Assembly: GCA_018623495.1 (NCBI GenBank)
Contig: JAAZVP010000016.1
Location: 1-52,103, forward strand
DNA length: 52,103 nucleotides
Reading direction: 5' to 3'
DNA from: Halothiobacillus sp.
GTDB taxonomy: Bacteria; Pseudomonadota; Gammaproteobacteria; JAAZVP01
The number at the start of each line of letters is the position of its first letter. The first letter of the stretch is position 1. This document shows, in pieces, positions 1 through 52,103 of this stretch. The translations under genes were made by a program, and so were the position numbers. The notes under the pieces were generated by a model, which was given only the letters and a program-made list of their open reading frames with translations, made no database searches and had not been told where the DNA came from.

Positions 1-2
1 AC

Positions 3-635
3 GTCGCCGACCACGACCACCTGGGCGTGCCCGCCTGCCGCATCGTGGTCCCCGGCCTCTCCGAGGTCTACCCCGTGGACGACCTGTGGCTGGAGAACAC
101 CAACGCCGCCCGCCCCGTGCGCCGGGCCGTGGACCGCCTGGCGGAGCTGGACGCCGACGACTGCCGCGACCTGCTGGAAGCGATCGAGCACGCCGGCCTC
201 GACGACATGGCGCCGGTGGCCCGCACGCTGGGCTTCGCCGCCGACGCGGGCGAATGGGGCGCGCTGCACTTCGCCGAGTTCAACGCCCTGCTCGCGCTGG
301 CCGCCGGCGACCGCGAGGACGCCGCCGCCCGCCTGGACGTGGCCCTCGCCACCGGCCGCCTGGAAGGCGCGCGCCGGCGCCGCTTCCACGCCCTGCACAC
401 GCTGCTGGAGCTGGCCCTGCGGGGCGACGACCCGGCCGAGCTGGAGCCCGCGCTGCCGCGCCTGTTCGGCGAGGACGAGCTGGCCTGGGCGCGGGCCGTG
501 CTCGCCGGCGAGACCCGCTTCCCCGGGCTGGAGCACCCACCGGCGGAATGCGACCTGCACCGACGGATGCTGGACGCCCGCGCGCGGGCCCTGGCCGCCC
601 ACGAGGCCCGGCCCTCGGGTTCCCCGGGGGCATAA
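3..635 (+). CDS. ycaO: YcaO, C-terminal part (cut by window edge)
   Basis: The frame is open from base 3, so the gene begins left of the window; the internal GTG at 27 is probably not the start. The readable part matches the C-terminal region of E. coli YcaO as I remember it: DHxGVPACRIVVPGLSEVYP, then a DDLW segment and a helical tail rich in Ala and Leu. YcaO is the ATP-dependent protein that helps RimO to beta-methylthiolate ribosomal protein S12. The ATP-binding YcaO core lies outside the window, so activity cannot be judged. It ends 67 bases before the next gene, which has the same orientation. Confidence 0.85.
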   Translation, partial: VADHDHLGVPACRIVVPGLSEVYPVDDLWLENTNAARPVRRAVDRLAELDADDCRDLLEAIEHAGLDDMAPVARTLGFAADAGEWGALHFAEFNALLALAAGDREDAAARLDVALATGRLEGARRRRFHALHTLLELALRGDDPAELEPALPRLFGEDELAWARAVLAGETRFPGLEHPPAECDLHRRMLDARARALAAHEARPSGSPGA

Positions 636-702
636 CCCTGTCCGGAAGAGGGCATTTCTGCTAGGGTCGCCGAATCCGCTTTGGACACGGCGACAACACC
701 CG

Positions 703-3321
703 ATGTACCGACCCCGCACCCTGCGTGCCTTCATCCTCACCGCCGCCGCCGTGGCGGCCTGCGCCGGCCTCGCCGGGACCTATGCCGTGGTCTCGGCGGT
801 CTACAGCGACACGGTGCGCAAGGACGCCCACCGCGTCTCCGAGGCCATCGCCGGCCAGACCTTCTCCTCGATGTTCCAGGTGATGCGCCAGGGCTGGACC
901 CGCGAGGAACTCGAGGCGTTCGTCCAGGCCACCCAGGAGAGCTTCCGCGAGACCCCGTACTCCATCGACATCTACCGCGGCGAGAAGGTCGAGGCCCTCT
1001 ACGGCCCCATCGACCAGCCGGAGATAGACCGGCCGGTGCGCCTCGCCTTCGACACCGGCGAGCGCCGGCGGGTGGAATCGGACTCGCTGATCCGCCACGT
1101 CTATCCCCTCAAGGCCCGTAGCGAGTGCCTGCAGTGCCACGGCAACGCCACCGAGGGCGACGTGCTGGGGGTGATATCGGTGACCCAGGACATGGGCCCA
1201 CTGCTCTCCGAGGCCCGCAGCGACTTCCTCACCGCCGCACTCCTGCTCACGCCCGTGCCCATCGTCCTCGCGCTGCTGGTGGCGGGCTACATCCACCGGC
1301 GGGTCAACCGCTCCATGTCGCGGCTGCAGTCGAGCATCGAGCGGGTCAACCGGGTCTCCGACCTCAAGGACCTGGCGGTGCGCGACCTCGACCTCGGCTT
1401 CGAGGAGCTCAACGACATCCTCGCCCAGGTGGACAAGCTCGCCGACCGCCTGCGCGGCTTCGCCGTGGACAAGGACCTGCTGGAATTCGAGATCCGGCTG
1501 CTGGAACGCTTCGTGATCACCTCGGACGTGGTCCGCGACTGGCGCGAGTACGTCCGCCAGCTGCTGGGCGAGATCAACCAGGTGGTGGACACCTACACCA
1601 TGTTCTCCATCTTCAAGGTGGAAGAAGAGGTCTTCGACCTGGAGATCTTCTGGCGCGACCCGCCCACCGAGACCACCAAGAAGCTGCTGGAGGAAGAGGT
1701 CAGCAAGGCACTCGCGGGCCAGGCCACCTTCGCCGGCACCACCATCAGCCAGATCAACCACCACATCGCCAACAGCGGCGACGGCGTGCAGCTCGAACTC
1801 TCCCGCGAGGAACTGGAGGTGGCGACCAAGTCGCTGGTGGTGGAGTCGCCCAAGATCGGCGGCATCGTGGGCATCGGCGTGCAGGCCGACGTCTCCCGCG
1901 ATCCCGTGCGCCTGCTGGTGGTGGAGAGCGTGCTCTCCACCCTGCTCAACGTGGTGGGCTCGGTGAAGGCGATCTCCAAGTACACCCGCGACCTGGAGTA
2001 CTATGCCACCCGCGACCCGCTCACCAACCTCTACAACCAGCGCGTCTTCTGGGACCTGCTGGAATACGAGAAGGGCCGCTCGGAGCGCCACGGCCAAAAG
2101 TTCGCGCTGCTGATCATCGACCTCGACAACTTCAAGGCGGTCAACGACACCCATGGTCACGAGACCGGTGACCGCCTGCTCCAGGCCTTCTCCGCCGAGC
2201 TCGAGCACGCCCTGCGCAAGGGCGACGTGATCGCCCGCTACGGCGGCGACGAGTTCGTCGCCATCCTGCCCGACATCGACCAGGAGACCCCCTTCGAGGT
2301 CGCCAACCGCATCGTCGAGATGGCCAACCGGCCCCTGGTCGAGGCCGCCGACGGCACGCCGATCAAGGCCACGGTGTCCGTGGGCGTGGCGATCCACCCG
2401 CTGCACGCCACGGACATGAAGGACCTGTTCCTGTTCGCCGACAACATGATGTACAAGGCCAAGTCGGAGGGGAAGAACCGCATCGCCATCCCCTCCGAGG
2501 AGGATGTCATCGAGGCCTTCCGCCAGGTCAACCGGACCATGAGCCTGGTCAGCCAGGCCCTCGAGGAGCAGTGGGTCATCCCCTACTTCCAGCCCATCGC
2601 CCGGGCCGCCGACGGCGAGGTGCACGCCTTCGAGGTCCTCTCGCGCATCCGCCGCCCGGACGGACGCGTCATCGGCGCCGGCGAGTTCATCGAGACCGCC
2701 GAGCGCCTGGGCATCGTCCACGAGATGGACTTCGTGGTCATGCGCAAGGCCCTGGAATACGCCGCCGAGGTGGGTTTCACGGGCAAGTTCTTCGTCAACA
2801 TCTCGCCGCGGGCGCTGGTGCTCAAGGAATTCTTCCCGCGGGTCAAGCAGATGCTGCGCGACACCGGCTGCAAGCCCGAGCAGCTGGTCTTCGAGCTCAC
2901 CGAGCGGGAAACGGTCAAGAACCAGCAGATGCTGGAGAAGTTCGTCCGCCGCCTGAACATGGAGGGCTTCAAGTTCGCGGTGGACGACTTCGGCTCGGGC
3001 TTCTCCTCGTTCCACTACATCAAGCGCTTCCCCATCGACTACATCAAGCTCGAGGGCGACTTCGTGGTCAACATGACCAAGGACCCGCGCGACCGCGCCT
3101 TCATCCAGAGCACCACGCTACTCGCCCACAGCCTGAAGATCGCCACCGTGGCCGAGTTCGTGGAGAGCGAGGAGGTGCTGCGGGCGGTGGGCGAGAACGG
3201 CGTGGACTACGTCCAGGGCTTCCACCTGGGACGCCCGTCCGCCGACCTGCCGGCGTCCCACTGTGCCCCGACCACGCCGCCGCAGATCAGCGGGCGTGGA
3301 ACTGCTGACGAAAACGGATGA
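703..3321 (+). CDS. Haem-binding Tll0287-like sensor with GGDEF and EAL domains
   Basis: An 872-residue inner-membrane cyclic-di-GMP enzyme. A signal anchor (about 8-32) and a second membrane segment (about 176-198) bracket a periplasmic DUF3365/Tll0287-like domain with the haem-c motif ECLQCHGN (C142, C145, H146). A roughly 230-residue cytoplasmic linker of unknown fold follows. The GGDEF motif is intact (514-518) and preceded by RKGD, an RxxD product-inhibition site. The EAL domain has EVL instead of EAL (644-646) but keeps the metal-binding Glu, ELTE, DDFG, the DYIK lysine and QGF, so phosphodiesterase activity is possible. Periplasmic haem redox state or ligand binding probably tunes cyclic-di-GMP; that is inference. 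The 3' end overlaps the convergent DUF4426 gene by 35 bases. Confidence 0.9.
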   Translation: MYRPRTLRAFILTAAAVAACAGLAGTYAVVSAVYSDTVRKDAHRVSEAIAGQTFSSMFQVMRQGWTREELEAFVQATQESFRETPYSIDIYRGEKVEALYGPIDQPEIDRPVRLAFDTGERRRVESDSLIRHVYPLKARSECLQCHGNATEGDVLGVISVTQDMGPLLSEARSDFLTAALLLTPVPIVLALLVAGYIHRRVNRSMSRLQSSIERVNRVSDLKDLAVRDLDLGFEELNDILAQVDKLADRLRGFAVDKDLLEFEIRLLERFVITSDVVRDWREYVRQLLGEINQVVDTYTMFSIFKVEEEVFDLEIFWRDPPTETTKKLLEEEVSKALAGQATFAGTTISQINHHIANSGDGVQLELSREELEVATKSLVVESPKIGGIVGIGVQADVSRDPVRLLVVESVLSTLLNVVGSVKAISKYTRDLEYYATRDPLTNLYNQRVFWDLLEYEKGRSERHGQKFALLIIDLDNFKAVNDTHGHETGDRLLQAFSAELEHALRKGDVIARYGGDEFVAILPDIDQETPFEVANRIVEMANRPLVEAADGTPIKATVSVGVAIHPLHATDMKDLFLFADNMMYKAKSEGKNRIAIPSEEDVIEAFRQVNRTMSLVSQALEEQWVIPYFQPIARAADGEVHAFEVLSRIRRPDGRVIGAGEFIETAERLGIVHEMDFVVMRKALEYAAEVGFTGKFFVNISPRALVLKEFFPRVKQMLRDTGCKPEQLVFELTERETVKNQQMLEKFVRRLNMEGFKFAVDDFGSGFSSFHYIKRFPIDYIKLEGDFVVNMTKDPRDRAFIQSTTLLAHSLKIATVAEFVESEEVLRAVGENGVDYVQGFHLGRPSADLPASHCAPTTPPQISGRGTADENG

Positions 3322-3730
3322 CCGCCTCGCCGGCACCGGGTGGGGTCACCCGCAGGGTGAAGTCCAGGGTCTCCCCGTCGACGAAGCGAAACTCCGCGAT
3401 GTGGTAGATCGCCTCGCGGTCGCGCACCTCGCGGACCGTGAAGTTCTTCAGCTGGCCGGTGAGGTTGACGGCGTGCCCCTCCACCTCGGCGGGCACCGAG
3501 ACGAGCTCGGCGCCCTCGCCCTGGCTCTCGAGCACGCTCACGGTGAGCACGCCGCGGTTGCCGCTGCGCCGGATCTGGTAGAGCTTGGCCATTTCCGGTG
3601 ACAGGAAGGTGCTGGGAAAGGCGTTGTAGTGGATCTGGTAGTCGCCGAGGTTCTGGTACTTGGCGGCCACCGCGGGCCCCTGGAAGAGCGCCAGAAACAG
3701 TGCCACGGAAAGCGTCAGCAAGACTCGCAT
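3287..3730 (-). CDS. DUF4426 secreted protein
   Basis: A 147-residue protein with a cleavable signal peptide (hydrophobic 3-20, likely cut after AVA). The mature part begins YQNLGDYQIHYNAFPSTFL, the typical opening of DUF4426, a small beta-rich periplasmic family of unknown function in gammaproteobacteria. Length and architecture fit the family. It is convergent with, and overlaps by 35 bases, the haem-sensing cyclic-di-GMP gene. There is no obvious operon partner: about 140 bases separate its start from the end of the leftward ybbP-like gene upstream. No catalytic motif is visible. Confidence 0.8.
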   Translation of the reverse strand: MRVLLTLSVALFLALFQGPAVAAKYQNLGDYQIHYNAFPSTFLSPEMAKLYQIRRSGNRGVLTVSVLESQGEGAELVSVPAEVEGHAVNLTGQLKNFTVREVRDREAIYHIAEFRFVDGETLDFTLRVTPPGAGEAVIRFRQQFHAR

Positions 3731-3869
3731 CGGGACCCCTCCTGTTTGCCGGGTTCGTGCCTCGAGTCTAGCGGCTCGCCGGGCGAGCTGCGTCCCCCGG
3801 AGGGAGCCGGCCCGCGCACCGCCACCACCGCCGCGGCGAACCGGCGGGCGAGCCGGGCCATCGCGGCGC

Positions 3870-6359
3870 TCAGGCCGCGCGCATCAGCAGGATCGGCGAG
3901 CGCCGCAGCACGGTGCGTGCCGCCGCCACCCCGGCCAGGGCGAACAGCCCGGCCACCAGCGGCGGCACCCCCAGCCAGACCCACCCGCTGAGCGCGAGCT
4001 CCAGCTCGAAGACCGCCGCCGCCAGCCAGTGACCGATCGCCAGCGCCGCGAGGCTGGCGAAGCCGCCCGCCAGCAGCCCCACCAGCCCGAACTCGGTGAC
4101 GAACGCCCACTGGATCTGGCGGCGCCGCCCGCCCAGCGCCCGGATCACCGCCGCGTCGCGGATGCGCTCGGCGAGCGTGGCCCGGAAGGCGGCGTGGAAC
4201 ACCAGCACCGCCGCGGCCAGCGAGAACAGGAACACGTAGCGGACCGCCAGGCTGGCACGCTCGATCACCCGCCGCACCTCGCCGATCAGCGACTCGATGT
4301 CGATCACCGTCAACGCAGGAAAGCGGTCCACCAGCCGGCCCAGCACCGCCCCGCGGTCCTCCGGCAGGTGGAAGCTGGTGACGTACTGGCGTGGCAGCCC
4401 GTCCAGCACCCCCGGCGGGAAGACCACGAAGAAATTGGGCCGGAAGCTGTCCCAGGCCACGCTGCGCAGGTTGTCCACCTCGGCCACCAGCTCGCGGCCG
4501 GCGACGTCGAAGCGCAGCCGGTCACCGATCCCGATCCCCAGGGACTCGGCGAAGTCCGCCTCCACCGACATCAGCGGCCGGCCATGGTCACCCGGCGACC
4601 ACCAGGCCCCCTCCACCACCGCGTTGCCCGCCTGCAGGGCGGCCGACTCGGTGAGGTTGAAGGTCCGCGTGGCGAAGCGCTGGCCGCGGTCGGTCGCGAA
4701 CGCGATCTTGCCCACCGGCCGCTCGCCGATGGCCTCCAGCCGCGCGCGGATCATGGGGTAGACGCCGGCCGGCTCGAGCCCCTCCCCGCGCAGGAACGCG
4801 GCCACCGCCGTCTCCTGCCCCGGCTGGATGTTGATCAGGAACTGGTTGGGCGCATCCGCGGGTACCTGGGCCTCCCAGGCCTCCATCAGCGCCCCGCGCA
4901 CCTGGCCCAGCAGCAGCAACGCGGCGATGCCCAGGGTAAAGGCGGTCACCTGCAATGCCGCCATGCCCGGCCGCCGGAACAGGTTGGCCAGGCCCAGCCG
5001 CCAGCCGGCCCCGCCGCTGAGCCCGCCGCGACCCAGCCCCAGCAGCAGCCGGGTGAGCAGGGCCACCAGCCCGCCGCCCACCAGCAGCCCGCCGGCGAAT
5101 CCCAGCCCCAGGGTCCAGTCGCCGGCCTGGTGGAGGATCAGGGCCAGGCCGGCGCCCAGTCCCGGCAGCCAGCCGATCGCCCGGCGCAGGGGCCGCCCGG
5201 AGAGCCCGCCGCGAAAGACCCGCATCGGCGGGACCGCCGCCACCCCGGCCAGCTGCGGCAGGGCGAAACCCAGGATCCCCAGGCCGGCGACCACGACCCC
5301 CACCCCGGCCGTCAGCGGCGAGGTGGCCGGCAGCTCCAGGGCGAGGAAGTCGCCCAGCAGCGCCCCCAGCCCGGCCTGCGCCAGCACGCCCGCCAGCGCC
5401 CCCAGCAGCCCGCCCAGCAGGGCCAGCGCCGCCAGCCCGGCGTAGAGATAGGCCCGCATCGCCGCCCCGGAGGCCCCCAGGCTGCGCATCAGCGCCGCGC
5501 CATCGAGGGCCCGCCCGCGATAGGCCTGGGTGGCCAGGGCGATGGCGGCGAAGGCCACCAGCACGGCCACGGCCGCCGCCATGCCCAGGAAACGGTCGGC
5601 CCGGTCGATGGCCGAGCGCATCTCGGGCCCCACGTCGTCGCCGCCGCGCAACGACTGGTTCGCCTCCAGGCGGGGCTCGACCCAGGCGCGGAATTCGGCC
5701 ACCGCGGCCGCCTCGCCGGCCACCAGCAGGGCGTGGGTGACCCGGCTGGCGGGGGTGACCAGCCCCGTGGCCGCCAGGTCGCCGGCGTTGATCATCAGCG
5801 TGGGCGCGGGCCGGAACAGGGCCCCGGCCACGTCGGGCTCGCGCACCAGGCGGGCGGTCAGCTCCAGCTCCGCGGAACCCAGCCCGAGGGTCCGCCCCGG
5901 CTCCAGGCCCCAGGCATCGAACATTCGCCCCGCACCCCAGGCCGTGCCCGGCCCGGGGCCGCGGGCCCGGCTGCGCTCGGTGCCGTCGTCGATCACCAGG
6001 CGGCCACGCAGGGGGTAGGCACCATCCACGGCCTTGACGCGCACCAGCCGCGGGCGTTCGCCCGGCGTGATGACGCTGGGAAAGCGCGTCACCCGGGCGG
6101 TCTCCAGGCCCAGTGCCCGGGCCTGCTGGATCCAGGCCGGCGGGGGTTCGGTGGGGCCGGAGAGGCGCAGGTCGGCCCCCAGCAGCTCGGTGGCCTGCTG
6201 GGCCATGGCCCGTTCCACCCGGTCGGTGAGCATGGCCACCGCCGATACCGCGGCACTGGCGAGCGCCGCCGCCAGCACCACGGTGCGCAGCTGCCCCCGC
6301 CGGGCCTCGGCGAGGAAATGGCGCAACCCCAGCCGGGCGGCCTGGATCAACCGGCGCAC
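3870..6359 (-). CDS. ybbP: FtsX-like ABC transporter permease, YbbP family
   Basis: An 829-residue permease, close to E. coli YbbP (about 800). It has an N-terminal membrane helix, a large periplasmic domain, a first FtsX bundle (about 245-350), further helices and a second periplasmic domain, then a C-terminal FtsX bundle ending RSPILLMRAA. The start is GTG and lies 13 bases inside the end of the ATPase gene, so the two are translationally coupled. With YbbA it should form an inner-membrane type VII (MacB-like) ABC system that probably handles envelope lipids or lipoproteins; the substrate is unknown. The pairing with divergent tesA is the conserved enterobacterial arrangement. Confidence 0.88.
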   Translation of the reverse strand: MRRLIQAARLGLRHFLAEARRGQLRTVVLAAALASAAVSAVAMLTDRVERAMAQQATELLGADLRLSGPTEPPPAWIQQARALGLETARVTRFPSVITPGERPRLVRVKAVDGAYPLRGRLVIDDGTERSRARGPGPGTAWGAGRMFDAWGLEPGRTLGLGSAELELTARLVREPDVAGALFRPAPTLMINAGDLAATGLVTPASRVTHALLVAGEAAAVAEFRAWVEPRLEANQSLRGGDDVGPEMRSAIDRADRFLGMAAAVAVLVAFAAIALATQAYRGRALDGAALMRSLGASGAAMRAYLYAGLAALALLGGLLGALAGVLAQAGLGALLGDFLALELPATSPLTAGVGVVVAGLGILGFALPQLAGVAAVPPMRVFRGGLSGRPLRRAIGWLPGLGAGLALILHQAGDWTLGLGFAGGLLVGGGLVALLTRLLLGLGRGGLSGGAGWRLGLANLFRRPGMAALQVTAFTLGIAALLLLGQVRGALMEAWEAQVPADAPNQFLINIQPGQETAVAAFLRGEGLEPAGVYPMIRARLEAIGERPVGKIAFATDRGQRFATRTFNLTESAALQAGNAVVEGAWWSPGDHGRPLMSVEADFAESLGIGIGDRLRFDVAGRELVAEVDNLRSVAWDSFRPNFFVVFPPGVLDGLPRQYVTSFHLPEDRGAVLGRLVDRFPALTVIDIESLIGEVRRVIERASLAVRYVFLFSLAAAVLVFHAAFRATLAERIRDAAVIRALGGRRRQIQWAFVTEFGLVGLLAGGFASLAALAIGHWLAAAVFELELALSGWVWLGVPPLVAGLFALAGVAAARTVLRRSPILLMRAA

Positions 6360-7036
6360 AGGCGCCCCTCCCGCAGCCGGTAGACGCGGTCGCAGCGGTC
6401 GGCCACCGCCCGGTCGTGGGTCACCATCACCAGCGAGCTGCCCTCGCGGTCGCGCAGGTCAAAGAGCAGGTCGGTCACCCGCTCGCCGGTGGCCGGGTCG
6501 AGGTTGCCGGTCGGCTCGTCGGCGAACAGGACCGCCGGCGAGACGGCGAAGGCGCGGGCCACCGCCACGCGCTGCTGCTCGCCGCCGGAGAGCTGCCCGG
6601 GAAGGTGGCGCAGGCGGGCCTCCAGGCCCACCGCGGCGAGCACCGCCCGGCCCCGCCGGCGGGCGCTCGCCGCCGACCAGCCGGCCAACTCCAGCGGCAG
6701 GCAGACGTTGTCCAGCGCGGTGAGGGCCGGCAGCAGCTGGAAGGCCTGGAAGACGAAACCCACCCGGCCGGCGCGCACCGCCGCGCGGCCGTCCTCGTCG
6801 AGCGTGTCGAGGCGCGTCCCGAGCAGGCGGATGGCACCGCCATCGGGCCGGTCGAGACCGGCGAGCTGGCCCAGCAGGGTGGACTTGCCCGAGCCCGAGG
6901 GTCCGAGGATGGCCACCGCCTCGCCGGCGGCCACGCTCAGCTCCACGTCGACGAGGACCTCCACCGGCCCTTCCGGCCCGTCGAAGCGATGTTTAACATG
7001 GGTGGCCTCCACCACCGGGGAACCCGTTGCCGCCAT
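6347..7036 (-). CDS. ybbA: ABC transporter ATPase, YbbA family
   Basis: A 229-residue ATPase of the LolD/MacB type. Visible motifs are Walker A (GPSGSGKST), the Q-loop (FVFQAFQLLPALTALDNV), the signature LSGGEQQRVAVARA, Walker B with FADEPTGNLD, and a VMVTHD switch. I start it at the ATG at 7036 because the protein then begins directly with the ABC core (MAATGSPVVEATHV) and matches the family length of about 228; a longer open frame upstream runs antisense through tesA. Its start codon overlaps that of tesA on the other strand within a CATG. It feeds the YbbP-like permease downstream. Confidence 0.92.
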   Translation of the reverse strand: MAATGSPVVEATHVKHRFDGPEGPVEVLVDVELSVAAGEAVAILGPSGSGKSTLLGQLAGLDRPDGGAIRLLGTRLDTLDEDGRAAVRAGRVGFVFQAFQLLPALTALDNVCLPLELAGWSAASARRRGRAVLAAVGLEARLRHLPGQLSGGEQQRVAVARAFAVSPAVLFADEPTGNLDPATGERVTDLLFDLRDREGSSLVMVTHDRAVADRCDRVYRLREGRLCAG

Positions 7037-7646
7037 GCTGGGACGACTCCTGATCGTGTTGTTGTTCGTGGTCTTCGCCGCGCCGGTCCAGGCCGAGCGC
7101 ATGCTGGTGCTGGGCGATTCGCTCAGCGCCGCCCACGACATCCCCCGCGAGCAGGGCTGGGTGAACCTGCTGCGCGAGCGCCTGGGGCCGGAGCACACGG
7201 TGATCAACGCCAGCATCAGCGGCGAGACCACCGCCGGCGGCCTGGCCCGCCTGCCCGCCCTGCTCGAACGCACCCGGCCCGACATCGCCATCGTCGCCCT
7301 GGGGGCCAACGACGGCCTGCGCGGCCTGCCCCTCTCCCGAATGGAGTCCAACCTGGTGCAACTGGTTCAACGGTTGCAGGCCGTCGGTACCCGCGTGATC
7401 GTCGTGGGCATGCATCTGCCGCCCAACTACGGGCCGGCCTATACCCGCCGGTTTCACGCGGCCTTTCGCCGGGTGGCCGAGACCACCGGCGCCGCGCTGC
7501 TGCCGTTTCTCCTCGAGGGCATCGCCACGGACCGCGAGCTGATGCAGGCCGACGGCCTCCACCCCACCGCCGCCGCCCAGCCCCGCATCCTCGACAATCT
7601 CTGGCCGGTACTCGAACCGCTGATCGAGGCGGGGGATGCAGCCTGA
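7035..7646 (+). CDS. tesA: Periplasmic acyl-CoA thioesterase/arylesterase TesA (SGNH hydrolase)
   Basis: A 203-residue secreted SGNH/GDSL esterase. A signal peptide (1-20, ending APVQA) precedes the GDSL block LVLGDSLSA with nucleophile S29. Block III is LGANDG and block V supplies D173 and H176 (DGLHPT), so the catalytic set is complete. The family hydrolyses acyl thioesters and esters in the periplasm (E. coli TesA is thioesterase I/protease I/lysophospholipase L1). Its ATG overlaps the start of the divergent ybbA, so both promoters must lie inside the opposing coding sequences. A long upstream extension of this frame is only antisense to ybbA. Confidence 0.93.
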   Translation: MLGRLLIVLLFVVFAAPVQAERMLVLGDSLSAAHDIPREQGWVNLLRERLGPEHTVINASISGETTAGGLARLPALLERTRPDIAIVALGANDGLRGLPLSRMESNLVQLVQRLQAVGTRVIVVGMHLPPNYGPAYTRRFHAAFRRVAETTGAALLPFLLEGIATDRELMQADGLHPTAAAQPRILDNLWPVLEPLIEAGDAA

Positions 7647-7719
7647 ACTTTGACGTGATCAAATTGCCTTATTGCTCCGTCGCCACGGCATCCGAGCCAT
7701 AACAACAAACGGGCCCGCA

Positions 7720-8955
7720 ATGCGCATCCGCCGAAAACTGATCCTGCCTCCCCTGATCCTCGCCCTGGGCGTGGGCGCCTTCGCCTGGCTCCAGTCCACC
7801 CGTGACAGCCAGCCGCCGGCCCAGCCCAGCGAACGGGTCTGGCGGGTGGAGACGGTGACCGTCGAACCGCGCGATCTCGCGCCCACCCTGGAGCTCCACG
7901 GCACCGTGGAGGCCCCGGACCAGATGGCGGCGTCGGCCCCGGCCGGCGGTCGCGTCGCCGAGGTCAGGGTCCGCGAGGGCATGCGCGTCGAGCCCGGCCA
8001 GCTGCTGGTGGCCATGGATCCGGCAGATTTCACACCCCGGGTGCGCCAGGCCGAGGCCGATGTCGCCGACCTCGAGGCCCAGCTGAAGAGCGCCCGCATC
8101 CAGTATCGCACCGACCGGCAGATCCTGGAGAAGGAAAAGCGCCTGCTGGAGCTGGCCCGCTCCGCGTTCGAGCGCGAGCGGAGCCTGCTGGATCGCGACC
8201 TGGGCTCGCAATCCGCGGTGGACCAGGCACGCGAGGCCCTGGTGCGCCAGGAACGCACGGTGGCCCAGAGCGAGGCCACCATCGCCACCTACCCCAGCCG
8301 CATCCGCCAGCTGGAGGCCCGGCTGGAACGGGCGCGAGCCCAGCTCGCCGAGGCCCGGCGCGACCTGGAACGCTCGCGGGTGGAGGCCCCCTTTGCGGGC
8401 TTCGTCAGCGCCGTGGAGGTGGCCGCCGGCGACCAGGTGCAGGCCAACACCACCCTGGTGTCGGTCTACCCTGCCACCGGCCTGGAGGTCCGCGCCCTGG
8501 TCCCCGCCCCCTACCAGGCGGAAGTGGAATCGGCGGTGGCCGCGGGTCGGCCGATGCACGCCCGGGCGAGTATCGGCGGGCGGACCGTCGAGCTGCCCCT
8601 CGAGCGGCTCGCGGCGCGATCCGACCCCGCCGGCGTCGACGCCTTCTTCGCCATACCGGCGAGCGCGCCCCGCATCCGGCCCGGCGCACTGCTCCCCCTG
8701 CGCCTGGTGCGCCCGGCGCGGGAGGGGGCCATCGCCCTCCCCTACGAGGCCCTCTACGGCTCCGACCGCGTCTACCGCGTGGTCGACCAGCGCATGCAGG
8801 CGGTCACGGTGGAACGCCTGGGCGAGCGCCAGCGCGCCGACGGCGAGCCCCAGCTGCTGGTGGCCAGCGACGAACTGGCGGCCGGTGACCGGGTCGTGGC
8901 CACCCACCTGCCCAACGCGGTCAACGGCCTGCGAGTCGAGGTGGTCGAGCGATGA
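7720..8955 (+). CDS. RND efflux periplasmic adaptor (membrane fusion protein)
   Basis: A 411-residue HlyD/AcrA-type adaptor. An N-terminal anchor (about 4-22) is followed by a lipoyl half-motif (GRVAEVRVREGMRVEPGQLL), a long coiled-coil hairpin rich in Arg, Glu and Ala (about 100-205), the second lipoyl half (VEAPFAGFVSAVEVAAGDQV) and a beta-barrel. I chose the ATG at 7720 because the hydrophobic anchor follows at once; a frame from 7672 adds 16 non-membrane residues. The stop overlaps the RND pump gene by four bases (ATGA). It should bridge the pump to an outer-membrane channel, which is not encoded here and is probably TolC-like. Substrate unknown. Confidence 0.9.
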   Translation: MRIRRKLILPPLILALGVGAFAWLQSTRDSQPPAQPSERVWRVETVTVEPRDLAPTLELHGTVEAPDQMAASAPAGGRVAEVRVREGMRVEPGQLLVAMDPADFTPRVRQAEADVADLEAQLKSARIQYRTDRQILEKEKRLLELARSAFERERSLLDRDLGSQSAVDQAREALVRQERTVAQSEATIATYPSRIRQLEARLERARAQLAEARRDLERSRVEAPFAGFVSAVEVAAGDQVQANTTLVSVYPATGLEVRALVPAPYQAEVESAVAAGRPMHARASIGGRTVELPLERLAARSDPAGVDAFFAIPASAPRIRPGALLPLRLVRPAREGAIALPYEALYGSDRVYRVVDQRMQAVTVERLGERQRADGEPQLLVASDELAAGDRVVATHLPNAVNGLRVEVVER

Positions 8956-11900
8956 AACACCGCGCCGACCTGCTGGGCACCTTCGCCCACCACAAGGTGG
9001 CGGCGAACCTGTTGATGATCGTGATGCTGCTCTCCGGGGCACTGGCCCTGGACCGGCTCAACATCCAGTTCTTCCCCAACTTCGCCCTGGACATCGTCAG
9101 CGTGCGGGTGATCTGGAGCGGGGCCTCGGCCGAGGACGTGGAGGACGGCATCACCCGGCCGCTGGAACAGCGTCTCAGGACCGTCGACCACCTGGACTCC
9201 ATGACCTCCACCTCCGCCCAGGGGGTGGCCTCGATCACCCTGGAGTTCGAGGAGGGCACCGACCCGGTCATTGCCCTCGACCAGGTCAAGCAGAAGGTGG
9301 ACGAGTTCCGCAACCTGCCGCAGGACGCCGAGGAGCCCGAGGTCACCCGGGTGGTGCGCTACGAGCCCATCGCCCGCGTGCTGCTCACCGGCGACGCCGC
9401 CCCCGAGGAGCTGCGCGCCATGGCCCACCGTTTCGAGGAGGAGCTGCTCGCCCGGGGCGTGGACAAGGTCGACATCAACGGCCTGCCCGACGAGGAGGTC
9501 TCCATCGAGGTGCCCAACCAGCGCCTCGAGGAACTGGGCCTGTCGCTGGAGCAGATCGGCCGGCGGGTCGACGAACTGAGCACCGACCTGCCCGCGGGCA
9601 TCCTCGGCGAGCAGGACGGCGCCCGCGAACTGCGCAGCCTGGAGCAGCGCGAGGACGCCACCGGCTTCGGCGAACTGGAGGTGATCGGCGACGCCGGGCG
9701 GCGCATCGAACTGGGTTCGATCGCCGAGATCCAGCGCGGCCCCGAGGAGGGCGGCGTGACCCTCTCGGTGGACGGCCGCCCGGCGGTGGAGCTCCAGCTC
9801 CAGCGCGCCGAGACCGGCAACAGCCTGGAGGCCGCGCGGGTGTTGGAGGCCTGGCTGGCCGACACCCGCCCGCAGCTGCCGCCCGAGCTCGAACTCAAGG
9901 TCTACGACGAGTCGTGGCAGCTGATCAAGGAGCGCATCTCGCTGCTGGTCAAGAACGGCGCCGGCGGGCTGGCGCTGGTGATCGCCATCCTCTACCTTTT
10001 CCTCTCCGGCCGGGTGGCCTTCTGGGTGGCGGTGGGTATCCCCATCTCGTTCATGGCCACGCTCTTCTTACTGCTGCTCGCCGGCGGCAGCATCAACATG
10101 ATCAGCCTGTTCGCGCTGATCATGGCACTGGGGATCATCGTCGACGACGCCATCGTCGTGGGCGAGGACGCCCAGGCCCACTACCAGATGGGCGAGGACC
10201 CGCTGCTGGCCGCCGAGGGCGGTGCCCGGCGCATGCTGGCCCCGGTGATCGCCTCCTCGCTGACCACCATCGCCGCCTTTCTCCCCCTGATGCTGGTGGG
10301 CGGGATCATCGGCAACATCCTCTTCGCCATCCCGCTGGTGATCATCGCCGTGATCATCGCCTCGCTGATCGAGAGCTTCCTGATCCTGCCCGGTCACCTG
10401 CGCGGCGCCTTCGTCCACAGCCACAAGGCCCGGCCGGGCGGCCTGCGCGACCGCCTGGACCGCGGCTTCGAGCACCTGCGCGAACAACGCTTCCGGCCCC
10501 TGGCGCGCAAGGCCCTGGAATACCGCGGCACCACCCTGAGCCTGGCGGTGGCGGCCCTGATCGTCGCCGTGGGCCTGCTGGCCGGCGGCCGCCTGAGCTT
10601 CACCTTCTTCCCCTCGCCGGAGTCGCAGGTGCTCTACGCCAACGCCTCCTTCGTCTCCGGCACCCCCGAGGCCAAGGTCGACCGTTTCCTGGGCCACATG
10701 GAGGACACCCTCGAGCAGACCGAGCGCGAGCTGGGCGGGGACCTGGTGATGACCGCGGTCACCCGCCACGGCACCACCACCGGCTCGGCCAACACCGGCG
10801 GCGGCACCCGGGGCGAGCAGCTGGGCTCGATGATGATCGAGCTGGCCCCGCCGGATGCCCGCAGCGTGCGCAACGAGGCCTTCGTGGCCGCCTGGCGGGA
10901 GAACATCGAGATCCCCGCGGGCATGGAGAACTTCACCATCACCTCGCGCCAGTCGGGGCCACCGGGACGGCCGGTGACCGTGCGCCTCACCGGCCACGAG
11001 CCCGAGCGCCTCAAGCAGGCCGCCCTCAGCCTCGCCGAGACCCTCAAGGGCATCCCGGGGGTGCTCGAGGTCACCGACGACATGCCCTACGGGCGCGAGC
11101 AGCTGATCTACTCGCTCACCCCCGCCGGCCGGGCCATGGGCCTGACCGTGGAATCCCTGGGCCGCCAGCTGCGCGCGGCCTTCGACGGCCAGCTGGTGCA
11201 GATCTACCAGGACGGCCCGGACGAGGTGGAGGTCTACGTGCGCCTGCCCGAGGCCGAGCGCGAGCGGGTGGCCACCCTGGAAGACCTGCGCATCCGCACC
11301 GACGACGGGCGCTTCGTGCCCCTGTCCAGCGTGGCCCGCTGGGAATCCCGCCAGGGCTTCGAGGCCCTGCGCCACGCCGAGGGCCTGCTGGCGGCGGAGG
11401 TCTCCGGCGACGTGGACCGCAGCGTCAACAACGCCAACCGCATCCTCGCCAACCTGCAGGAGAAGGCCCTGCCCGAGCTGCGCCGCCAGTACGGGGTCGA
11501 CTACAGCCTCGAGGGCCGCGCCGCCGACCAGCGCGAGACCATGGCCGACATGAAGAAGGGCCTGGTGCTCGGGCTGATCCTGATCTACCTGGTACTGGCC
11601 TGGGTCTTCGCCTCCTACGGCTGGCCGCTGGTGGTGATGGCCGCCATCCCCTTCGGCGTCACCGGCGCGCTGTTCGGCCACTGGGTGATGGGCCTGGAGG
11701 TCACCATCCTCTCCATGTTCGGCCTGTTCGGGCTCTCGGGGATCGTGGTCAACGACTCGATCATCCTGGTGACCTTCTACAAGCAGCTGCGCGAGCAGGG
11801 CATGTCGGTCCAGGACGCGCTGGTGGAGGCCTCCTGCCAGCGCCTGCGGGCGGTACTGCTCACCTCGCTGACCACCATCGCCGGCCTCACGCCGCTGCTG

Positions 11901-12071
11901 TTCGAGACCTCGCTGCAGGCCCAGTTCCTGATCCCCATGGCCACCTCCATCGCCTTCGGCCTGGGCTTCGCCACCCTGCTGATCCTGCTGGTGATCCCGG
12001 CCCTGCTCTCCTTCCACGAGAGCCTGCGCCTCTCCCCCGAACAGCGTCGCGCGGCGCCGGAGACCGGCTAG
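8952..12071 (+). CDS. RND family efflux transporter, inner-membrane pump
   Basis: A 1039-residue AcrB/MdtB-like pump, full length for the family. It starts with a membrane helix (about 15-33), has a large porter domain, and then the helix bundle with SLFALIMALGIIVDDAIVVG, which carries the paired Asp of the proton relay. The second half repeats the plan (LSMFGLFGLSGIVVNDSIIL). The sequence EDAQAHYQMG replaces the usual VENI-type stretch and suggests a subgroup distinct from the classic multidrug pumps. Coupled to the adaptor by a 4-base overlap. It probably exports hydrophobic or toxic compounds by proton antiport; specificity cannot be read. Confidence 0.92.
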   Translation: MKHRADLLGTFAHHKVAANLLMIVMLLSGALALDRLNIQFFPNFALDIVSVRVIWSGASAEDVEDGITRPLEQRLRTVDHLDSMTSTSAQGVASITLEFEEGTDPVIALDQVKQKVDEFRNLPQDAEEPEVTRVVRYEPIARVLLTGDAAPEELRAMAHRFEEELLARGVDKVDINGLPDEEVSIEVPNQRLEELGLSLEQIGRRVDELSTDLPAGILGEQDGARELRSLEQREDATGFGELEVIGDAGRRIELGSIAEIQRGPEEGGVTLSVDGRPAVELQLQRAETGNSLEAARVLEAWLADTRPQLPPELELKVYDESWQLIKERISLLVKNGAGGLALVIAILYLFLSGRVAFWVAVGIPISFMATLFLLLLAGGSINMISLFALIMALGIIVDDAIVVGEDAQAHYQMGEDPLLAAEGGARRMLAPVIASSLTTIAAFLPLMLVGGIIGNILFAIPLVIIAVIIASLIESFLILPGHLRGAFVHSHKARPGGLRDRLDRGFEHLREQRFRPLARKALEYRGTTLSLAVAALIVAVGLLAGGRLSFTFFPSPESQVLYANASFVSGTPEAKVDRFLGHMEDTLEQTERELGGDLVMTAVTRHGTTTGSANTGGGTRGEQLGSMMIELAPPDARSVRNEAFVAAWRENIEIPAGMENFTITSRQSGPPGRPVTVRLTGHEPERLKQAALSLAETLKGIPGVLEVTDDMPYGREQLIYSLTPAGRAMGLTVESLGRQLRAAFDGQLVQIYQDGPDEVEVYVRLPEAERERVATLEDLRIRTDDGRFVPLSSVARWESRQGFEALRHAEGLLAAEVSGDVDRSVNNANRILANLQEKALPELRRQYGVDYSLEGRAADQRETMADMKKGLVLGLILIYLVLAWVFASYGWPLVVMAAIPFGVTGALFGHWVMGLEVTILSMFGLFGLSGIVVNDSIILVTFYKQLREQGMSVQDALVEASCQRLRAVLLTSLTTIAGLTPLLFETSLQAQFLIPMATSIAFGLGFATLLILLVIPALLSFHESLRLSPEQRRAAPETG

Positions 12072-12213
12072 GCACCGGGGACGCCAGGCCCTTTGCCGTA
12101 GGGTCGGTCTTCTCGGGCGCTCGATCGTTGCACCCCCCGGGCCCCTGCGCCTTGCCTCGTCGCCGGAGGATTGCCCGAAGGGCCAAGGTGCCGGGGTGCC
12201 CGGATCGAAGGGT

Positions 12214-12241
12214 ACTTTCTATTGGGCAAGCAATAGAAAGT
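12214..12241. repeat. Perfect 11-bp inverted repeat
   Basis: Arms ACTTTCTATTG and CAATAGAAAGT are separated by GGCAAG. No T-run follows on the plus strand, and the arms are AT-rich, unlike the surrounding DNA. That is more like a protein-binding site or a structured RNA than an ordinary terminator. It lies about 140 bases after the RND pump gene. Confidence 0.6.
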
Positions 12242-12390
12242 GCCTCGCGCACCTGGCAGCAAGTGTCGAAAAATTGCTCGGCCCAAACGGGTCGCGAAAT
12301 CCCGATCACGGCGCTTATGGGCCTCCTGTTTCACGGCAAAATGCGTAGAACCAAGCCCTTCCCCCCCTCGCTGCGAACGCCACCCAGCCG

Positions 12391-12423
12391 AACGAAAACG
12401 CCCCGGCAGATCCCGCCGGGGCG
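12391..12423 (-). terminator. Rho-independent terminator of the leftward DUF523 operon
   Basis: The perfect 9-bp stem CGCCCCGGC/GCCGGGGCG (arms 12399-12407 and 12415-12423, 7-base loop) is followed on the minus strand by TTTTCGTT. It lies 49 bases beyond the stop of the DUF523-DUF1722 gene, in the right orientation to end that operon. Confidence 0.8.
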
Positions 12424-12471
12424 CGGTGCTCCCGGGTCGCCGAGCGCGGCGCCCCGGGGTAGAACCCGGGC

Positions 12472-13437
12472 TCAAATCCGGTTGCGCAGCATCAGTTCCC
12501 GGGGATAGGGCCTGAGGTAGTGCTGGGCCTCCACGTAGGGATGCGGGTGGCGGCGGAAGTGGTGTTCGAGCAGCGTCAGGGGCACCACCAGCGGCACGCG
12601 ACCCTGGCGGTACTCCTCGATGGTGTCGACGATCTCCATGCGATCGTGCGAGTCCAGCGGGATCTTGAGGTATCCCATCAGGTGATACAGCACGTTGGCG
12701 TGATCCCGCCGCGAGGCCCGCTTCCTGAGCGTGCCCATCAACCGGGTCTCGTAGGTCTCGGCGAGTTCCTCGACCGGCATCTCGCCGGCCCGGGCCACCA
12801 GCCGCCCCATGCGCCGGTACTCGGCCTGGTCGTGGGCCAGCAGCATCAGCTTGTGGCGGGTATGGAAGTCCACCAGCCGCGCCGGGGTGAGCCCCTCGGC
12901 CAGCAGCGTCTGCCAGCGGTGATAGACGTAGACCCGCTGGATGAAGTTCTCCCGCAGGACGTCGTCGTTGAGCCGCCCCTCCTCCTCCATGGGCAGGTTG
13001 GGGAGGCGTTCCATCAGCCGCGCGGCGTAGGCGCCGGGGGCGTTGGAGCCGGGCTGGCCGGAGTCGTTGTAGACCTTGACCCGCTCCATCCCGCAGCTGG
13101 GCGACTTGTTCTTGAGCAGGTAGCCGCTGATCCGGCCGCCCAGGCGGTCCGCCATCCGGTCGGCGTAGTCGTTCAGTGCCTCGGTGACGTCCAGCGAGGC
13201 GTCCTTCACGCCCACCACCCGGATCTCCTTCGCCTCACCCCGGCCCCGTTCCATCAGGTGGATGGGCTGGCGCGGCGTGCCCAGGCCGATGGCCACCTCG
13301 GGGCAGACCGGGACCAGGCGGAAATGCTCGGAGAGGGTGTTGCGGATAAAGCGGTCCTGCTTGTGCCCGCCGTCGAAACGGACCTCCTCGCCCATCAGGC
13401 AACTGCTCACGCCCACGCAGATCGCTTGTTCGTTCAT
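12472..13437 (-). CDS. DUF523-DUF1722 protein (TudS-like desulfidase domain plus YbgA domain)
   Basis: A 321-residue, two-domain protein. The N-terminal DUF523 half has three conserved cysteines: C13 (VSSCLMGEEVRFDG), C45 (PVCPE) and C115 (KSPSCG). In the DUF523 thiouracil desulfidase TudS these ligate a [4Fe-4S] cluster. The C-terminal half (about 160-315) is DUF1722/YbgA (HTRHKLMLLAHDQ). The two domains are often fused and sit near photolyase and LitR genes in proteobacteria, but the role is not established. An ATG four codons earlier (13449) would overlap the upstream gene; I prefer MNEQ. It is last in a three-gene leftward operon and followed by a terminator. Confidence 0.85.
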   Translation of the reverse strand: MNEQAICVGVSSCLMGEEVRFDGGHKQDRFIRNTLSEHFRLVPVCPEVAIGLGTPRQPIHLMERGRGEAKEIRVVGVKDASLDVTEALNDYADRMADRLGGRISGYLLKNKSPSCGMERVKVYNDSGQPGSNAPGAYAARLMERLPNLPMEEEGRLNDDVLRENFIQRVYVYHRWQTLLAEGLTPARLVDFHTRHKLMLLAHDQAEYRRMGRLVARAGEMPVEELAETYETRLMGTLRKRASRRDHANVLYHLMGYLKIPLDSHDRMEIVDTIEEYRQGRVPLVVPLTLLEHHFRRHPHPYVEAQHYLRPYPRELMLRNRI

Positions 13438-13441
13438 CGCT

Positions 13442-14290
13442 TCACGCATTGCTGTAGTGCTCGGGTTCGGGCCCGGTCGGTGCCGAGCAGATCAGGTAGT
13501 CGGTGGTCGGCGGGCGTTCCCCGCCGGTACCGGCCGGCCCGGTGACCACCGGGCCGGCGTCGGGGCGCACCAGCCCCAGCGCGCCGGCCAGCAGGCAGAG
13601 GCTGGCGATGGCCGTCAGCCGGGTGCGCAGCAGGCGCCACTCGGGCGAAACGCGCCCCAGCGGCAGGCGCCGCTCGAGAAACCACAGGCCCCAGAGACCC
13701 GCGGCCACGGCCAGCAGCGACAGCCAGGGGGCGACCACCAGCGCCAGCCAGGCGGCCAGCGGGGCGAGGATGCCCAGCACCAGGATCCGCACCGGTGTCG
13801 GCCCGGGCCGGCGCAGGACCACGCCCCAGTGGATGCCGCCGAGAAAGGCCAGGATCAGCGCACCCCACGCCGCCAGGGCGCTGCCGGCCTGAGCCGCCCA
13901 GGGGCCGACCCAGGTGCCCACCGCCAGACCGGCGAAGGGCAGCAGACCGGCATAGCCCATGGGGATCGCCGCCCGCGGCAGGCTCACCGGCGCCGGCCCG
14001 GTGCCGTCGAGCCAGGCATCCAGCTCGCGGCCGCCACCGAGGAATTCGCCGTCGACGAACACCATGGGGAGCGTGGGCCAGCCGGTGGCCTGCTGCAACT
14101 CGCGGAACCGCCAGCGCATCTCCGCCGAAGCCATGCCCATGACGAGGCGCCGGTGGTCGATGCCCCGCATGGCCAGGCGCCGCTCGAGGGCGACGGTCTC
14201 GGTCAGCTCGGAGGCCACGATCACCACCCGGGCCGCCTCCAGCATGGGGCGCAACGGGTGGTCCGCGGGCAGGGGGACCCGGCGGGTCAC
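13442..14290 (-). CDS. Glutaredoxin-like domain fused to DUF3429 membrane domain
   Basis: A 282-residue fusion. Residues 20-95 have a glutaredoxin/thioredoxin-like pattern: a VVIVAS strand, an alpha helix, then WPTLPMVFVDGEFLGGGREL with the cis-Pro (P75) and glycine-rich glutathione-site sequence. The CxxC is missing: the expected position (27-32) reads SELTET, and there is no Cys in the first 100 residues. Residues 108-235 form the DUF3429 domain with four or five membrane helices (AAIPMGYAGLLPFAGLA; LILAFLGGIHWG). The start overlaps the glutathione peroxidase stop by four bases, so the two are co-translated. Role unknown: a redox-dead binding module tethered to the membrane, or an altered oxidoreductase. 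Confidence 0.75.
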   Translation of the reverse strand: MTRRVPLPADHPLRPMLEAARVVIVASELTETVALERRLAMRGIDHRRLVMGMASAEMRWRFRELQQATGWPTLPMVFVDGEFLGGGRELDAWLDGTGPAPVSLPRAAIPMGYAGLLPFAGLAVGTWVGPWAAQAGSALAAWGALILAFLGGIHWGVVLRRPGPTPVRILVLGILAPLAAWLALVVAPWLSLLAVAAGLWGLWFLERRLPLGRVSPEWRLLRTRLTAIASLCLLAGALGLVRPDAGPVVTGPAGTGGERPPTTDYLICSAPTGPEPEHYSNA

Positions 14291-14832
14291 AGGGCCTCCT
14301 CGATCGCGCGGATCAGGCGGGGATCGTCCGGTGCCACGTGGCTGGGGTAGCTGGCGACCAGCCGGCCGTCACGGTCCAGAAGGTACTTGTGGAAGTTCCA
14401 GGCCGGGTACGCGCCGGCGGCCTCGCCGAGACCGCGGTAGAGCGGGTCGGCCCGGCCCTCCTTGACGCGGGTCTCGGCGAACATGGGAAAGCGCACGCCG
14501 TAGGTCAGCCGGCAGAACTCGGCGATCTTCTCCCGGTCGCGGTACTCCTGGGCGAAATCGTGCGAGGGAAAGCCGAGCACCGCGAAACCCCGGTCCCGGT
14601 AGCGTTCAAAGAGCGCCTCCAGACCGTCGAACTGCGGCGTGTAGCCGCACTTGCTGGCGGTGTTCACCACCAGCACCACCTGCCCGCCGAAGCGCTCGCA
14701 GAGTCGCACCGTCTCGCCCGCTTCCAGCGTCTCCACGCGGTGGTCCAGCAACTCGGGACAGGCCGGCGCCGCCACGGATGCCGCGGCCACCAGCGCCAGG
14801 ACCGTTCCCGCGACCAGGCTGTACAGTTTCAT
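14287..14832 (-). CDS. Glutathione peroxidase-family protein, exported
   Basis: A 181-residue thiol peroxidase with an N-terminal signal peptide (1-22, ending SVAA), so it probably acts in the periplasm. The peroxidatic cysteine is C62 in VNTASKCGYTPQFDGLEALF, and the WNFHKYLLDRDG block supplies the Trp and Asn of the active site. The usual FPCNQFGxQEP loop is FPSHDFAQEY here, so the resolving Cys and part of the loop are changed. The protein reduces hydroperoxides or lipid peroxides; the reductant is probably a thioredoxin-like partner. It is first gene of the leftward operon, with an AGAGGG ribosome-binding site, and diverges from the flavin oxidase gene across an AT-rich 85-base region. 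Confidence 0.88.
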   Translation of the reverse strand: MKLYSLVAGTVLALVAAASVAAPACPELLDHRVETLEAGETVRLCERFGGQVVLVVNTASKCGYTPQFDGLEALFERYRDRGFAVLGFPSHDFAQEYRDREKIAEFCRLTYGVRFPMFAETRVKEGRADPLYRGLGEAAGAYPAWNFHKYLLDRDGRLVASYPSHVAPDDPRLIRAIEEAL

Positions 14833-14917
14833 GACGAATCCCTCTGTTTTCCTTTACAACCGATCTTAGTACAGCTATACAATAATTGTACAACACATCG
14901 ATCACGGGATCTCGACC
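14833..14917. promoter_or_regulatory. Divergent promoter region with candidate LitR/CarH operator (two 11-bp direct repeats)
   Basis: This 85-base stretch is strikingly AT-rich for the genome and serves two divergent operons. Two adjacent 11-base units at 14875-14885 and 14886-14896 both fit nTnnACAnnnn (CTATACAATAA and TTGTACAACAC). From memory, the known CarH operator is made of such 11-bp direct repeats. TTGTACAA (14886-14893) is also a palindrome. A LitR-type regulator is encoded 10 kb away in the same cluster. Operator function is inference. Confidence 0.5.
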
Positions 14918-16231
14918 ATGTCCACGGAACGCATCGCCGTCGTCGGCGCCGGCATCTCGGGCCTGGGGGCCGCCTGGCTGCTCGGCCGGCGCTTCGACGT
15001 CACCCTCTTCGAGGCCAACGACGATTTCGGCGGCCACAGCAACACCGTGGACGCCGTCGACGACTCCGGCCGCCGCGCCGTGGACACCGGCTTCATCGTC
15101 TACAACGAGCGCAACTATCCGCAGCTGACCGCACTCTTCGAGCACCTCGGCGTGGCCACCCGGCCCAGCGACATGTCCTTCTCCGCCTCCATCGACGGCG
15201 GCGCGCTGGAATACGCCGGCAGCGGCATCGACACCCTGTTCGCCCAGCGGCGCAACCTCGTCCGCCCGCGCTTTCTGCGCATGGTGGCCGACATCCTGCG
15301 CTTCAACCGCGAGGGCAAGCGGCTGCTGGAGGCGGAGGTGCCCGGCCACCGGACCCTGGGGGAATACCTGGAGGGTGCCGGCTACGGCCGCGGGATCATG
15401 GAGCACTACCTGTTGCCCATGGCCGCGGCGATCTGGTCCTGCCCCGCCGAGCAGATGCGCGAGTTCCCGCTGCTGAGCTTTCTGCGTTTCTTTCGCAACC
15501 ACGGCCTGCTCGACCTGCGCGATCGGCCCCAGTGGCGCACCGTGGCCGGTGGCAGCCGCGAGTACGTGCGCGCCCTGCTCGACGACTTCCCCGGCGAACG
15601 CCACGTCAATGCCCCCGTGCGCGCCGTCCTCCCCGGGGACCTGCAGACCACGGTGATCACCGCCGACGGCGAGCGCCGCGCCTTCGACCGGGTGGTGATC
15701 GCCACCCACGCCGACCAGGCCCTGGCCCTGCTGGACAACCCCGAGCCGGTCCAGCGGCGCCTGCTGGGGGCCTTTCGCTACCAGGCCAACCACGCCGTGC
15801 TCCACGGCGACACCGCCCTGATGCCGCGCCGGCGCTCGGTGTGGTCCTCCTGGAACTACCTGGCCGAAAGCCGCGGTGCGCGCACCGACCGGGTCTCGGT
15901 CACCTACTGGATGAACCGCCTCCAGGGCCTCCCCGGCGACCCGCTGCTGGTGAGTCTCAATCCCCTGGTCGAACCGGACCCGGCCGGCGTCCACGCCCGC
16001 TTCGACTACGACCACCCGGTATTCGACGGCGCGGCCCTGCACGCCCAGCGCCAGCTCCACCAGCTCCAGGGCCGGGGCGGCATCTACTTCTGCGGCAGCT
16101 ACTTCGGCTACGGCTTCCACGAGGACGGCCTGCGCTCGGCCGTGGAGGTGGGCCTGCGCCTGGGCGTCGCCCCGCCCTGGTGGCAGAGCCGGCGCAACGT
16201 CGAGCCGCTGCCGCGGAGGCAGGTGGCATGA
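14918..16231 (+). CDS. FAD-dependent amine oxidase-family oxidoreductase
   Basis: A 437-residue flavoprotein. The Rossmann dinucleotide motif VVGAGISGLGAAWLL (GxGxxG at 10-15) is followed by the acidic FEA ribose contact and the GGH motif typical of the amine oxidase/protoporphyrinogen oxidase family. The C-terminal FAD motif is the CGSYFGYGFHEDGLRSA block. Next to DUF1365 and a Cfa-like methyltransferase it is probably a fatty-acyl desaturase or oxidase. Rhodobacter sphaeroides makes furan fatty acids with a comparable flavin oxidase/methyltransferase pair; sameness of reaction is inference. First gene of a six-gene rightward operon; its stop overlaps DUF1365 by four bases. Confidence 0.88.
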   Translation: MSTERIAVVGAGISGLGAAWLLGRRFDVTLFEANDDFGGHSNTVDAVDDSGRRAVDTGFIVYNERNYPQLTALFEHLGVATRPSDMSFSASIDGGALEYAGSGIDTLFAQRRNLVRPRFLRMVADILRFNREGKRLLEAEVPGHRTLGEYLEGAGYGRGIMEHYLLPMAAAIWSCPAEQMREFPLLSFLRFFRNHGLLDLRDRPQWRTVAGGSREYVRALLDDFPGERHVNAPVRAVLPGDLQTTVITADGERRAFDRVVIATHADQALALLDNPEPVQRRLLGAFRYQANHAVLHGDTALMPRRRSVWSSWNYLAESRGARTDRVSVTYWMNRLQGLPGDPLLVSLNPLVEPDPAGVHARFDYDHPVFDGAALHAQRQLHQLQGRGGIYFCGSYFGYGFHEDGLRSAVEVGLRLGVAPPWWQSRRNVEPLPRRQVA

Positions 16232-17025
16232 GCGGCATCGCCGCCGGCAGCCGGCTCTACAGCGGGCGCGTGATGCACCGCCGCCTGTTCCCGGTGAACT
16301 ACCACTTCGACTACCGGGTGTTCTCGCTGCTCGCCGACCTCGACCGCATCGAGGACGAGAGCCGGCGGCTGCGCTGGCTGTCGGTGGACCGCTTCAACCT
16401 GTTCTCCATCGACGCCCGCGACCACGGCCCCCGCGACGGCTCGCCCCTGCGGCCCTGGATCGATGCCCGGCTGGCCGAGGCCGGCCTGCCCCGGCCCGCG
16501 CGCGTCCACCTGCTCTGCTTCCCCCGGGTGCTCGGCTACGGCTTCAACCCCCTCTCGGTCTGGTACTGCAGCGATGCCGACGGCCAGGTCTTCGCCGTCG
16601 ACTGCGAGGTGAGCAACACCTTCGGCGAGCACCACCACTACCTGCTGCACGACGCGGGCCGGCCGCTGGGCTGGCCGGCGCGGGCCGCGGCGGAAAAGGG
16701 CTTTCACGTCTCGCCGTTCATCGGCATGTCCGCCAGCTACCACTTCCGCTTCGGCCTGCCCGACGAGCGCCTGGACGTGGTGATCCGCGAGTTCCAGGAC
16801 GAGCGCCTGATGCTGGCCGCCGTCCAGGCCGGTCGCGCCCGGGCGCTGGAGGACGGCCAGCTCCTGCGGCTGGCCGCCGGCTACCCGCTGATGACCCTCA
16901 AGGTGATGGGCCTGATCCACTGGCAGGCCTTCAAGATCTGGCGCCAGGGCGCTCGCTTTCACCGCAAGCCGCCGCCCCCCACACAGGAGATGACCGCATG
17001 GCCTCAGAGCGCACGCAGACCCTGA
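16228..17025 (+). CDS. DUF1365 protein
   Basis: A 265-residue DUF1365 protein. It has the family's N-terminal SRLYSGRVMHRRLFPVNYHF, the central FPRVLGYGFNPLSVWYC and SNTFGEHHHYLL motifs, and HVSPFIGMSASYHFRF. The His-rich conserved patches suggest a metal or cofactor site, but no reaction is proven. DUF1365 is almost always found between a flavin amine oxidase and a Cfa-type methyltransferase, as here, so it probably works in the same lipid modification. It starts within the previous stop (ATGA) and overlaps the methyltransferase by 28 bases. The frame also runs open upstream, antisense to other genes; ATG 16228 is the natural start. Confidence 0.88.
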   Translation: MSGIAAGSRLYSGRVMHRRLFPVNYHFDYRVFSLLADLDRIEDESRRLRWLSVDRFNLFSIDARDHGPRDGSPLRPWIDARLAEAGLPRPARVHLLCFPRVLGYGFNPLSVWYCSDADGQVFAVDCEVSNTFGEHHHYLLHDAGRPLGWPARAAAEKGFHVSPFIGMSASYHFRFGLPDERLDVVIREFQDERLMLAAVQAGRARALEDGQLLRLAAGYPLMTLKVMGLIHWQAFKIWRQGARFHRKPPPPTQEMTAWPQSARRP

Positions 17026-18209
17026 ACCCGGCCGCTGCGGGCGACGACCTCGTCACCCGCCTGGTGGGCCACCTCCCGCCGCTGGAACACGGCGAGCTGG
17101 TCCTCGAGCTGCCGGGACACGCGCCCTTCACCCTGGGCGGCAACGGTCCCGGCCCGCGCGCCCGGCTGCACGTCCGGCAGCCCGCGCGGCTGGTGCGCCG
17201 TTTCGCCCTGCGGGGCGTGGTGGGCTTCGCCGAGGGCTACATCGACGGCGACTGGGACACCGACGACCTGGCCACCCTGCTCTACCTGGGCGCGCTCAAC
17301 GACCACCACCTGCCCGGCCACTCCCCGGGGGCGCGCCTGGCGCGCTGGATCGACCACCTGCGCCACCGCCTGCGGCCCAACACCCGCCGCGGCAGCCGGC
17401 GCAACATCGCCGCCCACTACGACCTGGGCAACGACTTCTACCGGCTCTGGCTGGACCCGTCCATGACCTACTCCAGCGCCCTCTACGCGGACCCGGCCAC
17501 CGACCTGGAGACGGCCCAGGCGGCCAAGTACCAGCGCCTGCTGGACCGCCTCGGGGCCCGGCCCGGCGACCACATCCTGGAGATCGGCTGCGGCTGGGGC
17601 GGGTTCGCCGAACACGCCGCCCGCGCCGGCATGCGCGTGACCGGCATCACCGTCTCCGCCGAGCAGCTGGCCTACGCCCGCGGCCGGATCGACCGGGCCG
17701 GGCTGGCCGACCGGGTGGAACTGGCCTTCTGCGACTACCGCGACCTGGACCGGGCGTTCGACCACGTGGTCTCCATCGAGATGTTCGAGGCCGTGGGCGA
17801 GGCCTACTGGCCCACCTACTTCCAGGCGCTGGCGCGTTCCCTGCGCCCGGGCGGGCGGGCCGCGCTGCAGGTCATCACCATCGACGAGGCCCACTTCCGC
17901 CACTACCGCCAGGGCGCCGACTTCATCCAGCTCTACATTTTCCCCGGCGGCATGCTGCCGAGCCCCGAACGGTTGCACGCCGAGGCCGGCGCGGCCGGGC
18001 TGCGCTCGCTGGACCGGGCCTCCTTCGGCCCGGACTACGCCCGCACGCTGGCCGCCTGGCAGGAGCGCTTCGACGCCCGGGCCGAGACGCTGGCGGCCAT
18101 GGGCTTCGACGCGCGCTTCCGGCGCATGTGGCGCTTCTACCTGGCCTACTGCCAGGCCGGCTTTCGCGAGGGCCGGCTGGACCTGGTGCAGACGGTGCTC
18201 ACCCGGTGA
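16998..18209 (+). CDS. cfa: Cyclopropane-fatty-acyl-phospholipid synthase family methyltransferase
   Basis: A 403-residue SAM-dependent lipid methyltransferase. An N-terminal lipid-binding part (about 1-120; GVVGFAEGYIDGDWDTDDL) precedes the SAM motif HILEIGCGWGGFAEHAA (about 192-207). Family blocks follow: RNIAAHYDLGNDFYRLWLD, MTYSSALY, VSIEMFEAVGEAYWPTYF and FIQLYIFPGGMLPS. Cfa adds a methylene to the double bond of membrane acyl chains; paralogues next to flavin oxidases (such as UfaM of R. sphaeroides) methylate acyl chains on the way to furan fatty acids. Context favours the second type, but sequence alone does not decide. It overlaps both neighbours, so it is translationally coupled. 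Confidence 0.9.
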   Translation: MASERTQTLNPAAAGDDLVTRLVGHLPPLEHGELVLELPGHAPFTLGGNGPGPRARLHVRQPARLVRRFALRGVVGFAEGYIDGDWDTDDLATLLYLGALNDHHLPGHSPGARLARWIDHLRHRLRPNTRRGSRRNIAAHYDLGNDFYRLWLDPSMTYSSALYADPATDLETAQAAKYQRLLDRLGARPGDHILEIGCGWGGFAEHAARAGMRVTGITVSAEQLAYARGRIDRAGLADRVELAFCDYRDLDRAFDHVVSIEMFEAVGEAYWPTYFQALARSLRPGGRAALQVITIDEAHFRHYRQGADFIQLYIFPGGMLPSPERLHAEAGAAGLRSLDRASFGPDYARTLAAWQERFDARAETLAAMGFDARFRRMWRFYLAYCQAGFREGRLDLVQTVLTR

Positions 18210-19501
18210 GCCTCGACCGCCGCCAACTGGCCGCCTACGCGGCGCCGGCCCTGCCGCTGGCCATCCTCGGCCCGCCCCTCTACGTCTTCGTGCCCGGCCT
18301 CTACGCCGACCGGCTGGGCCTGGGGCTGACGGCGGTGGCCGCCGCCCTGGTGGGCGCGCGCGCCTTCGACCTAGTGATCGACCCGCTGGTGGGGCACCTC
18401 AACGACCGCCTGGCCGACACCCGCCTCGGGCGCCAGGCCCTGGTGGCGACCGGCACGGCGATCCTGCTGGTGGGCGCCACCGGCCTGCTGCGACCCGGCG
18501 ATACCGCCTCGGCGGTCGAGCTGTTCGCCTGGTCGGCCGTCGCCTTTCTCGGCTGGACCCTGGTGGCCATCCCCCAGCTGGCCTGGAACGCCGAGCTGGC
18601 GCCCGTCCCGGGCGGGGAACGCGACCGCATCAACGGGGTGCGCGAGGGCGCCACCGTGGCGGGGATCCTGGTGGCCGGCACCATCCCCCTGATCGCCGGC
18701 GGGGACGGGGCGGTGACCACGACCCTCGATGGCTATCTCGTCGTGCTCTGGCTCCTGCTGCCGGCCACGGTGATCGCCATGCTGGCCGTGCTGCGCCTCC
18801 CGCCCCACCCGGCCCGGCCGTCGGCAAGGCCGGACTGGCGGGCACTGAAAGCCCATCCCGGCCTGTTCCGGCTGCTCGGCATCCACCTGGTCAACGGCAC
18901 GGCCAACGGCGTGCCCGCGGCACTGTTTTTCCTCTTCGTCACCCACGTCCTGGAGGCCCCGGACCGGCTGGGCCTGTTCCTCGGCGCCTATTTCCTCGCC
19001 GGTGTCGCCGCCCTGCCCGCCTGGCTCTGGCTGGCCGGGCGCATCGGTCGCCGGCGGGCCTGGGTGGCCGCCATGCTCTGGGCGGCACTGGCCTTCGCCG
19101 GGGCACCCTTCCTGGACAGCGGCGACACCACCGCCTTCCTGGTGATCTGCGGGGCCTCCGGGCTCAGCCTCGCCGCCGAGATGGCCCTGCCTGCCGCCCT
19201 CCAGTCCGACGTGGTGGAGATCGGCGAGCGCAGCGGCGCCGGCTACCGGCCCGGCATGTTCTTCGGCCTGTGGGGCATGGCCACCAAGCTGGCCGCCCCC
19301 CTGGGGGTGGGCCTGGCCTTCCCGCTGCTGGCGCTGGCCGGCTTCGATGCCGGCGGCGACCACCCCGGCCAGGGCCTCTGGGCCCTGGCCCTGCTCTACG
19401 GCGGCGCGCCGGTGATCCTCAAGCTGATCGCCGCCTTTCTCGCCTGGCGCCTGCCGATCACCGGCGCGCCCGAACCACGACCGGAAAGACAGGGAGCCTG
19501 A
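18206..19501 (+). CDS. MFS transporter, GPH (glycoside-pentoside-hexuronide) type
   Basis: A 431-residue permease with about 12 predicted helices. The GPH signature is visible: an early ARAFDLVIDPLVGHLNDRL, with the conserved Asp residues of the cation-coupled sugar symporters, and an equivalent loop in the second half (AGRIGRRRAW). I start it at the GTG at 18206, which overlaps the methyltransferase stop (GTGA); an ATG at 18128 lies deep inside cfa. GPH-type carriers recur in these amine oxidase/DUF1365/cfa clusters, so this one may move a lipid or lipid precursor rather than sugar. Substrate unknown. Confidence 0.85.
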   Translation: MSLDRRQLAAYAAPALPLAILGPPLYVFVPGLYADRLGLGLTAVAAALVGARAFDLVIDPLVGHLNDRLADTRLGRQALVATGTAILLVGATGLLRPGDTASAVELFAWSAVAFLGWTLVAIPQLAWNAELAPVPGGERDRINGVREGATVAGILVAGTIPLIAGGDGAVTTTLDGYLVVLWLLLPATVIAMLAVLRLPPHPARPSARPDWRALKAHPGLFRLLGIHLVNGTANGVPAALFFLFVTHVLEAPDRLGLFLGAYFLAGVAALPAWLWLAGRIGRRRAWVAAMLWAALAFAGAPFLDSGDTTAFLVICGASGLSLAAEMALPAALQSDVVEIGERSGAGYRPGMFFGLWGMATKLAAPLGVGLAFPLLALAGFDAGGDHPGQGLWALALLYGGAPVILKLIAAFLAWRLPITGAPEPRPERQGA

Positions 19502-19505
19502 CGTC

Positions 19506-20048
19506 ATGAAGCCCATCACCTTTCTCATCGCGGGCCTGCTGGCCCTGGCCATCACGGGATGCACCACCATGAAGATCGAGGACTATGCCGACACCGAACC
19601 GCAGTTTCGCCTGGAGGACTACTTCCTCGGCCAGACCCGCGCCTGGGGGATCTTCGAGGGTCGCTCCGGCGAGGTGAAGCGCCGTTTCACCGTCGACATC
19701 CACGGCCACATGGACGACGGCGAACTGGTGCTCGAAGAGGACTTCCAGTACGCCGACGGCGAGACCGACCGGCGGGTCTGGCGGATCACCCCCGAGGGCG
19801 ACGGCCGCTACACCGGGCGGGCCGGCGACATCCGGGGAACGGCCCGGGGCGAGGCCGCCGGGCATGCCCTCAACTGGCGCTACACCCTGGAACTGCCCTG
19901 GCGCGACGGCACGGTGGCCGTGCAGTTCGACGACTGGATGTTCCGGGTGGACGACGACGTGGTGGTCAACCGCGCCACGGTGCGCAAGTTCGGCATCCGC
20001 GTGGGCGAGGTGACGCTGTTCTTCCGCAAGGTCGGAGAGGCGGCATGA
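19506..20048 (+). CDS. DUF3833 lipoprotein
   Basis: A 180-residue lipoprotein: a signal sequence with the lipobox LAITGC, then the DUF3833 body (FRLEDYFLGQTRAWGIFEGR; RRFTVDIHG; EDFQYADGETDRRVW; GTARGEAAGHALNW). The pattern suggests a beta-barrel, lipocalin-like fold, so it may bind a lipid in the periplasm; function unknown. It starts 4 bases after the transporter stop and its own stop overlaps the next start (ATGA). DUF3833 is a regular member of LitR-type cfa clusters. Confidence 0.87.
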   Translation: MKPITFLIAGLLALAITGCTTMKIEDYADTEPQFRLEDYFLGQTRAWGIFEGRSGEVKRRFTVDIHGHMDDGELVLEEDFQYADGETDRRVWRITPEGDGRYTGRAGDIRGTARGEAAGHALNWRYTLELPWRDGTVAVQFDDWMFRVDDDVVVNRATVRKFGIRVGEVTLFFRKVGEAA

Positions 20049-20593
20049 TCCCCCGCGCCGCGCTGATTTCCCTCGCGCTGCTGGCCATACCGGCCGCCGC
20101 CGCGGAGCTGGAACTGCGCGGCCGCGGCGAGGCCGCGCTGCCCCTGCTGGGACCGATCTACACCGCCACCCTGCATGCCCCGGCCACCATCCCGGCCGCG
20201 CGGATCCTGGCCGTCGACACCCCGCGCCGCCTGACGATCGTCTACCACCGCAGGATTCGCGCCGAGCAGCTGGTGCGGACCGGGGAGAAGACGATCGCGC
20301 GCCAGCTCGATCCGGCAGAACGCGAGCCCATCCGGCCCGGGCTGGCCTCCCTGCACGCGGCCATGGAGGACGTCGGCCCCGGTGACCGCTACGTGCTCGA
20401 CTATCACCCCGACAGGGGGCTCGCCCTCCGGCTGAACCGGCGCACGCTCTTTTTTGCCGATGCCCCCCGGCTGGCCGAGGCCTACTTCGGCATCTGGCTG
20501 GCGCCCGGCGGCCTCTCCGAGTCGCTGCGCCGGCAATTGCTGGGCCAGGGTCCCCGGGCCTCCGCGGGACCCACCCCCCTTCACTTCCCCTGA
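20045..20593 (+). CDS. Chalcone isomerase-like secreted protein
   Basis: A 182-residue protein with a signal peptide (1-19, ending PAAAA). The body has a chalcone-isomerase-like pattern: GEAALPLLGPIYTATLHAPA, a PRRLTIVYHRRIRAEQLVR strand-helix, GDRYVLDYHPDRGLALRLN, and a C-terminal AEAYFGIWLAPGGLSESLRR. Bacterial members lack proven isomerase activity and probably bind fatty acids, as plant FAP proteins of this fold do. It is the last metabolic gene of the operon, overlaps DUF3833 by four bases, and is followed after only 15 bases by a chemoreceptor gene. Confidence 0.83.
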   Translation: MIPRAALISLALLAIPAAAAELELRGRGEAALPLLGPIYTATLHAPATIPAARILAVDTPRRLTIVYHRRIRAEQLVRTGEKTIARQLDPAEREPIRPGLASLHAAMEDVGPGDRYVLDYHPDRGLALRLNRRTLFFADAPRLAEAYFGIWLAPGGLSESLRRQLLGQGPRASAGPTPLHFP

Positions 20594-20608
20594 CCAGGAA
20601 GGCTTTCC

Positions 20609-22384
20609 ATGCGCTTTACCCGCTCGATCGTGTTCCGGCTGCTGGCCGCCATCGCCCTGCTGCTCGTCGCCCTCCAGGTCCTCCAGATCACGCTGGTGAC
20701 CTGGGACAAGCGCCAGGCGGGCCGCCAGGCCGCCGTCGAGGACGCCCGCCACGTGCTGATGATGACCGAGGCCGTGCGCGAGGACATGGAGCGCCGCTGG
20801 GACAGCGGCACCTACTCGCCGGAAAAGCTCGCCCGCCTCGACTGGGACGACCCCGCCGAGCGCGAGCGGATCAAGAACACCATTCCCATCATCGTTTCCT
20901 GGCGCACCGCCCAGACCAAGGCGGAGGAAGGCGGTTACCGCTTCCGGCCGGTTCGCGAGGGGGCGCGCAACCCCGAGCACGAGGCCGATGCCGTGGAGCG
21001 CGAGGCCCTGGACTTCTTCCGTGCCAACCCCGGGGCGGAGGAACACCACGTGGTCGACCGGGAGGCCGAGCGGCTGCGCTATTTCCGCCCGGTGCGCCTG
21101 TCCGAGTCCTGCCTGGTCTGCCACGGCGACCCGGCCCGGTCGCAGGCCCTGTGGGGCAACGACGACGGGCTCGACATCACCGGCAACCGCATGGACGGCA
21201 TGGAGTCGGGTGACCTCATCGGCACCTTCGAGATCATCAAGGACCTCGGGCCGGTGGAACAGCGCCTGGCGGCCGAGGCCACCCGCGACTACGCCCTGGG
21301 CCTGGTCGGGCTGCTCGCCGTGCTCGGGCTGGCGGCCTGGATCATGCACCGCCTGCTGGGCCGGCCTCTGCACCGGGCCGTGGGCCAGCTGTCCACCGCG
21401 GCCGAGTCCCGCGACCTGACGGTGCGCCTGAGCAACGGCCAGGACACCGAGATCGGCACGCTCGCCCACGCCTTCAACCACTACGCCGCCGACGTGGGCG
21501 ACTCGCTGGTGCAGGTGAACGACCGCTTCGGCGAACTGCCGGCCATCGGCTCCCGGCTGGAGTCGGCCACCGAGCGGGTGCGGGAGGGGGCCGAGCGCCA
21601 GTACGCCGACGTCGACTCGCTCACCGCGGCCATGGAGCAGATGACCACCGCCGTGGAGGAGATCGCGCGCGCCACCGCCGAGGCCAGCGGGGCCGCCGAC
21701 GGGGCCGAGCGCAGCGTGGCCCACGGCGAGACGGCCGTGAGCGAGAACGAGCGGGCCATCCGCACCACCGCCGAGGAGATCGACCATGCCGACCGGGTGA
21801 TCGCCTCGCTGTCGGCCTCCAGCGTCCAGATCGGCGAGGTCCTCGACCTGATCGAGTCCATCGCCGAGCAGACCAACCTGCTCTCGCTCAATGCCGCCAT
21901 CGAGGCCGCCCGCGCCGGCGACGCGGGTCGCGGATTCTCGGTGGTCGCCGAGGAGGTGCGCACGCTGGCCAACCGCACGCGCCAGTCCACCGAGGACATC
22001 CGGTCCCGCATCGACCAGCTCCGCGGCGAGACCGACGAGGCGGTGACCGCCATGCAGCGGGGACGCAGTGCCACCGAGGAGAGCGTGGCCCGGGCCCGCG
22101 GGGTCACCGAGGCCCTCGACGACATCCGCGGGGCGGTGGACACCATCGCCCGCATGAACACCCAGGTGGCCACCGCCGCCGAGCAGCAGTCCGCCAGCTC
22201 GGCCGAGATCCGCCGCAACGTCGAGGGCATCCGCGACGTCGCCGGCGAGGCCACGGAGAACGCCGAGAACACCGCGGGCATCGGCCGCGAGCTGCGCCGG
22301 CTCACCGGGGACATCCAGGCCACGCTGGCGGTCTTCCGCCTGCCGCGGGACGCCGCGCGGGCGGACGACCGGGACGACGACTGA
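20609..22384 (+). CDS. Methyl-accepting chemotaxis protein with Tll0287-like haem domain (copy 1)
   Basis: A 591-residue chemoreceptor. The membrane anchor is at about 9-30, followed by a periplasmic DUF3365/Tll0287-like domain with haem-c motif C168-LV-C171-H172. A second helix (about 228-250) leads to a HAMP domain (about 252-305) and a signalling rod. The tip hairpin is close to the consensus ([20 protein letters not shown], then [15 protein letters not shown]). It has no C-terminal CheR-tether pentapeptide. It probably converts haem redox state or gas binding into CheA control. It lies 15 bases after the chalcone-isomerase-like gene on the same strand, so it is probably transcribed with the lipid operon. 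It is a tandem paralogue of the next gene. Confidence 0.92.
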
Positions 22385-22408
22385 AGTTTCGTGACCGCTT
22401 GCCGATAC
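22382..22408 (+). promoter_or_regulatory. Sigma-28 (FliA) promoter for the second haem chemoreceptor
   Basis: TGAAGTTT (22382-22389), an 11-base spacer, then GCCGATAC (22401-22408). This matches the E. coli FliA consensus TAAAGTTT-N11-GCCGATAA at 14 of 16 positions with the exact spacing. The -35 begins in the stop codon of the first receptor. It lies 86 bases before the ATG of the next receptor and marks that gene as a late flagellar-class gene. Confidence 0.85.
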
Positions 22409-22493
22409 AATGGCCAGGTGATCGAACCATCCCGGGCGCCCGGCCGGTCACGCGGCGCCCGGCATCCTCGGCCAACATTTTTCAGGGGTGGGC

Positions 22494-24233
22494 ATGACGG
22501 CACGGCACACCATCATCTTCAAGACCCTGCTCAACATCGCGGTGATCGTGATCCTCCTGCAGGCCATGCACATGGCGGTGGGCACCTGGGAGAAGGACAA
22601 GGCCATCCAGGAGAAGACGGTGGAGGATGCCCGCCACATCCTGATGCTCTCGGAGGCCGTGCGCGAGGACATGGAGAAGCGCTGGGCCCGCGGCATCTAC
22701 TCGGTGGAATACCTCAAGCAGTTCGACTGGAACGACCCCGAAGGCCGGGAGCGGATCAAGGACGCCATTCCCATCATCGCCTCCTGGCGCACCATCCAGT
22801 CGAAGGCCGAGGAGGGCAACTACGAGTTCCGCCCGGTACGCATCGGCGCGCGCAACCCCAAGCACGAGGCCGACCCGCTCGAGGCCGAGGCCATTCGTTA
22901 CTTCAAGCAGCATCCCGAGGCCACCGAGCACCACCTCTTCGATGAACAGACCAACGCCGTGCGCTACTTCCGCCCGGTGCGCCTGGAAGGCGTCTGCCTG
23001 GTCTGTCACGGCGCCCCCGACACCGCCCGGGCCCTGTGGGGCAACGATGACGGCCGGGACATCACCGGCCACCGCATGGAAGGCATGAAGCCCGGGGACC
23101 TCTACGGCGCCTTCGAGGTGATCAAGTCCATGGACGAGGCCGACGCCGCGGCCCGCACGGTGCTGATCAAGGAGACCGCCATCGCCATCCTCGGCCTGCT
23201 GGTGGCCATCACCCTGATCGGCCTGGTGCTGCGCAAGATGGTCTCGCGGCCGGTGAAGCGGGCGATGGAGCAGCTCGGCCACGCCGCCGACGACCACGAC
23301 CTCACCGTCCGCCTGGACGTCTCCGACCAGTCCGAGATCGGCCGCCTGTCCCAGGCCTTCAACCGCTATGCCGGCGACCTGGGCGGCACCCTGGGCCGCT
23401 TCCGCCGGCGCTTCGACCAGCTGCCGGAGATCGTCGGCGGCCTGCAGAACGCCGGCGAGCAGGCGCGCGCCGGCGTGGAGCGCCAGTACCGGGACACCGA
23501 CTCGCTGGCCTCGGCCATGGAGCAGCTCAACACCACCGTCAACGACATCGCCCGCTCCACCAGCGAGGCCGCCCAGGCCGCCGAGCAGGCCGAGACCAAC
23601 GTGCATTCCGGCGAGCAGGCGGTGGCCGAGAACAACACCGCCATCCAGGGCGTGGCCAGCCAGATCGAGCGGGCCAGCGAGGTGATCAAGGAGCTCTCCG
23701 AGGACAGCGAGCACATCGGCGAGATCCTCGACCTGATCGAGGGCATCGCCGAGCAGACCAACCTGCTCTCGCTCAATGCCGCCATCGAGGCGGCCCGTGC
23801 CGGCGAACAGGGCCGCGGCTTCGCCGTGGTCGCCGACGAGGTGCGCACGCTGGCCAACCGCACCCGGCAGTCCACCGAGGAGATCCGCGGGCGCATCCAT
23901 CGCCTGCAGGATCACTCCCGCGAGGCGGTGAGTGCCATGGACGCCGGCCGCAGCCAGACCGAGGACAGCGTCGGCAAGGCCGAGCAGGTCACCCGCTCAC
24001 TGGGCACCATCCGCGAGAGCGTGGACCAGATCGCGCAGATGAACACCCAGATCGCTACCGCCGCCGAGCAGCAGAGCGCCACCGCCGGCGAGGTGGCCCG
24101 CAACGTCCACGGCATCCGCAGCGTGGCCGAGGACTCCGCGGACTACGTCGAGCAGATGCGCGAGGTCAGCCAGCGCCTGAGCGACCTCGCCGAGGAGATG
24201 GCTGCCGACATCGGCAAGTTCCGGCTGGATTGA
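22494..24233 (+). CDS. Methyl-accepting chemotaxis protein with Tll0287-like haem domain (copy 2)
   Basis: A 579-residue chemoreceptor built like the preceding one: anchor helix (about 8-28), periplasmic Tll0287-like domain with haem motif C168-LV-C171-H172 at identical residue numbers, second helix (about 220-242), HAMP, and signalling rod with tip [21 protein letters not shown] start at ATG 22494 rather than GTG 22488 because AGGGG sits 5-6 bases before the ATG. The two receptors are clearly tandem duplicates that have drifted in ligand domain and rod. A sigma-28 promoter lies upstream, so it belongs to the flagellar regulon. It is convergent with the SnoaL-like gene, 7 bases away. Confidence 0.93.
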
Positions 24234-24253
24234 GGCCGCCTCAGTCGGCGGCC
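24234..24253. terminator. Hairpin between convergent genes
   Basis: A perfect 7-bp stem GGCCGCC/GGCGGCC with loop TCAGTC, between the stop of the second chemoreceptor and the stop of the SnoaL-like gene. The loop contains the latter's stop. No T-run on either strand, so it could be a weak bidirectional terminator or only a mRNA 3'-end stabiliser. Confidence 0.4.
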
Positions 24254-24678
24254 GAAAGCCGCCGGCCGAGCCAGCGGACCACCGGGCCGATCAGCGGCAG
24301 GCGGGCATAGAGCTGGCCGGCCGGATCCCAGTAGTCCAGGTGCTCCACCACCCGGCCGTCGGCGCCGAAGGTCACCCGGCTGGCGCCCTCGATCTCCAGC
24401 TCGCGCCCCCCGAGGCGGCAGGCGAATACCCAGCGCAGCCACGCCACGCCGTCCTCGCCCGGCACCTGCTCCAGCACCCGGAATCGCGGCGCCTCCAGCT
24501 GCTCGAACATGTGGTCGAAGATGCGGCCGATGGCGGCCACGTCCCGCACGTCGTTGAACGGGTCGCGGAAGTGGGCATCGGGATGGAAGAGCGCCAGCAG
24601 GCAGGGCAGCGACTCCCGGTCGAGGTTCTCGAAGGCCGCGGCGTAGGTCGCCAGCGGGCCCTTCTCCGTGGGGTTCAA
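24241..24678 (-). CDS. SnoaL/NTF2-like protein
   Basis: A 145-residue protein of the SnoaL-like cone-shaped alpha+beta barrel family: an N-terminal helix YAAAFENLDRESLPCLLALF, HPDAHFRDPFNDVRD, then a C-terminal beta sheet (VTFGADGRVVEHLDYWDP). These proteins bind small hydrophobic molecules or act as isomerases; the activity here is unknown. It overlaps the SDR gene by four bases and is co-translated with it. An SDR plus SnoaL pair is a recurring part of LitR-type stress clusters, which supports a role in the same lipid or stress pathway. Confidence 0.82.
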   Translation of the reverse strand: MNPTEKGPLATYAAAFENLDRESLPCLLALFHPDAHFRDPFNDVRDVAAIGRIFDHMFEQLEAPRFRVLEQVPGEDGVAWLRWVFACRLGGRELEIEGASRVTFGADGRVVEHLDYWDPAGQLYARLPLIGPVVRWLGRRLSAAD

Positions 24679-25442
24679 GGGGCAATCCTCCGCATGAGCG
24701 CGAGAAAGGCGCGGTTGGGCAGGCAGCGCAACAGCTTCATCGGCCAGGTGAAGCGCCGCGGGAAGGTGGTCTCGAACCCACCGCGCTCCAGCGCCCGAGC
24801 CATGTGCCCGGCGGCGCGCTCGGGCGTGATCCGCGCGGGCATGGGAAAGGGGTTCTTGTCGGTCAGCCGGGTACGCACGAAACCCGGGTTGATCAGCCGC
24901 AGGCGGATGCCGCGCCGGGCCAGCTCGGGCTGCAATGATTCGGCCATGTTGATCAGTGCCGCCTTGCTCGCGCCGTAGGGCGCCGCCCGGGGCAGCCCGC
25001 GGTAGCCGGCGACGCTGCCGGTGAGCAGGATCTGGCCGCGACCGCGCCCGCCCATGGGCCCCAACAGGGCCTCGATGCCGGCAAGCACGCCGTGGAAGTT
25101 GACCCGCATGGTGCGCTCGAACAGCCCCGGGTCGAATTCGGCCAGGGGCATCAGCTCATAGACCCCGGCGTTGAGAAAGGCCGCCTCGATGACCCCCTGC
25201 TCCGCCTCGATCGCGGCCACCACCGCGTGGAGGGCCTCGCGGTCGGTCACGTCCAGCGGGTAGGCGACCACCCGGTCGGGGTGTGCGCGCTCCAGCGAGG
25301 CCAGTGCCTCGGCCGAGCGGGCACTGGCGGCGACCCGGCGGCCGTCGCCGGCGAGCCGCTCCACCAGGGCCCGGCCGATGCCGTGGCTGGCGCCGCATAC
25401 CCAGACCACGCCCGTGCCGCCCCTCGTCTCCCGCCGCGCCAT
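24675..25442 (-). CDS. Short-chain dehydrogenase/reductase
   Basis: A 255-residue classical SDR. The cofactor motif is CGASHGIG (16-23), the NAG motif is LNAGVY (90-95), and the catalytic residues are S143, Y156 and K160 in YGASK. Arg residues after strand 2 (ASARSAEAL) suggest NADP(H). The C-terminal tail RFTWPMKLLRCLPNRAFLALM is hydrophobic and basic and could bind the membrane. Substrate unknown; the context suggests a lipid-derived alcohol, aldehyde or ketone. It has a GGAGGG ribosome-binding site, heads the SDR-SnoaL operon and diverges from the LitR-type regulator. Confidence 0.9.
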   Translation of the reverse strand: MARRETRGGTGVVWVCGASHGIGRALVERLAGDGRRVAASARSAEALASLERAHPDRVVAYPLDVTDREALHAVVAAIEAEQGVIEAAFLNAGVYELMPLAEFDPGLFERTMRVNFHGVLAGIEALLGPMGGRGRGQILLTGSVAGYRGLPRAAPYGASKAALINMAESLQPELARRGIRLRLINPGFVRTRLTDKNPFPMPARITPERAAGHMARALERGGFETTFPRRFTWPMKLLRCLPNRAFLALMRRIAP

Positions 25443-25544
25443 GCCCGACCCTCCGAGAACACCTGTTCTAAATCCGAAATGCTATACTAGCATTCAATCT
25501 GATACTCAGGTTATACACAAGTTCAACGAGAATCCCTGACCGGA
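25443..25544. promoter_or_regulatory. Divergent promoter region of SDR and LitR-type regulator
   Basis: A 102-base AT-rich island. It contains GCTATACTAGC (25481-25491), a small palindrome, and TTATACACAAG (25511-25521), which fits nTnnACAnnnn as at 14875-14896; the unit just before it (25500-25510) is a partial match. Autoregulation by the LitR-type protein is plausible, but the repeats are less regular than in the first region. No single -35/-10 pair stands out. Confidence 0.4.
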
Positions 25545-26486
25545 ATGGACACCTCGGAAGACCATCGCGAAGGCCTCTACCCGATCCGCGCCGTTGCCGC
25601 GCGGACCGGGGTCAATCCCGTGACCCTGCGGGCCTGGGAACGCCGTTACGGCCTGGTCAAGCCCCAGCGCACGGCCAAGGGCCACCGCCTCTACAGCGAG
25701 GCGGACATCCAGCGCATCGAGCAGATCATGGGCCTGCTCGACCAGGGCGTGGCCATCAGCCGCGTGCGCAGCCTGCTCGACCAGCCGCAGGCGTCGACCC
25801 CGCCGCCCGCGCCCGAGGTCGGCGAAGGGGCGGCCGACGCCCTCACCGGCTACCGCCAGCGGATGCACGCGGCCATCGAGCGCTTCGACGACCGCGCCCT
25901 GCTCGCCGCCTACAACGACGCCCTCTCGCTCTACCCGGTCGACATGGTCGCCCGCGACCTGATCCTGCCGATGAACCGGGAGGTGGCCGAGGCGGCCCGC
26001 CGCGGACCGGGCAGCGTCGCCGAGGCGCAGTGGCGCTTCTTGAACGCCTTTCTGCGCAACAAGATCGGTGCCCGCTTCCACCAGCAGATCACCCAGAAGG
26101 CCGGGCGCCGGCTGGTGACCGCCTGCCTGCCGGGCGAGTCCAGCGAGATCGAGCTGCTGCTGTTCTGCCTGAGCGCGATGACCTACGGTTTCCGCGTGCT
26201 GCTGCTGGGCAGCGACGTCTCCCTGGAGCTGATCGCGCCCACCGTGGAGCGCTCGGGGGCCTCGGGCGTGGTGCTCTTCGGCGACGCCCACAGCGTGGAC
26301 CCGAGCACGGACGGGGCGCTGGACACGCTCGCCGACGACCTGCCGGTGCCGGTGTTCGTCGGCGGCAGCTACGCCGAGCGCCGCGGCCACGCCCTGAGCG
26401 CCGGCGGCAGCCAGCCCCTGCCCGAGGACTGGCACGCCGCGGTGGACCGGATCCGGCGCGGCCTGGGAGCGGGCGAGCCCGGCTGA
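25545..26486 (+). CDS. litR: MerR-family regulator, LitR/CarH type with degenerate B12-binding domain
   Basis: A 313-residue repressor-like protein. The MerR winged helix-turn-helix (about 12-80; AVAARTGVNPVTLRAWERRY) is followed by a Pro-rich linker and the helical bundle plus Rossmann-like domain of CarH/LitR. In B12-binding members a W-x9-EH motif and an E/DxHxxG motif hold the cofactor. Here W163 is present but the EH position is K173-I174, and the loop reads GESSEIE (197-203) with no His. It is therefore unlikely to bind adenosylcobalamin and resembles class II LitR, reported in Pseudomonas to rely on a partner light sensor. No LOV gene is in the window. It probably controls the divergent SDR operon and the 12.5-20.6 kb operons. 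Confidence 0.85.
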   Translation: MDTSEDHREGLYPIRAVAARTGVNPVTLRAWERRYGLVKPQRTAKGHRLYSEADIQRIEQIMGLLDQGVAISRVRSLLDQPQASTPPPAPEVGEGAADALTGYRQRMHAAIERFDDRALLAAYNDALSLYPVDMVARDLILPMNREVAEAARRGPGSVAEAQWRFLNAFLRNKIGARFHQQITQKAGRRLVTACLPGESSEIELLLFCLSAMTYGFRVLLLGSDVSLELIAPTVERSGASGVVLFGDAHSVDPSTDGALDTLADDLPVPVFVGGSYAERRGHALSAGGSQPLPEDWHAAVDRIRRGLGAGEPG

Positions 26487-26495
26487 GCCGGGCTC
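26475..26495. terminator. Hairpin spanning the convergent stop codons of litR and amrA
   Basis: A perfect 9-bp stem GAGCCCGGC/GCCGGGCTC whose 3-base loop is the TGA stop of the regulator gene. The stop of the opposing AMMECR1-like gene lies at its right edge. Position and symmetry fit a bidirectional terminator, though there is no T-run. Confidence 0.5.
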
Positions 26496-27051
26496 ATTCG
26501 AAGGACTCGGTCCCGTAACGCCAGACGCGCACCGCCGGCGACCAGAAATCGGCCGGCAGGCCGGCCTTGCGGCGGAGCTGGGCGAGAAACTCGGCGGGCT
26601 CGGGCAGGCTTTCCCAGACCGCCGGCAGGAAGGTGGCCCGGCGCCCCGCCGCCTCCAGGATGAGGCCGTCCTCCCCCGGCCGCAGGCGCTCGAGCAGCTC
26701 GGCCTCGTCGGTCACCGCCAGCGGCTCCGGGGCCCCCAGCACCGACAGCTTCACCCGCAGCGCGTCGAACTCGGCCCCGTCCAGGGGCGCGAACCGGGGG
26801 TCACGGAACGCCGCGGCGAAGGCGTTCTCGGCCACGTCCACCACCAGGGGCCGATGGGCCTCCAGGCTGCCGATACAACCCCGCAGCCGCCCCTCGATCT
26901 CGAGGGTGACGAAGCTCGCCCCCGACCCGCGCAGATCGGCCGGGAAATGGTGCGCCGCCACCGCCGCCGGCCGGCCCCGTTCCAGGCCGTGGGCAATGGA
27001 ATCGCGCGCCAGCCCCGCCAGCTGCCGGCGGGCATCGTGGTCCAGGGTCAT
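26494..27051 (-). CDS. amrA: AmmeMemoRadiSam system protein A (AMMECR1 domain)
   Basis: A 185-residue AMMECR1-domain protein. The family signature LRGCIGSLEAHRPLVVDVAENAF is clear, with FRDPRFAPL, LRVKLSVLG and FLPAVWESLPEPAEFLAQL. The RGCIGS Cys is the likely functional residue. I start at ATG 27051, which overlaps the amrB stop by four bases; an apparent longer frame is only antisense sequence. AMMECR1, Memo and a radical SAM enzyme recur together in bacteria and archaea; the pathway is not established, though modification of a substrate by the radical SAM enzyme is likely. Confidence 0.9.
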   Translation of the reverse strand: MTLDHDARRQLAGLARDSIAHGLERGRPAAVAAHHFPADLRGSGASFVTLEIEGRLRGCIGSLEAHRPLVVDVAENAFAAAFRDPRFAPLDGAEFDALRVKLSVLGAPEPLAVTDEAELLERLRPGEDGLILEAAGRRATFLPAVWESLPEPAEFLAQLRRKAGLPADFWSPAVRVWRYGTESFE

Positions 27052-27845
27052 GCCGCCTCTCCCAGGCGCCAGGCCCCGTAGCCCACCACGCGATCCGCCG
27101 GCCCACCCGCGTCGGCGGAAGTGGCCATCCCCAGGCGCTCGACCCGCAGGCCGCGCCGCCGGGCCACCTGCAGCAGTCCCTGCAGGGGAACCCGGCCGCA
27201 GGCCTGCTCGAAGCCGATGGCCGCCGGGTCGAGACGCTCCACGGCCTCGGCCGTCGCCGCGTCCATCCGCCGGGCCTCGGCGTCGGGATGGAAATGGGAG
27301 AGATCCGAGCTCACCACGACCAGCGTCTCCGGTCCGCCCCAGAGGGCCTCGATCACCTCGGCCACCGCCGCGGGCGGGCAGTCGCCCACCACCACGGGCA
27401 CCAGCTCGAAATCCGGCAGCAGGCGCTGGAGAAACGGCAGCTCCACCTCGATGCCGTGCTCGCGGGCGTGGGCCGCGTCGAAGACGTGCACCTCGGGGTA
27501 GCCGGCGATGCGTTCCAGCGCCTCGGTGTCCAGCGCCACCTCGCCCAGCGGCGTGGCGAAGCGGTTGGCCGAGGGCAGCGCCATGCCCGCCACCGGCACC
27601 CGGTGGCTGGGGCCGAGCACCACCACCCGGCGGATCCGGGCGGCCACCGACGCCACGCTGGCGAAGGCCCGGGCGGCCAGGGCCCCCGAGAAGGGCAGGC
27701 CCGCGTGCGGGGCCACCAGCGCGGACGGTGCCTGGCCCGGCGCCGGGCCGGCGGCCTCGAGCAGTCCGTCCACGCGGCGGCCGAGCTCGGCGGGATCGGC
27801 CGGGTAGAACAGGCCGGCGACGGCGGCGGGTCGGGTCTCGTTCAT
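27048..27845 (-). CDS. amrB: AmmeMemoRadiSam system protein B (Memo-like)
   Basis: A 265-residue Memo-family protein. Motifs: AVAGLFYPADPAEL at the N terminus, LVAPHAGLPFSG, VVLGPSHRVP, DAAHAREHGIEVELPFLQ, VVVSSDLSHFH, and FEQACGRVPLQGLL. The His and Asp residues form the dioxygenase-like metal site that Memo shares with extradiol dioxygenases. The start has an AGGAG ribosome-binding site 6 bases away. It is co-translated with amrA, and divergent from the radical SAM gene across 234 bases with no other gene. Confidence 0.9.
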   Translation of the reverse strand: MNETRPAAVAGLFYPADPAELGRRVDGLLEAAGPAPGQAPSALVAPHAGLPFSGALAARAFASVASVAARIRRVVVLGPSHRVPVAGMALPSANRFATPLGEVALDTEALERIAGYPEVHVFDAAHAREHGIEVELPFLQRLLPDFELVPVVVGDCPPAAVAEVIEALWGGPETLVVVSSDLSHFHPDAEARRMDAATAEAVERLDPAAIGFEQACGRVPLQGLLQVARRRGLRVERLGMATSADAGGPADRVVGYGAWRLGEAA

Positions 27846-28079
27846 GCTCGCTCCTGCAACTGGGCGTTCCATGATCCTCCGACCCGGGAAGGCCGGCAAA
27901 GATCCTCGGGAAGGCGCCCCCGGGCCCTCGAAGCACCGGCGCGCGGCCAACCGCCCCCGCCGACCCGTGCCGGGCCTCCCCGGCAGCAGGCCCGGTCCCG
28001 GGGCAAGCCCCGACAAGCCGGGAATTATTCCCCGGGTGGCGCGTCCAAGGCGACAGATGCATTCGAGCAAGGCCCGATC

Positions 28080-29183
28080 GTGAACCCCATCGAAGCCCCC
28101 CTTCGCCTGGACGACCCGGACGTGGTCCCCACCCGCTACTGGCACCGCCTGGACGACGGCCGCATCCAGTGCGACCTGTGCCCCCGCGCCTGCAGGCTCC
28201 ACGAGGGCCAGCGCGGGCTGTGTTTCGTCCGCGCCCGGGTCGAAGACCAGGTGGTGCTCACCACCTACGGGCGTTCCAGCGGCTTCTGCGTCGACCCCAT
28301 CGAGAAGAAGCCGCTCAACCACTTCCTGCCCGGCACCCCGGTACTCTCCTTCGGCACCGCCGGCTGCAACCTGGCCTGCAAGTTCTGCCAGAACTGGGAC
28401 ATCAGCAAGTCGCGGGAAATGGACACCCTGATGGACCGCGCCGACCCCGGGGCCATCGCCCGCACCGCCGAGGCGCTGGGTGCGCGCAGCGTGGCCTTCA
28501 CCTACAACGACCCGGTGATCTTCCACGAGTACGCCATCGGCGTGGCCCGGGCCTGCCACCAACGGGGCATCGCCTCGGTGGCCGTGACCGCCGGCTACGT
28601 CTGCCCCGAACCACGGGCCGAGTTCTTCCGGTACATGGACGCCGCCAACGTGGACCTCAAGGCCTTCACCGACGATGCCTACTGGAAGGTCACCGGCGGC
28701 CGCCTGGCCGACGTGCTGGAAACCCTGGAGTATGTCCACCACGAGACCGACGTCTGGCTGGAGATCACCACCCTGCTGATCCCCGGCATGAACGACTCCG
28801 ACGAGGAGCTGCGCGCCATGACCCGCTGGGTGGAACAGCACCTGGGACCGGATGTCCCCATCCACTTCTCGGCCTTCCACCCGGACTTCAAGATGCAGGA
28901 CCGTCCCCCCACGCCCCCGGCCACCCTGACCCGGGCGCGGGAGATCGCCCTGGACAGCGGGCTGCGGTATGCCTACACGGGCAACGTCCACGACGAGACC
29001 GGCGCGAGCACCTACTGCCCCAGCTGCGGGACCCGGGTCATCGGCCGCGACTGGTACGAGATCACCAGCTGGAACCTGGATGAAAAGGGACACTGCCGGG
29101 CCTGCGGCGGCGAGATCGCCGGCGTCTTCGAGGCCAGCCACGGCAGCTGGGGCGCCCGACGCCGGCCGGTGCGGATCGGTTGA
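28080..29183 (+). CDS. amrS: AmmeMemoRadiSam system radical SAM enzyme
   Basis: A 367-residue radical SAM protein. The [4Fe-4S] motif is C96-x3-C100-x2-C103 (CNLACKFCQNWDIS). An N-terminal motif CDLCPRACRLHEGQRGLC and a C-terminal zinc-ribbon-like Cys set (YCPSCG; CRACGG) are both typical of AmrS. I start at GTG 28080; there is no ATG in frame nearby, and AAGG lies a few bases upstream. The enzyme should generate a 5'-deoxyadenosyl radical; the substrate is unproven. It is divergent from amrB/amrA, so the three-gene system is split between strands. Confidence 0.9.
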   Translation: MNPIEAPLRLDDPDVVPTRYWHRLDDGRIQCDLCPRACRLHEGQRGLCFVRARVEDQVVLTTYGRSSGFCVDPIEKKPLNHFLPGTPVLSFGTAGCNLACKFCQNWDISKSREMDTLMDRADPGAIARTAEALGARSVAFTYNDPVIFHEYAIGVARACHQRGIASVAVTAGYVCPEPRAEFFRYMDAANVDLKAFTDDAYWKVTGGRLADVLETLEYVHHETDVWLEITTLLIPGMNDSDEELRAMTRWVEQHLGPDVPIHFSAFHPDFKMQDRPPTPPATLTRAREIALDSGLRYAYTGNVHDETGASTYCPSCGTRVIGRDWYEITSWNLDEKGHCRACGGEIAGVFEASHGSWGARRRPVRIG

Positions 29184-29354
29184 AGAGCTGGAAGCTGGAA
29201 GCTGGAAGCTGGAAGCAATGATCGTGGGCGGTCAAAGCCAGCACTGACAAGAGGTGCTGCCCCAAAAGGTGCGACACTTTTTCGGGGTCAGTCCAACACT
29301 CCCTTCTTCCCGCTTCGGGCTTTCCGCTTCCAGCGGCAGCGAAGCTGCGCTTCC
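29184..29354. repeat. Short tandem 7-mer repeat and imperfect hairpins between amrS and ldhA
   Basis: Just after the amrS stop, GCTGGAA is repeated four times in tandem (29187-29214). A GC-poor hairpin follows: CCCCAAAAGG... pairing imperfectly with ...CTTTTTCGGGG (about 29263-29290). Then comes a segment with several GCTTCC/GGAAGC-like words. It has no ORF of interest. It may be a scar of an interspersed repeat or a bidirectional termination region between convergent genes. Confidence 0.5.
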
Positions 29355-30368
29355 CTACCCCGCCATCACCCGCTCGGGGATGATTTCCTTCTCGCAGGTT
29401 TCGCCGGACTCCAGGCAGCTGACGTTGTCCAGGGTCTCCTCGGCGATGGCGGTGAGCGCCTCCTCGGTGAAAAAGCCCTGGTGGCCGGTGACCAGCACGT
29501 TGGGGAAGGTCAGCAGGCGCTCGAAGACATCATCCTGGATCACCCGGTCGGAGAGGTCCTCGAAGAACAGGTCGCCTTCCTGCTCGTAGACGTCGATGGC
29601 GAGCGATCCCACCCGGCCGGACTTGAGGCCCTCGATCACCGCCGGGGTGTCGATCACCCGACCGCGGCTGGTGTTGACGATCATCACCCCGCGTTTCATC
29701 CGTTCCAGCGCCGACGCGTCGATCAGGTGGTCGGTCTCGGGGGTCAGCGGGCAGTGCAGGCTGACGATGTCGGATTCCGCGAACAGCCGCTCGAGCGCCA
29801 CGAACTCCACCCCGCTGGCCCGGAGCCGCTCGCTGGGAAAAGGGTCGTGGGCCACCACCCGGCAGCCGAAGCCGTGGCGCATGATGCCGGCGAAGGTGGC
29901 ACCGATCCGCCCGGTGCCGATCACGCCCACCGTCTTGCCGTGGAGGTCGAAGCCCTCCAGGCCGCTCAGCGAGAAGTTGCCGTCGCGCACCCGGTTGTAG
30001 GCCCACGGCAGGTGGCGGTTGAGGCCCAGGATCAGCGCCACGGCGTGCTCGGCCACCGCGTGCGGCGAGTAGGCGGGCACGTGCACCAGTCGCAGGCCGG
30101 ATTCCCGCAGGGCGCGCAGGTCGACGTTGTTGAAGCCCGCGCAGCGCAGGGCGATGAAGCGGGTGCCCCCCTCCTCCAGGCGGCGGATCACCTCGGCATC
30201 GACGATGTCGTTGACGAACACGCACACGCAGGGATAACCCCGGGCGAGATCCACGGTCTCGGCGGAGAGACGGGACTCGAGGAAATGGACCTCGTGCGTC
30301 TCCTCGCGGTTGGCGCGCTCGAAGAAACGCCGGTCGAAGGACTTGGTGGAAAACAGTGCAATCTTCAT
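29355..30368 (-). CDS. ldhA: D-lactate dehydrogenase (fermentative, LdhA type)
   Basis: A 337-residue D-2-hydroxyacid dehydrogenase, near E. coli LdhA (329). Shared features are MKIALFSTKSFDRRF, the VFVNDIVDAEV stretch, ALRCAGFNNVDL, VPAYSPHAVAEHAVALI, the NAD motif GVIGTGRIGATFAGIM, NTSRGRVID (catalytic Arg), VYEQEGDLFFEDLSD and TGHQGFFTEEAL (catalytic His). The product reduces pyruvate to D-lactate with NADH in the cytoplasm. I start at ATG 30368; a longer frame to 30566 is unlikely. It is divergent from the dihaem peroxidase gene. Confidence 0.92.
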   Translation of the reverse strand: MKIALFSTKSFDRRFFERANREETHEVHFLESRLSAETVDLARGYPCVCVFVNDIVDAEVIRRLEEGGTRFIALRCAGFNNVDLRALRESGLRLVHVPAYSPHAVAEHAVALILGLNRHLPWAYNRVRDGNFSLSGLEGFDLHGKTVGVIGTGRIGATFAGIMRHGFGCRVVAHDPFPSERLRASGVEFVALERLFAESDIVSLHCPLTPETDHLIDASALERMKRGVMIVNTSRGRVIDTPAVIEGLKSGRVGSLAIDVYEQEGDLFFEDLSDRVIQDDVFERLLTFPNVLVTGHQGFFTEEALTAIAEETLDNVSCLESGETCEKEIIPERVMAG

Positions 30369-30463
30369 CGGGACTCCGCGACGGGTTGAAGGCCCTGCCA
30401 ATCTAGCAGAGCACCCACGACAACCCGATGAAGGCCGGCGGACTTGCCCGGCGGCCAGCGAGA

Positions 30464-30476
30464 GACCATCATGGTC
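30464..30476. promoter_or_regulatory. Small palindrome between ldhA and the peroxidase gene
   Basis: GACCAT-C-ATGGTC is a perfect 13-base palindrome, 96 bases from ldhA and 33 bases before the chosen peroxidase start. It could be an operator. The chance of such a short palindrome arising is not small. Confidence 0.25.
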
Positions 30477-30508
30477 ATGTGGATTTCGAGGGGAACAAGG
30501 GGACGGCA

Positions 30509-31480
30509 TTGACCACGCGGGGCCGACGGTGGCGGCTCGGTCGGCGGGCGTGCGCGGCCCTGGCACTGCTGGCCACCGGGCCCGCCGCCGGCGAGGCCCC
30601 GCTCGAGCCGATCCCGCCGGCCACCAACCTCGCGCCGGCCAAGGTCGCCCTGGGCGAGCGCCTCTTCCACGACCCGCGGCTCTCGGCGGACGGCTCCACC
30701 AGCTGCGCCAGCTGCCACCGCCTCTCCGCCGGCGGTGACGACGATCACCCGCGCTCGGTGGGCGTGGCCGGGCGGCAGGGCAGCCTCAACGCGCCCACGG
30801 TCTTCAACGCCCGTTTCAACGTCGACCAGAACTGGGACGGCTCCGCCCCGGACCTGGAGGGCCAGATCGACGGCCCCATCCACGATCACCGCGAGATGGC
30901 CACCGACTGGCCCGAGGTGGTCGCCACCCTCGAGGGGCTGGCCGATTACCGCGGCGATTTCGAGTCCCTCTACGCCGACGGCGTCACCGCCGCCAACGTC
31001 CGCGACGCCATCGCCGAGTTCGAGCGCAGCCTGGTGACGGTGGACGCACCCTTCGACCGCTACCTGCGCGGCGAGCCCGACGCCCTCGACCCGCGCCAGC
31101 AGGCCGGCTACCGGCACTTCGTCGACTACGGCTGCGTGGCCTGCCACAACGGCCGCAACGTGGGCGGCAACATGTACGCCACCATGGGGGTGATGGGCGA
31201 CTTCTTCGCCGATCACGACAAGCAGGGAAAGGCCCACCTGGGGCGCTTCCGGGTCACCGGCGATCCCGCCGACCGCCATCTCTTCCGCGTGCCCAGCCTG
31301 CGGCTGGCCGTCGACACCGCGCCCTACCTGCACGACGGCAGCATCGACGAGCTCGAGGAGGTGATCCAGGTGATGGCCGAATACCAGCTCGGACGCCGCA
31401 TTCCCGCCGAGGACGTGGCCCTGATCGCCGAGTTCATCGGCTCGCTGCGCGGCGAGTACCGTCCCTACCCCACCGACTGA
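30509..31480 (+). CDS. Dihaem cytochrome c peroxidase
   Basis: A 323-residue CcpA/MauG-type protein. Signal peptide (about 1-27), then two haem-c sites: C66-AS-C69-H70 and C209-VA-C212-H213. The first domain has [20 protein letters not shown] and [20 protein letters not shown]; the second ends with [16 protein letters not shown]. It reduces hydrogen peroxide in the periplasm with electrons from a c-type cytochrome. Start choice is uncertain: TTG 30509 follows AAGGGGA and directly precedes a normal basic signal peptide, while ATG 30428 and GTG 30479 add implausible N-terminal residues. The next gene starts 7 bases later, so they may be one operon. Confidence 0.87.
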
Positions 31481-31487
31481 TCCGCCC

Positions 31488-34400
31488 ATGGATGCCACCC
31501 TGCAGCACCGCCGCTTCTTCCTGCTCGCAGTCGGCCTGCTCGCCGGCCTGGTGGCCGTGCTGGCCGGCTGGTGGTCGATGAACCACGAGGCGGGCTCGGA
31601 CAAGCCGGTGACCCGTTGCCTGCTGCAGCTCAAGCAGATGGAGACCCACCTGGACAAGCAGGTGCTGCGGCTGGTGTCGCTGGATCTCGCCAACCAGGAC
31701 CCGGTGGCCCGGGCCCTGCACCGGACGCGCGCGCTCTCCCGGCGGCTGGAGGCGTCCGACTTCGCGGCCGACCCGGCCATCGCCCACCGGGTACGGCGCT
31801 ACCTGGAACTGCGGCGGCGCAAGGCCGACGTGATCCGGCGCATGCAGGCACAGGTGGCCATCCTGCGCAACTCGCTGCTCTACGTGCCGGGGGCCGATGC
31901 CACGGCCGCCGACCCGCGCCTGGAATCACTGGCCTCGACCCTGCTGGTGCACGAACTGAGCCCCTCCCGGCCCAGCCTGGACCGCCTGCAGGGCCGCATG
32001 GCGGCCATCCGGGACAACCCGCCGCCGGGGGTCGCGCCGGCCGACATCGAGCTCGTCCTCGCCCACGCCGAGGCCGCCCTGGCGGCCACCGGGCGACTGG
32101 AATCCCTGCGCCTGACGCTCGCCGAGCTGCCGGTGGAGCAGAGCCTCGACCGCCTGATCGCCGCCCGCTCGAGCCAGCTGGCCGACCACAACCGCCGCGT
32201 GGCCACCCTGGGCGGCCTGCTCACGGCCCTGGTGGGCGTGCTCGTGCTGGCACTCGCCTACACCCTGGTCCGGTTACGCCGCGCGCACGTGGGCTCGGAG
32301 CTCACCAAGCGCCGCCTGCACGATGCCATCGAGAGCCTGCCCGAGGCCTTCGCCCTGTTCGACGCCCGCCAGCGGCTGATTTTCTGGAACCGCCGCCTGG
32401 CCGACTTCTACCCCGCCCTGCGCGAACGCCTGCGCCCCGGTCTTGCGCGCGAGTCGATCAGCGAGATCCTGCGCGGCGGGGCCTACTGCAGCCTGGCGGC
32501 CCACCGGGAGGACGCGCCCGATGCCGGCGGCACCTACCTGCAGGAGAACGACGGCCACAGCTACCTGGCCAGCGACAGCCCCACCAGCGAGGGCGGCATC
32601 GTCAGCCTGCGCACCGACATCAGCGAACAGCGCCGCGCCGAGCTGGAACTGCGCAAGCTCTCCCTGGCCGTGGAGCACAGTCCCATCGGCGTGGTGATGA
32701 CCGACCGCGACGGCCGGCTGGAATACGCCAATCCCCACTACCGGCGCATCATCGCCGACGACACCCCCCTCGAGGGCCGGCTGCCGATGGTGCTCGACCC
32801 GGCGATCCACGACGCCGCCGACGCGGTCTGGGCGGCCGTGGCGGCCGGGCGCAACTGGCGCGGCGAACTGCGGGCGGTGCGTGGCGACGGTGAAGGGTTC
32901 TGGCAGGAAGTGCTGGTCTCGCCCATCGCCGACGCCTCCGGTGCGCCGGCCCGGCTGGTAATCCTGGTGGAGGACATCACCGAGCGCCGGCGCAACCAGG
33001 AGGCCCTGCGGCTGGCGGCGACGGTGTTCGAGGCCACCTCCGAGGCGATCATGGTCACCGACCACAACAATCGCATCAAGGCGGTCAACCCGGCCTTCAC
33101 CGCGATCACCGGCTACACCACCGAGGAGGTCACCGGCGAGAACCCCCGCCTGCTCTCCTCCGGCCGCCACTTCAGCGGCTTCTACGAGTCCATGTGGCAG
33201 GCACTCAACCGCGAGGGCCGCTGGCAGGGCGAGATCTGGAACCGGCGCAAGGACGGCGTGGTGTACGCCGAGTGGCTGTCGATCGTGGCCATCCACGGGC
33301 CCGGGGGCACGGTCGAGGAATACGTCGCCATCTTCTCCGACATCACCCGCCAGAAGCAGCACGAGGAGGAGATCCAGCGCCAGGCCAACTTCGACGAGCT
33401 CACCGGCCTGGTCAACCGCAACCTGTTCCGCGACCGGCTGCGCTCGACCCTGGCGCAGGCCCGGCGCGAGGCCCGGGCCTGCGCCCTGCTGTTCATCGAC
33501 CTCGACGGCTTCAAGCTGGTCAACGACAGCCTGGGCCACGGCTTCGGCGACGCCCTGCTGCGCCGGGTCGCCCGGCGGCTGGAAAGCCGCGCCCGCGAAT
33601 CCGACACCCTGGCCCGCCTGGGCGGCGACGAATTCACCCTGCTGCTCTCGTGCATCGACGACCGCCACCAGGCGGCCGGCGTCGCCGGGGAACTGATCGA
33701 GTCGCTCAGCCGGCCGTTCGCCGTCGACGGCCACGAACTGCGCATCGGTGCCAGCGTCGGCATCACCGTCTTCCCCGAGGATGCCGACGACGACGAGGAC
33801 ATGGTGCGCAAGGCCGACCTGGCGATGTATGCCGCCAAGGCGGCGGGCAAGAACACCCACGTGTTCTTCGATCCCGCCATGGACGACGACGTCAACCAGC
33901 GCCTGGCGCTGGAAAACGACCTGCGGCGCGCCCTGGCCGCCGGTGGCGAAGCACTGGAGCTCTACTACCAGCCGGTGGTGGAGACCGGCTCGGGGCGGAT
34001 CACCGGCTTCGAGGCACTGGCCCGCTGGTACCACCCCGAGCACGGCACGATCCCCGCGGCGGACTTCGTGCCGGTGGCCGAGCAGTCGTCGCTGATCCAC
34101 GAGCTGGAGGAATGGGCGCTGGCGAGTGCCTGCCGGCAGCTGGCGGCCTGGCAGGATGCCGGGCTCGAGGTGGAGATCGCGGTCAACCTCTCCACCCGCG
34201 AGATCCAGCGGGGGCTCTCGGTCGCCGAGCTGGTGCAACGGGTGGAGGCTGCCGGCGTCTCGCCCCGCTCGCTGACCCTGGAGGTGACCGAGAGCCTGCT
34301 GATCGCCGATGCCGAGTACGCTCGTGACTGGCTGCGCGCGGCCCGCTCGGCGGGCTTTCGCATCGCCCTGGACGACTTCGGCACCGGCTACTCGTCGCTG

Positions 34401-34703
34401 GCCTACCTGCGCACCCTGCCGGTGGACGTGCTCAAGGTGGACCGCTCCTTTCTCCACGAGATCCCCGGCAACGCCCACGACGCGGCGCTCGCGCGCGGCA
34501 TCATCCTGACCGCGCACAGCCTGGGACTGAAGGTGGTCGCCGAGGGCGTGGAGCGCCGGGAACAGCTGGGCTTTCTCGAGGAACGCGGCTGCGACCGCGT
34601 GCAGGGCTTTCTCTTCAGCCGCCCGGTACCTGCCCACCGCGCGGCGGAACTGCTGCGCCCCGCCGGTCGGAACCCGGAACGGCCGGGGAGCTTCAGCGCC
34701 TAA
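31488..34703 (+). CDS. Multi-PAS GGDEF-EAL cyclic-di-GMP protein
   Basis: A 1071-residue inner-membrane protein. Membrane helix 1 is at about 9-28, a helical periplasmic sensor region at 30-235, and helix 2 at about 240-262. The cytoplasmic part has three PAS modules (about 276-385, 388-505 and 508-630), a GGDEF domain (GGDEF near 711, preceded by RESD, an RxxD inhibition site) and an EAL domain (FEALARW near 841; [19 protein letters not shown]) with its catalytic residues. It should make and/or break cyclic-di-GMP. It starts 7 bases after the peroxidase gene, which hints that a peroxide or redox signal is relevant. Its end overlaps folE by 11 bases, convergently. Confidence 0.92.
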
Positions 34704-35232
34704 TCAGCTGGAGGAATTCCATGCGGGTACGGGCGTCACGGAACTGGCCGAGCATCACCGAGGAGCTCATCCAGGAATTCTGCTTCTCCACCCCGCGCAT
34801 CATCATGCACAGGTGCTGGGCCTCGATCACCACGCCCACGCCGGCGGCGTCGGTCACCGACTGCAGGGTCTCGCCGATCTGGCGGGTGAGGTTCTCCTGG
34901 ATCTGCAGCCGGCGGGCGAACATGTCCACCAGCCGGGCGATCTTGGACACGCCGATGACCCGGCCGGTGGGCAGGTAACCCACGTGGGCCTTGCCGATGA
35001 ACGGCAGCAGGTGATGCTCGCAGAGCGAGTAGACCTCGATGTCGCGGACGATGACCATCTCGTCGTTGTCCGACTCGAACAACGCCCCGTTGACCACCGC
35101 CTCGACCGACTGCCGGTAGCCCCGGGTGAGGTAGTCGAAGGCCCTGGCCGCGCGCCGGGGCGTCTCCCGCAGACCGTCGCGTTCGAGATCCTCGCCCACC
35201 GCGCGGATGATGCCCGCGTAATGCTCTTCCAT
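34693..35232 (-). CDS. folE: GTP cyclohydrolase I
   Basis: A 179-residue FolE. The zinc ligands are C71, H74 and C142 ([21 protein letters not shown] and QHLCMMMRG), and the C-terminal end [16 protein letters not shown] is typical. The enzyme converts GTP to 7,8-dihydroneopterin triphosphate, first step to folate and pterins. I prefer ATG 35232, which has GGAAG at good spacing, over the ATG six codons upstream. FolE paralogues often belong to LitR-type photolyase/cryptochrome regulons, where they supply pterin or folate cofactor, but this copy is about 8 kb from the regulator and may be housekeeping. Confidence 0.92.
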
Positions 35233-35536
35233 CGCTCGCTTCCGGTGCATGACAACCACGTGACAGTCTACCGTCTCGCCCGGCCGGCGACATCCAAACC
35301 CCACTCGCCGAGTGGTCCTTTGAACCCGCGGGCGGCAAACCCTGCCACTCCAGCGGTTTTGAACCGCCCCTCGCGGGGAGGCGAAAGGCCCGCCGTGATG
35401 CGCTTTCCGGGCGCATCGCGCGGGTCCATGGAGCCGCCTCCATGGACCGGCATCGAAATCATTTATCCAGCTATTGATAAGCAAATCATCAACTCCTAAT
35501 ATCGAGGGCCTCAATCGACCCCAAGGAGTTATCGGT
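35233..35536. other. 304-base intergenic region between folE and the secreted haem protein
   Basis: Divergent spacer with no convincing gene. The left part, up to about 35450, is GC-rich and featureless to me. The right part is AT-rich and holds the promoter at 35474-35502 and an AAGGAG ribosome-binding site at 35523-35528. Confidence 0.6.
35474..35502 (+). promoter_or_regulatory. Sigma-70 promoter of the secreted Tll0287-like gene
   Basis: TTGATA (35474-35479), a 17-base spacer and TAATAT (35497-35502): near-consensus boxes at ideal spacing, 35 bases before the ATG. TTATC-N8-GATAA (35463-35480) forms a small inverted repeat over the -35, so a regulator may bind there. Confidence 0.8.
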
Positions 35537-36115
35537 ATGCGCAAGATCCAGATGCTCGCCACCGCCGCCGCCCTGCTGGCCGCCACCGGCGCCCAGGCGG
35601 AACTGACCGAGTCCGAGAAGCAGGAGCGGATCGAGCAGAGCCGCGCCGCGGTCAAGGAATTCGGCATGACCCTCAAGGGCGAACTGCAAAAGGCCATGAA
35701 GGCCGGCGGCCCGGTCCAGGCCATCGAGGTCTGCCACTCCGTGGCTCCGCAGATCGCCGAGAACATCTCCGAGAAGACCGGCTGGGAGGTCTACCGCACC
35801 AGCCTCAAGCCGCGCAACGTCCGCCCGGACGCCTGGGAGACCGGCGTGCTCGAGCAGTTCGATGCCCGCCGCGCCGACGGCGAGTCGCCCAAGAAGATGG
35901 AGCACGCCGAGGTGGTCGAGGTCGACGGCGAATCCAGGCTGCGCTACATGAAGGCCATCGGCACCAAGGGCCTGTGCCTGAACTGCCACGGTACCCGCGA
36001 GCAGATCCCCGACAACGTCGAGGCCAAGCTGGAAAAGCTCTACCCCGAGGACCGGGCCATCGGCTACCAGAAGGGCGACATCCGCGGCGCCTTCTCCATC
36101 ATCCAGGACATCTGA
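35537..36115 (+). CDS. Secreted Tll0287-like (DUF3365) haem protein
   Basis: A 192-residue periplasmic protein. Signal peptide 1-21 (ending AQA), then one DUF3365/Tll0287-like domain: [18 protein letters not shown] (C66, H67, a conserved family motif), [36 protein letters not shown] with haem motif C147-LN-C150-H151, and a [10 protein letters not shown] end. It has no output domain, so it may be an electron carrier or a soluble sensor. The start has AAGGAG 9 bases upstream; the longer frame from 35474 would begin inside the promoter. It has its own promoter and terminator, so it is a single-gene unit with strong expression signals. Confidence 0.9.
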
Positions 36116-36142
36116 TCCCGGCCCCGCCCGGCCCCTCCCCGA

Positions 36143-36165
36143 CCCCGCCACCGCGCGGGGTTTTT
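36143..36165 (+). terminator. Rho-independent terminator of the secreted haem protein gene
   Basis: Stem CCCCGC/GCGGGG with a 6-base loop (CACCGC), followed directly by five T (36161-36165), 28 bases after the stop codon. The 227 bases from here to the next gene contain nothing I recognise. Confidence 0.88.
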
Positions 36166-36392
36166 CGTGGGCGCCCGCCCGGGCCGCGAGGATCGCCGAC
36201 CCATACCGCCCCCCGCGCCCCTGGCCCCCGGGCGTGCACCCCGGCCCGGCCATCGGCCCTCACCCCGACGCCGGGCACGCCCAGCCGGCATCCCGCCATC
36301 CTCGGCGTTCTTCGCGCCTGCGCGAAAGGCACTGACCCGGCCGGTCGATTGTCTGCCAGAATCAGGACTGATCCCCGAACGGACCGACTTTC

Positions 36393-37537
36393 ATGGGCAA
36401 GGCCGCGCGCATCGTCATCACCCTCGCCGTCATCGCCGCCTTCGTGGCGGCCATCGTCTACTGGCAGCGACCCGAGCCGGTCGCCGTCGAACTCGTCGCC
36501 GTGGAACAGGGCCAGGTGGCGGCCACTGCGGCCAACACCCGCGTGGGCACCGTGGAGGCCTGCCGGCGGGCGCGGCTGTCGCCGGCCGTGGGGGGCCAGG
36601 TGGCCCGGCTGCCCCACCGCGAGGGCGAGCATGCCCGCGCCGGTGACCTGCTCGTGGAGCTCTGGAACGAGGACCTCCAGGCCCGCCTGGAGCTGGCCGA
36701 GCAGGAGCGCAATGCCGCCCGGGCGCGGGCGGAGGCGACCTGTCACAAGGCGGACGTGGCCGACCGCGAGGCCTCGCGGCTGGTGCGCCTGGGGGAATCC
36801 GGCGCGGTCTCCGAGGAGCAGGTGGACCAGGCGGTGACCGCGGCCCGCGCCCGGCGGGCCGACTGCCGGGCGAGCCGCGCCAGTATCCAGGTGAGCGCCG
36901 CCCGGGTGGCCCTGGCCCGGGCGAACCTGGAACAGACCCGCCTGCGCGCGCCCTTCGACGGGGTGGTCGCCGACCTGTCCACCGAGCGCTACGAGTACGC
37001 CACGCCCTCGCCCCCCGGCATCCAGACCCAGCCGGTGATCGACCTCATCGGCAGCAGCTGTTTCTTCGTCTCGGCCCCCATCGACGAGGTGGATGCCCCG
37101 GCGGTGGAGACCGGCATGCCGGCGGTGATCACCCTGGATGCCTTCCCGGGGGCGGAATTCGCCGGCCGGGTCCGGCGGGTGGCGGACTACGTGGTCGACA
37201 TCGAGAAGCAGGCCCGCACCGTGGAGGTGGAGGTGGCCTTCGCCTCCGGGGAACGCCCCGACCGCCTGCTGGCCGGCTACAGCGCGGACGTGGAGATCGT
37301 GCTGGAGGCCCGCGACCCGGTGCCGCGCATCCCCACCGAGGCCCTGATGGAGGGCGGCCGGGTGCTGGTGCTGGCCGCGGACGGCCGGCTGGCCGAGCGC
37401 GAGGTGGAGACGGGCCTGGCCAACTGGGAGTACACCGAGATCACCGCCGGCCTCGCGCCCGGCGAGCGGGTGGTCCTCGACCATCGCCGCGAGGCGGTCC
37501 ACGCGGGGCTCCCCGCCCGGGCCGCGGAGGCCGTGCC

Positions 37538-37541
<4 letters not shown>
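36393..37541 (+). CDS. HlyD/MacA-type periplasmic adaptor of ABC exporter
   Basis: A 382-residue membrane-fusion protein. Anchor helix (about 7-24), lipoyl half-motif (SPAVGGQVARLPHREGEHARAG), coiled-coil hairpin with many Ala, Arg and Glu (about 95-175), second lipoyl half (LRAPFDGVVADLSTERYEYA) and a beta-barrel with a C-terminal membrane-proximal domain. It is less typical than MacA: cysteines occur in the hairpin (TCHK; DCRAS). It should connect the two permeases and ATPase encoded next to an outer-membrane channel that is not encoded here. Its stop overlaps the ATPase start. Confidence 0.87.
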
Positions 37542-38211
<670 letters not shown>

Positions 38212-38215
<4 letters not shown>

Positions 38216-39417
38216 GAACCACCGACGCGCTGGGCTTCGCCACCGTCGCCCTGCGCGGCTACCCGGTGCGCACCCTGCTGATGCTCGCGGCCATGGGCAT
38301 CGGCGTCACCGCGGTGGTGGTGCTGAGCTCGCTCGGCGAGGGGGCGCGCCGGTACGTGGCCCACCAGTTCGATGCCCTGGGCACCAACCTGGTGACCGTC
38401 ATCCCCGGCCGCTCGGAGACCACCGGCGGGCCCCCGCCCCTGCTGGGGACCACGCCCCGCGACCTGACCCTGGACGACGCCCTGTCGCTCTATCGCAGCC
38501 CGGCGGTGAAGGACGTGGCGCCGCTGACCCTCGGCGCGGCGGTGGTCAACTGGCGCGGTGCCCAGCGCGAGGTCACGGTGCTGGGCTCCACCGGGGCGCT
38601 GGCACGGGTGCGCGACCTGGCCATGCAGCGCGGACGTTTCCTCGAGCTGACCGATCCCCATCGCGCAGCCCCCGTCTGCGTGCTGGGCAGCCAGACCCGC
38701 GAGGCGCTCTTCGGCCACCACCGGGCCGTGGGCGAGTGGCTGGAAATCGCCGACCGCCGCTTTCGCGTGATCGGCGTGCTGGGGGAAAAGGGCCAGTCGC
38801 TGACCACCGACTTCGGCGACACCGTCATCGTCCCCGTGGCCAGCGCCCAGGCGATGTTCGATGCCCCCTCGCTGTTCCGCATCCTGGTCCAGGCGCGCTC
38901 GCGCGCCGCGATCCCCCTCGCCGAGGCGGAGGTGGGCCGTATCCTGCGCGAGCGCCACGACGGCGAGGACGACGTCACCCTGGTGACCCAGGACGCCATG
39001 CTCGAGGCCTTCGACGAGGTCCTCGGCGCCCTGGCCCTGGCGGTCACCGGCATCGGCGCCATCAGCCTGCTGGTGGCCGGCATCCTGATCATGAACGTGA
39101 TGCTGGTGGCGGTGAGCCAGCGGCGCGCGGAGATCGGCCTGCTCAAGGCCGTGGGTGCCTCGCCGCGCCAGATCCTGGGATTGTTCCTGCTGGAGTCCGC
39201 CCTGCTCTCGCTGGCCGGCGCCGCCGCCGGGATCGCCGCCGGGCTGGCGACAGCCCGGGCGGTGGCGGCGGCCTTCCCGGCCCTGCCGGTGGCCACGCCG
39301 GCCTGGGCACTGATCGCCGCCACGGCCACCGCCCTCGGCCTGGGCATCCTGTTCGGCATCCTGCCCGCGCGGCGGGCGGCCCGGCTCGACCCGGTGGAGG
39401 CCCTGGCCGGACGATGA
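38212..39417 (+). CDS. MacB-like ABC permease 1
   Basis: A 401-residue permease with the MacB plan: N-terminal helix (about 18-40), a large periplasmic MacB_PCD domain (about 45-245), then three helices of the FtsX domain (about 270-400) including SQRRAEIGLLKAVGASPRQILGLFLLESALL. It is separate from its ATPase. It overlaps the ATPase start and permease 2 by four bases each. Together with permease 2 it may form a heterodimeric exporter; substrate unknown. Confidence 0.88.
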
Positions 39418-40613
39418 GAACGGTCGACCACATCCGCCTGGCCACCGAGGCCGTCTTCAGCCAGCGGCTGCGCAGCCTGCTCACCGGGACCGGTATCGCC
39501 GTGGGGGTGGCCGCGGTGGTCCTGCTCACCGCCCTGGGCGAGGGCGTCAACCGCTTCGTGATGGGCGAGTTCACCCAGTTCGGCACCCACATCATCGCCG
39601 TCAACCCCGGCACCGACGCCACCTCCGGCGTCTCCGGCGCGATGATCAACACCGTCCGGCCGCTGTCGCTGCAGGACACCGAGTCCCTGCGGACCCTGCC
39701 GGGCGTGCGCGCCGTGACCCCGGTGATCCAGGGCAACGCGGAGGTCGAGACCACCCGGCGCAGCCGCTGGACCACCGTCCTGGGGGTGGGCGCGGAGGCC
39801 GCCGATCTCTGGCAGATGGCCGTGCAACAAGGGCGCTTCCTGCCCGCCGACGACCCCTTCCGGCCCCGGCCCTTCGCCGTGCTGGGGGCCCGGGTGGCCG
39901 ACGAGGTCTTTCCGCGAACCTCGCCGGTGGGCCAGCGCATCCGCATCGGTGGCCAGCGCCTGCGGGTGGTGGGGGTGATGGCCCCCAAGGGACAGATCCT
40001 CGGCTTCGACATGGACGACACCGTCTACATCCCGGCGGCCCTCGCCCAGGCGCTGTTCGACCGCGAGGGCGTGATGGAGATCGACATCCTCTACCGACCC
40101 TCCGTGACCAGCGCCGCCATGGCCGAGCAGGTCCGCGGGCGGCTGGCGGAACGCCACGGGCGCGAGGACTTCACCATCACCACCCAGGAGGACATGCTCG
40201 CCACCCTGGGCGACATCCTCGGCATGCTCACGCTGGTGGTGGCCGGCCTGGGCGGCATCTCGCTGGTGGTGGGCGGGGTGGGGATCCTCACCATCATGAC
40301 CATCGCGGTGAACGAGCGCACCCCCGAGATCGGCCTGCTGCGCGCCCTTGGCGCCACCCGGCGCACGGTCCTGCTGGTGTTTCTCGGCGAGGCCGCCCTG
40401 CTGGGGGCCCTGGGTGGTCTGGCGGGGCTGGGAATCGGTCTGGCCGGGGCCGGCCTGCTCCACTGGCTGGTGCCCGCCCTGCCCGTTTCCTTCCACCCGC
40501 CCTTCATCCTCGCCGCCGAGGGCGTGGCGCTGGTCACCGGCGTGGTCGGCGGGCTGATCCCCGCCTGGCGGGCCGCCCGCATGGACCCGGTGGAGGCCCT
40601 GCGGACGGAGTGA
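39414..40613 (+). CDS. MacB-like ABC permease 2
   Basis: A 399-residue paralogue of permease 1: N-terminal helix, MacB_PCD periplasmic domain, then the FtsX domain with NERTPEIGLLRALGATRRTVLLVFLGEAALL and a C-terminal AARMDPVEALRTE. ATG 39414 overlaps the previous stop. Two distinct permeases with one ATPase and one adaptor suggest a heteromeric complex rather than the homodimer of classical MacB. It ends 21 bases before a large palindromic repeat array that may serve as 3' end structure. Confidence 0.88.
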   Translation: MRTVDHIRLATEAVFSQRLRSLLTGTGIAVGVAAVVLLTALGEGVNRFVMGEFTQFGTHIIAVNPGTDATSGVSGAMINTVRPLSLQDTESLRTLPGVRAVTPVIQGNAEVETTRRSRWTTVLGVGAEAADLWQMAVQQGRFLPADDPFRPRPFAVLGARVADEVFPRTSPVGQRIRIGGQRLRVVGVMAPKGQILGFDMDDTVYIPAALAQALFDREGVMEIDILYRPSVTSAAMAEQVRGRLAERHGREDFTITTQEDMLATLGDILGMLTLVVAGLGGISLVVGGVGILTIMTIAVNERTPEIGLLRALGATRRTVLLVFLGEAALLGALGGLAGLGIGLAGAGLLHWLVPALPVSFHPPFILAAEGVALVTGVVGGLIPAWRAARMDPVEALRTE

Positions 40614-40634
40614 GGCGCAAGCGCCTCGCTCCGT

Positions 40635-41166
40635 CCCTCTCCCCCTCATCCCGGCCTTCTCCCCGACGGGGAGAAGGGGGACGACGCGGGCAGGACTCGG
40701 CCGCGGCGGCCTCCGACGCCCCTCTCCCCCTCATCCCGGCCTTCTCCCCGGCGGGGAGAAGGGGCGGCGGGCAGGACTCGGCCGCGGCGGCCTCCGACGC
40801 CCCATTCCCTCTCCCCCTGGGAGAGGGCAAGGGTGAGGGCGAGGGGTCACCCCCGTGAGGTGGCTGGAGTCAGGCGCCATACACCCTACCCGGCGGGGAG
40901 AAGGGGGACGCGGGCAGGACTCGGCCACGGCGGCGTCCGACGCCCCCTCACCCCCTCATCACGGCCTTCTCCCCGGTGGGGAGAAGGGGGACGCGGGCAG
41001 GACCTGCCACGGCGGCCTCCGACGCCCCATTCTCCCCCTCATCCCGGCCTTCTCCCCGGCGGGGAGAAGGAGGACGCGGGCAGGCCTCGGCCCCGGCGGT
41101 GTCCGACGCCCCATTCCCTCTCCCTCTGGGAGAGGGCAAGGGTGAGGGTGAGGGCGAGGGGTCACC
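40635..41166. repeat. Array of about 85-bp palindromic repeats in two blocks
   Basis: Five copies of a palindromic core, CCTTCTCCCC-x-GGGGAGAAGG, start near 40655, 40740, 40880 (left arm damaged), 40965 and 41048, so the period is 85, then 85 and 83 within blocks. Cores are joined by a conserved GC-rich linker (GGGCAGGACTCGGCC..., ending CCGACGCCCC). Each block ends with a second palindrome (CCCTCTCCC-x-GGGAGAGGG) and a GAGGGCGAGGGG tail (40803-40851; 41112-41166). It lies between the convergent exporter and trhP genes. The family looks like an interspersed repetitive element. Open frames here are artefacts. Confidence 0.85.
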
Positions 41167-42541
41167 CCGCCTCCACCACCTCCGATTCCTCGAAGTAACG
41201 GGCGATCAGGCCCTGCTCGGCGGCCTCGGGGGGCATGGGGATGCGCACGGTCCAGCCGCCACCCGGTGCCACTTCCAGCGGCCTGCCGTGGCGGTCCTCC
41301 ATGCGCTCGAGGGTGACGTCGCGGTTGCCCGAGGGCAGGACGAATTCCAGCCGGTCGCCCACGGCGAACCGGTTCTTGACCGCGACCTCGGCCATGCCGG
41401 TCCCGGCGTCGTAGCCGGTGACCTCGCCCACGAACCGCTGGCGCCGGCTGCGGGAGTGGCCGTCGATGTAGTTCTGGTAGTCGTGGGTGTGGTGGCGCTG
41501 GTAGAAGCCGTCGGTGTAGCCGCGGTTGGCGAGGTTCTCCAGCGTGCCGAGAAGCCCCGGGTCGAAGGGCCGGCCGGCCACGGCGTCGTCGATGGCCTGG
41601 CGGTAGACCTGGGCGGTGCGCGCCTGGTAGTAGGGCGACTTGGTGCGCCCCTCGATCTTCAGGCAGTCCACGCCGATCTCCACCAGCCGCTCGACGTGCT
41701 CCACGGCCCGCAGGTCCTTGGAGTTCATGATGTAGGTGCCGTGCTCGTCCTCCATCACCGGCATCAGCTCCCCGGGGCGATTGGACTCCTCGAGGAAGTA
41801 GACGTCGTCGGCCTTGGGATGGCGCTGGGCCCCGCCGCAGTCGGCGATCGCGTTGGCCGCGTTGAGGTCCTCCATGGAGATGGACGCCTCGGCGGGACGG
41901 ATGACCCCCTCGGCGTCCTCGGTGGCCCGGATGGTCTTGTAGTCCCAGCGGCAGGCGTTGGTACAGGTCCCCTGGTTGGGGTCGCGGTGGTTGAAGTAGC
42001 CCGAGAGCAGGCAGCGACCGGAATAGGCGATGCACAGCGCCCCGTGGACGAAGACCTCGAGCTCCATGTCCGGGCATTCCTGGCGGATCTCCTCGATCTC
42101 GTCGAGCGAGAGCTCGCGGGAGAGGATGATGCGCTCCACGCCCACCGACTGCCAGAAACGCACCGACTGGAAGTTCATGGTGTTGGCCTGGACGGAGAGG
42201 TGGATGGGGACCTCCGGCCAGCGCTCGCGGGCCAGCATGATCAGCCCGGGATCGGACATGATCAGCGCGTCCGGGCCCATGGCCACCACCGGCTCGATGT
42301 CCTCGACGAAGGTCCGCACCTTGCCGTTGTGCGGCATGGTATTGACCGTGAGGTAGAACTGCCGGCCACGCTCGTGGGCCTCGCGGATCCCGCGGGCGAG
42401 GTTGTCGTTCATGAACTCGTTGTTGCGCACCCGCAGGCTGTAGCGGGGCTGGCCGGCGTAGACGGCGTCGGCGCCGTAGTCGAAGGCCGCGCGCATGCCC
42501 TTGAGGGTGCCGGCGGGCGAGAGGAGTTCGGGTTTCTTCAT
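41162..42541 (-). CDS. trhP: Peptidase U32-family tRNA hydroxylase TrhP (YegQ type)
   Basis: A 459-residue YegQ-like protein; family length about 453. Features: LLSPAGTLKGMRAAFDYGADAVYAG at the N terminus, and the Cys cluster C170, C177, C193, C197 (GALCIAYSGRCLLSGYFNHRDP; GTCTNACRWDY) that probably binds an iron-sulfur cluster. The later part has DEHGTYIMNSKDLRA, IEGRTKSPYYQARTAQVYR and a C-terminal beta-barrel. E. coli TrhP makes 5-hydroxyuridine at tRNA position 34 using prephenate-derived chemistry. It stands alone here. The 3' end runs into the repeat array. Confidence 0.92.
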   Translation of the reverse strand: MKKPELLSPAGTLKGMRAAFDYGADAVYAGQPRYSLRVRNNEFMNDNLARGIREAHERGRQFYLTVNTMPHNGKVRTFVEDIEPVVAMGPDALIMSDPGLIMLARERWPEVPIHLSVQANTMNFQSVRFWQSVGVERIILSRELSLDEIEEIRQECPDMELEVFVHGALCIAYSGRCLLSGYFNHRDPNQGTCTNACRWDYKTIRATEDAEGVIRPAEASISMEDLNAANAIADCGGAQRHPKADDVYFLEESNRPGELMPVMEDEHGTYIMNSKDLRAVEHVERLVEIGVDCLKIEGRTKSPYYQARTAQVYRQAIDDAVAGRPFDPGLLGTLENLANRGYTDGFYQRHHTHDYQNYIDGHSRSRRQRFVGEVTGYDAGTGMAEVAVKNRFAVGDRLEFVLPSGNRDVTLERMEDRHGRPLEVAPGGGWTVRIPMPPEAAEQGLIARYFEESEVVEAG

Positions 42542-42571
42542 GGCCTGACGATGCCTGAGTGCAAAACTCGG

Positions 42572-42612
42572 AAATTATAACGCCCGCGCCGTGGACAGGC
42601 CACGGGCGGGCG
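42572..42612 (-). terminator. Leftward terminator after the CZB chemoreceptor, with possible trhP -10 box
   Basis: A long near-perfect hairpin (42581-42612; CGCCCGC...GCGGGCG with CCGTGG/CCACGG inside) is followed on the minus strand by TTATAATTT. It lies 49 bases past the receptor stop. TATAAT within the tail could also serve as -10 for trhP, whose ATG is about 33 bases further. Both readings may be true. Confidence 0.65.
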
Positions 42613-42660
42613 TTGCGCCCGGTCGGTTGGATGGCCGGGACGGCGACGGGTTCCCCGGCG

Positions 42661-44757
42661 TCAGTGCCCGCTCTCCCGCAGGCTCTTGTCCTCGATGGCG
42701 TCCAGCAGCCGGATGATCTCGCCGGAGATCTCGTCGAGACGCTGGAAAGCCTCGCGGGCCTCCTTCAGCCGCCCGGCCTTCTTCAGGCGCACGATCTCGC
42801 CCACCAACCGGTGGAACTCGGCATGCGGCTTCTCGATGTCGTCGATCTCGGGGATGTGGCTGAAGCGCTCGCGTCCCTCGCCGAAGTACCACTTGCCGAA
42901 GTTGCACTCGTGGTCCGAGGTGACCTTGCTCTCGTCGAGGTCCTCGCGGTCCTCGAGGAAGGCGCGCAGCCGGGAACGCCAGGCCACGTGGCCGAGCTTG
43001 GCCGGCGACAGGTCCAACTGCGAGACGTGGAAGGCACCGATCCGCTCGCTGAGCTTGTTGATCTGCTCGCCGATCACCATGGCCTCGTCGACATTGCGCT
43101 CGGCGGCCCGGGTGGAACGCTCGGAGAGACCGGCGATGTGGGCGATGTTGGTATCCATCTCGTGGGCCACCTGGCTCTGCTCCTCGGCGGCGGTGGAGAT
43201 CTGGCTGTTCATCTCCGAGATGGTGGTCGTGGCGCCGGCGATCTCGTCGAGCGAGGCCACCGCCTTGCGGGTGACCTCCTGGCTGGAACGGGCCCGCTCG
43301 CGGCCGTCGTGCATCACGCCCGTGGCCTTCTCGGCACCCGATTGCAGGCGCTCGATCATGCCGCGGATCTCGCCGGTGGAATCCTGGGTGCGGCGGGCCA
43401 ACAAGCGTACCTCGTCGGCGACCACCGCGAAGCCGCGGCCGTGCTCGCCGGCCCGGGCGGCCTCGATGGCGGCGTTCAGCGCCAGCAGGTTGGTCTGCTC
43501 GGAGATGCCGTTGATCACCTCCAGCACCTTCTCGATCTCGTGGCTCTGATCGTTGAGCTCGTCCATGGTGCCGGCGGCCTCGTCCACCGCCCGGCCGAGC
43601 TCGTCCATGCTCCGGGCCACCTGCTGGATCAGGTCGCGCCCCTGGTCCACCTGGCGCGCGGCGTCGCCGGCGGCCTGCTCGGCGTTGCCGGTATTGCCGG
43701 CCACCTCCTGGACCGAGGCCGCCATCTCGCTCATCGCGCTGGCGATGTGCTCCAGTTGCTGCTCCTGCTCGGCGAAGTCCGCCTTGGAGCTCTCGGCCGA
43801 GCCGGCCATCTCGTCGGTGGCGATGCCGATCTTGCCCACCGACTGGCGGGTGCTGCCCACCACCTCGTCGAACCACTGAACCAGCCGGTTGAAGGCCCGG
43901 ATCAGCTCGCCCAGCTCGTCCTGGCGACCGGCCTCCAGGCGGCGCGAGAGGTCCCTGGAGCTCACCATCAGCTCCACGCCCTCGACCACCTCGTGCACCG
44001 GCCGGCCCACCGAGCGCCGCAGCATCCAGGCCAGCAACGCCATGCCGGCGGCCAGCAGCACCGCGGCGAGCACGCCGGCGACCAGCAGGCTGCGGCTGAT
44101 GGCGGCATCGGTCTCGTCCAGCGGCCGGATCACCTCGAAGGCGCCGTGGAGATCCCCCACCGACTTGTTCTCCATCCGGTGGCCGGTGATATCCCGACCG
44201 TCGGTGCGCCCCCAGATCCGCTCGGAATCGGCGGGATCCCCGTGGCAGTTCAGGCAGACCTCGCCGAGGCGCACCGGGCGGAAATAGCGCACGGCATTCA
44301 TCGATTCGTCGATGACGTAGTCTTCCTCGAGCCCCGGGTCGGCGCGGAAGCGTTCGAGCACCTCGGCCTCCACGGCGTCGGGCTCGTTCTTGGGATTGCG
44401 GGCACCCTCGCGGGGCGTGCGGAACTCGTAGCCCAGCTCCTCCTGCTTGGCCTGGGCGGAGCGCCAGGCAGTGACCACGGGCACGGCGGACAGCACCTTC
44501 TCGCGCAGTTCCTCGTCCGAGCCGTGGGGCAGTTCACGCAGGCCTTTCGGGGTGAACAGGCCCGTGCGCCACTTGTCGGCGACACGCTCGCGTACCGACT
44601 CGGCCATCAGGACGGTGGTCCTGGCGGCCTTGACTTCCTTTTCGACGGCACGCTCGTGCTGGTTGACGGAGTAGAGGGTGAAAAAGATCACGGCCATCAC
44701 CGCGACCATCAGGGCCACCAACAGGATGACCCGCATGCCGATCGACCGGATTTGCAT
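42661..44757 (-). CDS. Methyl-accepting chemotaxis protein with Tll0287-like haem domain and C-terminal CZB domain
   Basis: A 698-residue chemoreceptor. Anchor helix (about 9-29), periplasmic Tll0287-like domain with haem motif C168-LN-C171-H172 at the same residue numbers as the two receptors near 20.6-24.2 kb, second helix (about 222-245), HAMP, signalling tip [20 protein letters not shown]. It ends in a CZB domain (about 570-690): [24 protein letters not shown] and [11 protein letters not shown], the zinc-binding His/Cys pattern known to sense oxidants or zinc. It therefore combines two redox-type inputs, one on each side of the membrane. It is not next to other che genes and has no clear FliA promoter. 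Confidence 0.93.
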
Positions 44758-44938
44758 CTCTCAATCGCTCCCTGGGGCTCGTCGTTGCCGGGCGATCGCT
44801 CGTCGACCGGCCTGTCGTTGTATCGAACTTGGACAAATAACCCTGCCCGAGGTGGTTCTACAGCACTCCATCGGCCGCCTCAAGGGAAACTTGACCATGG
44901 GAAGTCCTGTAGAGCCCTTCGGCTGGTAGACTGTCGTC

Positions 44939-46809
<1,871 letters not shown>

Positions 46810-46822
<13 letters not shown>

Positions 46823-47178
46823 TCCTGCGCCACGCCCACGCCGAGCCGGCCGCCGCAGCGCTGGGCACCGGGATCGAGGTCGACGCCGCGCTCGATGGCG
46901 GCCTCGCCACCGACGCCCTGCTCGCATGGCTGGCAAGTATCGATGCCGAAACGGCGATGATCGTCGGCCACGAACCCGGGCTCTCCCGGCTGATCGCCGC
47001 GGCCCTCTGTCACCGCCCCGGCGCGGGGGTCAGGCTGAAGAAGGCCGGGGCCTGCCGGATCGACTTCCCCGGACCGGCCGCCGCCGGTGCCGGCGAGCTC
47101 CAGTGGCTGCTGACACCGTCCCAGCTGGAACGGATGGGCGACGGTTGCGGATTACCGGCACCGGCCAGTCGCGTATAA
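46810..47178 (+). CDS. SixA-like histidine phosphatase, internally shortened
   Basis: A 122-residue protein of the SixA branch of the histidine phosphatase superfamily (SixA is about 160). It keeps the nucleophile motif LRHAHAEP (H8) and the second His in IVGHEPGLS (H54), followed by LKKAGACRIDF and a WLLTPSQLE end as in SixA. The central part is missing: there is no D..R.LT..G helix and no SPxxRAxQTA segment with the second catalytic Arg. RHAHAEP runs straight into AAAALGTGIEVDAAL, which normally follows QTA. An in-frame loss of about 40-50 residues is likely. Activity is doubtful. ATG 46810 overlaps the yheS end by 13 bases, and the gene ends 40 bases before ppx. Confidence 0.72.
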
Positions 47179-47179
47179 T
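47152..47179 (+). promoter_or_regulatory. Candidate promoter of ppx
   Basis: TATAAT (47174-47179), a perfect -10, with TTACCG (47152-47157) at 16 bases as a weak -35. It lies 39 bases before the ppx ATG and overlaps the stop codon of the SixA-like gene. Confidence 0.6.
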
Positions 47180-47218
47180 TCCCGCCGAACCCGTTGCAAG
47201 CCGCCGGCCCGCATCGCC

Positions 47219-48712
47219 ATGACCACCGATTCCGAATTCGTCGCCGCCATCGATCTCGGCTCCAACAGCTTCCACATGCTCGTCGCCCGGGTTTCCGGCG
47301 GCCAGGTGGCGGTGCTCGACAAGCACAAGGAGATGGTGCGCCTCGCCGGCGGCCTGGACGCCCGCCAGCGTCTCGACGACGCCACCCGCGAGCGGGCCCT
47401 GGCCTGCCTGGAGCGCTTCGGCCAGCGCCTGCGCACCGTCCCGCCCGGCGCGGTGCGCGCGGTGGGCACCAACACCCTGCGGCGCATGGCCGACTCCGAG
47501 CAGTTCCTGCACCAGGCCGAGGCGGCGCTCGGCCACCCCATCGACGTCATCGCCGGCCGCGAGGAAGCCCGCCTGATCTACATCGGCGTGGCCCACACCC
47601 ACGCCGATACCGACGACGCCCGCCTGGTGGTGGACATCGGCGGCGGCAGCACCGAGCTGATCGTCGGCCGGCGCTTCCAGCCGCGGGAGATGGACAGCCT
47701 CAACATGGGCTGCGTGAGCCTCACCCGGGCCTTCTTCGGCAACGGCAAGATCACCGAGAAGCGCATGTACAAGGCCGACATGGCCGCCCGCCTCGAGGTC
47801 CGCCCGGTGGAGACCCGTTACCGCGAGATGGACTGGACCCACGCGGTGGGCGCCTCCGGCACCGCCAAGGCCCTGGCCGGCATCGCCGCCGCCAACGGCT
47901 GGACCCAGGGCGAGATCACCCTGGAGGCCATGGACCGCATGCGCGCGGCGATGGTCAAGGCGGGCTCGCTGGACAAGCTGGAGCTCGCCGGGCTGGAGGA
48001 CGACCGCCGGCCGGTCATCGCCGGCGGGCTGGTGGTGATGCGGGCGGTCTTCCAGGGCCTGGAGATCGAGCGCATGTCGGTCTCCGACGGTGCCCTGCGC
48101 GAGGGCCTGCTCTACGACCTGCTGGGCCGGCGCGAGCACGACGACGTGCGTGGCCTGACCCTGGACAACCTGGGGACGCGCTTCGAGGTGGACCGTGACC
48201 ACGCCCGACGGGTGGAGAGCGCCGCCCTCTACCTGTTCGACCAGGTGGAGGCGGCCTGGTCACTGGAACCGGCCGACCGTGCCATGCTCAGCTGGGCCAG
48301 CCAGCTCCACGAGCTGGGCCTGGGGATCGCCCACAGCGGCTACCACAAGCATGGCGCCTACGTGCTGGCCAACGCCGACATGCCCGGCTTCTCGCAGCAG
48401 GAACAGGCCGTGCTCGCCGCGCTGGTCCGCAGCCATCGGCGCAAGCTGCGGCGCGGCCAGTTCCGCGGCCTGCCGGAGGGGGTGCGCGACCGCGCCCTGC
48501 GCCTTACCGTGCTGTTGCGCCTGGCCACCCTGCTGCACCGCAACCGCTCGGCCCGGCGGCGGCTGCCCGAGGTGGCCGTGACTGCCCGCGAGGGTGGCCT
48601 GGAGCTGGGGTTCCCCGACGGCTGGCTGGACGAGCACCCGCTGACGCGGGCGGACCTGGAACAGGAGGCCGACTACCTCCAGCGGGCCGGCTTCGGTCTG
48701 GCCTTCGCCTGA
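47219..48712 (+). CDS. ppx: Exopolyphosphatase
   Basis: A 497-residue Ppx/GppA phosphatase. The N-terminal actin-like fold has AAIDLGSNSFHMLVARV (phosphate 1), AVGTNTLRRM, VIAGREEARLIYIGVAH (catalytic Glu) and VDIGGGSTELIVG (phosphate 2). The C-terminal HD-like helical part is complete (LHELGLGIAHSGYHKHGAYVL). It removes terminal phosphates from polyphosphate; sequence alone cannot fully exclude pppGpp hydrolase, but with ppk nearby Ppx is more likely. ppx and ppk are convergent and 0.6 kb apart, rather than one operon as in E. coli. It overlaps a small minus-strand gene by 40 bases at its end. Confidence 0.92.
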   Translation: MTTDSEFVAAIDLGSNSFHMLVARVSGGQVAVLDKHKEMVRLAGGLDARQRLDDATRERALACLERFGQRLRTVPPGAVRAVGTNTLRRMADSEQFLHQAEAALGHPIDVIAGREEARLIYIGVAHTHADTDDARLVVDIGGGSTELIVGRRFQPREMDSLNMGCVSLTRAFFGNGKITEKRMYKADMAARLEVRPVETRYREMDWTHAVGASGTAKALAGIAAANGWTQGEITLEAMDRMRAAMVKAGSLDKLELAGLEDDRRPVIAGGLVVMRAVFQGLEIERMSVSDGALREGLLYDLLGRREHDDVRGLTLDNLGTRFEVDRDHARRVESAALYLFDQVEAAWSLEPADRAMLSWASQLHELGLGIAHSGYHKHGAYVLANADMPGFSQQEQAVLAALVRSHRRKLRRGQFRGLPEGVRDRALRLTVLLRLATLLHRNRSARRRLPEVAVTAREGGLELGFPDGWLDEHPLTRADLEQEADYLQRAGFGLAFA

Positions 48713-48876
48713 GCCGTGGCGGGCAGCGGGTGGCTGGAAACGAACGCTGCCGGCCGGCCGCTGGCATCGCGGTGCACGCGCACGTCGGTGAGCGGCGCGG
48801 GCACCGTGCCGGGGGCTTGCGCCCGGCTACCGCGGAGCTCCATGATCAGGGTGTGGGCGTTGGCCTTGCAGGACAT
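48673..48876 (-). CDS. Small uncharacterised protein
   Basis: A 67-residue open frame beginning MSCKANAHTLIMELRGS. I do not recognise it. Codon third positions are almost all G or C through its length, the pattern of real genes here, and the part outside ppx (48713-48876) has no competing gene. AGAGG precedes the ATG by about 9 bases. It has no signal peptide or membrane helix; the C terminus is basic. It is convergent with ppx (40-base overlap) and divergent from the small secreted protein gene, across 75 bases. Confidence 0.5.
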   Translation of the reverse strand: MSCKANAHTLIMELRGSRAQAPGTVPAPLTDVRVHRDASGRPAAFVSSHPLPATAQAKARPKPARWR

Positions 48877-48951
48877 CGGCTCGACCTCTTGTCTCGGGAT
48901 CACGACCCCGAAACTAGGCCCGGAAGGTAACAACGAGGTGAAAGAAGGCCC

Positions 48952-49326
48952 ATGAAATCCCACCAGCTCACCGGCGCGCTCGCGGCCGGACTGCTCCTGG
49001 CCGGCCCGGCCGGGGCCAAGGACGTCAACGGCGAACACGCCGTGTTGGGGCCCGGTTCCGAGCCCTGCTCGGCCTGGACCGCCGCCCGCCGCGAGGGCGA
49101 CCAGAACGCCGAGTACGACTTCCGCCTGTGGATCTCGGGCTACTTGTCGGCCTTCAACGTGGTGGCCCAGAGCACCTACGACATCACCGGCCCGAACGGC
49201 CTGGAGGGCTTCATCGACCGTGTCGACCGCCTCTGCCGAGCCACCCCGGGCGAGCCGCTGGTCAGTGCCGTGGCCCGGGCGACGGTGATGGCCTACCCCG
49301 ACCGCTACAACCTCAAACCGCAGTAG
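48952..49326 (+). CDS. Small secreted protein of unknown function
   Basis: A 124-residue protein with a signal peptide (1-22, ending AGAK). The mature part has a pattern that recurs in short uncharacterised proteobacterial proteins: PCSAWTAARREGDQNAEYDF, RLWISGYLSAFNVV, DITG...LEGFIDRVDRLCRATPGEPL. Two Cys (39 and about 95) may form a disulfide. It probably acts in the periplasm. GAAAGAAGG precedes the ATG. It is divergent from the 67-residue gene and ends 29 bases from convergent ppk. Confidence 0.75.
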   Translation: MKSHQLTGALAAGLLLAGPAGAKDVNGEHAVLGPGSEPCSAWTAARREGDQNAEYDFRLWISGYLSAFNVVAQSTYDITGPNGLEGFIDRVDRLCRATPGEPLVSAVARATVMAYPDRYNLKPQ

Positions 49327-49355
49327 ACCGGACGGGGCGGGCGCCGGGACCCCGC

Positions 49356-51440
49356 TCAGCCCTCGGCGAGGCTCTCCAGCAGGGCGAGATGGGCGTTGCG
49401 CGGCCGGGCATTGCCCGCCGGGCGCAGGCGCCGGTAGCTGCCGTCGGACTGGAGCACCCAGGCCTGGGTGTTGTCGCCGAGGTAGGTGTCGAAGGTCTCG
49501 CGGATGATGCGGCGCTTGAGGCGGGCATCCTCCACCGGGAAACAGGTCTCGACCCGGCGGAAGAAGTTGCGCGGCATCCAGTCCGCGCTGGAAAGAAAGA
49601 TCTCCTCGTCGCCGTCGTTGTGGAAACAGAACACCCGGGTGTGCTCCAGGAAGCGGCCCATCACCGAGCGCACGTGGATGTTCTCGGAGACCCCTTCCAC
49701 GCCGGGACGCAGGCAGCACACCCCGCGGATCACCAGTTCCACCTTCACGCCGGCGCGCGAGGCCTCGTAGAGCGCCTCGATCACCTCCTGTTCGATCAGG
49801 GCATTCATCTTGGCGCGGATCAGCGCCTTCTTGCCCGCGCGGGCGTTCTCGGCCTCGCGGCGGATGCGCTCGATCATCCCGGCGTGCAGGGTGAAGGGCG
49901 ACTGCAGGATCTTGCCCAGCGCCTGGCTGCGGCCCAGGCCGGTGAGCTGCTGGAAGAGCTTGTGCACGTCCTCGCCCAGCACGCGGTCGTCGGAGAGCAT
50001 GCCGTAGTCGGTGTAGGCCTTGGCGGTGCCCGCGTGGTAGTTGCCCGTCCCCAGGTGGACGAAACGCTTGAGGCGATCCCCCTGGCGGCGCACCACCAGG
50101 GCCATCTTGGCGTGGGTCTTGTGGCCCGCCACGCCGTAGGCGACGTAGGCCCCGGCCCGCTGCAGGCGGGTGGCCAGCTCGATGTTGGCGGCCTCGTCGA
50201 AGCGGGCGCGCAGCTCGATCACCGCCGTGACCTCCTTGCCGGCCCGCGCCGCGTCCACCAGCGCCTCGACGATCTCCGAGCCGGAGCCGGTGCGATAGAG
50301 GGTCTGCTTGATGGCCACCACCTCGGGATCGGCGGCCGCCTGGCGCAGGAACTCCTCCACCGGGGAGAACGACTCGAAGGGATGGTGCAGCAGCAGCGGT
50401 CCCTCGCGCTCGATGGCCTCGAAGATGTTGGCTTTCTCGGCCAGGCATTCCGGCACACCCGGGTTGAAGGCCGGGTACTTGAGATCCGGCCGATCGACCA
50501 GTTCCACCACCGCCATCAGCCGGTGCAGGTTGACCGGGCCGCGGACCTGGTAGAGATCGCGCTCCTGGAGGCCGAACTTGTCCAGCAGGAAGCGGCTTAC
50601 GCCGTCGGGGCAGTTGTCGGCCACCTCCAGGCGCACGGCATCGCCGTAGTGGCGCTGGCGCAGCTCGCCCTGGAGGGCCTTGAGCAGGTCCTCGATCTCC
50701 TCCTCCTCGACGAACAGGTCGGAGTTGCGGGTCACGCGGAACTGGTAACAGCCGGTGACCTTCATGCCCGGGAACAGCTCGCCCACGTGAGCATGGATGA
50801 TCGAAGAGAGGAAGACGAAGCTGTGCGGACCGTCGCCGATGGCCTCGGGCAGCTGGATCAACCGCGGCAATGCACGGGGGGCCTGGACGATGGCCATGCC
50901 GCTGTCCCGGCCGAAGGCATCCTTGCCCTCCAGGGTGACGGCGAAGTTGAGGCTCTTGTTCAGGATCCGCGGGAAGGGATGGGCATGGTCCAGCCCCAGC
51001 GGGGTGAGCAGCGGCAGCAGCTCGCGACGAAAATAGTCCTTGACCCAGCGTTGCTGGGCATCGTTCCAGTGCGTGCGGCGCACGAAGCGGATCTGCTCCT
51101 CGGCGAGCAGCGGGATCAGCGTGTCGTTGAGGCACTTGTACTGGGCGTCCACCAGCCGGTGGGCCTGGTCGCCGATCGCCTCCAGCTGCTCCGGGGGCGT
51201 CATGCCGTCGGGGCCGCGCGTGGTCACGCCCAGTTCCACCTGGTGACGCGTGCCCGCCGCGCGGATCTCGAAGAACTCGTCCAGGTTGCTCGAAGAGATG
51301 CAGAGAAAGAACAACCGCTGCAGCAGCGGGACGTCGTCGTCCATCGCCAGGTCCAGCACCCGGCGGTTGAACTGGAGCAGGCTCAGCTCGCGGTTGATGT
51401 AGAGATCGGTACGCTCGAGATCGACGGTTTGCTCGGCCAT
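49356..51440 (-). CDS. ppk: Polyphosphate kinase 1
   Basis: A 694-residue Ppk1, normal length. The N-terminal domain starts YINRELSLLQFNRRVLDLA and includes LFFLCISSSNLDEFFEIR. The catalytic domains hold H440 in GHKTHAKMALVVRR (the phosphorylated His), H607 in FCFHNDGDEEIFLSSADWMPRN, and RFDEAANIELATRL and TGNYHAGTAKAYTD. It builds polyphosphate from ATP reversibly. It is convergent to ppx and the small secreted protein, so synthesis and breakdown are separately transcribed. No clear promoter: TAGAAT at about 51486-51491 (minus) is a possible -10. Confidence 0.95.
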   Translation of the reverse strand: MAEQTVDLERTDLYINRELSLLQFNRRVLDLAMDDDVPLLQRLFFLCISSSNLDEFFEIRAAGTRHQVELGVTTRGPDGMTPPEQLEAIGDQAHRLVDAQYKCLNDTLIPLLAEEQIRFVRRTHWNDAQQRWVKDYFRRELLPLLTPLGLDHAHPFPRILNKSLNFAVTLEGKDAFGRDSGMAIVQAPRALPRLIQLPEAIGDGPHSFVFLSSIIHAHVGELFPGMKVTGCYQFRVTRNSDLFVEEEEIEDLLKALQGELRQRHYGDAVRLEVADNCPDGVSRFLLDKFGLQERDLYQVRGPVNLHRLMAVVELVDRPDLKYPAFNPGVPECLAEKANIFEAIEREGPLLLHHPFESFSPVEEFLRQAAADPEVVAIKQTLYRTGSGSEIVEALVDAARAGKEVTAVIELRARFDEAANIELATRLQRAGAYVAYGVAGHKTHAKMALVVRRQGDRLKRFVHLGTGNYHAGTAKAYTDYGMLSDDRVLGEDVHKLFQQLTGLGRSQALGKILQSPFTLHAGMIERIRREAENARAGKKALIRAKMNALIEQEVIEALYEASRAGVKVELVIRGVCCLRPGVEGVSENIHVRSVMGRFLEHTRVFCFHNDGDEEIFLSSADWMPRNFFRRVETCFPVEDARLKRRIIRETFDTYLGDNTQAWVLQSDGSYRRLRPAGNARPRNAHLALLESLAEG

Positions 51441-51761
51441 GGGAAGCGGTCCTGTTGGGCTGCTGTGGCTCGGTGAGAATCCCTGATTCTAAAGCATCAC
51501 CGGGGTGACGGCACGGGGCGCGGGAGGGCGGAGTCGGGCGTGCCGGGTGCGTCGGTCGTGGCGGTCACCTTCGCCGGTGCGGGCTTTGCGGGCCCGCGTT
51601 TCGCGGACCGGGGGCCGCGCTGGGTTGGCCCGTGCGCCCCGGCCCCGGGAATGGGCGGTGGATGACCGGGGCCGAGCATGACCGGCGGGTGCCCGGGGGG
51701 CGGGGGTCCGGGGGCCGGGGGCACCAGCCTTCCCTGGTGCGGGGTTCCTGCTCGGCATCCT
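51441..51761. other. Intergenic region upstream of ppk
   Basis: About 320 very GC-rich bases with no convincing gene; open frames on both strands are low-complexity Pro/Arg/Gly. One clean hairpin occurs at 51721-51740 (GCACCAG/CTGGTGC around CCTTCC). A segment GGTTCC...CTCGGCATCC (about 51741-51760) recurs at about 51991-52011 and introduces the repeat units that follow. Confidence 0.55.
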
Positions 51762-52103
51762 TGCCTCGCGTTCCGCCGACGTGCGGAGCAACATTCGGTT
51801 GCTCCGGTTCGGCTTCACCCCTGCCTCGCGTTCCGCCGACGTGCGGAGCAACTTCGGTTGCTCCGGTTCGGCTTCACCCCTGCCTTGCGTGATCCGCGCT
51901 GCGGAGTGACATCAAGTCACTCCGGCCGCGTTCACCCGGGGGATCAATGGCAGGCGCGCCGGGGTTCCGGGGGCCGAGCCCTCCTTGGCGCGGGGTTCCT
52001 GCTCGGCATCCCTGCCTCGCGTTCCGCCGACGTGCGGAGCAACATTCGGTTGCTCCGGTTCGGCTTCACCCCTGCCTCGCGTTCCGCCGACGTGCGGAGC
52101 AAC
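51762..52103. repeat. Array of about 60-bp hairpin repeats running off the window
   Basis: Units begin TGCCTCGCG at 51762, 51822, 51881 (divergent), 52013 and 52073 (cut by the window edge); spacing is 60, 59, then after a gap 60. Each has a small stem TCCGC/GCGGA and a perfect 8-bp stem GGAGCAAC/GTTGCTCC (51785-51805, 51845-51864, 52036-52056). The divergent unit has GGAGTGAC/GTCACTCC (51903-51923), also perfect. The two stems share GGA, so only one can form at a time. A larger block that includes the introduction at 51741 or 51991 seems duplicated. Nature unknown. Confidence 0.85.

Follow-up and report, generated by a model that had tools for sequence, protein, structure and literature searches.

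A REP-like extragenic palindromic repeat of Halothiobacillus sp. that may act at mRNA 3' ends

A hairpin-forming repeat occupies the end of the window (the whole 52,103-nt stretch of DNA that was analysed). It occurs in ~24 copies genome-wide, which fall into five unit types and all lie within two intergenic arrays or inside a dispersed element (MITE). We interpret it as a lineage-specific, REP-like extragenic palindromic repeat that probably acts at mRNA 3' ends, a function that we infer, and we place this reading a little above even odds (a probability of roughly 0.55). The repeat is probably a local version of REPs, well-known elements that shape bacterial mRNA ends; it has been found so far in one bacterium.

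Two arrays behind pstB and xerD

The features at the window end are as follows.

49356..51440, minus strand: ppk1, polyphosphate kinase; on the gene strand its start codon follows the array after ~270 nt
51729..51768, minus strand: leader half of the ~95-nt unit (CCTTCCCTGGTGCGGGGTTCCTGCTCGGCATCC...), common to the xerD-dsbC array
51773..51815, minus strand: type-1 hairpin, copy 1; outer stem GCCGA/TCGGC, inner stem CGGAGCAAC/GTTGCTCCG, with GGGGTGA before it on the gene (minus) strand
51833..51874, minus strand: type-1 hairpin, copy 2; loop TTCG, one base shorter
51894..51931, minus strand: type-2 hairpin (divergent copy); outer stem CGCG/CGCG, inner stem CGGAGTGAC/GTCACTCCG
51980..52019, minus strand: leader half of the ~95-nt unit, second copy
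52024..52066, minus strand: type-1 hairpin, copy 3
52084..52103, minus strand: type-1 hairpin, truncated by the contig and window end; the array resumes on contig C110

The full GGAGCAAC/GTTGCTCC hairpins lie at 51785-51805, 51845-51864 (the copy with the shorter loop) and 52036-52056, and the single GGAGTGAC/GTCACTCC hairpin in the window part of the array lies at 51903-51923. An earlier sequence-only reading had located these stems correctly (three full GGAGCAAC copies, one GGAGTGAC copy and one truncated copy), and the two paired positions that it saw differing on both arms of the divergent copy are indeed there. The interval that it gave for the repeat, 51762-52103, is right in its coordinates but too short, because the array begins earlier, with a direct repeat of 145 nt from 51708 (51708-51852 versus 51959-52103, 93% identical). 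It had also missed a second, outer stem on the hairpin.

The unit is ~95 nt long (90-105 nt across the arrays) and consists of a leader followed by a two-tier hairpin, in which an 8-9 bp inner stem (GGAGYRAC/GTYRCTCC) and a 4-6 bp outer stem flank an asymmetric internal loop. On the gene strand the unit boundary is GGGTGA, and the arrangement is head to tail in both arrays. The canonical hairpin pairs perfectly in all array copies, and single-strand folding z values range from -2.6 to -4.1. We rejected a protein-coding array, as the copy with the one-base-shorter loop breaks the frame.

The array continues beyond the window and upstream of ppk, as had been proposed. Bases 1-446 of contig C110 lie inside it, with a period of 192 nt in which types 1 and 2 alternate, and it runs up to the stop codon of pstB (minus strand, identified by TIGR00972). 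We infer the join of contigs C85 and C110 because the assembly breaks there; it is very probable because these are the only two contigs with units of the ppk array at their ends. The gene-strand order is thus very probably pstB, array, ppk, with the array filling the gap between the two genes. The nearest Ppk found is that of Ectothiorhodospira (67% identity).

The second array was recovered on two further contigs.

L162 (contig C68), 1-330: xerD side; 3.3 copies of a 90-nt unit and a canonical hairpin adjoining xerD
L206 (contig C78), 1-181: dsbC side; the same units, adjoining a gene read as dsbC

xerD was identified by TIGR02225, and for the dsbC candidate the best NCBIfam match is DsbC, with E = 4.5e-46, below the model's cut-off. 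The two arrays have the full ~95-105 nt unit in common at 84-85% identity, with the same unit order, ends and orientation relative to the upstream gene. In the xerD-dsbC array, the 90-nt units except the last carry an altered hairpin.

On the gene strand, GGGTGA or GGGGTGA stands before each array hairpin. At both of the two known array heads, the upstream gene takes its stop codon, TGA, from the conserved GGGTGA of the unit (the C-terminal ends are ...ITGRYG* for pstB and ...RHHPRG* for xerD). The 6-bp outer stem begins at the base right after the stop codon at both heads, with zero spacing, and the predicted energies of the pstB and xerD head hairpins are -31.7 and -32.8 kcal/mol. Units other than the head have no contact with a stop codon; with only two heads known, the placement is suggestive as a general property of the unit.

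Unit types, the MITE and covariation

The pattern TGCGGAGNNACN{3,7}GTNNCTCCGG has 20 copies in the genome and 0 in the reversed control. This strict pattern also gave 0 matches in 184 other gammaproteobacterial genomes, none of them of the same genus, family or order, and we therefore do not attribute the matches to chance. A covariance model built from six sequences added diverged copies to the strict-pattern set. The five unit types are listed below.

Type T1, pstB-ppk array: GGAGCAAC; outer stem GCCGA/TCGGC
Type T2, pstB-ppk array: GGAGTGAC; outer stem CGCG/CGCG
Type X, second array (C68/C78): GGAGCGAC; outer stem GCCGAG/CTCGGC
Type B1, inside the MITE: GGAGCAAC; outer stem GGCAG/CTGCC
Type B2, inside the MITE: GGAGCGAC; outer stem ACCGGG/CCCGGT

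Two sets of candidate homologues were discarded: a weak match in another genome (L228), which falls within an apparent protein-coding frame and has no repeats around it, and three pattern matches in viral contigs, whose flanks are unrelated.

The elements that contain types B1 and B2 have terminal inverted repeats GGAACCTCTGCACGAAT and ends GGAACCTCTGCACGAATCGATRGYG; the latter have 36 matches in the genome versus 0 for the reversed control.

L008, L011, L125, L133, L138, L141, L146 and others: members of the MITE family, 265-620 bp

Members measure 265-339 and 620 bp. Three intact copies are flanked by 4-bp target duplications (CTAG, CTAA or CTTG), and several others have imperfect duplications. 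The host element of B1 and B2 has no coding capacity, in keeping with a MITE. By target type the family may be IS5-like; no autonomous partner of it was seen. The 620-bp element carries both hairpins, the 282- and 289-bp elements the B1 hairpin alone, and the 265-, 338- and 339-bp elements neither. In linker and loop features T1 goes with B1 and T2 with B2, and therefore the array and MITE modules are probably of common ancestry, with transfer conceivable in either direction.

Other repeats occur in the same genome. An IS200/IS605 element with tnpA and tnpB lies at L039 1561-1680 (contig C80) and also at C65:59584. Its right-end hairpin ACCGGAGCATCCTTCGGGTGCTCCGGCA resembles the inner stem of the unit at E = 0.59, and at that value we do not claim kinship with the right-end hairpin GGAGCATCCTTCGGGTGCTCC (C80, C65). 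In the window, an 83-nt tandem repeat with GGGAGAGGG-type palindromes spans 40889-41165, and GGGGTGA likewise forms the end of the adjoining gene (41162-42541, minus strand), where that gene meets the repeat.

We assessed whether pairing is kept among the copies, as the sequence-only reading had proposed. In an alignment (A4) of 16 distinct rows, which was fitted to the structure and contains related rows of ~5 independent types, 97.7% of the pairing cells pair, compared with 85.8% (sd 1.3) in shuffles. Changes on both sides affect 7 of the 14 pairs versus 4.2 (sd 1.1) in shuffles (3 of 500 shuffles reach 7), and the covariation score is 0.371 versus 0.151 (0 of 500 as high). Slid structures pair at ≤51.2%. 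All five outer-stem pairs have changes on both sides, and a manual alignment in which each type has a single row gave double changes at the same seven pairs. Covariation beyond that first noticed is therefore present, far above both the shuffled and the slid controls.

The hairpin pairing is maintained, and the compensatory differences separate the ~5 unit types. Some MITE-borne copies show one-arm decay (L140, L151, L023), and L140 combines a T2-like 5' arm with a B1-type 3' arm. The compensatory differences seen in the earlier reading are real, but its claim that they imply selection goes too far, since both arms of a palindrome can also be altered together by template switching. Selection is a likely cause of the maintained pairing; other causes are possible.

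Possible function and rival explanations

The repeat may work like a REP. It would have spread as DNA, and tandem duplication would have raised its copy number. In pstB and xerD transcripts, the head hairpin (~-32 kcal/mol) would hinder the terminating ribosome, by analogy with REPs that lie no more than 15 nt from a stop codon, and could likewise shield the mRNA 3' end. As an outcome, the upstream gene (pstB, xerD) would be expressed differently from ppk or dsbC. A bolder version, which we consider doubtful, is that a mobile hairpin with its own stop-codon signature (GGGTGA plus stem) inserts itself precisely at the ends of genes, forms tandem copies and so resets the pstB:ppk and xerD:dsbC output ratio, with copy number as a tuning knob.

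The arrays might instead be passive repeat DNA, that is, functionless MITE debris or modules that slipped into tandem intergenic arrays, with paired changes from template switching or arm-to-arm correction. We regard this as unlikely on balance but as a serious possibility: these hairpins also occur within a MITE that has terminal inverted repeats and target duplications, some MITE copies decay on one arm, copies are homogenised inside an array, and perfect stems are known products of template switching, which also maintains them and can give coordinated arm changes (PMC8794818). Passive DNA does not readily account for the exact placement of both arrays at a stop codon, with one common orientation, for the perfect pairing of the canonical hairpin in all array copies or for double changes throughout the outer stem. 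That the repeat is a RAYT-mobilised REP proper, of the GTAG or CGTC superfamily, is improbable. Although its hairpin size and intergenic position after genes fit and the genome encodes a RAYT, the GTAG tag is absent from all types, and CGTC or TGTC is present only in type-1 copies, overlapping the outer stem, and absent from T2, B1, B2 and X. The linked RAYT-type transposase that had been suggested did not materialise: the RAYT at L043 1397-1800 is flanked by different repeats (GTGGGAGCGGCGTCCCCGCCGCGAA / GTGGGAGCGGC REPs in a classical BIME layout), and a second REP-type Y1 protein, with an in-frame stop codon, has other flanking repeats.

A further rival, which takes up the two folds raised in the sequence-only reading and which we consider very improbable, is that the array acts upstream of ppk as a regulatory RNA with a defined structure or as an RNA switch with two states. 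The covarying helix with its conserved internal loop, and its place upstream of ppk, would suit such an RNA, but an Rfam search of 51450-52103 gave no match at gathering or at E ≤ 1, no such repeat was found near ppk in 80 other ppk loci, and the second array sits at xerD-dsbC, so the arrays have no functional theme. All four types tested contain the alternative TCCGC/GCGGA stem, but its fold reaches -14.7 kcal/mol versus -24.5 kcal/mol for the main hairpin, and enforcing it costs ~9-12 kcal/mol on the plus strand and ~10-14 kcal/mol on the minus strand; a thermodynamic switch is therefore not supported. Least probable is an array of intrinsic transcription terminators: stable GC-rich hairpins right after stop codons recall them, but there is no T run after the hairpins, which therefore do not qualify as intrinsic terminators, and 51400-52103 contains no terminator-like site.

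If the REP-like reading is true, an untagged palindromic family occupies the REP niche, the first bases after the stop codon, apparently without a matching RAYT. Hairpin modules common to a MITE and to intergenic arrays in one genome would mark a possible origin route for such repeats. With five unit types side by side in one genome, the family also lends itself to a small natural test of whether compensatory changes come from selection or from template switching.

Comparison with known systems

This genome has a further family of dispersed palindromes, TwoAYGGAY RNA (Rfam RF01731), whose stem is GGAGCGAC/GTCGCTCC. Its inner stem is as in B2 and X, but its loop (ACGGAC) and flanks differ, and the ppk array has no RF01731 match with AYGGAY loops; we treated the two as separate. 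Six dispersed TwoAYGGAY copies lie in long palindromic repeats (L024, L025, L027, L028, L029, L031), which suggests that this "RNA" family behaves here like a mobile repeat. As to MITEs with terminal inverted repeats and a 4-bp duplication, one such element here contains these hairpins as internal modules. The hairpin is only one part of the MITE, however, and around the arrays we saw no terminal inverted repeats.

REP/BIME elements form the GTAG and CGTC superfamilies (PMC3733652, PMC2817692). They lie near the 3' ends of upstream genes, downstream of co-directional genes, and a TAG stop is often provided by the GTAG terminus (PMC3733652). The array repeat is likewise an imperfect, hairpin-forming extragenic palindrome between co-directional genes, near the upstream stop codon, which it provides in some cases. 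It differs in its two-tier stem, in its direct head-to-tail arrays as opposed to alternating BIMEs, in lacking an unpaired GTAG or CGTC (TGTC/CCTC) end tag, in its ~24 copies versus often >100 per genome, and in that no cognate RAYT flanked by the same repeat, as in GTAG REPs, was found; because of the tag, copy number and RAYT, we do not file it as a REP. REPs <16 nt (within 15 nt) from a stop codon are described in PMC12306157, citing Liang et al. 2015, as stalling ribosomes and lowering translation. The array repeat belongs to a different sequence family, and a like effect here would be by analogy; what it has in common with the REPs so described is a stable hairpin right after the stop codon.
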